Shown here: one piece after another, positions 1-37,980 of the stretch | How the letters are laid out: each line of letters begins with the position of its first letter | Numbering within the stretch: position 1 is the first letter of the stretch | IMG/VR virus record: IMGVR_UViG_3300044712_002001 | Coordinates: 1-37,980 of that record | Length of the DNA stretch: 37,980 bases | Origin: a virus | Strand: one strand, 5' to 3' | Notes under the pieces: generated by a model | The model's input: only the letters and a program-made list of their open reading frames with translations | Database searches by the model: none | What the model was told of the DNA's origin: nothing | Position numbers and translations under genes: made by a program

Positions 1-213
1 GAAGACGGGGCTTACGGTCTCATGGGCTTTTGGGGCAGAGATTTCACCCCCCTTGCCTCGTTGACATTTCTCATGCTCTAAGTTGATAAATATCAACTTT
101 TTCGACTTTTCGCACCCGAATTGACATTTATCAACTCTCATATTGATATTTATCACTTTTGACGTTGTCAACAAATTCCCTCTTTCTTTACCATATCCTT
201 GTATCTGTATCAT
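1..213 (-). CDS. Uncertain ORF crossing the window junction, upstream of terminase small subunit
   Basis: An ATG at 213 opens a minus-strand frame that stays open to base 1. If the molecule is circular it continues from 37980 to a TGA at 37936-37938 that overlaps the terminase small subunit ATG in an ATGA arrangement. The product would be about 85 residues with scattered cysteines and no domain I recognise. The repeated Lys-Cys-Gln and Ile-Asn words come from the TTGATA/TGTCAA repeats underneath, so the frame may be a by-product of the operator cluster. The coupling to terminase is the only positive sign. Confidence 0.2.
   Translation of the reverse strand, partial: MIQIQGYGKERGNLLTTSKVININMRVDKCQFGCEKSKKLIFINLEHEKCQRGKGGEISAPKAHETVSPVF
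60..172. promoter_or_regulatory. Operator-like cluster of TTGATA/TATCAA inverted repeats
   Basis: Five related sites are visible. 82-97 is a 7+2+7 inverted repeat, GTTGATA-AA-TATCAAC. 121-135 is TTGACA-TT-TATCAAC, and 143-156 is TTGATA-TT-TATCAC. 61-74 is a degraded copy, and 159-172 is TTGAC-GTT-GTCAAC with an altered centre. Centres of 61-74 and 82-97, and of 121-135 and 143-156, are each about 22 bp apart, two helical turns. The cluster lies between the 3' end of the XerC/D-like recombinase and the start of the late operon. It could bind a repressor or activator of late genes, act as replication iterons, or bind the neighbouring recombinase. The sequence alone does not choose. Confidence 0.55.
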
Positions 214-247
214 TAATTTGTTGTTTTATGCCCTTTTTATAGCGTTT

Positions 248-1156
248 TCAGTATGCATCATCCATAAGGCGTATAGCAGTACCATCCCTTCCTCTCTCTT
301 CTTCAATCGCACGCTGGTATATCATAGTCGTTTCTACCTTCTTGTGACCAAGCATAGACTGTACTGCAAGGATGTCTGCTCCATTCTTCAAAGCAGTAAT
401 GGCAGCAGTGTGTCTCAATGAATGAGCAGTAAGCTTTGGTGTATCAAGTCCTATTGATCTGAGGTATCTCTTTACTACCTTACTGATTGTTACTGATGTT
501 ATCCTGCTGTGCTTGCTTATGTATGAATGATTCAGGAAGAGGGGAGAGGATTGTTGTAACTCATATACTGTTATGTAATCAGCAATAGGTGCAACTATCT
601 TTGATGTTATACCCAGTGCTCTATCTTTTGCCCATCTACCCTTGCCCTGTATGTACAGTATGTATCTACCATCCTCTAACCTGAGGTCCATTACGTTTGC
701 TCTTGCTACCTCAATGCATCTCATGCCTGTGCGTACCATAAGGTTGATGATTGCATAATCTCTTAAGCCATTGGCTGTATCTTTATTGATTGAGTTAAGC
801 AGCCTTATTACTTCATCAGGCTTCAGGTACTTCTTACTAAATGCCTGTGATCTGCTGGGTGATTTGATCCCAAACGCAATGTTCTTATGAATGTCGTTCT
901 CTGCCAGGTAAGCAAAGAATTGTCGTACTGGTGCTAAGTAGTTATCTGTTGTCGATGGTGCCTTTCCTGAATCAATGAGCCAACTCTTATAGCTGATAAT
1001 GTCTGATTTCTTTGGGTTGCGTACATCAGCATTCCTTGTCATCCAGCCAATAAACACATGCAGGTTATCCCTGTATTTCTTCCTCGAGTTCTCTCTTATA
1101 TCCTGGTTAGCCAGGAACTCATCCATTAAAAGCAGTATTGGCTTATCAGTATTCAT
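248..1156 (-). CDS. XerC/XerD-like tyrosine recombinase
   Basis: This 302-residue protein has an N-terminal SAM-like core-binding domain (about 8-92) and a C-terminal catalytic domain (about 105-295). The full catalytic set is visible: Arg146 in GMRCIEV, Lys172, His245 and Arg248 in HSLRHT, His271 in LGHKK, and Tyr280 in MIYQRA. There is no extra helix before HSLRHT as found in integron integrases. Its ATG overlaps the stop of the cysteine-rich gene at 1153-1299, so it belongs to the early operon. It is not next to the tRNA-derived attP. Likely roles are dimer resolution or a dedicated inversion or excision reaction; the substrate is unknown. The inverted-repeat cluster at 60-172 lies just downstream. 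Confidence 0.9.
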   Translation of the reverse strand: MNTDKPILLLMDEFLANQDIRENSRKKYRDNLHVFIGWMTRNADVRNPKKSDIISYKSWLIDSGKAPSTTDNYLAPVRQFFAYLAENDIHKNIAFGIKSPSRSQAFSKKYLKPDEVIRLLNSINKDTANGLRDYAIINLMVRTGMRCIEVARANVMDLRLEDGRYILYIQGKGRWAKDRALGITSKIVAPIADYITVYELQQSSPLFLNHSYISKHSRITSVTISKVVKRYLRSIGLDTPKLTAHSLRHTAAITALKNGADILAVQSMLGHKKVETTMIYQRAIEEERGRDGTAIRLMDDAY

Positions 1157-1299
1157 AAGGATACTCTTACAGGTTTATTAACAAAATGCCTCCTCTTTGC
1201 CTGGCATCTGAGCTGGTTCTGCGGGCAGCAATAATCTTTAAGCACGCAATTCCCGCAGCCCTTAACAATACCTGATGGATTAGGCACAGCAACTATCAT
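1153..1299 (-). CDS. Small cysteine-rich protein (48 aa)
   Basis: The reading frame begins at an ATG sharing one base with the stop codon of the gene at 1299-1598 (TGATG). An AGGAGG lies eight bases before it, a strong ribosome binding site. It ends in a TGA overlapping the recombinase ATG (ATGA). The product has five cysteines in the spacing C-x2-C-x5-CC-x6-C (residues 15-32), followed by a basic tail, which suggests a small metal-binding or DNA-binding protein. I do not recognise a family. Coupling on both sides makes it a real gene and a likely partner of the recombinase. Confidence 0.7.
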   Translation of the reverse strand: MIVAVPNPSGIVKGCGNCVLKDYCCPQNQLRCQAKRRHFVNKPVRVSL

Positions 1300-1598
1300 C
1301 AGTCATTCCTCCTGTTGGTTATGTACACAATAGGGTCAGATACCTGGTATATGTTTATCTCCTGCTTCATACCAAGATTTCTCAGAATTGATTTTAAGTC
1401 ACCTTTGCTGCAGATCCTGTATTTACCCGGCAACAGTCTTATCACCCAAAGCCTTGATTTACGTTTGCTGCTCAGCTTCTTTGCCTTCTCTATAGCCTTA
1501 AGCTGATTCTCGAGATCTGCTTTACCGCCCGATTGCAACTGCCTTCTGAAGTTCCAGCGCTGAAACTCGATTCTTATGTTATTTATCCACTTTATCAT
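1299..1598 (-). CDS. Hypothetical basic phage protein (99 aa)
   Basis: A highly basic protein with a helical N-terminal half rich in Lys and Arg, and a C-terminal half that reads like short beta strands. No known motif is visible. The start overlaps the end of the HNH gene by four bases (ATGA), and the stop overlaps the next small gene, so it is part of the early operon. The near-consensus DnaA-box-like word TTATCCACT lies within its first codons (about 1578-1586). Function unknown. Confidence 0.75.
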   Translation of the reverse strand: MIKWINNIRIEFQRWNFRRQLQSGGKADLENQLKAIEKAKKLSSKRKSRLWVIRLLPGKYRICSKGDLKSILRNLGMKQEINIYQVSDPIVYITNRRND

Positions 1599-1939
1599 TT
1601 GTGTGTTTTTCTATGTTTCTGAATCACTTTCTTATCCTGGGCTCCCTTAAGCATGTTATGCTTTTTGCATAATGGCTGCCAGTTGCTCTGGTCCCACGGA
1701 TCCTCACATGCATCTTTAGGAATTATGTGGTCTGTAACCTCTGAAGCCACCACCAAACCCATCTTCTCGCACACTGCACATAACGGATGTTCTGTTCTGA
1801 ATCTCCTGCTCTCTTTTGTCCAGCGAGCGGAATGGTAAAACGGGTCGCGTAACCGGTTGGCTATCGAACTCTTTTGCTGTGGCTGGCTGTTTTGCCACGG
1901 CCTCCTTTTTGATTTTGGTATCTCCATATATCTCGTCAT
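1595..1939 (-). CDS. HNH endonuclease
   Basis: This protein of about 114 residues has the HNH layout: a Cys-x2-Cys pair in PLCAVCEKMG, the catalytic stretch TDHIIPKDAC, then WQPLCKKHNMLKG with the second metal-binding Cys, Asn and His. Phage HNH proteins of this type often sit beside the terminase genes and assist DNA packaging. On a circular map this one is 2 kb upstream of the small terminase subunit, so that role is plausible. The start is uncertain: ATG at 1939 or 1927, or TTG at 1948. Its first 220 bases overlap the preceding gene in another frame. Confidence 0.85.
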   Translation of the reverse strand: MTRYMEIPKSKRRPWQNSQPQQKSSIANRLRDPFYHSARWTKESRRFRTEHPLCAVCEKMGLVVASEVTDHIIPKDACEDPWDQSNWQPLCKKHNMLKGAQDKKVIQKHRKTHK

Positions 1940-2468
1940 AAAGCTCAATCAGTTCAACAACAGTCATGGCCTGATCAATTCCATACATTACTGAGGCATG
2001 ATCCTTGCCTACCAAAAGCCCTATCTCAGCAAGCGTTGCCTTCGTATATTCCCTTGCTCTCCTGAAATATACAAACCGGGCGTTTACAACAGCACGCTTC
2101 CTTGTTTCGGCCAATAAGCTTGTAATCTTAATGCCTGATTTATGAGCCACTTCTGCCAGTATCTGAGCAGGAGAAACGGCAAGCTTCTCAAACGACAGCC
2201 TTTTATATTTCAGCTTTTCTTTGTTCTCAATGCTTTCAATCACCGAGTACATTGCCTTATCAACTCCAAAATCAATAAACAGCATCACCACATCACAAAC
2301 AGGAACCATCTCTTTCACAAAATCATCCTGGTATGCTGCATTTATCTGGTACATGCATGGAATAACAGGAAGAAAACCATCCTTAATTGCTTCCTCAATG
2401 CAGTTCTGAACATAATACTGTCTTCCTGAAACGCTTTCAGCCGGAATCATTATCAGTGCTTTTTTCAT
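1716..2468 (-). CDS. DnaA domain IV protein with deoxyribosyltransferase-like N-terminus
   Basis: Residues about 100-157 match the DNA-binding domain IV of DnaA: a long helix with RKRAVVNARFVYFRRAREYT, then the signature LAEIGLLVGKDHASVMYGI, corresponding to the GrDHtTV box that reads DnaA boxes. The first 95 residues resemble the nucleoside 2-deoxyribosyltransferase/DUF4406 fold (MKKALIMIPAES, then CDVVMLFIDFGVDKAM). No AAA+ domain is present, so it cannot be a full initiator. It may bind the phage origin and recruit or block host factors. The ATG at 2468 overlaps the stop of the upstream 47-residue gene, which fixes the start. The last 75 codons run into the HNH gene in another frame, which is unusual. 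Confidence 0.8.
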   Translation of the reverse strand: MKKALIMIPAESVSGRQYYVQNCIEEAIKDGFLPVIPCMYQINAAYQDDFVKEMVPVCDVVMLFIDFGVDKAMYSVIESIENKEKLKYKRLSFEKLAVSPAQILAEVAHKSGIKITSLLAETRKRAVVNARFVYFRRAREYTKATLAEIGLLVGKDHASVMYGIDQAMTVVELIELYDEIYGDTKIKKEAVAKQPATAKEFDSQPVTRPVLPFRSLDKREQEIQNRTSVMCSVREDGFGGGFRGYRPHNS

Positions 2469-2608
2469 AGCGGCATCGTAAAACCAAGTATTATACATCC
2501 AATGGCAGCTATCAGTATGAGTGCCAATATCACCAGATACCTGCGCGTGGTATCCTTCCTCATGTCTCTCTCAATATCATCATGGAAAAACTCTTTGATT
2601 GCGCTCAT
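2465..2608 (-). CDS. Small single-pass membrane protein (47 aa)
   Basis: A 48-codon frame coupled on both sides by ATGA overlaps: its ATG with the stop of 2605-3168, and its TGA with the ATG of the DnaA-domain gene. The product has a charged N-terminal half (residues 1-23) and one clear transmembrane helix (about 24-43, YLVILALILIAAIGCIILGF), leaving a very short tail. It probably sits in the inner membrane with the charged end in the cytoplasm. Function unknown. An early membrane protein could act in superinfection exclusion or anchor the replication proteins. Confidence 0.65.
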   Translation of the reverse strand: MSAIKEFFHDDIERDMRKDTTRRYLVILALILIAAIGCIILGFTMPL

Positions 2609-3168
2609 CTCAGTATCATTTTAGGGGTTAGAGTCTTAATGTCGTGTCCTTGCTCCACTAAAGCAACAATGCGATCAAGTGTAAGCCGGTCATAGTCAGA
2701 CGAGCTCACAAGACCCTCATAGCACCATTCGAGCTTCCTGTAAAAAGCGCTGCCATACAAGGTGCTTCTTTTTTGGGCGCTACGAAACTGCTTCTCCTGT
2801 TCTGCTCGCAGCTTGTCTTCCTTACGGCTTATCTCATCGGCATAAAGCTTCTGGTTTTTCTCCTCAATTGCCTTAAGCCAGGTATATACATTCCTGAATG
2901 TAAAGCGGGTAGTCCCACCCAGTTCACCTTTGGCTCCTTTCGAAAATGCCTCCGCAACAAGCGATAGAGGTAAAAACTTAAATCGGTCTTTCAGTTCTTC
3001 AACAACTGCCTTGGTTATCTTGGCTGTAGTCGCTGTATCCTCATCAGAGCTCATGTAAAACTTTGCATTTGCGCTGAACTCGTCAATAAGCTCCTGCAGG
3101 TGTTCTTTTGGCACATCGTACATCTTTGATGCGATGTAAGGATGGTAATAACTGCTTTTAATTTCCAT
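2605..3168 (-). CDS. Hypothetical early protein downstream of the DnaD-like gene
   Basis: A 187-residue mostly helical protein. A conserved-looking middle (about 70-97: LPLSLVAEAFSKGAKGELGG, then an aromatic FRNVYTW) is followed by a charged coiled-coil stretch (about 98-135). I recall proteins of this kind beside DUF4373 genes in Bacteroidetes phages, without an assigned function. The ATG overlaps the stop of the DnaD-like gene (TAATG). The position suggests a replication accessory such as a helicase-loader partner, but no motif proves it. Confidence 0.7.
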   Translation of the reverse strand: MEIKSSYYHPYIASKMYDVPKEHLQELIDEFSANAKFYMSSDEDTATTAKITKAVVEELKDRFKFLPLSLVAEAFSKGAKGELGGTTRFTFRNVYTWLKAIEEKNQKLYADEISRKEDKLRAEQEKQFRSAQKRSTLYGSAFYRKLEWCYEGLVSSSDYDRLTLDRIVALVEQGHDIKTLTPKMILR

Positions 3169-3932
3169 TATGCTGATTTTTCAAGTTTCTCACGTTCGCG
3201 AAGCTCCTTGAGTTCTCTTATGTTTCTCTCAACCGGATCCTCACCTGTTCTAATAGAGTTAAACTTTAGTGCAAACAGCCCACTCCACTCATTGCTTATG
3301 CTCTGCTCAACTATCTTCATGGCTGTTTCAGGGTTGTTTCCCGATAGTGTTACCAGTTCATTGAATTTACCCTCCATTCCTTCCCTGGTCTTATATGGCT
3401 TCCTGATCTTCCTCTTATATTCAATCCATTTTTCCCAAACAGCCAAAAAAGAGGAAGGAAGCGAAGCGACAAATTCTTTTATATTCTCTTCTTCTTTACT
3501 CTTATTTACTTTACTCTCCTTTACTTTACTTTGGATTGCAATTGCATTGCTTTTGCATTCCAATTGCATTCCATTTGCATCACCATCCCATCTTTTCAAT
3601 GAATTAGCTCTCATCTTAATACGCTTTTCATCAAGTGGGAGCATCCTTTTTATCAGTGATGGTGATGTAAATATTACATCGTTGTACTCGAACAAATCAT
3701 ATCCAGTAACAACAGCTAAAAACTTTTCCTTCGAGCTTTGGTACCTCCTCGAGAGTGGGTCCAGAAGAGCCATCGGGGCAACATACCCGGGCTGATCTCT
3801 TAAATACTCAATTAGTATCCAATATATCCCGTAACCTTCAACACCAAACTGAGCCATAAGCATCATAATCTTTGGGTCGTCTTTCGCATTGCTGTCATGC
3901 GGAAAATATGCTGCTTCCTTGCCCGTTTTCAT
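3168..3932 (-). CDS. DUF4373 (Lin1244/Lin1753-like) replication protein, DnaD-like
   Basis: The N-terminal 110 residues match the Lin1244/Lin1753-type domain: YFPHDSNAKDDPKIMMLM, then FGVEGYGIYWILIEYLRD, and a block ending in KRIKMRANS. This domain occurs in phage replisome-organiser proteins that bind origin DNA and help load the helicase. A low-complexity Lys/Ser/Glu linker (about 137-152) leads to a DnaD-like C-terminal helical part (to 254). The ATG at 3932 overlaps the stop of the winged-helix gene (ATGA) and has GAAGAAGG before it. I preferred it to the ATG 12 bases upstream. It is probably the central replication gene of this phage. Confidence 0.8.
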   Translation of the reverse strand: MKTGKEAAYFPHDSNAKDDPKIMMLMAQFGVEGYGIYWILIEYLRDQPGYVAPMALLDPLSRRYQSSKEKFLAVVTGYDLFEYNDVIFTSPSLIKRMLPLDEKRIKMRANSLKRWDGDANGMQLECKSNAIAIQSKVKESKVNKSKEEENIKEFVASLPSSFLAVWEKWIEYKRKIRKPYKTREGMEGKFNELVTLSGNNPETAMKIVEQSISNEWSGLFALKFNSIRTGEDPVERNIRELKELREREKLEKSA

Positions 3933-4252
3933 GCCTTCTTCCATGTGTGGTTCATAGCGCCATACTGGCCCGCTTTCATGTGGTCAGTCTTAATAAGCAA
4001 TCCCTCTTGGGTGAGTGAGTTTATAGCCCTTCTTATGCTGGTAATAGGAACATGATTAAGGTTAGCCAGGTACTGAACATCGAACGGCGTAAACATACCC
4101 TTTGGGTTATCCCTGAAGAAGTGCAGCACCTTAGTGTCCTGCTTCTTGGTGTTCTTGTAGCGCTCCATGAGCTCCTGCTGGCTCAGGTTAGTGGTATTAT
4201 AGAACAGTGTCAGCTGCGGCTCTGTTCCTGGCACGGCTGTCTGATCTTTCAT
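3929..4252 (-). CDS. Winged-helix DNA-binding protein (107 aa)
   Basis: Residues about 38-95 read as a winged helix-turn-helix: KVLHFFRDNPKGMFTPFDV, then a recognition-helix-like VPITSIRRAINSLTQEGLLI, with the wing at the C-terminus. It overlaps both neighbours by four bases. Small winged-helix proteins beside DnaD-like genes usually regulate or take part in replication. The exact role cannot be told from sequence. Confidence 0.7.
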   Translation of the reverse strand: MKDQTAVPGTEPQLTLFYNTTNLSQQELMERYKNTKKQDTKVLHFFRDNPKGMFTPFDVQYLANLNHVPITSIRRAINSLTQEGLLIKTDHMKAGQYGAMNHTWKKA

Positions 4253-5007
4253 GACTTGTAGATGTTACGCTGAAATACCACAATTCCTGCTGGCGCTTTT
4301 TCATTTCCTTCAGATCCCTGCAACTGCTTTAATTCTGCTTTTAACTTGCTCATTTCTGAATCCAACTCCTCAATCTTCGCCAGGAAGAACCTGTTCCTTT
4401 CTTTTAATGAGTCGAATACCCGATCTATCTTACTGTCAATGAGCAGCAGTTGCCTCATTTCCTTTTTTATTGAATCTTGTACTTCTAAAACTGCATCAGG
4501 CGAGTGCTCTTCTGCTTCCTGCTCCGCATTCTTTATAATTTGCTTTACTTCCATTTCTCTTGCGTTAACAACCTTAAGGTCTGCAGCATTTAAACTCAGG
4601 TTTGCTTTTTTCCCTTTTCCCTTATTAAATTCTTTAACCTTAGCTTTAGCCTCAGATTTAAGCTCCTTCTCAATCTTCTCCTTATTCACAAACGATTCAG
4701 CCTTTTCAGCAGGAGGTAGTATAACTGGCCGCTCTCTTTTGGGCTCAGGAGCCTTAAGAATCACTTCGCCTTCCGGAATCTTAAAATCAGCTATGTTTAT
4801 GCCCTGGTTCTTTACCTCTTCAACCCGTGCCCATGCACCTTTCGAGCAGCCATGCATACTTCGTGGGTTAACCATCATCGAAATGTAGAGCGAGTTAAGG
4901 TTCAGCAGTCTACCTGCTTCAGCGTTCCACAAGTGTTCTTTTACCATCTGCTTCTTAAGCCATGCAGAGAGTTCAAACATTTTATCACGGTCGAAAGCTT
5001 TTTGCAT
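4249..5007 (-). CDS. HTH and coiled-coil protein, function unknown
   Basis: 252 residues. The first 70 contain a possible helix-turn-helix (EHLWNAEAGRLLNLNSLYIS, followed by a short basic stretch). The middle is very rich in Lys and Glu (about 90-140), and the C-terminal 100 residues look like a coiled coil (KIEELDSEMSKLKAELKQLQ). It could be a DNA-binding scaffold. No family recognised. It overlaps the winged-helix gene by four bases, within the early operon. Confidence 0.65.
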   Translation of the reverse strand: MQKAFDRDKMFELSAWLKKQMVKEHLWNAEAGRLLNLNSLYISMMVNPRSMHGCSKGAWARVEEVKNQGINIADFKIPEGEVILKAPEPKRERPVILPPAEKAESFVNKEKIEKELKSEAKAKVKEFNKGKGKKANLSLNAADLKVVNAREMEVKQIIKNAEQEAEEHSPDAVLEVQDSIKKEMRQLLLIDSKIDRVFDSLKERNRFFLAKIEELDSEMSKLKAELKQLQGSEGNEKAPAGIVVFQRNIYKS

Positions 5008-5019
5008 ATCAGTTAGTTT

Positions 5020-5316
5020 TTAGTTGAGATCCTCTTCATTAATCAGATGTATACCTGCATACCTTGCAAGCTGCACTTCAATTTGAGCGCCTTCCGAAAA
5101 CTCCCAATCAGGAAGCAAAAAAACAGCATCAGCATCCAGCAGCAGCGGAACACATATCTTCATTGCATCCCTTTGCTTGGCAAGGCAGTTAACATGGGTA
5201 AGCGGGTTAATAGGGTGGTGTCCGGCATCTCTCAGCTGGTTCTCAGCATGTCTGAACTTCATTACCACATCGGCATAGTTCAGCCCCGTAACTCTTCCTG
5301 CTATATAAACTCTCAT
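5020..5316 (-). CDS. DUF4406 family protein
   Basis: 98 residues with the hallmarks of DUF4406, a nucleoside deoxyribosyltransferase-like Rossmann fold: an opening MRVYIAGRVTG, a central LLLDADAVFLLPDWEFSEGA, and a final strand leading to HLINEEDLN. Full deoxyribosyltransferases move the sugar between bases using a catalytic Glu; whether this short protein is active is unknown. It may act in nucleotide metabolism. A second protein with a similar fold is the N-terminal part of the DnaA-domain protein at 1716-2468. Confidence 0.8.
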   Translation of the reverse strand: MRVYIAGRVTGLNYADVVMKFRHAENQLRDAGHHPINPLTHVNCLAKQRDAMKICVPLLLDADAVFLLPDWEFSEGAQIEVQLARYAGIHLINEEDLN

Positions 5317-5319
5317 AGG

Positions 5320-5607
5320 TTATTGATTAATCAGTTTCAGTACATCCTTTTGCTTCACCATCACCCTGCCGCGGGGGTTATTCATCTCCTTCTTCTCCCA
5401 GCGAACACGCCCTTCGAACATGGCTTTTCTCAGCGATGGCAACCCCTTTCTTATCCCGGCATTCTTCATCAGCTTCACAGCCGAGTTCTGTGTAATCGAA
5501 GGGTCACAATCCTTAGGCTTCAGCCCAACAGCCTGCAGGGTAGCCATAACAGCCCTGTCAACTATCAGCACCAGCTCCTGCCTTTCTATTATAATCGGAT
5601 CAGTCAT
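5320..5607 (-). CDS. Small HTH-like DNA-binding protein (95 aa)
   Basis: The product begins with a helical region (about 5-35). It then has a possible helix-turn-helix (SAVKLMKNAGIRKGLPSLRK) followed by RVRWEKK and a strand-rich end, recalling MerR/excisionase-like folds. It might be an excisionase or a regulator. Its ATG lies inside the end of the 56-residue gene at 5600-5770 (8-base overlap). No confident family. Confidence 0.6.
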   Translation of the reverse strand: MTDPIIIERQELVLIVDRAVMATLQAVGLKPKDCDPSITQNSAVKLMKNAGIRKGLPSLRKAMFEGRVRWEKKEMNNPRGRVMVKQKDVLKLINQ

Positions 5608-5770
5608 TTTTACCCGTTATTGCTTCAATGCTTACCTCATTCAGATCCTTCACAACCCCTATCATTTTAGTGTTAAGGGTATCCAGGTGGCTGTTGCCCT
5701 TCAGCTCATTGTTCATCCTTTCGAGCAGTTCTATTGCCTCCTCGTACAGCGAGCGCTTTTCTGGTGCCAT
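5600..5770 (-). CDS. Small helical protein (56 aa)
   Basis: The ATG at 5770 shares a base with the TAA of the upstream gene (TAATG), and the TGA overlaps the ATG of the HTH-like gene downstream. The product is acidic and helical with one likely amphipathic helix (about 6-23, SLYEEAIELLERMNNEL). Nothing in it points to a function. Its reality rests on the coupling at both ends. Confidence 0.55.
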   Translation of the reverse strand: MAPEKRSLYEEAIELLERMNNELKGNSHLDTLNTKMIGVVKDLNEVSIEAITGKND

Positions 5771-5955
5771 TAGTTTAGATTTATAATTGTATCCGAAAAA
5801 ATACCTCCACCATGCACATATTTAAGCCTCTGCGCTGTTTTACTGGTAGGTGTCGCCACCAGAACATGCATGTGCATTTTAAGCTTCAGAACCTGTCTCT
5901 TAAGCTTCCTGTTTTCATCAGCTAACTCCATCGTTTTTTTAAATAGGTTAAACAT
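5770..5955 (-). CDS. Small coiled-coil protein (61 aa)
   Basis: Residues about 8-32 form a basic heptad-like helix (MELADENRKLKRQVLKLKM), followed by a Gly-rich turn. The stop TAA overlaps the ATG of the next gene. Upstream is a spacer that may form a hairpin (GCCGGA near 6016-6022 against TCCGGC near 5971-5977). No known family. Confidence 0.5.
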   Translation of the reverse strand: MFNLFKKTMELADENRKLKRQVLKLKMHMHVLVATPTSKTAQRLKYVHGGGIFSDTIINLN

Positions 5956-6028
5956 AGGTTTAGAATTTTGCCGGAGAGGGGGTTAGTCAACCTTCGGAAG
6001 ACAATCCCCCCAGCATCCGGCGGGTTAG

Positions 6029-6427
6029 CTATGCTGTAAGTAAGTTATATTCAATAGTCTTGCTGCGCCTGGTTCGGGTTCTTGTTGACCTTAAAGTTTT
6101 CGCGCATAATGTTCGGCATCTCTGTGCCCTAACCATATTTACATCAAAAAGAACAGAAGAAACCGACAACAGCAGGAAGAATACAGCAATGGTAGTTTTC
6201 ATAAAATTGTCTGCAATACTATACTCCCTGAATATCCAGTAGCGGGTAAGATCAGTTTCTTTATGTATCTTCAGCTTGCTGTAAATATTTCTCAGGTGTA
6301 CTGATACGGTTTGAATGCTTATCTCAAGCATATCCGCAATTTCCTTCTGAACATAACCCCAGGCAATAAGCCGGGCAATATTCTCTTCTCTTTTCGAAAG
6401 TGTGATTGTGGTGCTAACCCTTTTCAT
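6029..6427 (-). CDS. LuxR-type HTH regulator with a C-terminal membrane segment
   Basis: The first 60 residues from the ATG at 6427 are a typical LuxR/GerE helix-turn-helix: LSKREENIARLIAWGYVQKE, then IADMLEISIQTVSVHLRNIY, ending in SKLKIHKETDL. After it comes FMKTTIAVFFLLLSVSSVLF, a strongly hydrophobic helix, then a tail rich in Arg and Thr. No sensor domain precedes the HTH. This suggests a membrane-tethered transcription factor. Alternatively, an internal start at MKTTIAVFF may give a small exported protein with cleavage after VRA. The gene sits second in the early operon, so it may regulate later genes. Confidence 0.75.
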   Translation of the reverse strand: MKRVSTTITLSKREENIARLIAWGYVQKEIADMLEISIQTVSVHLRNIYSKLKIHKETDLTRYWIFREYSIADNFMKTTIAVFFLLLSVSSVLFDVNMVRAQRCRTLCAKTLRSTRTRTRRSKTIEYNLLTA

Positions 6428-6431
6428 AATT

Positions 6432-6695
6432 TTATTTAGTTTGTTTTCCAGTCCATGCATTAAGCTTATGGGCCAAAAAAAATTTCTCAAGCTCACGTGC
6501 TTCAAAAACAGTAAAGTAGCGGTGCCCTGTTTTCTTAGTCATAAAAGTTCCAATATTCCAGAAGCATGCCCTGCAAATTTCTTCTCTTGCTTCAATCCTT
6601 ATATTATGTGGCAGGCTGTCATAAGCAATACGGAAACCCCCTTCATGCACTTCCTTCCCGATAGGTACCACGTTTATGGTATTGATTTTTGACAT
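6432..6695 (-). CDS. First early gene, hypothetical (87 aa)
   Basis: A soluble-looking protein with a Cys pair in EEICRACFW and a basic C-terminus. No domain recognised. As the first gene leftward of the divergent control region opposite the repressor, it holds the place of cro or another early regulator, but no helix-turn-helix is evident. Confidence 0.65.
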   Translation of the reverse strand: MSKINTINVVPIGKEVHEGGFRIAYDSLPHNIRIEAREEICRACFWNIGTFMTKKTGHRYFTVFEARELEKFFLAHKLNAWTGKQTK

Positions 6696-6830
6696 TTTAA
6701 TTCTGTATATTTGTTATGAATGTGTGAATTGTGTAATAATTAATAACAATCATGTAACACAAATATAAAATACATAATTCATTTAACATACATAATACGT
6801 ACAAAAAGTTATTAACAATTTTGTGTAGCT
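6696..6830. promoter_or_regulatory. Divergent promoter/operator region between repressor and early operon
   Basis: A very AT-rich gap between two divergent genes. On the minus strand, TATATTTG (6760-6767) matches the Bacteroidetes -7 consensus TAnnTTTG and would drive the early genes; no good -33 box is at the right distance. Related words ATTAATAACAAT (about 6739-6750) and GTTATTAACAAT (about 6809-6820) are candidate repressor half-sites. TGTGGAAAA just inside the repressor start region is a DnaA-box-like word on the other strand. Confidence 0.5.
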
Positions 6831-7289
6831 GTGGAAAACATTGACGAAACATACAGAGGAAGAACAAAACAAAAGATAAATACACCTCACGGAGAAAGAT
6901 TTAAAAAGTTTCGCCTTTCAATGGGGTTTAATAGAAAAACCTCGTTTGCCAAAGCTCTCAATACAAGTCACGCAACTATTTCAGCCATAGAAGATTCAGG
7001 CCGACCGATAAGCGACAATATTTTACAATCATTAACAACAAGATTTCCTGAATTTAATCCCGATTGGCTCCTGTCCGGAAGAGGAAATATGCTAAGAAGT
7101 GATTACAAAAATGAAGGTCATTTTAGTATCATAAAAGAAGAAGAAAATAAAAGTTATCAACAAGTTTGTGAGGAGTGTAAACGCAAAGATGAGATAATAA
7201 ACAAGCTCCGCGACGACCTCGATAAACTACAAAAAGATTATATTGAGTGTTTAAAGGACTTGTCCGGCCTTCGGAAAAGCTCAGGATAA
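6831..7289 (+). CDS. CI-like XRE-family repressor
   Basis: 152 residues. Residues about 20-72 are an XRE helix-turn-helix (FAKALNTSHATISAIEDSG), followed by the FNPDWLLSGRGNML ending common in Bacteroidetes phage repressors. The C-terminal part (about 105-145) is a coiled coil, likely for dimerisation. There is no LexA-type protease domain, so induction would not follow the RecA-cleavage route. Plus-strand position, divergent from the early operon and next to the integrase, marks it as the lysogeny repressor acting on the operators at 6696-6830. Confidence 0.85.
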   Translation: MENIDETYRGRTKQKINTPHGERFKKFRLSMGFNRKTSFAKALNTSHATISAIEDSGRPISDNILQSLTTRFPEFNPDWLLSGRGNMLRSDYKNEGHFSIIKEEENKSYQQVCEECKRKDEIINKLRDDLDKLQKDYIECLKDLSGLRKSSG

Positions 7290-7311
7290 TATGGATTAAA
7301 AACAAATCACC

Positions 7312-7761
7312 ATGAAACTAACAATTTTGATTTCAGTATCCTTTTTAATTGTTTTACAATACTCTTATTCGCAGGAACAAATTCCCAGAAAAGCTAATCT
7401 CATTGTAATCTCTGATACAATAAGTCAGCATAAATACTATTCAGAAATTACCGATATACTTTTTGAAAACGGATATGGCATACACAATTCAAATGAGGAA
7501 ACAGGAACAATAACAACCACCGATAAATCATTCCGGCATGGCAACATACGGTTAACCTTTCTCATTAAAAACAACAGGGTGCTTCTCCGCGGCCAGTTTA
7601 ATATGAACCTTTCAATCAATTACGGGGGTGTAAGCTCAGATGCCGGATGGGTTGGCATAGAATATTATGGAATGAAAAAAAGCCCTGCAATGACAGCATG
7701 GGATGAAATGTATTTAATAGCAAAGTCAATACCTGGAATAAGAGAATGCCTTGTTAAATAA
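7312..7761 (+). CDS. Secreted protein expressed with the repressor (moron candidate)
   Basis: 149 residues with a clear signal peptide (LTILISVSFLIVLQYSYS, cleavage before QEQ). The mature part looks beta-rich with no cysteine apart from one near the end. It lies 22 bases after the repressor on the same strand, so it should be made in lysogens and exported to the periplasm or cell surface. Possible roles are superinfection exclusion or host fitness. Family not recognised; it resembles in general style small exported Bacteroidetes proteins. Confidence 0.7.
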   Translation: MKLTILISVSFLIVLQYSYSQEQIPRKANLIVISDTISQHKYYSEITDILFENGYGIHNSNEETGTITTTDKSFRHGNIRLTFLIKNNRVLLRGQFNMNLSINYGGVSSDAGWVGIEYYGMKKSPAMTAWDEMYLIAKSIPGIRECLVK

Positions 7762-7772
7762 CGAGAATTAAC

Positions 7773-9029
7773 TTATAAGTTAACTTTTGGGTTTTTTCTT
7801 TTTCGTTTTGGTATCTTAATAAGGTAATCAATAACCTTCCTTAATGCCTTATCATCCTTCTCCTGGTACCAGTCAATATAACCATCCGTCATGTCATTGC
7901 CATGGCCCAGAATATGCGCAATCACATCCTTAGGAGTATCAAGCTTCGCCGCCATGGTAGCAAACGAATACCTTGCAACATAAGTTGAAAGCCTCAGTGT
8001 TATTCCACAGGCATTGCCGGCACGGCGCAGATTCTTATTTGTGTTTTTCAGCAGATCCTTTGTTACATAAGCCTCCCTGTCGGCACGCGTAACAAGCTTC
8101 TTCTTTTCAATGTATTTGAGGAGGTATTCAGTTCCGGCATGTCTCTCAATAATCTCCCTCGCCTCCGGGTATATCCTGATGGAATACTCCCTGCTAGTTT
8201 TAAACCTGTCGTAAATAATCCGATCCTTATAGTAGTCGGCTTTTTTCAGGAAAAGCAGATCCTTAAAGTTTGTTCCACCAGTATAGAATATCAGTAAGAA
8301 CAGATCCACATCCCTTTGTTCTGCCCTTGTAAGGTAAGGCTGAGCCATAACAAGCCGCCTCATATCATTCCTGTCGATACTGCGGGGTTGTTTCCTCTCA
8401 CCTGATATCTTATACTTCCTGAACGGGAATAGCTGAATCTTTATCGTTTCCGTCTTATCTATGGCATGGTTGAAGATAGCCCTGATGTTGCACATGTAAT
8501 TCCGAATTGTGTTCACCGATGCCCCACCCGCTTTCAGGTGCTTCTCAAAACCCTCCAGAAAGGCAGGCGATATCTGTCTGAATAATATCTTCTCCTCACC
8601 GGCATACTCCTTCAGGTGTTTCAGCGTAACCGAGTATAGCTCCTCCATGCTGGTGCGCTTCTCTTTTCTCAGCTGTCTTATCCTCTCCCTGGTATATTCG
8701 CAGAAATCAGCCCCATTATCCGATCCCGATTTCAACCGGGCAACAAGAGTGGCCAGTGGCATATCCCTTATGGCAGTACCGATATCAGCAATAATATCAT
8801 TGTACTCATCCCGTAGCTGCAGCATAGCCCCGTTTTGAGTGGTGTGCCCCCTGTAGCTGCTTTTAATCCACCCGTCTTCGCTCATATACTTCGGATCAAT
8901 ATACCACACAGTTCCGATCATGGCAGTCTCATGGTTATGAACAACCTGCACCTTAATATTGGCAAGGCCATTCTTATTAACAATGAACTTACCTTTGCTT
9001 TTACGAACACAAAACTTAACAGAAGGCAT
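7773..9029 (-). CDS. int: Phage integrase, Bacteroidetes-type tyrosine recombinase
   Basis: 418 residues in three parts: an N-terminal arm-binding domain (about 1-100), a SAM-like core-binding domain (about 108-200), and a catalytic domain (about 215-400). Box II is YVARYSFAT with Arg353, followed by His376 in LGHG and Tyr384. The first catalytic arginine position reads GGTNFKDL (Asn254); I recall similar variants in this Bacteroidetes group, so it is probably still active. The attP with its arm repeats begins 22 bases upstream of the ATG, so integrase binding would also control its own promoter. It is convergent with the repressor pair. This is the most likely enzyme for lysogenic integration. 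Confidence 0.9.
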   Translation of the reverse strand: MPSVKFCVRKSKGKFIVNKNGLANIKVQVVHNHETAMIGTVWYIDPKYMSEDGWIKSSYRGHTTQNGAMLQLRDEYNDIIADIGTAIRDMPLATLVARLKSGSDNGADFCEYTRERIRQLRKEKRTSMEELYSVTLKHLKEYAGEEKILFRQISPAFLEGFEKHLKAGGASVNTIRNYMCNIRAIFNHAIDKTETIKIQLFPFRKYKISGERKQPRSIDRNDMRRLVMAQPYLTRAEQRDVDLFLLIFYTGGTNFKDLLFLKKADYYKDRIIYDRFKTSREYSIRIYPEAREIIERHAGTEYLLKYIEKKKLVTRADREAYVTKDLLKNTNKNLRRAGNACGITLRLSTYVARYSFATMAAKLDTPKDVIAHILGHGNDMTDGYIDWYQEKDDKALRKVIDYLIKIPKRKRKNPKVNL

Positions 9030-9145
9030 TGGCAGGAAGATTAAAAAATATCATGCTTTTGTCATGCATTTGTCATGCGCAAGGTAAATAATGAATCAAA
9101 CAGAAGCAAATTTATTTAATTATGAAAAGCGCACATACCAAAGCA

Positions 9146-9178
9146 AAAGGCCCGCAAACCTTCAATTTGCGAGCCTTT
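9146..9178 (-). terminator. Terminator after the tRNA fragment, probably also ending late transcripts
   Basis: A stem of 13 positions, AAAGGCCCGCAAA paired with TTTGCGAGCCTTT with one mismatch, and a seven-base loop. On the minus strand it is followed by a T-rich stretch. It was probably carried over with the host tRNA. It would stop leftward transcription from the lysis genes before the integrase. Confidence 0.75.
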
Positions 9179-9185
9179 CAATCTG

Positions 9186-9232
9186 TCGGGGTGATCTGAC
9201 TCGAACAGACGACCCCTTGCACCCCATGCAAA
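9186..9232 (-). other. 3' half of a tRNA gene (attP core), proline-like anticodon GGG
   Basis: On the minus strand the sequence reads as an anticodon arm (stem TTTGC/GCAAG, loop ATGGGGT), a variable region, a T-arm with the TTCGAGT loop, and the 3' acceptor strand CACCCCGA. No D-arm or 5' acceptor strand precedes it. It is a fragment that would restore the host tRNA after recombination. Reading the loop gives anticodon GGG (Pro); this identity is tentative. Confidence 0.75.
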
Positions 9233-9316
9233 CACCTTAAACCCTGTATCTATGTAATTAACAATATGTTATTTACATTTTGTTAATCATTTATCATGCC
9301 AGTGTCATGCGTTTTT

Positions 9317-9808
9317 TCATTTCGGAGTCGAAAGGTTTGTAATTATATCATTCTTTTCAGAGCTACCCTTCGACGATCCCAGGAAGAAATTAACCACCGA
9401 CATAAACGCGCCAGTGTTAATGATCCCGCAGACAAAGTTAATCATATCCCGGTTAGCTTCGGGGTATGTAACAAAAAATAAACAGAAATCATAAACAATG
9501 GCAGCACCAGCCAGGCCAATAGCCAGGTAATAAACAAACCGCTTGCTGAAAGTATCACCCTGTCTCAGCGCTTCAATCTGCATAGCCCTGGCATTCTGGG
9601 TATCCTCAATAAACATCTTCTCCGATGCCTGCGAAAGCTCCTCCATCTTAACAGTATAATCCTGCAGCTGCTTCTCAGCCTCCATCTTCAGCCTGGTACG
9701 CTCTTCCTTGTTGGTAACAATTTCATCGATGGCAGCAGTCACCGAACCGATAACAGTAGCAGCAGCATCCGCCGCCGGCTTCTTAAATAAATCCCAAAAC
9801 TTTCCCAT
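9317..9808 (-). CDS. Holin of the 3TM (GTA-type) family
   Basis: 163 residues. A soluble N-terminal half contains a helical DEIVTNKEERTRLKMEAEKQ segment. It is followed by hydrophobic helices at about 93-114 (YLAIGLAGAAIVYDFCLFFV) and 120-143 (a Gly-rich MINFVCGIINTGAFMSVV). This pattern matches the Holin_3TM family of phages and gene-transfer agents. It would form holes in the inner membrane for endolysin release. The gene is the last of the lysis group before attP. Confidence 0.8.
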   Translation of the reverse strand: MGKFWDLFKKPAADAAATVIGSVTAAIDEIVTNKEERTRLKMEAEKQLQDYTVKMEELSQASEKMFIEDTQNARAMQIEALRQGDTFSKRFVYYLAIGLAGAAIVYDFCLFFVTYPEANRDMINFVCGIINTGAFMSVVNFFLGSSKGSSEKNDIITNLSTPK

Positions 9809-9809
9809 A

Positions 9810-9971
9810 TCAATTCTTTCTTAGTTCATTCTCACTCACCCACACCCTTGCCGCAACAACACACTCATCACAGAAGAGCAGCTGATCTTCCGGAGCAGAC
9901 ATCTCAAGTTCAATAAACTCGTCCATGTCTATATACACTTCTTTTTCGCAGATGCAGCATTTCGTGTCCAT
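9810..9971 (-). CDS. Small zinc-ribbon-like protein (53 aa)
   Basis: The ATG at 9971 has GGAGGG a few bases before it and lies 43 bases inside the end of the phosphoesterase gene, in another frame. The stop is one base before the holin ATG. Cysteines at residues 5, 6 and 8 (KCCICEKE) and at 34 and 37 (FCDEC) form a plausible zinc ribbon. No family recognised. Its position implies coexpression with the phosphoesterase and holin. Confidence 0.65.
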   Translation of the reverse strand: MDTKCCICEKEVYIDMDEFIELEMSAPEDQLLFCDECVVAARVWVSENELRKN

Positions 9972-10960
9972 TGTTCCCTCCAGGTATTAAGTACATCCCT
10001 TGCAGTAAGCAGATCCTCACACCAAAAACACCGGCCATCCGGATGATAAAGCATAGCCCCCGAACCTGTGCCCACCGACTGCGGAAAACCACATTCCCTT
10101 CCGAAATTATCTCTTATCTTATATGTGCCCAGCAAAATAGCGAACCTCTTCTTTCCCTCCCTTATAAATGGCCTGCACAAAGTTGCAATATGAGTATGTC
10201 CGCCCACACCCACGTCAAAGTTCAAACCTATCCTTTCCCATCCAACTTCAATACCGTGGGTATGATTGAATACAGAGTAGTTCCTCCATTTATGCCTTAC
10301 AAGCCATTTCTGCGAGTTGTCTCCCCATTTAAGAGTAAAGCTTATCTGCGATGAATCATAAAGGCATTTAGTACCCTTCAGCCCTTCCCTTATAAAGTCG
10401 ATCCCGCTCAGCCTCTTGGTCCAGTTGTTATGGTTACCCGAGCACCAGAACAGAATATTCCCCGAAAGCTTTTTGAATAGCCACTCCAGGAATCTCACCT
10501 CCATGTCGAAAGTTGTAGGCTGTTCCTTCTGGATTCCCTGCAGAGTTCCAATAATGAAGTTATCAGTATCATCCCCTGTATTACCTACATACATGCCCTC
10601 TGTGTTGCAGATGATATCAGCATCCCTCTCAATTGCAGCATAGTCGCTTTTACCCCCGGCGTGAAGATCTGATATAAGGGCTATAGCAAACGGACCGTCA
10701 GGCATCTTAATCACCTGCTCACTCTCAACAATATTCTTCTCCCTCGCTCTTTCCCCTATTTTAATAAGGTATGGCATAATGTCCCCCTCGAAATTCACCC
10801 TCTCTTCTGCTGTTATGCCTTTTATACTGGGTTTGTCTATTACTTCAGCCCACTGGTACTTGCAAGCCATGCACTTGTATTGTTGACTCTCGTGCTCTTT
10901 CCTCAGAAACTTCCCGTTCTTTAACACATGGTCACTACCACACTTCTTACAGACTGCCAT
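9929..10960 (-). CDS. Zinc ribbon fused to a calcineurin-like metallophosphoesterase
   Basis: 343 residues. The N-terminal zinc ribbon has Cys4, Cys7, Cys30 and Cys33, of the kind found in IS1-type transposase N-termini. A phosphoesterase domain (about 90-320) carries the full metal-ligand series: Asp98 and His100 in SDLH, Asp130 in the GDD motif, Asn176-His177 in SGNHNNW, the His of NHTHG, and His255/His257 in GGHTH. It should hydrolyse phosphomonoesters or diesters, perhaps on nucleic acid given the ribbon. Placed among lysis genes, it may instead act on DNA late in infection. Substrate unknown. Confidence 0.85.
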   Translation of the reverse strand: MAVCKKCGSDHVLKNGKFLRKEHESQQYKCMACKYQWAEVIDKPSIKGITAEERVNFEGDIMPYLIKIGERAREKNIVESEQVIKMPDGPFAIALISDLHAGGKSDYAAIERDADIICNTEGMYVGNTGDDTDNFIIGTLQGIQKEQPTTFDMEVRFLEWLFKKLSGNILFWCSGNHNNWTKRLSGIDFIREGLKGTKCLYDSSQISFTLKWGDNSQKWLVRHKWRNYSVFNHTHGIEVGWERIGLNFDVGVGGHTHIATLCRPFIREGKKRFAILLGTYKIRDNFGRECGFPQSVGTGSGAMLYHPDGRCFWCEDLLTARDVLNTWREQWTRNAASAKKKCI

Positions 10961-11027
10961 CTTATATAGAATTAATTACAGTCCAAACAAACCTCCCTTC
11001 TATCCACCGGTGCCCGTACCAGAACAT

Positions 11028-11067
11028 GAGCGAAGGCCGGTCACTGAGCGAAGTCGAAGTGGAGGGG
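11028..11067. repeat. REP-type dispersed repeat, copy 1
   Basis: CGGTCACTGAGCGAAGTCGA at 11038 onward is a variant of the repeat found at 15.2, 15.9, 24.4, 24.6 and 27.2 kb (core GGTCCCTGAGCGCAGTCGA). It fills the gap between the endolysin stop and the phosphoesterase gene. Confidence 0.75.
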
Positions 11068-11598
11068 CTACGGATTAATCAACTGCACCTTCACCTCACC
11101 CTGCTGCACCACATCCATATGCACCCAGCCCACACCCTTCTCAAGCCTTACAGCATGAGGCAGCTTTGCTGCATTGGCAATAATCCACTGCCTTGTCTCT
11201 TCAGCAGTCTTACCCTGCACATCAAAGTCAATAGCCTGCCACCTCACATGTGGGGTTATATACAGCACCCCTGCCTTCGACTTCTTCACAACCAGGTCAC
11301 ACAGGTTACACCTCACGCCTCGTTCATCGAACAAACCCTTAGGAGCATCAGGCACATGCTCCGGCACAATAGGCATACCCGTCTTAATCCTGCCCCTTAT
11401 GTACTGAACATAGTCAGAGTTAATATATCCCGGCTCCGACCAGTTGTTTACGAACACAGGCCCATTCCTCTCGCGTATCCAGTCAAGGTTCTTAAGAAGC
11501 CTCTCATCGAAGAACTGCCACACCCAGTCACCATACTTATAGAATATGTGCGGACAAACAAGTTCCTCGAGCTCGAAGTATGTAGGTTTGTAGATCAT
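11068..11598 (-). CDS. Peptidase M15-like endolysin
   Basis: 176 residues. The zinc ligands of the M15 D-Ala-D-Ala carboxypeptidase/endolysin fold are visible: His117 and Asp124 in HVRWQAIDFD, and His160 in WVHMD. It would cut peptide bonds in the cell-wall stem peptide. No signal peptide, so it depends on the holin. The ATG overlaps the stop of the membrane protein upstream (ATGA). Confidence 0.85.
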   Translation of the reverse strand: MIYKPTYFELEELVCPHIFYKYGDWVWQFFDERLLKNLDWIRERNGPVFVNNWSEPGYINSDYVQYIRGRIKTGMPIVPEHVPDAPKGLFDERGVRCNLCDLVVKKSKAGVLYITPHVRWQAIDFDVQGKTAEETRQWIIANAAKLPHAVRLEKGVGWVHMDVVQQGEVKVQLINP

Positions 11599-11885
11599 GG
11601 GATTTTAACTTTAAGAATTGCAATATCCTTATCATGCTCATTTAGCCTTGCTGAGTGAGCGTTAAGCCTGTTGTCAACAGTCTCGTGCCTGTTCTTACAG
11701 CCCTCGCCAAAGTCATCACTGCTTTGTTGCATCGAAAGCAGCACCCCGTTCATGGCAGTTATCGAAATGTTCAGCTTATTAATGCTGTCGGTCAGCTGGC
11801 CATACACGCCAATAACAGATTTAATCATCCATCCAACAGCGCCGATGGCTGTTGTTATACCCAGTATTAATAAAGCCTCGTTCAT
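11595..11885 (-). CDS. Lysis-associated membrane protein with coiled coil
   Basis: 96 residues: an N-terminal transmembrane helix (about 4-25, LLILGITTAIGAVGWMIKSV) and then a helical, heptad-like region to the C-terminus. This shape fits an inner-membrane spanin-like component or a small accessory holin. It is translationally coupled to the endolysin. No outer-membrane lipoprotein partner is evident nearby. Confidence 0.65.
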   Translation of the reverse strand: MNEALLILGITTAIGAVGWMIKSVIGVYGQLTDSINKLNISITAMNGVLLSMQQSSDDFGEGCKNRHETVDNRLNAHSARLNEHDKDIAILKVKIP

Positions 11886-11897
11886 ATTTATATCGTT

Positions 11898-12815
11898 TTA
11901 TATTGGACTTGGAAAATTCAACTTAATCCTCTCATTCACAATACCGCAATGCCTCTTCAAATAATGTTCTGTTGCTGATAACCTTGTATGTCTCAGGTGA
12001 TCCATTAACTCCCTGATTGAAATGCCGCTCATGTGAAGAAGCGAGGCACCGGTATGTTTGAATGAATAGAACTTATAACCCTTTGGCAAACCCATACTAT
12101 CCCTGAACTTATTGAATCTCCACCGGAGCATATTAACAGAGATAGGCTTCTTCGCAAAGTTCCCCTTCCATCCAAAAATATAAAGCTGCTTGTCTGCCGT
12201 ATCAATACCGAAGTCCTTGCATATCTCAATCAACTGATCCGGCATCGTTACAGTCTGCTTCTTCTTGTTCTTTGCGTTCTCCTGGCGGACAGTAATGATC
12301 CCTTTCTCCAAATCGATATCGCCAACCTTCAGGAACCTTAATTCTCTTCCGGGCCTTATGAAACAATAGTATTCAATGTTACAGGCAAGATAAAGCTGCG
12401 GATCTTCTTCTTTGATTTTAAGCAGTAAAGGTTTCAGGTGCGATGGATGTATCATTTCCGCTCCCTGGTCTTTCTTCTTCCGGGGAAGTATGATGCCCTC
12501 AAAAGGAATTGTTTCAATCTCACCTCGCTTCAGGGCATACTTGAATACCTGTTTGATATCCATTACATACCTTTCAACAGTCGGCTTATCAAGACCAACA
12601 TCTTTGCCGAGATGATAAAAGAAGTCCCTGATGTTGTCTGCTGTGAGCTTCCTTAAGGGAACATTATCCAGGTGATTTTCTTCCAGCCAATCTTCAAACA
12701 CCCTGCACTGACCCTGGTAACCCACAAAGGTTCTCCTCTGATCCACCGATTCTTTCATCATCAGGAATCCCGGTGCCAGGTCTTTGAATGTTTTATATCG
12801 TCTGAAAATTGCCAT
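11898..12815 (-). CDS. Third tyrosine recombinase, with variant catalytic box
   Basis: 305 residues: a SAM-like core-binding domain (about 12-95) and a catalytic domain (about 120-300). Arginine I is in FIRPGREL. Box II reads YSFKHTG, so the usual His and Arg are Tyr250 and Lys253. His276 (LRHT) and Tyr285 (EHYLKR) are present. I recall similar box II variants in other Bacteroidetes recombinases, so it may be active. It lies between the tail spike and lysis genes, far from attP. Candidate roles are DNA inversion affecting the spike or cargo acquisition. I saw no clear inverted repeats around the spike gene. Confidence 0.85.
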   Translation of the reverse strand: MAIFRRYKTFKDLAPGFLMMKESVDQRRTFVGYQGQCRVFEDWLEENHLDNVPLRKLTADNIRDFFYHLGKDVGLDKPTVERYVMDIKQVFKYALKRGEIETIPFEGIILPRKKKDQGAEMIHPSHLKPLLLKIKEEDPQLYLACNIEYYCFIRPGRELRFLKVGDIDLEKGIITVRQENAKNKKKQTVTMPDQLIEICKDFGIDTADKQLYIFGWKGNFAKKPISVNMLRWRFNKFRDSMGLPKGYKFYSFKHTGASLLHMSGISIRELMDHLRHTRLSATEHYLKRHCGIVNERIKLNFPSPI

Positions 12816-12904
12816 CTTTTTATTTCAAATTATTGGCACTATTTTGAGTTTGCTGCCGAAAATTTGTTTTACCTTTTAGTTATACTGCATCCGCTGTCAC
12901 GAAA

Positions 12905-14551
12905 TTAATAACTTGTTAACGTCCATCCATCCGAAACAGAGTTTGCAGCATTAAGCGTACATTTCTCAGCATAGCACAAACTTTTTCCCGTACCATTTCC
13001 GAGTGTTAAGCAAATAGGATTCTTAACTGCACTTGTGGGGTTGTCTGTTGGATTGTAAATTGGCATTGATGTTAATGTGCAATCATAGAAAAACACATTG
13101 CTAACCAGATTGCTACCGTTATGCGACCTGTATGGAAAAATACCAGTGAAGGTACATCCACTAAATCTTGAAATAGTACCTGTATATACACCACAACCCC
13201 ACGCATCCCTGCCGCCCGTTGAAGAACCGGGAAGTGCTTGCAAATTAGCATTTCTGTAAGCTACAATACTATCCATTCCATAATTATGGAACTCACAACC
13301 TTTAAAAACAATATCTGCGTTTTCATTGCTTGTCGTGTCGCAATGAACTACATACCTGCCGTTAGTCTTTTTAAACTTAATATTTCGCGCTCCCCCGCTT
13401 CCATACACATCGAAGATAGAAGCCAAAGCCATATTTGCGTCAGATTCACTATCTGCGAGAGTTCCCTGTACTGTTATATCGCCAATCCCATCCAGATAGC
13501 AATAAGCCTTATCCAGAGCAAATATATCTTTATATGTCGTGAAAACTGTTTTGGCGTAATCAGTAAAGACGCTTGCGGCAAAACTATCATATACCGCAAT
13601 CCTACACCGATTTGTCATTGTTCCGGTTGTAAAAGAATCTATGGCGGCCTGAATAGTTGCATAATCCTTTCCTGAACCCACTGTTTTTACTACCTCACAA
13701 GAATCAAATATCCAATCATGGTCAGTAAAATACTTATCTATTGCCCACCTGTCTTTTACATTGGGTGCAGCTGCAAAGAAAGCCCACTTATTTGTACCCC
13801 CACAAAATAGCTTTGTATTCCATATCGTAGGATCGCCAACATCATTCCTTATTGTTTTTGGAATGCCGGCGGCCGTATAAAATAAATTATTCTTGTCAAT
13901 AGTTTTCAAAGCCGCAACATCAGCCATTGCCACACCGATGTTTGTTTTACCTGTGATGGTTATAGACAGATCGTCAAGATAAACAGTAAGGTTTCCTGTC
14001 TGCACATAAAATCTTATTTCACCCGCACCACCGCCAACAGTGTCAGTGAATGAGCCAGATATTTCGTTCCATTGGTTTAAGGTTGGAGTGGCTGATAAGT
14101 TTTGATAACCGACACTGCCATCACCTTTTATTACCTGAAGCCTGATTGTTCCGGCTGTATAAACGGTAGGGTATATCCAAAACGAATAATTTACAACCTC
14201 CCCCGGTCTTGTTCTGAATGGTTGACTTTTTGCACCCTGAACAGTTGATGCTCCAGTCACAACACATTTAAATGACTTTGTTCCTGAGTGAGCTTGTTCA
14301 TCGCTATTTGTAACCGTTGCGGTATTCCACGCAATTAGTGTACTGCCAAGTTCTGCTCCCGGATCTGTTACTATATTATTACTTATTGTTGCGTGTCTTG
14401 CATTAACCGACTTGTCAAGTAACTGACCATTCAGTATAGTGCCGTCAGAATAAAAAGCACTTGCTTTTAATAGTGACGTACAGTACGCCTGCACCGAAAC
14501 CTCGTCGCTACCCAGCGGCGAAATACTACTTAAAGGGCTATTAAATATCAT
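12905..14551 (-). CDS. Tail spike / receptor-binding protein with CBM-like and beta-helix domains
   Basis: 548 residues. A short virion-attachment N-terminus is followed by a beta-sandwich resembling carbohydrate-binding modules of the CBM4/9 type (about 62-200: PGAEL, AHSGTKSFKC, WNEISGSFT, then YLDDLSI). Residues about 290-540 have the repeated short strands of a right-handed beta-helix (VVKTVGSGKDYATIQAAIDS, then several NIKFKK- and CTFTG-like turns) as in pectate-lyase-fold spikes. It should bind, and possibly cut, surface polysaccharide of the host. No catalytic residues can be assigned by eye. Confidence 0.8.
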   Translation of the reverse strand: MIFNSPLSSISPLGSDEVSVQAYCTSLLKASAFYSDGTILNGQLLDKSVNARHATISNNIVTDPGAELGSTLIAWNTATVTNSDEQAHSGTKSFKCVVTGASTVQGAKSQPFRTRPGEVVNYSFWIYPTVYTAGTIRLQVIKGDGSVGYQNLSATPTLNQWNEISGSFTDTVGGGAGEIRFYVQTGNLTVYLDDLSITITGKTNIGVAMADVAALKTIDKNNLFYTAAGIPKTIRNDVGDPTIWNTKLFCGGTNKWAFFAAAPNVKDRWAIDKYFTDHDWIFDSCEVVKTVGSGKDYATIQAAIDSFTTGTMTNRCRIAVYDSFAASVFTDYAKTVFTTYKDIFALDKAYCYLDGIGDITVQGTLADSESDANMALASIFDVYGSGGARNIKFKKTNGRYVVHCDTTSNENADIVFKGCEFHNYGMDSIVAYRNANLQALPGSSTGGRDAWGCGVYTGTISRFSGCTFTGIFPYRSHNGSNLVSNVFFYDCTLTSMPIYNPTDNPTSAVKNPICLTLGNGTGKSLCYAEKCTLNAANSVSDGWTLTSY

Positions 14552-14581
14552 AGCACCATGTATTAAAAGTTAATAATAAAA

Positions 14582-14872
14582 CTACTCCGACAGAAGTATG
14601 CCCTGGGCGTATCCTGTTGAGAACTCGATGTGGTTAAAATATTCCTGACCACCGGCGCACATCATGTAACCACCAGGCAATACTGCAGGATAATTCCTTG
14701 TCGTCTTCACATCCTGGTTCCCGACCTGCACACCAACAAGCGTGGCACCATCAGCACCAACCTTAATGTGTGTGAACTTCTTATCGCTCACAGCCTGGGT
14801 ACCGATATAATAATCGCCACCTTCACCTGCAATCCTTTGCAGTAATTTCGAATGATTGTTTTCCCTTACCAT
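14582..14872 (-). CDS. Small virion-associated protein (96 aa)
   Basis: A Gly-rich, beta-strand-rich protein lying between the tail spike and the glycosyltransferase, 9 bases after the latter's stop. The pattern (GGDYYIGTQAVSDKKFTHIK, then VLPGGYMMCAGGQEYFN) fits a small trimeric capsid- or tail-decoration protein. It is inferred from position and composition, without a recognised family. Confidence 0.6.
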   Translation of the reverse strand: MVRENNHSKLLQRIAGEGGDYYIGTQAVSDKKFTHIKVGADGATLVGVQVGNQDVKTTRNYPAVLPGGYMMCAGGQEYFNHIEFSTGYAQGILLSE

Positions 14873-14888
14873 CGTATTAAGTATTAAG

Positions 14889-16058
14889 TCAAATTTTTTC
14901 CAAATCTCCCCTCACATAACTCATTCTGTCCATCTTCTCCTCCTCGTCCCTGTAAATCGTCTCAACCCTGCAGCTGCGGAACAACCCTTTTACCCCCGCA
15001 CGCCTTGCATAGTTCTCCCTCGTATAATACCAGAAGCTGTTCTCATTCCAGAAGCTCTTCACCCCCGGATCCTGGAACCCCGCCCTTCCATCCGTGCTCG
15101 GGGTCATCGTCAGAATCATCCCACCCGGAGCCAGCACCCTGTGCACCTCACCCATAAACCCCCTCGCATCCTCCACATACTGCAGCACATCCACAGCCTT
15201 AATCAGCCCCACCGAATTATCTTTTCGGTCCCTGAGCGCAGCCGAAGGGGCAGTCGAAGGGAGCGAAGGCCGGTCCCCGAGCGCAGCCGAGGGGAGATCA
15301 ATAACATCCAACCCATTCACCTCCGCGAACCTCCTGCACAGCCCCTCTATATTATTATGGTACAGCCTGTCATTCAGCTGCCTTATCATCTCACCATTCT
15401 TAATGAAAGTATTATTCCCGTTAATCCTGTACACATAGAGCACCTCCTCAATCTCCTTAAACTTCGTCTCCATGTAAAGCCGGTGCATCAGGTCAAGATC
15501 ATCGCACACCTTCAGCGAGTCGTTATGCCCGCCGATCTTCTCATACACATCCCTGCGCCATGCCCTTATGTGGTCAGGGGCAAAATAGATATCACCAAGC
15601 CTCCCCGGGTAAACAGGCTGGTTATGCATTGCATAAAGCCTCTTGCCCCTCCAGAAGAAAAAGCTATGTTTCCACCCATACTCCTCCAGGTAAGGCCTGA
15701 AGTCATTGCTCAGCTTCGCGTTCCTCGAAAAAACAAACCCCGTTTCATCATCCTCGAAAGCCGCTGCAAGCTTCTCCAGGCAATCATCTGTAAGCAGATC
15801 ATCATGGTCCACCTCCGCAATCACATCACCCGTCGCCTGCATGCACGCCAGCCTCTTCAGAAACCCCACCGAGTTATTGGTGAACGGACAATCCACAATC
15901 TTAATTCGCTGGTCCGGTTCCTGAGCGCAGTCGAAGGACGCTCCGTTGTTGAGCAGAATAATCCATTCCCAGTCCCTGTGCGTCTGGCTCATAATCGTTC
16001 TCTCCAGCTCGCTCAGGTACTGGGCATCATGCGTCGGTGTAATGATCGAGATCTTCAT
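14889..16058 (-). CDS. GT2 glycosyltransferase fused to a methyltransferase-like domain
   Basis: 389 residues. Residues 1-240 are a GT-A glycosyltransferase: MKISIITPTHD, the metal-binding DHDD at 84-87, and CDDLDLMHRL at about 185-194. Residues about 283-360 resemble the second half of a class I methyltransferase (AVDVLQYVEDARGFMGEVHR, then LAPGGMIL), but the AdoMet-binding glycine motif is missing. Three REP copies lie in the coding frame: residues 42-50 (FDCAQEPDQ) and two within 255-279. It sits among tail genes, so it may decorate virion proteins or host polymers. The insertions may have damaged the domain junction. Confidence 0.8.
   Translation of the reverse strand: MKISIITPTHDAQYLSELERTIMSQTHRDWEWIILLNNGASFDCAQEPDQRIKIVDCPFTNNSVGFLKRLACMQATGDVIAEVDHDDLLTDDCLEKLAAAFEDDETGFVFSRNAKLSNDFRPYLEEYGWKHSFFFWRGKRLYAMHNQPVYPGRLGDIYFAPDHIRAWRRDVYEKIGGHNDSLKVCDDLDLMHRLYMETKFKEIEEVLYVYRINGNNTFIKNGEMIRQLNDRLYHNNIEGLCRRFAEVNGLDVIDLPSAALGDRPSLPSTAPSAALRDRKDNSVGLIKAVDVLQYVEDARGFMGEVHRVLAPGGMILTMTPSTDGRAGFQDPGVKSFWNENSFWYYTRENYARRAGVKGLFRSCRVETIYRDEEEKMDRMSYVRGDLEKI
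15226..15294. repeat. Two REP-type repeats inside the glycosyltransferase gene
   Basis: Copies of CGGTCCCTGAGCGCAGCCGA start at 15226 and 15271, separated by a partial unit. They are read in frame as ALGDR/ALRDR peptides in the linker between the two domains. Confidence 0.8.
15914..15937. repeat. REP-type repeat near the glycosyltransferase N-terminus
   Basis: CCGGTTCCTGAGCGCAGTCG at 15914 onward is another copy of the same repeat, read in a different frame as FDCAQEPD after the second beta strand of the GT-A fold. Confidence 0.75.
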
Positions 16059-16075
16059 AGTGCTTAAGCCATGTA

Positions 16076-16234
16076 TTAGTTTACCTGGTCCCCGTCCCTT
16101 TTATCATCATCCTTCTTTGTGCCGGGAGCTACACCTGTGCCCTTGCTTTTCTGGTTATCAGATTTCTGTACCAGAATAATTGCAATTATCAATGTTATAA
16201 TCGCTGCTGTAAAGATCCATGCTGTTGTTGTCAT
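16076..16234 (-). CDS. Small single-pass membrane protein (52 aa)
   Basis: An ATG at 16234 gives a frame of 52 codons that fills most of the gap between two structural genes. Residues about 5-23 are a strong transmembrane helix (AWIFTAAIITLIIAIILV), followed by a hydrophilic tail rich in Lys, Asp and Gly. It could be a holin-like or virion-associated membrane protein. No family recognised. Confidence 0.6.
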   Translation of the reverse strand: MTTTAWIFTAAIITLIIAIILVQKSDNQKSKGTGVAPGTKKDDDKRDGDQVN

Positions 16235-16245
16235 GCCGTTTATAT

Positions 16246-17268
16246 TTACGATTCACTTCCAAAAGATATGCTCATTGTCCAGTCCGATAAGTTAACTGCC
16301 CCTCCATTACCCACAACATAATCTACAACCGACAATGGAGTGTTTGAATAATATGTACCATTAACCGAGCTGCGCCATATATAGAACGATCCGTTCACAA
16401 CCCCCGTTCCCGATATGCTTACCTGTATTGCCAGGTCAGTTATGTCACCATCAAGCGAGTTGGCAAGGTTGGTTATATTCAGCTTGCCGTCAGTGTAATC
16501 AATATAGTTTCCTATCTGAGTGCTGTTCGGGGTAATACCCCAATTCCCCTTGCCCGGGAATGAAACTGAATCCGATGCACCGTTTGCTCCGATATTAACT
16601 GTCCTGTCGTAACTTGTGGTATTTGGTACAAGGCACAGAGCATTACCGCCGTTCTGATCAAATTCAGTAAGGCTGTCACCAATAAAAAGCTTAACAGTAA
16701 TAGTCTTATTGCTTGTAATTACACCGGTATCACAGGTAATAAAAGCATCATCATCAAAGTTGCTTAAAGGCTCAATAGTATATCCAACCATTGTAGATCC
16801 ATCCCATAAGGTCAGCACGAGAGCGAGGGCAGGATAAGGATACTTCACCTCACCTAAGTTCACATACGCGTCAAAGGTCGCAACATCGCCGGTAATTATA
16901 TTCTCACTAAACCATATATGATCTAAGCCGGGTGTAATTGCAGTATGATTATAGCCACCCCAGTCATCAAGCTCATCCGGGGCCACAACATCGTTAACCA
17001 AAGTCTCTGTCAGAGATCCGCCCCCGTTTGAATAACTCCTGCTCACAGGACCGAACCCGCTCCACTCATTAACATTTGCATGCTCAGCCAGTCCCTGTAA
17101 ATCATATACAGAAATACCCAGCACTTCGGCAACCTTGTCAACATCAATATTCTCAACCTCCACAGTCGATCCCACAACAGCCATATTCGCCTGCGCCGGT
17201 ACCGATGCCCTTGCCTTAATCGCTGCAGCAGTAAAACCCCTGTATGCATTAAGTACAAGCTTCGTCAT
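16246..17268 (-). CDS. Tail-associated structural protein (340 aa)
   Basis: After a helical N-terminus (about 1-62) that contains a possible small HTH-like segment (VDKVAEVLGISVYDLQGL), the rest is Gly/Ser/Thr/Asn-rich and beta-strand-like, typical of tail fibre or baseplate proteins. The ATG overlaps the stop of the tail-tip gene (ATGA). No specific family recognised. Assignment is from composition and from its place between the tail tip and spike genes. Confidence 0.65.
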   Translation of the reverse strand: MTKLVLNAYRGFTAAAIKARASVPAQANMAVVGSTVEVENIDVDKVAEVLGISVYDLQGLAEHANVNEWSGFGPVSRSYSNGGGSLTETLVNDVVAPDELDDWGGYNHTAITPGLDHIWFSENIITGDVATFDAYVNLGEVKYPYPALALVLTLWDGSTMVGYTIEPLSNFDDDAFITCDTGVITSNKTITVKLFIGDSLTEFDQNGGNALCLVPNTTSYDRTVNIGANGASDSVSFPGKGNWGITPNSTQIGNYIDYTDGKLNITNLANSLDGDITDLAIQVSISGTGVVNGSFYIWRSSVNGTYYSNTPLSVVDYVVGNGGAVNLSDWTMSISFGSES

Positions 17269-19643
17269 AGCGTAACCCTCCCCTTAATGTTACTGGCTGC
17301 CTCAATAATCCCTGCGCTTGTAATCTTTGCAAGTACGGTAGTGCCTCGCTTTATTATCAGGCTGGTGCCGTCTTCCTCAATGCTCCAGTTGGCGGTCTTT
17401 AAAGCAGTTGCCTTTACATTACCACCAATAACAATACCAGTGTCCGTAACTGTAATTATATCAGTTCTTGCTCCTCCGTTATAATGAGATATATAACTAT
17501 GAGGAGATCCGCCTTCATCAACCCAATAGTAAAAGCCAATGCCATAAAAATTACCCTCGTAATATGAGCCTATTCTTATTTCATCATCCGCGTTAAAGGT
17601 ATGAGGAACCTGGTTTTCAACCTTTCCGTTGAACGTAGGGCTTGCTACCGGCGCATAATAACTCCCATGCTGCCCGTCCAGCAAATCCGCATCAAGCCCG
17701 CTCCCCGTACCATCAACCTCCTTAACCCTCGTCAGTATCTCTGTCGATGTAAACCCGCTCACATTACCCACGCCTACACCCGTAATCGCACCGTCGCTGT
17801 TTATTGTTGTTTCCCTGCTTGTATTCTCATTCTCTGTGGTAAACGTAATCGTCTCCGTGCTCCATGCTAGTATCTCAATAAGAGTAACATTCCACACCTC
17901 TTCATATACATCCCAGCTGCCTTCCGTTATCTCGAACTTCTTGCCGTTATGCGTTATTATCGACGCAAAGTTTAAACCCACTCCCCTTATTGTACCCATA
18001 AGCTTTTCCCTGGCAACCCTGTTCTCGCTCGCCAAAGCCCTTGCAAGCTGCACAAGCAGCGAGTAACCAGTTCCCCCCGGTCTGTGCCATAAGGTTGTTG
18101 CCGAACCATCTACAAGCCGTGTTATGTTATAATACAGAATCGATTTATTGGCAAGGTCAGGCGCATCAGCTGCCAGAATTGTCTTGGTGCCAAGATCATT
18201 AGATTCTTTCGAGCCTGTAAAAGATGCCTTTGTCTCAATGCCGCTCGGGTAAAGCTCTCCGGTCTGGCTCATAAAGTACACGCATGGCTCCGAAAAGGCT
18301 ACACCTTCGTAAGTTACAGCCCTCGGCGATGCCGTATAATACCTGTATAGCGATACTTGTAAAGTTCCCGAGCAGGGTATGCTGTTTGTTATAATTTTAA
18401 GCCTGTTCCATGTTGGACCATATATCGAAGATGAAACACTTTCGCTTATAAAGCTCAGGCTGGTTGTCCATCCCTGTTTTGTCAGGAAGTAATTAATGGC
18501 CCCATCAGTTAGGGCAACCATCATTCTTACCTCCATTGTTATGTTAAGCAGCCCGTTTGTGTATGTTCCGGTATCATGGCCCAGTGGTGCAAAATCAACC
18601 TCAAACACAAAAGGCTCAAGGGCAACCTTGGTTATCTCAATAGCCTGGTATATCTTATCATTATCATCAGTTGCCCGTCCTGTTAAGTAGGCATATGCCT
18701 TCCCGTCCTTTATACCCTGGTCTGTAGTAAAAGTTCCCGTCTTTGTCCAGCTCGTAAACTGCCCGCCTGTAATTCTCCAGAACTCGTAATTGTCAAGCAG
18801 CGACTTCTTCCTGCCAAAATCATGTTTCAGTGTAACCTTCTTGCCTCCGGGTTCAAGAGATCTGTTTAGCGGTGTGCCAACTGGCCACACATCTCCACCC
18901 AGGTCAGGCAGCGCCATTGTAAGTACTTCCGGTGCTGTTTCAGTACCCTCGTAAACCCCGGCCGATGTATAAAGCATCCTCGTGCTTTCTTTATCTGCAC
19001 TGTGGGTTATCCTCCACCTGTTGTTAACCTGGGTAATCTCTGCATTATATTTTTCAAGAATATCCTCAAGCACATCCTGGCAGCTCTTCTTGTCATATAT
19101 ACCAGAGTCCTCTTCAGTCTGTGCAAAACAGGTTCTGTCCTCGGCATGGTTTGTTTCAAAAAGGTTAACAGCAATAGAGTAGCCAAGCCCGAGACCGATC
19201 TTGTCAAGGCAGTATATAATCATCTCAAGTTGGCTGTTTATACCCGTCTGCTCGTAGTCGATATCTTTAAGCAATCCCAGTCCATCGGTTGCAGTGAATC
19301 TTATGGTAATCGGGGCAGTCTTGTAAAGCGCTTCCAGCTGCTGCGGAAGATTGAACCCGCTCCATAAACATACAATCCCCTTGTAAAACTCAACCTTAAT
19401 CATCTGTGGATCGTTCGTGTAGAACTCATCCATCTCAAAGTTTACCAGTTCTCGAATTGCAAAATCAATCGAAGTTCCCTTTATAAATTTATTGTTCCCT
19501 TTCTTCGGAACAATGGCGCCATCAATAGGCATGCTTCTGTTCACAGGGCTTCCGGCATAATCCTTAAATGAAATCTTCAGCGAGTACCCTTCGCTGTTAA
19601 CCCTCGTCTTGCAGGGTAAATCATATTTAAGTCCGTATGCCAT
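17265..19643 (-). CDS. Tail tip / central fibre protein
   Basis: 792 residues, immediately downstream of the tape measure gene, the usual place of the tail-tip hub. The N-terminal 250 residues are strand-rich and hub-like (MAYGLKYDLPCKTR, then VNNRWRITHS). Around residue 650 is DADLLDGQHGSYYA, a phrase common in phage tail fibres, followed by a fibre-type end with TSAGIIEAASNIKG. It probably plugs the tail tube and carries the fibre region that contacts the host. Confidence 0.75.
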   Translation of the reverse strand: MAYGLKYDLPCKTRVNSEGYSLKISFKDYAGSPVNRSMPIDGAIVPKKGNNKFIKGTSIDFAIRELVNFEMDEFYTNDPQMIKVEFYKGIVCLWSGFNLPQQLEALYKTAPITIRFTATDGLGLLKDIDYEQTGINSQLEMIIYCLDKIGLGLGYSIAVNLFETNHAEDRTCFAQTEEDSGIYDKKSCQDVLEDILEKYNAEITQVNNRWRITHSADKESTRMLYTSAGVYEGTETAPEVLTMALPDLGGDVWPVGTPLNRSLEPGGKKVTLKHDFGRKKSLLDNYEFWRITGGQFTSWTKTGTFTTDQGIKDGKAYAYLTGRATDDNDKIYQAIEITKVALEPFVFEVDFAPLGHDTGTYTNGLLNITMEVRMMVALTDGAINYFLTKQGWTTSLSFISESVSSSIYGPTWNRLKIITNSIPCSGTLQVSLYRYYTASPRAVTYEGVAFSEPCVYFMSQTGELYPSGIETKASFTGSKESNDLGTKTILAADAPDLANKSILYYNITRLVDGSATTLWHRPGGTGYSLLVQLARALASENRVAREKLMGTIRGVGLNFASIITHNGKKFEITEGSWDVYEEVWNVTLIEILAWSTETITFTTENENTSRETTINSDGAITGVGVGNVSGFTSTEILTRVKEVDGTGSGLDADLLDGQHGSYYAPVASPTFNGKVENQVPHTFNADDEIRIGSYYEGNFYGIGFYYWVDEGGSPHSYISHYNGGARTDIITVTDTGIVIGGNVKATALKTANWSIEEDGTSLIIKRGTTVLAKITSAGIIEAASNIKGRVTL

Positions 19644-19661
19644 AATTCACTTCTGTGTTAT

Positions 19662-19704
19662 TCTCTCCCCCTGCCAAGGGGGACTGCCCGCAGGGCGAGG
19701 GGGT
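19662..19704. repeat. G/C-run dispersed repeat, copy 1
   Basis: A CTCCCCCTGCCAAGGGGGAC hairpin followed by GCCCGCAGGGCGAGGGGGT. It fills the gap between the tail-tip and tape measure genes. The same pattern recurs at 23.7, 28.6 and 29.4 kb. Confidence 0.7.
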
Positions 19705-19705
19705 A

Positions 19706-21331
19706 TTACCCCCGCTTCCTCCCCGATATCATCGCCTGCTTGTTATTCTCATTATTAATAACATACACCAGGTCTGATCCCTCCGCCGTAAGCTTGCCGT
19801 ATATCTGAATCTTTACCGGCTCCGTCTTAGGTCTTGCATCATAAGTAAAATTATTTGATCCGTAACCGCCACCTCCGCCCGGTGCGCCTATTGCTTTCGA
19901 CATCGATCCTTTTACCGCCGAACCGATAGCCATAAGAGCTACTCCGGCGCCTATCGCAAGCCCTGCACCGCCAAACGATATAAGAGCCTTCTCCAGTGCC
20001 ATCTTGGCAAAACCGGCAGCAATGCAGATACGCCCCACTGTTATTGCAAGCTCTCCGAATATCCCACCTATAACCTTGCCAAAATCCCCACCACTTACTT
20101 CACCTGATGCCAGCGCGCCTATGAACATAGAAAGGCCTTCGGCCATACTGGTAAAAGCTTCGTTAACCGAGGCAGCTATATCTACGCTTATTGTTTTTAT
20201 CTTTTCGAGGTGCGGTGCCAGTGCGTTTATGTTCGGTGCAAGGTCGGGAATAGCAAGGTTACTTATGTCAGCCCTTCCGGGTGAATTATCCATATTATAA
20301 CCCTTAAGTATTCTCAGGTCAATTGCCTTCTGGTCCTCTGCGTTTTCGTCCTTCTTTGTCTTAACCACAGCCTGTAGCGACTTATTCTCCTTGTCAAGCA
20401 GGCTCGAGGTCATTCTTATTGTGCTGTTGTAATCCTCCTGAGCCTGGTATCCAACAGTATCAATATCTTTGAAAGTATTGAAGAGCTTAACAAGAACATC
20501 CCTTTCCCCTTTCTGCAGTAATACAAAGAACTTGGAATAGCTCTCTATCACCGATGGATCAATATCCGCAATACCATAAAAATTGCCGGTATTGTATTTT
20601 ACGCTTTCCAAAGCCTGTTTCATATTGCCGAGGCTATAGCTAAGCGAAGTATCAAAAGCTTTTCTTAATCTCGTTTTTGTATCTTCCGAAAGAGCGTCAA
20701 TGGTCTCATACATCTTAACAGCCTCTTCAGCCTCCATCTTATTGCGGCCTTTCCACATACTCTTCTGCACCTCAAACTCTTCCTTTGCCAGCTGGGTGCG
20801 GCGCCTCATTATCTTTTCTTCAATAGTCTTAACCTGTTCTGCAGCATCAGCCCTCACGCTAAGTTCTTTGGTCTTATCCTTAACAATTTCCTGAAGAGCT
20901 GCACTCTCATGTTTTAGCTGGGCAATCCTGTAATCGTTGTACGAAGCTTTATCTTTTAGCTCATCAAGAACTTCTGCAAACTGCTTGCCTCTGGCGTAAC
21001 CATCCTCCATGTTACTGAAGAAACCACTAAAGTCCATTGTGGCAAGTGCCCTTCCTGCTTCAAAGCAAGCCTCCTTAACTCCACCCATCATTGCTTCGAA
21101 CCTGTCTCCCGGGCCCTCAATCGATTCAATGCTCTCCTTTAAAATTGCAAAGCCTCCGCCTGCAGCGCCAAGCAGTGCGAGAGGAGTAAGCATATCCTTC
21201 AATCCAAGAATACTTTTTTCAACCTTCTTGTCGAAGTCAACCAGCGCATCCTTACCCTGCTTCAGACCTTTGTCTGCGCCCTTGGCATCTACACCAAAAA
21301 TAGCCTTCAGGTTTGTTATTACAGTTCCCAT
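19706..21331 (-). CDS. Tape measure protein
   Basis: 541 residues, long helical central region (about 110-330) with coiled-coil character, and hydrophobic segments near the N-terminus (LTPLALLGAAGGGFAILKES) and at about 395-480 (Gly/Ala-rich helices such as FGGAGLAIGAGVALMAIGSA). This is the layout of siphovirus tape measures. At about 0.15 nm per residue the tail would be near 80 nm, a rule-of-thumb estimate. It follows the tail assembly chaperones, as expected. Confidence 0.85.
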   Translation of the reverse strand: MGTVITNLKAIFGVDAKGADKGLKQGKDALVDFDKKVEKSILGLKDMLTPLALLGAAGGGFAILKESIESIEGPGDRFEAMMGGVKEACFEAGRALATMDFSGFFSNMEDGYARGKQFAEVLDELKDKASYNDYRIAQLKHESAALQEIVKDKTKELSVRADAAEQVKTIEEKIMRRRTQLAKEEFEVQKSMWKGRNKMEAEEAVKMYETIDALSEDTKTRLRKAFDTSLSYSLGNMKQALESVKYNTGNFYGIADIDPSVIESYSKFFVLLQKGERDVLVKLFNTFKDIDTVGYQAQEDYNSTIRMTSSLLDKENKSLQAVVKTKKDENAEDQKAIDLRILKGYNMDNSPGRADISNLAIPDLAPNINALAPHLEKIKTISVDIAASVNEAFTSMAEGLSMFIGALASGEVSGGDFGKVIGGIFGELAITVGRICIAAGFAKMALEKALISFGGAGLAIGAGVALMAIGSAVKGSMSKAIGAPGGGGGYGSNNFTYDARPKTEPVKIQIYGKLTAEGSDLVYVINNENNKQAMISGRKRG

Positions 21332-22043
21332 TAATCAGGGTATTTATTTAATAAAAACTCCTTCTGTCTTTCTTCAAGCTCCATCTGTTGTGGATCCTTC
21401 TCGTCCGGTTTTATTTCTTCCTCTTTCTCTTCCCACGGAAACCTCCACATTTCTTCACAGGTAATCCCTTTATATTCTTCTGCAACCTGCAGGTTCCAAA
21501 GCAGCCAGGTTGATTTCCTTACCAGTTCTGCCTGCACTTTTCTTCTTTCGCTTTCAGCCTCATTCCATCCGTGCAGGGCGTCGAGCATGTCACCTATATA
21601 TGTATTGCCGAACTTTTCTGCATCCCATCCGAGAACCCCAAGAGCGAACCTCTTTAAAAAAGCATAGCTGTAATACTTCAGCGTATCCTCATCTAGTGGC
21701 TCGTTTCCTTCGTCTGTGTTTCCGTCACTCTCTCTTCGCTTTTTTTTTGCTCCTCACTCACCATTCTCCTGTTCAGAATTATCGAGAAGTCTTTTATTGC
21801 CTGAACATCCATAAGCCGGCCAAACTGCTTCTCGCTCATCTCAAGCTCCTTCCCGTCTGCATCCTCACCCTCTGATGCAGCGCAATAAGCAAGAGTCCGC
21901 AAAGTGAACATGTCGGCTTTCATCATGGCGAAGGCCGACAGATCCTTGCCTGTCATCTGGTTGAAAATACCAAGCGAGTTACAGTTAAGGTAAACCCTAA
22001 CCTTACGTCCGTCCTCAAGGGTTATATATTCAGCAGGTTTCAT
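21331..22043 (-). CDS. Tail assembly chaperone gpGT, -1 frameshift product
   Basis: The frame of the upstream chaperone gene contains nine A residues on the minus strand (21748-21740), read CAA AAA AAA AGC. A -1 slip there enters an open frame that runs without a stop from 21741 to 21331 and includes the segment beginning MLDALHGWNEAE. The fusion would be about 237 residues. This reproduces the gpG/gpGT arrangement of lambda-like phages, where a minority of ribosomes shift. The downstream frame has no convincing start of its own near the slip site, which supports frameshifting. The tape measure ATG abuts its stop. Confidence 0.8.
21693..22043 (-). CDS. Tail assembly chaperone gpG-like
   Basis: 116 residues: an N-terminal strand region (EYITLEDGRKVRVYLNCNSL), helices, and a charged C-terminus reached only by ribosomes that do not shift frame. 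It lies between the tail tube and tape measure genes, the standard place for these chaperones. They coat the tape measure protein until the tube polymerises. Confidence 0.8.
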   Translation of the reverse strand: MKPAEYITLEDGRKVRVYLNCNSLGIFNQMTGKDLSAFAMMKADMFTLRTLAYCAASEGEDADGKELEMSEKQFGRLMDVQAIKDFSIILNRRMVSEEQKKSEERVTETQTKETSH

Positions 22044-22052
22044 AACTCAGAA

Positions 22053-22466
22053 TTATCCCTGGTTCCCGAACGATACCGATCCCTTAATAGCTTCAAGCGA
22101 TCCGCTCCAGTTGCCGGCTTTTTTCTCCGAGCCTGCATCCTCTTTCCATGATGTTATTACAGCATAGCCCGAGGTCTGCTGGTTACCCTGCGAAAACCTT
22201 CCGTAAATGAAAGGAAACTGTGTGCCCAGCGATGAAGCAACCCTCATCGTCTCGAAGTTTTCTTCGTTGGCTGCAACACCATAAGTCTTGCCTGCAATGT
22301 CAAGAGAATGATCAGCGTCAACAAATTCCTTTGCTGCGTTGCCTTCGTTTGCCTTAAGCAGAACATCATCGAAATTTGGCTTTACTGCAAACCCCGTTGT
22401 CTCAAGCCCGGTAATAAGCTTACCGCCAAGCTTGATCGTTAATGCGTATTGATTTACTTTTCCCAT
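22053..22466 (-). CDS. Major tail tube protein
   Basis: 137 residues, beta-rich, opening with NQYALTIKLGGKLITGLETT and containing KPNFDDVLLKANEG and a C-terminal WSGSLEAIKGSVSFG. This matches the style of TP901-1-type tail tube proteins. Order before the chaperones and tape measure supports the call. It would form the stacked hexamers of the tail tube. Confidence 0.8.
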   Translation of the reverse strand: MGKVNQYALTIKLGGKLITGLETTGFAVKPNFDDVLLKANEGNAAKEFVDADHSLDIAGKTYGVAANEENFETMRVASSLGTQFPFIYGRFSQGNQQTSGYAVITSWKEDAGSEKKAGNWSGSLEAIKGSVSFGNQG

Positions 22467-22478
22467 GGCCTTAAAAAA

Positions 22479-22844
22479 TTAAATATTACTTGTTTCAATA
22501 TTAAAGTTCATTATCGTGTAGTACATTTGGCTCTGCATGTCAAAGTCCGGATCATCACCCAGGTAATCAACACTCTCAATCGCTGTTCCTGAAATCGTTA
22601 TACCCTCCATGGCTTCAATTGCCGTTCTTACCCTTGTTTTAAGAGTCTCCACACTGTCGGGCAGCTTGTCAATAATCATAAGTTCGCAGCTGTTCTCATA
22701 TCCACTCACACCGCTTTTCAGTCTTACCGGAGTCTGCTTTTCCTTGTGCACGCAAAACGGAACCTCAATCTCCTCCCCCTCAATGGCAAAAGCAGTGTTC
22801 GTGATCACCTTCTGTACTTCAACCTGAATAGCCTCGCTTATCAT
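22479..22844 (-). CDS. Tail terminator / completion protein (DUF3168-like)
   Basis: 121 residues with an alpha-beta pattern, TLKTRVRTAIEAMEGITISG, and a C-terminal strand pair (YYTIMNFNIET). Size and position between the HK97-gp10-like and tail tube genes fit the tail terminator family. No catalytic function expected. Confidence 0.7.
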   Translation of the reverse strand: MISEAIQVEVQKVITNTAFAIEGEEIEVPFCVHKEKQTPVRLKSGVSGYENSCELMIIDKLPDSVETLKTRVRTAIEAMEGITISGTAIESVDYLGDDPDFDMQSQMYYTIMNFNIETSNI

Positions 22845-22862
22845 ATGCTGCGTGTTTGTACC

Positions 22863-23369
22863 TTATTTCAGCGCCCTGTCGTTCAAAAATTTCGTCATCT
22901 CAAAATCGGCGCTCTCTTCAAATGTTCTCTGGGCTGTCCCTTTGCTTTTATCCCATCCTTTTTCAGCAAACAGTCCCGGCCTTATCCCCGCCATTGTTCC
23001 AGCTTTAGTCTTCCTTCTCACCGGGGTCCTGAAATTATAGAACCTGTTCGCCCTCCAGTCAAGCGTTCCGTAGTTATGCCAGAAAAGAATCGTGTAAGCA
23101 TCGAAGTGTTTTCCTTTCTTATTCCTGAACAACCCCTCGTTAAAGAAGAATCCAACGGCCATACTCGGGTTTTTCCCTTTCTTCCCTGGCTTGGCCTTTA
23201 CAATCCTCTTCATCTGTGAAAGATTCGAGGGAAGGCTTGAAATCATTGCCTTCCTTACCGGTTCTGCCGCCTTCCTGAAAGCATTTGTAACAGGCTTCTT
23301 AAAGCCCCCGTCCGGAAACTCATCAAGCATCCTTTTCAGGTTTTCGCTCCCCTGGAGAACTATCTTCAT
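22863..23369 (-). CDS. HK97 gp10-like head-tail protein
   Basis: 168 residues. N-terminal helix after MKIVLQGSENLKRMLDEFPD, then AFRKAAEPVRKAMISSLPSN, a basic loop, and AYTILFWHNYGTLDWR followed by RPGLFAEKGWD. This is the common pattern of gp10-type proteins in the head-tail interface. It overlaps its upstream neighbour by one base, within the connector group. Confidence 0.8.
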   Translation of the reverse strand: MKIVLQGSENLKRMLDEFPDGGFKKPVTNAFRKAAEPVRKAMISSLPSNLSQMKRIVKAKPGKKGKNPSMAVGFFFNEGLFRNKKGKHFDAYTILFWHNYGTLDWRANRFYNFRTPVRRKTKAGTMAGIRPGLFAEKGWDKSKGTAQRTFEESADFEMTKFLNDRALK

Positions 23370-23698
23370 TATTCCACAATCTTTTCAGCCACAATTTCAA
23401 TGAACAAACTATCTTCCGGATCCGCGTCCACCGAAAGAATATTATATTGAATCCCGCCATCAACAATCCTCATCGTCTCGTCGATTGCCGCGAAATAGTG
23501 CGTCCTGTATTTATATCTTGGTGCCCTCACCAGTCTGTTGTTCACATAATTCTCAGGCGATTCCCCCGCCTCCTTCCTCGAAGTCAGCATGAAGCACAGA
23601 TGAGCAAACGACTTCTGCGGAGCACCCATCGGGCTCTTCGTCGTCACAGGCGTAATCACCTGCACCTTCCTTCTCATCTCACCTAACTTCCCAGCCAT
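23369..23698 (-). CDS. Head closure protein (phage head-tail joining family)
   Basis: 109 residues beginning MAGKLGEMRRKVQVITPVTT, a typical opening of head-tail joining proteins (SPP1 gp16-like), with a beta-barrel-like remainder including IVDGGIQYNILSVDADPEDS. It would seal the connector after packaging. Confidence 0.8.
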   Translation of the reverse strand: MAGKLGEMRRKVQVITPVTTKSPMGAPQKSFAHLCFMLTSRKEAGESPENYVNNRLVRAPRYKYRTHYFAAIDETMRIVDGGIQYNILSVDADPEDSLFIEIVAEKIVE

Positions 23699-23735
23699 CT
23701 CTTGCTTCTTTATTTTTTTGTGCGTCGGCGGATTT

Positions 23736-23782
23736 TCTCCCCCCCCTGGGGGGAGATACCGGCGAAGCCGGAGAGGGGGGTT
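23736..23782. repeat. G/C-run dispersed repeat, copy 2
   Basis: TCTCCCCCCCCTGGGGGGAG, then ACCGGCGAAGCCGGAGAGGG, giving two nested hairpins. It occupies the gap between the head closure and connector genes. Confidence 0.7.
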
Positions 23783-24380
23783 AAAACCTCCTCACCTTAT
23801 ACTTCCTCATCAGAACCTCAGCCTTACTTGTCCTTAAGCTCATCCCGAAGTTCAGCATCTGGTTCTCCGGGTTCAGGTACCTCTCGGTAGCCAGCAGAAT
23901 AACCGCATCATTCAGTTGCTTCGGAATAGCCGCGGCGGTCTCCCATCCGCAGGTAAACTCAATCTCAACAGCATTAAGCCTGTCGTACACCCCGTAAGTA
24001 TTAATAAAGCGCATCCTGCCCGAAAGATCAATGTTATCAAGCTCGTAATCGGCAGCATCCATAACAGTAAGCACGTTGGCTGAGTTATAATACTTCACCG
24101 ACGAAATAGCCGCCACCGGCCCCCTGGTAATCTCCATCACGCCCCCGTCCGGAAAATCATCCATGTACAGCGTGTAAGTTGCCCGTGCCAGCTGCCTCCC
24201 CGTATCCTCCTGCACCCCGTCAATAACAGCATCGAGAATCTCCTGCAGGTAAGTATCCTGCGTACTGTCCGATTCATCCTGTGCGCCAATATGCAGGTTC
24301 CTTTTGAACACAGCCAGCGACACCGGAGCAAAAATCGGCGCAGTCTTCAGTTTATATCTCGGTTCTTCCATTTTTATCAT
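23781..24380 (-). CDS. Head-tail connector (gp6-like)
   Basis: 199 residues. The segment KRNLHIGAQDESDSTQDTYL, then QEILDAVIDGVQEDTGRQL, followed by TYTLYMDDFP and RGPVAAISSVKYYN, is the recognisable pattern of gp6/phiE125-gp8-type connector proteins. They form the ring below the portal. Start at 24380 or at the second ATG nine bases on. Confidence 0.85.
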   Translation of the reverse strand: MIKMEEPRYKLKTAPIFAPVSLAVFKRNLHIGAQDESDSTQDTYLQEILDAVIDGVQEDTGRQLARATYTLYMDDFPDGGVMEITRGPVAAISSVKYYNSANVLTVMDAADYELDNIDLSGRMRFINTYGVYDRLNAVEIEFTCGWETAAAIPKQLNDAVILLATERYLNPENQMLNFGMSLRTSKAEVLMRKYKVRRF

Positions 24381-24390
24381 TGTTATTTCC

Positions 24391-24440
24391 AGTCCCCGAG
24401 CTGGTCCCCGAGCGCAGTCGAGGGGCAGTCGAGGGGGCGC
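24391..24440. repeat. REP-type repeat between connector genes
   Basis: Contains GGTCCCCGAGCGCAGTCGAG with a truncated copy on each side. It lies in the 68-base gap before the connector gene. Confidence 0.75.
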
Positions 24441-24448
24441 GTTAGATC

Positions 24449-24805
24449 CTATCCCTTCAAATACTTCTTAATCTTCCCCGCCATCGCCTTACTCACACCA
24501 ACATCGAGCAAATCCGCAATAGCCTTCACAGCTTCAACACTCCCGTAACCAGCCTCAAAAAGCTTATCCCTTCCGGGCATATCCTTTGGCAAAGTATTCG
24601 GATCAGCATCTCCGGTCCGGTCCCCGAGCGCAGTCGAGGGGGTCGAGGGGGTCGAAGTGGCCGAACCAAGTTCCCCATCCATTTCCGGCACCACCATTAT
24701 ATAACCCTCCGGCTGAAGCTTTGCAGCCCACTCGGCAGTAATCTCACCAATATCACCCTGGAAGTATCCAAAGGCGCTATGTGGTTTAAGGAATTTAACT
24801 TTCAT
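24449..24805 (-). CDS. Small head protein with helix-hairpin-helix-like C-terminus
   Basis: 118 residues. An N-terminal small beta domain (MKVKFLKPHSAFGYFQGDIG, then AAKLQPEGYIMVV) resembles the short proteins encoded next to capsid genes in many phages. Residues about 48-66 (TSTPSTPSTALGDRTG) are encoded by a REP insertion and form a linker. The C-terminal 45 residues look like a helix-hairpin-helix (LFEAGYGSVEAVKAIADLLD). Function unknown; probably a head or connector accessory. Confidence 0.65.
   Translation of the reverse strand: MKVKFLKPHSAFGYFQGDIGEITAEWAAKLQPEGYIMVVPEMDGELGSATSTPSTPSTALGDRTGDADPNTLPKDMPGRDKLFEAGYGSVEAVKAIADLLDVGVSKAMAGKIKKYLKG
24612..24660. repeat. REP-type repeat in frame inside the small head gene
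   Basis: CCGGTCCCCGAGCGCAGTCG followed by two GGGGGTCGA units. It is translated as a Ser/Thr/Pro linker and does not break the reading frame. Confidence 0.8.
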
Positions 24806-24825
24806 TGTTTTTGTTTTAAGTATTG

Positions 24826-24856
24826 AAAAAAGAGCCTGCCTGAGCAGACAGGCTCT
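24826..24856 (-). terminator. Rho-independent-type terminator after the capsid gene
   Basis: Arms 24831-24838 and 24849-24856 pair as AGAGCCTG/CAGGCTCT with a 10-base loop. On the minus strand the stem is followed by a run of T. It probably reduces transcription beyond the major capsid gene so that capsid mRNA is in excess. Confidence 0.8.
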
Positions 24857-24893
24857 AACCCTAACTAACCTAACCTATGAAAAGAACTCCCTG

Positions 24894-26360
24894 CTAAACA
24901 GTTGTTGCATCCTTGCAAGCAGCAAAGGCTTCAGGCTGAAGTATGCCAACATCGCCGTAACCTATAACAGTAATCTCAAGCTCTGCCTTCTTCTTCAGTG
25001 AGTACGGATCCACGATTATGTCGAGATTACCCCACTGGCCCAGGTAAAGTTTACTGAAGTCACCGAATATAATTGCTGAGCAAAGCTCGCTCTGGTTGCC
25101 CTTTGTAAGATTGCTCGGAACAGCATTGGTAACCATGGCAGGGTAACCGTTCATTTCGTTACCAATCCATATATACTGTGCGTTGCCGCTTGTCTTCTCA
25201 GTCTGCTTCAGCTTACCCCTTACCTTGGCATTTGTAAGGTAGTACATTGAATTGCCCTCGGCGTTATCAATTGCAACCTCAGTCTCAAGATCAATAATAG
25301 TCTTCCATATCGGAGCGCCACCATTAGTCCCAATTACAACAGCGCCAATACCAACCTTATTAAGAATACCCCTTGGGGTCGGAGGTGTGCCCGATCCGTT
25401 AATGGCAGCTTCCTGGTATGCGTGTGCATGAGCTGCAACAAGTGCATCCTCAATAAGAGCTTCAATATCAGGTGAGCTCTGTCTTACAAGCTGCATCGAA
25501 AGAGCGCCGGTAACCTGCAGTCTTTTGGGCTGCATTATAAACTGGTCAAAAGTCATCTTTGTGGCAGTATCCTCACCATCTTCAGCAAGCCAGCTGGCAG
25601 TAAAAGCGCCACCTTCAACAAGTGGAAGATCACCTCTTAAACCCGTAAGAAACTTGGCGCCCATTCCCGGAAGCAGAATCTTATTTCTCAAAGCATCAAA
25701 ATAAAGCAAAGGCTCATTTTCTTTGAGGTAACCACCATCAGCAACAGCTGTAATGTTCTGTCCTGTCGAAGCACGGTGCATAGCCTTTCTGCTCAGAAGC
25801 ATGTAAGGAACACCAAACCCGGTAATACTTCCACCCAGTTCACGGGCTTCTTTAACAGCTTCCTGGTGCATCTCAAGCTCAACACCCTCAAGACCGCTCT
25901 TTGTTCCTGCAGCCAGAATGGCTTTTCTGAAAGAATACCTTTCAATATCCCTCTTATCACCTTTCGAAAGATCAACGCCGTTAATCAGCGCGTGTCTCTT
26001 AGAAACTTCTTCCTGCTGAAGTGCAAGCATCAGATCATTGTTAACCTTTTCAAATTGCGGATACTGTGCCTGCCAAAGATTTCTCTCTTCTTCTGTAAAT
26101 TCGGCAATCTTTTTATCCTTTAAAGGCTCGAGTAACTTTATAATCTCTGCCTGTTTCTGGCGGAGCTCCTTACTCGATTCAGATACGGTATTGTTAATAC
26201 CTGTAACCAGTGGTGCGGCAAAAGCCAAACCAAGTGGCAGTTGTGTGGCAACAAGCCCTATCGAGCCTGCAACGAACGGGTCCACGTCGATCATAATGCC
26301 TGCTACCGCAAAGGCCATAACCATGCAGACCATCAATAAAACCCAGCTTTTTGTTTTCAT
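24894..26360 (-). CDS. HK97-fold major capsid protein with hydrophobic N-terminus
   Basis: 488 residues. Residues about 125-480 read as an HK97-type capsid: GGSITGFGVPYMLL, a long spine-helix region, QVTGALSMQLVRQSSPDIEA, a PRGILNKVGI loop, and a C-terminal P-domain with IFGDFSKLYLGQWG. Residues about 55-125 are a charged helical delta/scaffold region that the protease should remove. Unusually, residues 5-25 and 30-52 are strongly hydrophobic (VLLMVCMVMAFAVAGIMI and a second segment), like membrane helices. The neighbouring protease, portal and terminase confirm the call. Confidence 0.9.
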   Translation of the reverse strand: MKTKSWVLLMVCMVMAFAVAGIMIDVDPFVAGSIGLVATQLPLGLAFAAPLVTGINNTVSESSKELRQKQAEIIKLLEPLKDKKIAEFTEEERNLWQAQYPQFEKVNNDLMLALQQEEVSKRHALINGVDLSKGDKRDIERYSFRKAILAAGTKSGLEGVELEMHQEAVKEARELGGSITGFGVPYMLLSRKAMHRASTGQNITAVADGGYLKENEPLLYFDALRNKILLPGMGAKFLTGLRGDLPLVEGGAFTASWLAEDGEDTATKMTFDQFIMQPKRLQVTGALSMQLVRQSSPDIEALIEDALVAAHAHAYQEAAINGSGTPPTPRGILNKVGIGAVVIGTNGGAPIWKTIIDLETEVAIDNAEGNSMYYLTNAKVRGKLKQTEKTSGNAQYIWIGNEMNGYPAMVTNAVPSNLTKGNQSELCSAIIFGDFSKLYLGQWGNLDIIVDPYSLKKKAELEITVIGYGDVGILQPEAFAACKDATTV

Positions 26361-26387
26361 CTTTTTTTAAATTATTGTTTTCATTAT

Positions 26388-27173
26388 TTAATTTGCCTTT
26401 ACGGCCTTTATCCTCTTCCTTGCTTCAGCCTGCTGCTTCTCAATTAAATCAGCCAGCTCCTTCTGTGCCATCTCATCCATCAGCATCTTCCTCACCTTGT
26501 CAGGGTCAGTCTCTCTTATCTCCACATCCTTGCCTTCGAGCAGGTCGAGCACATCCTTCACCCTCATGTTCTCAATCTGGCTCAGCCTCCACTTGCCACC
26601 CAGTGCCCTGTGAGCGTAGGTAATTGCAGCAGCAGTCTGGCTTCTCATGCTCTTCTTTATGGCATCGGGGTTGCTCGGAATGCTCACAATCGAATACTCC
26701 CACAGCTCCTGCCCGGCAAAATAGAAAGTCTCATTCGCCCTGCCTTCAGCCTCTTCACCTGCACCCCAGCGCCCCACCCCGAAATCATCGAAGCCCACCG
26801 AAGTAGCCCTCAGGGTACCAAGTATTATTTTCCTGAAAACCTTATCGGCAACCAGGTTCAGATCTGCAGGCTCAAAGTGCGGATGCCCCACAAGCATTCT
26901 CACACCCTCGTTATCCTCCACCGCAATACCCTTATCCATTGCAATCACATCATCCGGATCCGGAGGGTTGCACATATCCCCGTAAAGGTTATGCATGTAA
27001 CCCACCACCGGGTTCTTCCTGAAGTTCTCGAGCCTCCAGTTATCCTGGTTAAGAACCGTCCGGTGCCGGTCCCTCGTCGGAGTTGAGAGAATCATCGGAA
27101 TAATCCTTGTCTCGCTCACATCCTGCGGAATCTCCCTTACCTGTCCGAATGTTATTTTTCTGCTCATCGTCAT
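26388..27173 (-). CDS. HK97-type prohead protease
   Basis: 261 residues. The herpes/HK97 protease pattern is visible: DRHRTVLNQDNWRLENFRKN, the His in VVGYMHNLYG, the catalytic-Ser region LRATSVGFDD, and LWEYSIVSIPSNPDA. The C-terminal 80 residues are helical and charged, possibly a self-cleaved or scaffold-binding tail. It matures the capsid protein encoded just downstream. Confidence 0.9.
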   Translation of the reverse strand: MTMSRKITFGQVREIPQDVSETRIIPMILSTPTRDRHRTVLNQDNWRLENFRKNPVVGYMHNLYGDMCNPPDPDDVIAMDKGIAVEDNEGVRMLVGHPHFEPADLNLVADKVFRKIILGTLRATSVGFDDFGVGRWGAGEEAEGRANETFYFAGQELWEYSIVSIPSNPDAIKKSMRSQTAAAITYAHRALGGKWRLSQIENMRVKDVLDLLEGKDVEIRETDPDKVRKMLMDEMAQKELADLIEKQQAEARKRIKAVKAN

Positions 27174-27198
27174 CCAGTTTATATTTTAATTCCACATC

Positions 27199-27223
27199 CG
27201 GTCCCTGAGCGCAGTCGAAGGGG
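27199..27223. repeat. REP-type repeat between portal and protease
   Basis: CCGGTCCCTGAGCGCAGTCG followed by AAGGGG, the best-preserved copy of the repeat, in the 68-base gap between the two genes. Confidence 0.8.
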
Positions 27224-27241
27224 CGCGCAGGCCCTGTGGGA

Positions 27242-28501
27242 TTATTCTCCTTTATTCTTATTCTTCTCCGTCTCACTCGTCGCACTAAGCGGCGTATTCT
27301 TCCCCGACAAAAATGCCGGATCAATCGGCACATCCAGTCCCTCAAGCGGCGGAAGCAGCTCAATCGTCCTCGCCTCGTTCCTCGTCATAATGCCGGTGCT
27401 AACAAGAGTCTGCTCATATGCAGCCCTCGTCTTCATGTCGGCCCTCAGCAGGCTGTCCATGTTATATTTTATTGAAATTGTACCCCTGTCTTTCCTGTTA
27501 ACAAGCTTGGCTTCAAGCTCAACCTCCTGCCTCTTAAGCAGCGGGCGCAAAGTATATTTCACAAACTGAAGGTCGAGCTGCTCGCCATTGCTGAACGTGC
27601 CCCTCGAAAGCTCTGCCAGGAATGTAGGCGGAACATTAAAAAACCTTGCAATCTCCTGTATCTGAAAAACCCTTGTTTCAATAAACTGCGCATCGTTTGG
27701 AGCCACACCAATAGGCTTGTACTTCATTCCGTACTCCAGTATCGGGGTGGTATGGTCGCCAACCGGACCGCCGTAATAAGTATCCCACCTCTTCTTCCAT
27801 GCCGCAAACTGCTTGTCGTCCATCGTACCCTCGGTCTCAAGCGTTCCCTTAAGGTTTCCGCCCTTGCCGAAAAAGTCAGCACCGAAATGTTCCGAAGCCA
27901 ATCCCAGTCCAATAGCCTCGCGTGCAGCCGAAATAGTGCTTAAACCCGTATATCCGTTAAGCGAAATATTCTTGAAGTGAATAATCTCCCAGTACATGAA
28001 CGTACCATGGATGTCCATCTCATTGTCATCAATCACGTAGAAAGGTTCGCGGTTAAGAATCTTCAGCCTCCAACAGCCGGGGTTAATAGGAATCAGTTCC
28101 GTGGGCTCCCCTTTGAAGTCGAAAATAATAACCGCAATGGCATCACCCCGCAGCTGCACCCTGGCATTCATCATCTCCGTAAAAGAGAAGCTGTTCATAA
28201 ACTTATTTGGAGCATGAAGCAGAGAATGAATAGAACCACCCGTCAGATCCTCGCGCTTGCCATCCTTCGTCCGCACAACATTGCACTGCAGCGATGCAGG
28301 CTGTTCGCTCAGAAGACGCACGCACGCATAAACAGCCGAAAGCTTCGAAGCATTTGAGGCGCTAACCGCCACACCAGCTGCCGAAGCAATACCGAAGTCA
28401 GGTTTATATTCATTAACCGGCATAACGAAAGTCCCGCGGCGCATAATGTCGTATGCCGTGCGGAACCTGTCGGAGAGTTTCATTCTGGGAGCTTTACCCA
28501 T
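27242..28501 (-). CDS. Portal protein (HK97 family)
   Basis: 419 residues with the classic phrases of HK97-type portals: SKLSAVYACVRLLSEQPASL, LLHAPNKFMNSFSFTEMM, ELIPINPGCWRL, GLSTISAAREAIGLGLASE, and ARFFNVPPTFLAELSRGTFS. It forms the dodecameric channel for DNA packaging. The start at 28501 gives a normal family length. Confidence 0.95.
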   Translation of the reverse strand: MGKAPRMKLSDRFRTAYDIMRRGTFVMPVNEYKPDFGIASAAGVAVSASNASKLSAVYACVRLLSEQPASLQCNVVRTKDGKREDLTGGSIHSLLHAPNKFMNSFSFTEMMNARVQLRGDAIAVIIFDFKGEPTELIPINPGCWRLKILNREPFYVIDDNEMDIHGTFMYWEIIHFKNISLNGYTGLSTISAAREAIGLGLASEHFGADFFGKGGNLKGTLETEGTMDDKQFAAWKKRWDTYYGGPVGDHTTPILEYGMKYKPIGVAPNDAQFIETRVFQIQEIARFFNVPPTFLAELSRGTFSNGEQLDLQFVKYTLRPLLKRQEVELEAKLVNRKDRGTISIKYNMDSLLRADMKTRAAYEQTLVSTGIMTRNEARTIELLPPLEGLDVPIDPAFLSGKNTPLSATSETEKNKNKGE

Positions 28502-28751
28502 TACTTGCCAAACTTTAAATCCGTTTCATCACATCAAAAAAGTTACCTACTAAAAGCAGATTCAAAGTTCATCCACCCAAATCAGAATTTTATGGAACAA
28601 TGTTTACGTGTTTCAAATTCCCCTCCTCGGAGGGGCAAGGGGTGGGTTTTTATAAATAAAAAAGCCGGGCTAATCACTCCCGGCTTCAGGTCAGTTGAAA
28701 ACAAGTTACACCATAGGCATCTATAGTCTGGTTAATACTAAAAATTGATTA
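28502..28751. other. Non-coding spacer upstream of the portal gene
   Basis: No supported gene in these 250 bases. They hold a G/C-run dispersed repeat (about 28617-28651, CCCCTCCTCGGAGGGGCAAG then GGGTGGGTT) and the terminator at 28658-28686. The rest is AT-rich and may carry a promoter for the portal-capsid genes, but I cannot point to convincing boxes. Confidence 0.6.
28658..28686 (-). terminator. Terminator between the packaging and head genes
   Basis: AAGCCGGG (28662-28669) pairs with CCCGGCTT (28679-28686) around a 9-base loop. On the minus strand the stem is followed by six T. It would end transcripts that come from the terminase side. Confidence 0.8.
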
Positions 28752-29051
28752 TTACTTACTTGAATTTATAATTGTAGCACTTTCCTCCCGCTCATATAAA
28801 TCGTGTACATAGCCCCACTTCATAGTATATACTTTCCCTCTTTCAATCTTAGCAGATTCCTCTTTTGTTAATCCTGTAACTGCTATTTTTCCGAAAGGAC
28901 TTCTGAAGAAATGCTTCTCACCTCTTCTGTAATAATATTCAAAACTGCCCCCGTTCGGCTCAGTTATTTCCTTCCCTAAATCCTCAGGTTTTATACGGGC
29001 AACAGTTTTCCCGTTTACAATAATTGAATGCACTGCGCCAATTTTTGCCAT
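28752..29051 (-). CDS. Hypothetical small protein (99 aa)
   Basis: A basic alpha-beta protein: VHSIIVNGKTVARIKPEDLG, then YYYRRGEKHFFRSPFGKIAV. No motif known to me. It lies between the terminase and portal genes and just before a terminator, and may be a packaging accessory or an acquired gene. Confidence 0.65.
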   Translation of the reverse strand: MAKIGAVHSIIVNGKTVARIKPEDLGKEITEPNGGSFEYYYRRGEKHFFRSPFGKIAVTGLTKEESAKIERGKVYTMKWGYVHDLYEREESATIINSSK

Positions 29052-29083
29052 AATGAAGTATTTAAGTATAAAGATAAAACTTA

Positions 29084-29326
29084 TTATTTATTCAGTCTTT
29101 GTCTGAAACTATCATAGCTCGAATACCTCAGCTCATTAAAAACCGCATGAAACTTTTCATTCAGCACATCGAACACCGCCTCGCGGCTCACCTTAGGGTC
29201 ATCATGTCGCCTCGCCTGCAGCTCCTCCCAGAAAACCTCCGCGAAACCCGCATGCGTAAACATCCGTATAACCTGTGCATCAACCTCGATTTTGCTAACC
29301 CTCGGCTTTTCATAGGTATTCTTCAT
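29084..29326 (-). CDS. Hypothetical small helical protein (80 aa)
   Basis: Mainly helical, with many charged residues (FAEVFWEELQARRHDDPKVS). No family recognised. It lies between the large terminase and the 99-residue gene, separated from the terminase by a dispersed repeat. Confidence 0.65.
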   Translation of the reverse strand: MKNTYEKPRVSKIEVDAQVIRMFTHAGFAEVFWEELQARRHDDPKVSREAVFDVLNEKFHAVFNELRYSSYDSFRQRLNK

Positions 29327-29356
29327 TTATAGTAAGTTAATTTCATCCAGTAATAT

Positions 29357-29397
29357 TTCCCCCCTTGGGGGGAAAGCCGCGAAGCGGAAAGGGGGTT
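29357..29397. repeat. G/C-run dispersed repeat, copy 4
   Basis: TTCCCCCCTTGGGGGGAAAG followed by CCGCGAAGCGGAAAGGGGG, ending at the terminase stop codon. Same layout as the copies at 19.7, 23.7 and 28.6 kb. Confidence 0.75.
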
Positions 29398-31062
29398 CTA
29401 CAAAAACCTCAACGAATGATCCTTATAAATCTCCTTATCCTCCCCCGTAGTAATAGTCAAATGTTCGCCCAGCGCAATAATAGCCGCAACCACCCCGTCG
29501 ATCTTCTCGCTGCTCCGCTTCTTATCGGGCGATATATTATAGTTCTTGTCAATGTACACAACCACGTTGCGCATCTGCCACCTTAGCACCGGGTTATTAA
29601 AGTGCTCCAGCTGCCCGCTTATAACAAGCTTCTCAAACTCCTTCGTCGGAGCGCTCATATTAACATGCGCCTGCGAGTACGGGTCGAGCCTTCCAACCGG
29701 AAAACCCCCCTTAATAATATTCTGGATCGTGCCATGATGCGCCATGTGAGGGTCGTATGCGAAGCCCGTAACATCAAACCCCTTCAGAATCTCAAGCACA
29801 TCCTGGCTCAGAAAGTCCGGATCAATAACCCCGCCCGGCACAATAGTCACATGTCCCTCCTTGGCCCAGCGCTGGTAGTCAACACGGTCCTCCTTCTGTT
29901 TTGCTTTTTCCTCCGGAAGCCAGAACCACCACCTCATAGCATTAAACTCAGGGAAGTACAGCGCCAGCGAAGTAAGGTCAACATGCGATGAAAGGTCGAG
30001 CCCCGCCGTGCACTGCTTCCCCGCCAGGTCGTCGATGTTCATACCACGCGTGCAGGCCATCCACTTCTCATCCGGAATCCATACCTCCGGAGCATCAACC
30101 CATAAATTAAGGTTCTTTGTTTTAAAGCTTACCTCCTTCGTTGAAGAGTTCAGCGCCCCCTGGAACTCAGCCATAAACCTGTCGGGCAGAACGCTCACCC
30201 CCCAGTTCGGGTTCGCCTTTCTCCACATCAGCGGATCCTTCCAGTCGTCACCCTCATCGAGCGTGTATATAATAGCGAAAGTATCATCCTGCTTTTTGAT
30301 ACCCTTCAGAATCTCAATGCAAAGATTGCGGTACTCGTAGCACGGCAGGTTCTTATCCCTCCCCGAAGTAGTAATAATGAAAATCAGCGGCTGAGTCCTG
30401 TTAACCGTCGCCGACTGAATATTCTCGAACACCTCATAGTTCTTCCAGGTAAACACATGGAACTCATCAAAGATCGCCCCGTGCGGGTTAACCCCTTCAA
30501 TACTCTCTGAGTCGCGGCCAATAGGCTCCATCTTCGAGCCCGTAGCCGCAATACTGATGTTCTTCGTCAGAACCCTGGCACGCTTTGCCAGCGCCGGAGA
30601 TTTCTCAATCATCCTCTTCGCCTTGTCGAAGCATATCCTCGCCTGCTTCTCCATAGTGGCAGCACAGTAAACCTCGGCCTCCTCCTCCTTATCCCAGAAG
30701 AAAAGCTCATTGGCAATAAACGAAGCGAAAGTAGTCTTCCCGTTCTTCTTCGGAATTTCAATATATGCATAGTTGAACCGCCTCGTGTTATCCTTCTTCT
30801 TCCACCCGTAAACAATATAGATAATGGCAGCCTCCCATCCCTCGGGAATAAACGGCACCCAGTTGCGCTTGTCAGGACAATGCTTCACAAACTGCCCGAA
30901 CGAAAAAGCATACTCAGCCGCCCGCTTGTCGAAGAACCACCCATTCTCAGGCGCAACCACAAGATCGCGCTGGTGCCTCTCGAAAGTAAGCCGCGTAGTA
31001 GCGCTCACCACCACCTTGCCCGAAAGCACATCGTTAATATATTTCTCAGCCGCTTTAATCAT
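29398..31062 (-). CDS. terL: Terminase large subunit (Terminase_1 type)
   Basis: 554 residues from the ATG at 31062. ATPase: Walker A-like EIPKKNGKTTF (about 102-112) and Walker B HGAIFDEFHVF (about 194-204), followed by the coupling ITTSG. Nuclease: acidic GLDLSSHVDLTSL (about 354-366), YDPHM, and KIDGVVAAIIA near the C-terminus. It cuts and translocates DNA into the prohead. It is separated from the small subunit by 6.4 kb of extra genes, which is unusual. An ATG 24 bases upstream is also possible. Confidence 0.95.
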   Translation of the reverse strand: MIKAAEKYINDVLSGKVVVSATTRLTFERHQRDLVVAPENGWFFDKRAAEYAFSFGQFVKHCPDKRNWVPFIPEGWEAAIIYIVYGWKKKDNTRRFNYAYIEIPKKNGKTTFASFIANELFFWDKEEEAEVYCAATMEKQARICFDKAKRMIEKSPALAKRARVLTKNISIAATGSKMEPIGRDSESIEGVNPHGAIFDEFHVFTWKNYEVFENIQSATVNRTQPLIFIITTSGRDKNLPCYEYRNLCIEILKGIKKQDDTFAIIYTLDEGDDWKDPLMWRKANPNWGVSVLPDRFMAEFQGALNSSTKEVSFKTKNLNLWVDAPEVWIPDEKWMACTRGMNIDDLAGKQCTAGLDLSSHVDLTSLALYFPEFNAMRWWFWLPEEKAKQKEDRVDYQRWAKEGHVTIVPGGVIDPDFLSQDVLEILKGFDVTGFAYDPHMAHHGTIQNIIKGGFPVGRLDPYSQAHVNMSAPTKEFEKLVISGQLEHFNNPVLRWQMRNVVVYIDKNYNISPDKKRSSEKIDGVVAAIIALGEHLTITTGEDKEIYKDHSLRFL

Positions 31063-31087
31063 AAATTCAAAACTTAACACTATCACA

Positions 31088-31137
31088 CCCTAACATCCGA
31101 TAGCAGTAACTTTGCTACTGCTATCAGGTAGTTAGGT
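31088..31137. repeat. attC-like palindrome next to the large terminase gene
   Basis: CCCTAAC (31088-31094) and GTTAGGT (31131-31137) form the outer pair. GATAGCAGTA (31099-31108) and TACTGCTATC (31116-31125) form a perfect 10-bp inner stem with a 7-base loop, and short unpaired spacers lie between. This is the R''-L''-loop-L'-R' plan of integron attC sites with RYYYAAC/GTTRRRY-like ends. A further 12-bp inverted repeat (31128-31139 with 31180-31191) joins it to the next half-site. Confidence 0.55.
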
Positions 31138-31181
31138 TGCATGGCACGGGCCGTACCCCGCAAAAGTCTTGCACCACGACA

Positions 31182-31201
31182 ACCTAACTACAGGTAGAAG
31201 C
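31182..31201. repeat. attC-like half-site left of the zinc-ribbon gene
   Basis: ACCTAAC (31182-31188) followed by CAGGTAGAAGC (31191-31201). Its GGTAGAAGC pairs perfectly with GCTTCTACC at 31593-31601, on the other side of the 104-residue gene. Confidence 0.5.
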
Positions 31202-31226
31202 AAAAAAGCCCCTGCGCACAACGGCT

Positions 31227-31541
31227 CTACCGAGCCGGGACGGTTGGGCCGCTGGTTTGTAGGTTCATAAAGATTCCGTTTTCATAGGACACTCCAAGTT
31301 TTTTAAGCCTTTCCGTTGCATCCTCAATCGTGTAAACAGCATCCGTAATCTGGTCTTTAAGTTCAGATATTTCTTCATCCCTTTCGATCTCAGCTTCTTC
31401 TTCTCTGCCACACTTCGGACAGATTACTTTGTTCGGATACCACTTCTCTGATCCGTGACCATCGTTAAGATCAAACCATCCTCCGCAATGCAAACAGGGA
31501 GTTGGCATTTCCATTTCTTCAGATAATTCCATGTCTTCCAT
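31227..31541 (-). CDS. Cassette gene: small zinc-ribbon protein (104 aa)
   Basis: An acidic protein with two Cys-x2-Cys pairs, PCLHCGG and VICPKCGRE (about 16-46), then a coiled-coil-like helix. The last codons and the stop lie in a hairpin (CGGCTC/GAGCCG, 31222-31237) shared with the end of the 136-residue gene, so its C-terminus (PTVPAR) is encoded by repeat sequence. The gene is flanked by half attC-like sites. Function unknown; zinc ribbon suggests nucleic-acid binding. Confidence 0.65.
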   Translation of the reverse strand: MEDMELSEEMEMPTPCLHCGGWFDLNDGHGSEKWYPNKVICPKCGREEEAEIERDEEISELKDQITDAVYTIEDATERLKKLGVSYENGIFMNLQTSGPTVPAR

Positions 31542-31592
31542 TTTACTCGTATTTTAAATTAGAAACTAAAAATTCCTTCGCTTCGCTTTTCT

Positions 31593-31615
31593 GCTTCTAC
31601 CAGTGTCCGTTATGG
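31593..31615. repeat. attC-like half-site right of the zinc-ribbon gene
   Basis: GCTTCTACCAGTGTCCGTTA at 31593 onward, ending in GTTATGG (31609-31615). The same words recur at 32446-32466 (CTTCTACCAGTGTCCGTTAG), so the two junctions share ancestry. Confidence 0.5.
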
Positions 31616-31689
31616 TTAAAGCAACGCATGAGCTAAACCGTCCCTGCATGCGCTCCCGCTCGGTTTCTCCGAAACCGTGATGGAAAACA

Positions 31690-31725
31690 AACCACTGCAC
31701 CTGCAAAAAAGCAAGTGCAATGGTT
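31690..31725 (-). terminator. Hairpin after the 74-residue cassette gene
   Basis: A 15-bp stem, 31690-31704 with 31711-31725, and a loop of six A (plus strand). The two imperfect positions become G-U pairs only in minus-strand RNA, the direction of the genes. A T-rich stretch follows on that strand. It is probably a terminator or an mRNA-stabilising hairpin. A second hairpin, CGGTTTC/GAAACCG, lies at 31661-31677. Confidence 0.6.
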
Positions 31726-31732
31726 ATGTTAA

Positions 31733-31957
31733 TTACTTCACTACCGGCCATTGCCACTGATTTGGTCCGTCTCCCTGGTGTACTGAAGTTACCCAAAGAT
31801 CATTTTGTCCATCGGTGATAACTTTCAAATTCACCATTATGTCAGACCACACAGCCACTATTACAGCAGGTAATTTTTCTGACTTGTTACCATTGACCTG
31901 ATTTTTCATGTAATCAGGCATGTTAAAAATTACGATTCTTCCAATTGTTGGCTCCAT
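31733..31957 (-). CDS. Cassette gene: small hypothetical protein (74 aa)
   Basis: MEPTIGRIVIFNMPDYM, then AVIVAVWSDIMVNLKVITDG and DLWVTSVHQGD. Proteins of this kind are frequent in phages and integron cassettes from environmental bacteria, with no known function. The fold is probably a small beta barrel. It is AT-rich like its neighbour at 31994-32293, with which it appears to form one two-gene unit (36-base gap without a palindrome). Confidence 0.65.
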   Translation of the reverse strand: MEPTIGRIVIFNMPDYMKNQVNGNKSEKLPAVIVAVWSDIMVNLKVITDGQNDLWVTSVHQGDGPNQWQWPVVK

Positions 31958-31993
31958 TTTGTTACCGGATTTTACAACGCCCGTCCAAGGCTT

Positions 31994-32293
31994 TTATATT
32001 TCAGGGATGTCAATTGTTTGCCCCGCAAATTCATGAGTGCAATCATTACAATACTGGATTTTACCATTTGTGACATATAAATGACATCTTGATTTTACTA
32101 TATCGTATTCACCTGTTTTTTCATTCTGTACCTTTAATTGGTTAAGTAGCGACGGTGTAAATGAAGGAAGTTCCATATTACCATTAAACGTCCATCCGGT
32201 GCCATCACTATTAACGGGGTAAGAGTGTTGATGCTTACAGCCCGGACAATAGAATGAATAATACTCTACAACTATTTTTTTAATTTTTGCCAT
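31994..32293 (-). CDS. Cassette gene: DUF6527-like zinc protein (99 aa)
   Basis: YYSFYCPGCKHQHSYPV gives a Cys-x2-Cys pair. A second ligand group is SRCHLYVTNGKIQYCNDCTH near the C-terminus, followed by FAGQTIDIPEI. The ending matches what I recall of DUF6527-type proteins. Probably binds zinc; role unknown. AT-rich compared with phage structural genes. Confidence 0.65.
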   Translation of the reverse strand: MAKIKKIVVEYYSFYCPGCKHQHSYPVNSDGTGWTFNGNMELPSFTPSLLNQLKVQNEKTGEYDIVKSRCHLYVTNGKIQYCNDCTHEFAGQTIDIPEI

Positions 32294-32370
32294 ATCTATT
32301 TAATTCAATTTTAAACCTTGACTTTTGGCAAACCCGCCCATCCCTGCAATTCATACACCCTGCCGCTTGA

Positions 32371-32466
32371 CTCTAACCATAACTACAGGTACAAGTAATG
32401 CCGGCTCAAATCCATGCCACCGTGATAGGCTAACTCCGGCACTCCTTCTACCAGTGTCCGTTAGGC
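32371..32466. repeat. attC-like palindrome between the MazG-like and DUF6527-like genes
   Basis: Outer ends: GTTAGGC (32460-32466) and CCATAAC or CTCTAAC (32371-32383). Inner arms CAGGTACAAGTAATGCCGG (32386-32404) and CCGGCACTCCTTCTACCAG (32436-32454) pair over 19 positions with a few mismatches, as in attC sites. A CGGTTC/GAACCG hairpin (32512-32527) follows the upstream gene's stop, as at 31222-31237. Confidence 0.6.
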
Positions 32467-32533
32467 AAAATGCAAACCGTGATTTGGCATTCCCGCAATG
32501 CTTTCCGCACACGGTTCTATCGAACCGGGACTG

Positions 32534-32944
32534 TTAATACCGCTTCCCATGTTTAAAAGGTCTCGTTGAATTATATCTTAATTTTAAATCAATATGCTTT
32601 TCAATATTGATTCCAAGGCCACCACATAAATCAAATAGACGAATAAATGAGTCTGCTATTTCATCCTCAAACGTGTCTTTAATTGTTGTTTCAAATCTGT
32701 TTTTAATCCAATCACAATTAATATTTTCAGATTCAAAATCAGATATCGACAATCGCCCGCATTCCATTGAATGCTCAAAAGCATTGAGCATTTCTCTCCT
32801 ATCTTTCCTGTCTGCCTCTAAAGCCTCTGAAAGTTCTGATACTACAAGCATTAAAGTTTGTCCGATATTTTCCTTTGAAACATCGAAGCCACGAAGTTTA
32901 TTCCCTTCGTAAATTTGTTTTGATAATTCATTTAAATTATTCAT
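32534..32944 (-). CDS. Cassette gene: MazG-like nucleotide pyrophosphohydrolase
   Basis: 136 residues. The MazG metal-binding pattern is clear: VVSELSEALEADRKDR (about 33-48) and EDEIADSFIRLFDLCGGLG (about 92-110), then the typical ending NSTRPFKHGKRY. It should hydrolyse non-canonical or excess NTPs to NMPs, a house-cleaning role. MazG enzymes are known from Vibrio integron cassette arrays as well as from phages. Much richer in A/T than the adjacent glycosyltransferase gene, suggesting separate origin. Confidence 0.8.
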   Translation of the reverse strand: MNNLNELSKQIYEGNKLRGFDVSKENIGQTLMLVVSELSEALEADRKDRREMLNAFEHSMECGRLSISDFESENINCDWIKNRFETTIKDTFEDEIADSFIRLFDLCGGLGINIEKHIDLKLRYNSTRPFKHGKRY

Positions 32945-33024
32945 TGTTTTTATTTTAAATTAAACCTTGATCTTCTAACCGCTCGCCTTCCGCACAACCA
33001 TTCACCTTTGCCGTTTGCACTCTT

Positions 33025-33112
33025 GCCTAACAACAGTGTATGTGTAAGCCGTGATACCCGCAAACCCCCACCGTGATAAAGCCCGGCCTCCACATACACC
33101 GGTCCGTTAGGT
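33025..33112. repeat. attC-like palindrome after the glycosyltransferase gene
   Basis: Ends GCCTAAC (33025-33031) and GTTAGGT (33106-33112) match the integron R''/R' consensus RYYYAAC/GTTRRRY. The inner arms GTGTATGTG (33036-33044) and CACATACAC (33091-33099) pair perfectly over 9 bp. Spacers of 4 and 6 bases are unpaired. The 46-base centre carries CCGTGATA twice. It begins 4 bases beyond the glycosyltransferase stop codon. This is the best attC-like site in the window. Confidence 0.65.
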
Positions 33113-33116
33113 TGCA

Positions 33117-33704
33117 TCAGTTATGCACAAACAGCGCCTTATTAATCCCTATAACCCGCAGCCCTCTCTTCTGGCACTCAGCTGCGCACTCCACAGCATA
33201 GATCCCGTCGGCAACCTCTTTCTCAATATGGTTAAAGCCAACAGCCTTGGCAACATCGAGCTTCACAATAAACGAGCCCATATCGATATTGCCCACCTGA
33301 ATCTTCGTACGCAGCACATCGTACTTGAAATAGTTATGAATAGTATCGCAGGTAACCATGCCAACCGACTTGTTGCAAACAATCAGCATAATCTCAACGA
33401 AAGCCATAACATACTGGTTATCGTCGTTGGTAATAAGCACATAATCATCGGCATCGCCCTCAATCTCCTGCAGCATCATGCGCCTGTTCGGGTGCCCCCA
33501 GAAGCCGTTCACAACCTTCGTATAGTCAAACTCCACCCGCGGATCCTTCAGCCCTTTGAAAAACTGCGGAATGCCATCCGGTGCCGGGCCGTCGTGTATA
33601 ACATGCATTGTCCAGTCTTCCCGAGTCTGCACCTGGAAGTCATACACAAGCCTCTTAAGTTCTGTCGGCCTGTTAAAAGCCACTGCTATTACATGAAGTT
33701 TCAT
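33117..33704 (-). CDS. Short GT2-like glycosyltransferase (195 aa)
   Basis: MKLHVIAVAFNRPTELKRLV is a GT-A N-terminus. The Asp-rich ITNDDNQYV (about 93-101) is the likely metal/sugar-nucleotide site. The family is usually longer, so the acceptor domain is minimal. The ATG overlaps the upstream stop (TGATG), tying it to the modification genes. Acceptor unknown: DNA base, virion protein or cell-surface glycan. Confidence 0.75.
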   Translation of the reverse strand: MKLHVIAVAFNRPTELKRLVYDFQVQTREDWTMHVIHDGPAPDGIPQFFKGLKDPRVEFDYTKVVNGFWGHPNRRMMLQEIEGDADDYVLITNDDNQYVMAFVEIMLIVCNKSVGMVTCDTIHNYFKYDVLRTKIQVGNIDMGSFIVKLDVAKAVGFNHIEKEVADGIYAVECAAECQKRGLRVIGINKALFVHN

Positions 33705-34411
33705 CAGATTACTTTTATAGCGTTCAACAAATCATTATTAAAATCGGCGGCAATCTTCTCCCTGGGGAAGTCATAATGAATGCCCCACCCGAATCTTTTG
33801 TTTACGGCGCTCAGCCTGCTGCGGCTCAGCTCGGTGCGCTCAATGGTATAGTCGAGCGAAAGGAATTTCATGTGAAGCGTTTTAATTCCGCTGCCGGTCA
33901 TACGTTTTATATCACCCTCCGGATGGCACACATGGCAGCCGGGGTCGTAGTTTGTTTCCTTTACAGCCGATGGCCTGAACAGATTCATCTTTGCACCGCC
34001 TGCAATACCATGCTGCACCTCCTCGTAAATCTGCCCCTCGGTTGTCGGAAACTTCTCGCTTATCATATTGAACAGCTCCGGATCCACACATGTAGCATCG
34101 AGTGCGTAAAGCCTTGCCTTAATGTCGGGGAAATAAACAATCTCGTCGATATCACCAATAATAACCCAGTCGGCATTACTGTTCTTCCAGCAGTTGTTTT
34201 TAATCTGCAGGTAAATATCATCGCGTATCTGGTTGCCGGTATCATAAGGCACCACCCTTACAATAGGGTTAGCCTCGCATATCTCCCGGCTGCGGTCGGT
34301 CGAGAAGTTGTCGTAGATCGTTATCCTGTCGCAGAACTGTGAGTAGTGCCTCAGGTAGTAAGGAAGAAGTTTCTCCTCGTTGTAGCAAATTGCAAAAGCT
34401 TCTATTCTCAT
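33704..34411 (-). CDS. GT2/GT92-like glycosyltransferase (235 aa)
   Basis: FAICYNEEKLLPYYLRHYSQ, then ITIYDNFSTDRSREI and the DxD-type VIIGDIDEIVYF (about 82-93) are typical of GT-A enzymes of the GT92/GT2 kind. The C-terminal part with CHVCHPEGDIKRM may bind metal. It overlaps both neighbours by four bases or less, so it is made together with the DUF5131 protein and the second glycosyltransferase. Confidence 0.75.
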   Translation of the reverse strand: MRIEAFAICYNEEKLLPYYLRHYSQFCDRITIYDNFSTDRSREICEANPIVRVVPYDTGNQIRDDIYLQIKNNCWKNSNADWVIIGDIDEIVYFPDIKARLYALDATCVDPELFNMISEKFPTTEGQIYEEVQHGIAGGAKMNLFRPSAVKETNYDPGCHVCHPEGDIKRMTGSGIKTLHMKFLSLDYTIERTELSRSRLSAVNKRFGWGIHYDFPREKIAADFNNDLLNAIKVI

Positions 34412-35088
34412 TTTAATAATCTTGAAAGGTTTCTTTTCTGATCGATCACCGTGAACTTTTTCAGCTCATCAATAAGAGCCAGCAGCTTTTCTTTTGAAGG
34501 CTCGGGAAGATGATTGTTCTTGCTATCTGCTCCAATATTTACCTTCAAAGGGTTTGCTGTTTTAATAAGATCAACCATTTCAGGCAAGTCAAAATCCATT
34601 ATAGGTTCTATTGTCAAATGCTTTGGAGTTGTAGTAATGAAACTCATTTCGTTTGCCCTGACTCTTGGAGCAGGAGCATTACCCATTTCTGAGTATATCC
34701 GGTTAGTTTCAATAGTAGTACATACAATGGAATCTTTGGGAAGTATATCTTCAAACTCTTTGATTCTTCCTGGATTCTTTGTCTGGAAAAAATATGTGTT
34801 TTCAAACCGATAGCAATGTGCAAGAATCCTATATATAAAATCCTCTGCGACTTCTCTTGCAAACAGATCATTCTGAGCGCAGACAAACCAGGTGCGCCCC
34901 GTTCCAAGATTCTTACTAAGTGCATTATGATTCAATCTTAAACCACCGGAATACTTTACATTGATTGCGGACATTCTTTTCTTCCAACTGTTTGTCGAGC
35001 AGTAAAAACATTTATGCGGACATTCCCCGGCGAGCGGGTTCCATGTAAAAACTCCAGGGTACATATTCCCTTTTGATGTGTCTTTCAT
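34408..35088 (-). CDS. DUF5131 (phage Gp37/Gp68-like) radical-SAM-like protein
   Basis: 226 residues from the ATG at 35088, one base after the previous stop. GECPHKCFYC gives Cys23-x3-Cys27-x2-Cys30, the radical-SAM iron-sulfur motif, and the sequence TWNPLAGECPHKCFYCSTNS matches the phage Gp37/Gp68 family. Later phrases (YFFQTKNPGRIKEF, LTIEPIMDFDLPEMV) are also typical. Such proteins resemble spore-photoproduct-lyase-like enzymes; the reaction is not established. It could modify phage DNA, given its company. Confidence 0.85.
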   Translation of the reverse strand: MKDTSKGNMYPGVFTWNPLAGECPHKCFYCSTNSWKKRMSAINVKYSGGLRLNHNALSKNLGTGRTWFVCAQNDLFAREVAEDFIYRILAHCYRFENTYFFQTKNPGRIKEFEDILPKDSIVCTTIETNRIYSEMGNAPAPRVRANEMSFITTTPKHLTIEPIMDFDLPEMVDLIKTANPLKVNIGADSKNNHLPEPSKEKLLALIDELKKFTVIDQKRNLSRLLK

Positions 35089-35089
35089 C

Positions 35090-36238
35090 TTACCAAGTTT
35101 TAGCCCAGTGGTGAATTGCATATGTTTCCGGTTTAGCGTAACCGGGGCGATACTTCTTGTCGAAGTAATACGGGTAGAAATATTTCGAGTCGTAAACAGT
35201 AATGCCATCAAGCTTCTGCACCTCGTCACGCTCCTGCCATCCGAACTTCTTTGCAATACGGGTAAACATCTCCGGTCCGGTTTCAATCTCAATGCCCAGC
35301 GGTCCGGGGTCGAAGTACACAATCTTATCCATAAACGCCAGGCAATCTTTCATAAAAGCATGACCGGGCATCGAGCCAAACACAGCATTATTCACCCTGT
35401 GGGCAACCTCCGAAGCGCAGAAGAACTCATTGCCCAGCAGGTCATCAAACCTCTTAACTGCTTCCACATCGAAGTCGAAATAAATTCCACCGGTAGCAAG
35501 CAGCCTCTCGCACCTTCCGTAATGCCCTGCCACTGCATAGTTGCCACGGCTTATGGCATCCATAACAAACGGAGACTTAACAACATTATCGAGCGAGATC
35601 TGCCGTATCTCATAGTCGGGCATAAGCACTTTCCATCCGTCAATATACTTCTGAAACTTCTCAGGCATCGGTGCAGGGTTAACCCATGTATAGTAAATTA
35701 TCCGCGGAATCTCCTTCACGAACCACCATGTCTGATACGGATCGGGCGGCCATCCCCCGGGCATCGTCCAGAAATCATCCTTGGTTGTATGCAGCGCATA
35801 GCCATTTTTTACACAGAACTCATCCACGGCAGCCTTCACCCCAAAGTCGCCCTGGGCACCTTCTTCTTTACTCCAGTTCAGGTAGTCATGCCCGGCAACA
35901 ATACCGCCATGCCTCACCTTCGGAAACCATGCAAGCAGATCCTGTTTAGCGTTTTTGTAGTCATGGTCCGCATCGATGTACACAAAATCGAGCGCGCCAT
36001 CAGCAACACTTTTGGCTGCTTCCACCGAGCTTGCCTGTACAAACTGCACCGGCTTGTTTGCAAGCAAATGCCTGGCTTCATCGCGCACGAACATATCCAC
36101 ACAAATAATCTTTCCCTTCCACTCCTCGAGTATCTGGTTAGAGTTATGCCCGTACTCAATGCCGATCTCAGCACCGAGGCCCTTCTGGTAAAATTGTTGT
36201 ACCAGGTTTCCGAATTGTCTGCGAGTTGTAATTTCCAT
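35090..36238 (-). CDS. Methyltransferase-glycosyltransferase fusion (382 aa)
   Basis: The ATG at 36238 follows the previous stop by five bases. Residues about 1-150 are a class I AdoMet-dependent methyltransferase (AEIGIEYG at 23-30, IICVDMF, DFVYIDADHDY at 84-94). Residues about 178-375 are a glycosyltransferase of the DXD sugar-binding type (IPRIIYYTWVNPAPMPEKFQ, then CERLLATGGIYFDFDVEAV with DFD at 255-257). Both parts look complete. It may glycosylate and methylate the same acceptor. Confidence 0.85.
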   Translation of the reverse strand: MEITTRRQFGNLVQQFYQKGLGAEIGIEYGHNSNQILEEWKGKIICVDMFVRDEARHLLANKPVQFVQASSVEAAKSVADGALDFVYIDADHDYKNAKQDLLAWFPKVRHGGIVAGHDYLNWSKEEGAQGDFGVKAAVDEFCVKNGYALHTTKDDFWTMPGGWPPDPYQTWWFVKEIPRIIYYTWVNPAPMPEKFQKYIDGWKVLMPDYEIRQISLDNVVKSPFVMDAISRGNYAVAGHYGRCERLLATGGIYFDFDVEAVKRFDDLLGNEFFCASEVAHRVNNAVFGSMPGHAFMKDCLAFMDKIVYFDPGPLGIEIETGPEMFTRIAKKFGWQERDEVQKLDGITVYDSKYFYPYYFDKKYRPGYAKPETYAIHHWAKTW

Positions 36239-36243
36239 AAGTT

Positions 36244-37461
36244 TTATTTTACGATTGATGGTTCCATTATCCACTCTCTGAACATTACCGGCATAACCGA
36301 TCCGTCAGAATATTTCTTGTCAAGTATGATATCACCGGTTACTTCTTCTCCGGTCCATTTATTCGGAAAGGTTTTATTTTCAATCAGCTCCCTGATACGG
36401 TTTTCTTCCTCCTGGTTTATCAGGTAAAGTTTTTCGTTCTGAGATCCTGAGTTGATTCTGCTTTGTATGTTGAGTATTTTTTCAAGGAAATAAGTGCGTG
36501 CCTCGAGAGTTAAAGGACCAAGCCTTTGCTGATTTTTCCCAAGAGTTCCATCCTTCTTCAGCTCACCGCCTGATTTCCGATGACGATACATAGGCAGTCT
36601 CATCTCCCTGTATATAGGTTTCAGTTCCATAAGAGGAGCAAGGAACTTCCACTTATCTATCTTTAAAACTTCCATGAGTGATTTTTCTTTTTGAACCAAT
36701 GGGCAGCCAATGCAGCCGGTGCGAGCTGCAATCTCTTCAGCTTCTTCACCACCATAAGCATCAGCGAGTATTGCCGTTGGCCATGCTCCGTAACCTATTG
36801 ATGGAGCAAACACCTTAAGCCAATCCCAAACCGAACAAACACGCCAATGCAAGAGAGGTGCAAGTGTGCTGCACAGATCAGAGTCTAATCCTGTCTGATA
36901 CCATCCTTGTCCGCATTCAGCATCACCCTTGGCGCAGCTCATATGAATTTTCCCATCCCTGATTGCACTTTCTCCCTGGCGCACTCCGGTAAGCATCAGA
37001 ATTTTTTCACCCGTTTCCGCATACAGATCCTGAAGAGCTCGCTCCATCGGTTCAATTTTTATCTGACCTGTACACCACCTGAAAGTATTTGATGGAGGGG
37101 GAACACCATGCCCAAGAATATAAACCATAAACCTATCATCAACATCAGCCATCACCGTGCGCACTTCAATTCCTTTTCCTTTTAGCTTCTCCACAATCTT
37201 CTCTGATGCTATCCAAAGCGGAGGAAGCTCCATTCTTGTATCTGCACGCAGCACCGTTAACGACTTAGGCTTCATTATCTGCCCCGATTCTATCAGTGAT
37301 ATAAGCAGAGTCAGCAGGGTGGTTGAATCTTTACCCATACTCCAGGCAACAGCCCAATGGTCATGGAACTGACCGTAGGCATTAACCGATTCGCAGGTGA
37401 GTTTTATCTGCTCGTTAAAATCAATACGCTTAATTCCAAAAAGGTTAAGATCAGTTCTCAT
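36244..37461 (-). CDS. DndC/PAPS-reductase-like ATP pyrophosphatase
   Basis: 405 residues; the ATG lies inside the last codons of the terminase small subunit gene (11-base overlap). The PP-loop SMGKDSTTLL (41-50) marks an adenylating enzyme of the PAPS reductase/DndC family. GVPPPSNTFRWCTGQIKIEP, the LTGVRQGESAIRDG motif, and a GCIGCPLVQKEKS Cys pair are closest in pattern to DndC, the sulfur-transfer enzyme of DNA phosphorothioation. No DndD, DndE or cysteine desulfurase gene is present. It may add sulfur or another group to phage DNA or a tRNA. Confidence 0.85.
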   Translation of the reverse strand: MRTDLNLFGIKRIDFNEQIKLTCESVNAYGQFHDHWAVAWSMGKDSTTLLTLLISLIESGQIMKPKSLTVLRADTRMELPPLWIASEKIVEKLKGKGIEVRTVMADVDDRFMVYILGHGVPPPSNTFRWCTGQIKIEPMERALQDLYAETGEKILMLTGVRQGESAIRDGKIHMSCAKGDAECGQGWYQTGLDSDLCSTLAPLLHWRVCSVWDWLKVFAPSIGYGAWPTAILADAYGGEEAEEIAARTGCIGCPLVQKEKSLMEVLKIDKWKFLAPLMELKPIYREMRLPMYRHRKSGGELKKDGTLGKNQQRLGPLTLEARTYFLEKILNIQSRINSGSQNEKLYLINQEEENRIRELIENKTFPNKWTGEEVTGDIILDKKYSDGSVMPVMFREWIMEPSIVK

Positions 37462-37939
37462 TGAATTGTTTTTGTGTTTCATCAAACGGATCCTTCTCAA
37501 CTTTGGTTGCCGGTCCAAGCTTCTGCTGGCTGAGTGGATCCATCCCGAAGAGGGTTGCTATATCTTTATAGTTTTTCATTGCCTGGTTACGAATGCCAAT
37601 CCATGGAGATACCTGTTCGTAAGTGCCTGTCTTGGTTGGCATGGTTATGGTCTTACCGTTATCCTTCAGCTCCCTGCAAGCTTCTTCGTATGTTGCAAAC
37701 TCTTCTGCCATCATTGCCACCAGCTGCACGTTCGCCACATTCAAAAGTTCCTTGCCGATCAGCATCTCACACGCGCTGCGAAAGTTCTTCTTCCCCTTGT
37801 CGCTCAGCCAAACTTCTGGCTTCGGTATTTCAACTATCAATTCATAATCCACCCCTTGCCGAACCACCCTGTCTTTCCTGAGGGTTCCCGAAAGCTCTTT
37901 CAACTTCGCTGGCACCGATGGCCTGCCTGCCTTGCTCAT
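37451..37939 (-). CDS. terS: Terminase small subunit (P27 family)
   Basis: 162 residues from the ATG at 37939, which has a GGGAGGGGGGG ribosome binding site. The opening SKAGRPSVPAKLKELSGTLR, then KDRVVRQG, is the standard start of P27-type small subunits, followed by the helical DNA-binding and oligomerisation region (FRSACEMLIGKELLNVANVQ). It recognises the packaging site and presents DNA to the large subunit. A start 33 bases upstream is possible but lacks a binding site. Confidence 0.9.
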   Translation of the reverse strand: MSKAGRPSVPAKLKELSGTLRKDRVVRQGVDYELIVEIPKPEVWLSDKGKKNFRSACEMLIGKELLNVANVQLVAMMAEEFATYEEACRELKDNGKTITMPTKTGTYEQVSPWIGIRNQAMKNYKDIATLFGMDPLSQQKLGPATKVEKDPFDETQKQFNEN

Positions 37940-37980
37940 AATACCCCCCCTCCCGAATTTTGACAACGACACACGAAGAC

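Follow-up and report, generated by a model that had tools for sequence, protein, structure and literature searches.

A block of small genes lying between a glycosyltransferase gene and the large terminase gene (TerL) of a Bacteroidetes-type phage is best read as a CALIN, an array of attC cassettes without an integrase, here running in the direction of the late genes. We put the probability of this reading, which includes the inference that an integrase recombines these sites, at roughly 0.85. The window that we analyzed is the entire viral record IMGVR_UViG_3300044712_002001 (37,980 bases). In it we observe attC-type sites and cassette boundaries and no integrase in cis; in its relatives we observe exchanged genes and empty junctions. 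Present-day mobility of the cassettes and their transfer between hosts are not proven. The initial annotation had suggested a CALIN-like cluster at this position, and that suggestion is supported by site scores above shuffles and controls, by changed gene content in relatives, and by the missing integrase.

Organization of the cassette block

Read along the minus strand, the block follows a GT2 glycosyltransferase gene (33704-33117; PF00535, 2.9e-6) and consists of attC-A (33112-33025), a MazG-like gene (32944-32534), attC-B (32466-32377), a DUF6527 gene (32293-31994), a 74-amino-acid gene (31957-31733), attC-C (31615-31182), a gene-free body of 58 nt, and attC-D (31137-31088), after which TerL begins at 31059 (29398-31059, minus strand; PF20441, 5e-39, and PF03354). 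The genes of the block have the orientation of the phage late genes. The four small AT-rich genes described initially are indeed minus-strand open reading frames, with a GC content of 32-44%; the window as a whole has 45% and TerL 51%. An Rfam scan of the window at gathering cut-offs returned nothing, no tRNA genes were found in the window, and no annotated phages with DNA similarity to it were found.

Each cassette would begin with the TT of a core site and end with the G of the following one. On this basis, cassette 1 (32383-33030, minus strand, core G/TT to core G/TT; cognate ends GTTAGGCAA / TTGCCTAAC) holds the MazG-like gene and attC-B. The MazG-like assignment proposed earlier is upheld by PHROGs, where the protein matches a nucleotide pyrophosphatase family (phrog_9236, 4e-31), but it finds no match in Pfam, NCBIfam, or PDB sequences. 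Cassette 2 (31188-32382, minus strand; cognate ends GTTATGGTTA / TAACCATAAC) contains the DUF6527 gene (PF20137, 3.7e-12; phrog_3362, 5e-30), the 74-amino-acid gene, which belongs to a phage family of no known function (phrog_19300, 1.2e-11), and attC-C. The loop of attC-C encloses a further open reading frame (31227-31541, minus strand) for a 104-amino-acid protein with CxxC pairs; it has no clear family in Pfam, PHROGs, or NCBIfam, and the PADLOC match to PDC-M14A (2e-4) is only weak. Cassette 3 (31094-31187, minus strand; cognate ends GTTAGGTTG / CAACCTAAC) comprises the gene-free body and attC-D. Small, similar hairpins of the CGGYTC or ATCACGG...CCGT type stand just past the stop codons of cassette genes and are common to unrelated genes, in the window (31219-31245, 31660-31682, and 32476-32530) as well as in relatives. 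The words noted initially as shared by the junctions, among them the reverse complement of CCTAACGGACACTGG and ATCACGG, are true repeats.

attC sites of the window

Sites were scored with a scanner written for this analysis, which looks for R'' (RYYYAAC), R' (GTTRRRY), and an L''/L' stem and is neither IntegronFinder nor a published covariance model. The palindromes of the initial annotation are present, and two of them score as attC. attC-A (R'' ACCTAAC at 33112-33106, R' GTTAGGC at 33031-33025) reaches 35.1, with DNA fold z values of -3.0/-4.1, and attC-B (R'' GCCTAAC, R' GTTATGG), which has near-identical copies in the viral loci L006 and L031, reaches 28.3. Elsewhere in the window the best score is 9.9. 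Both sites also exceed the maximum of 26.9 found in 100 dinucleotide shuffles of the window, which gave a mean of 0.03 sites scoring at least 25, and scores of at least 28 arise at a background of 0.8 per Mb in 1.24 Mb of unrelated viral loci. As a control, the scanner was applied to Bacteroidota genomes, where it recovered attC-like sites beside true IntI genes, and it did the same in MK672802, a Vibrio integron phage whose sites score about 18-26. By this scanner, then, the window fulfills a requirement of a CALIN, two or more attC sites whose R''/R' and L''/L' pairing exceeds background, and the outcome that would have refuted the initial annotation, that no palindrome scores as attC, did not occur.

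Some details of that annotation change. The second site was of the attC type as proposed, but its boundary shifts from 32371-32466 to 32377-32466, since homology places its R' box at 32377-32383. The site at 31088-31137, now attC-D, is a near-perfect terminal hairpin with fold z values of -4.6/-5.1, but it receives no attC score from the scanner and is atypical; it is the last site of the array. One site was missed altogether, namely attC-C (R'' CCATAAC at 31615-31609, R' GTTAGGT at 31188-31182), which carries a whole gene in its loop. The bottom strand, here the window's plus strand, is the one expected to recombine. On it, attC-A and attC-D are predicted to fold into the attC hairpin as DNA, whereas the attC fold of attC-B is not the minimum-energy structure.

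Complementary cassette ends

The core site with which an integron cassette begins is complementary to the R'' box with which it ends, since the two come together as one attC when the cassette is excised as a circle. We compared these cognate ends in 14 cassettes from five arrays (the window, L006, L031, L023, and L163). In all 14, including the window's three, roughly the first 9-10 nt counted from the core are complementary, which fulfills a further property of a CALIN, that the two ends of each cassette match. The words themselves vary among cassettes (GTTAGGTTGC, GTTAGGTAAC, GTTAGGCGCA, GTTATGGTTA, GTTAGTACAA, GTTATTGGCA, GTTAGGGTTA, and others). In the window's family, complementarity usually breaks off at position 10 or 11, often with G at the start against T at the end. 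True integron control arrays agree over 8-13 nt, counting only pairs in which both neighboring sites were evidently called correctly. We had considered long end complementarity a special feature, and we dropped this idea because ordinary integrons show the same. We take the agreement of cognate ends as the strongest single evidence for integron cassettes.

This evidence also bears on a simpler explanation, in which the genes are ordinary morons separated by terminators or REP-like palindromes. The cassette genes do come from common phage families, and ATCACGG...CCGT-type hairpins also stand past their stop codons. Terminators would not be expected, however, to have R''/R' boxes, unpaired spacers, and matching cognate ends, nor does a T-tract follow the sites in the sequence read, and the same sites flank other genes in relatives. 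We regard this explanation as highly improbable.

Gene content in related phages

A search of IMG/VR found ten TerL relatives. The initial annotation proposed an array of exchangeable content between the glycosyltransferase gene and TerL, an idea that fixed gene content in related phages, with palindromes decayed into ordinary terminators, would have refuted. Instead, the relatives differ in the genes between such sites. In L006, whose TerL is 88% identical, a copy of attC-B and the same attC-D lie ahead of TerL with a DNA methyltransferase gene between them. In L007 and L023, the stop codon of the glycosyltransferase homolog overlaps the start codon of TerL, leaving a cassette-free junction. 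The arrays of L031 and L023 occupy a second position, behind TerL and the next gene (80-85 amino acids) and ahead of the portal gene. A D-type hairpin closes all four phage arrays (window, L006, L031, and L023). Since relatives have the same sites with different genes, integron cassettes are evidently carried and rearranged by phages that have no integrase themselves. The cargo, MazG-like here and DNA methyltransferases in relatives, may help the phage against host restriction or nucleotide-based defence.

Beyond these relatives, an exact-arm pattern run over GTDB genomes matched a single contig, 3,650 bases long, from a Bacteroidetes metagenome-assembled genome (MAG). The contig is entirely cassette array and has a gene in common with L031; whether it is chromosomal or viral is undecided. 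In 393 genomes of the MAG's order, the pattern AACGGAC..GTAGTTAKG gave real palindromes in the MAG contig only. Other patterns were of limited use in IMG/VR: matches to TAACGGACACTGGTA were mostly due to chance, with L031 and L023 real; those to CTACCTGTAGTTAG were mostly chance among the matches listed; and of those to GGTGTATGTGNAGGCCGG, L250-L252 were chance and L253 was real. L253 (450-1560) is a different phage with tRNA genes and a methyltransferase cassette between attC sites, and the right arm of its last attC is cut off just ahead of a tRNA-Met gene. A separate arrangement is found ahead of TerL in L012 (2298-3886), where the window has the upstream genes and the cassettes. It consists of a reverse-transcriptase gene beside repeated GFGFS-type variable proteins, which resembles a diversity-generating retroelement, and the same context is likely in L008-L011.

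Absence of an integron integrase

Another property of a CALIN, that no integron integrase lies nearby, is fulfilled as well, and lacking intI the array is not a complete integron. As the initial annotation stated, the contig has no integron integrase: all tyrosine recombinase matches in the window are below threshold, the best to TIGR02249 reaching 47.6 bits against a cut-off of 265, though the record is possibly a fragment. The window does encode three different tyrosine recombinases (248-1156, 7773-9029, and 11898-12815). No integron integrase was found in 50 viral records with such attC sites; the controls in that search were silent too, and the search is shown to work by its matches across genomes of the matching MAG's phylum. 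There, IntI above the curated cut-off occurs in 105 of 395 genomes, and an integrase is thus available in trans within the phylum. The MAG's own order has it in only 2 of 198, so the actual donor is undetermined. On another contig of the MAG (G001:C187), a 561-amino-acid recombinase was tried as IntI and rejected, being below the cut-off and without a match to model positions 179-238. At L176:2660-3000, this tyrosine recombinase, which has an extra N-terminal region, adjoins a tandem array of TTAACAGCTTAACCAAAAAGG-type repeats.

Could a tyrosine recombinase encoded by the phage, rather than an integron integrase, move the cassettes? The window offers three candidates and no IntI, yet none of the three reaches the IntI cut-off, and homologs of the gene at 248-1156 adjoin TerL where no such attC was found (L012 and the prophages L271 and L272). 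Phage attC sites have also been reported to be recombined by IntI1 (PMC9892861). We consider this route unlikely. On the CALIN reading, cassettes would be captured by recombination at attC sites through an integrase that a host provides in trans and that acts on the sites as folded single strands, and the promoterless genes would be read from the phage late transcript, for which co-orientation is the only observation. Counting against a CALIN are the rarity of IntI in the MAG's order, the fold of attC-B, the atypical attC-D, and the presence of unrelated genes within near-identical cassette ends.

Genes in attC loops and exchanged genes

Genes in attC loops are inferred from two cases, attC-C of the window (439 nt with flanks) and site 2 of L023 (344 nt). 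In both, the L'' and L' halves flank the gene and the arms pair over about 20 nt; pairing beyond the conserved part has a p of about 0.04 in the window and 0.025 in L023. The outer boxes follow the cognate rule with their neighbors, as in a single attC. Standard attC pipelines limit attC length to about 200 nt and would miss such sites.

A second feature concerns genes replaced within kept ends. Cassette 2 of the window and cassette 3-4 of L031 agree in roughly their first 55 nt and last 45 nt, with unrelated genes between, and the same is seen among L006, L031, and L023. Conversely, the MEAEKFESW gene of L023 recurs in L031 in a cassette with other ends. Together, these cases indicate that genes and ends recombine separately, which, as far as sequence comparison can tell, suggests that homologous recombination today accompanies integrase action or has replaced it. 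Homologous recombination at common cassette ends would add gene swapping to cassette capture.

It is possible, then, that these are former attC sites and that genes are now exchanged by ordinary homologous recombination between phages at the shared palindromic ends and attC sites, with no active integrase. Unrelated genes in near-identical ends (window and L031; L006, L031, and L023) fit this process better than cassette exchange, and the MEAEKFESW gene in different ends, the lack of IntI in 50 viral records with such sites, and its scarcity in the MAG's order agree with it. Three observations are less easily accommodated: the cognate ends match in every one of the 14 cassettes despite their varied words, a pattern that requires selection or circles formed recently; arrays occupy two different genome positions; and IntI genes occur across the phylum. 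We hold this possibility open without favoring it. It does not conflict with an integron origin and bears solely on the mechanism at work today. A comparably tentative proposal is a variant cassette system of Bacteroidetes phages, which would carry genes in the loops between attC sites as well as in those of the attC hairpins (window 31182-31615 and L023 site 2) and exchange unrelated genes within conserved ends. Genes and recombination frames would then be shuffled independently of each other, with integrases borrowed from hosts.

An attC subtype in other viruses

Sites in L031, L163, and L253 have in common the 11-nt loop TCGTTTTAATG on differing stems. This hairpin pattern occurs in at least 119 IMG/VR stretches (L273-L390). 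No integron integrase is present in any of about 46 such records checked. Among the matches listed, many sites bound cassettes of about 150-830 nt, AACG stands just upstream in 98 of 123 sites, and GTT just downstream in 113 of 123. At inner stem positions not fixed by the pattern, these same listed matches show covariation (34 cells with two-sided change, 10.6 in shuffles) and 95.9% pairing (77.7% in shuffles); a cognate 9-mer lies upstream of 30 of them but downstream, as a control, of 3, and a 10-mer of 13 versus 0. In Bacteroidia genomes such sites are rare (2 of 295 and 0 of 59). Polaribacter phage P12002L has the subtype on both sides of one methyltransferase gene, and site 2 of L031 and site 2 of L163 are of the same subtype. 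A CALIN with two methyltransferases has been described in P12002L by Qi et al. (2023; PMC9892861), and we infer from gene context that the sites found here are theirs. In that study, one of two P12002L attC sites tested, and five of six phage sites overall, are reported to have undergone IntI1-mediated recombination with attI1. The sites of the window itself belong to related subtypes whose loops differ.

Relation to known integrons and implications

CALINs in phages have been published before, as has the activity of phage attC sites with IntI1 (PMC9892861), and the array of P12002L is the closest parallel, with attC-bounded cassettes lacking intI in a Bacteroidetes phage, methyltransferase cargo as in the window's relatives, and the TCGTTTTAATG-loop subtype that L031, L163, and L253 also have. 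The window differs in that its array lies between two late genes; within this one phage lineage, some relatives have an empty site and a second position is also occupied. It differs further in having a gene inside an attC loop, and its own loops are longer and without TCGTTTTAATG. Sedentary chromosomal integrons, both of the Vibrio type and in intI-adjacent Bacteroidota arrays, resemble the window in R''/R' boxes, L stems, co-directed cassettes, and cognate ends, but the window lacks intI, no attI or Pc has been recognized in it, and its array is short and set in a phage late operon. Cassettes are also inserted outside integrons, at attG-type or secondary sites. Arrays that stand where attI is absent could have been founded in this way; in the window, we recognized no attG target at the junction.

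New here, and well supported, is the late-operon setting, recurrent in one phage lineage; genes in loops and genes swapped within kept ends may represent a variant of CALIN. The finding places an integron cassette array within the late gene block of a phage lineage, with exchange that can be seen among close relatives, and connects it with an attC subtype present in more than 100 viral stretches. Phage transfer of integron cassettes between hosts, the identity of the acting integrase, and the carriage of genes in attC loops can now be tested.
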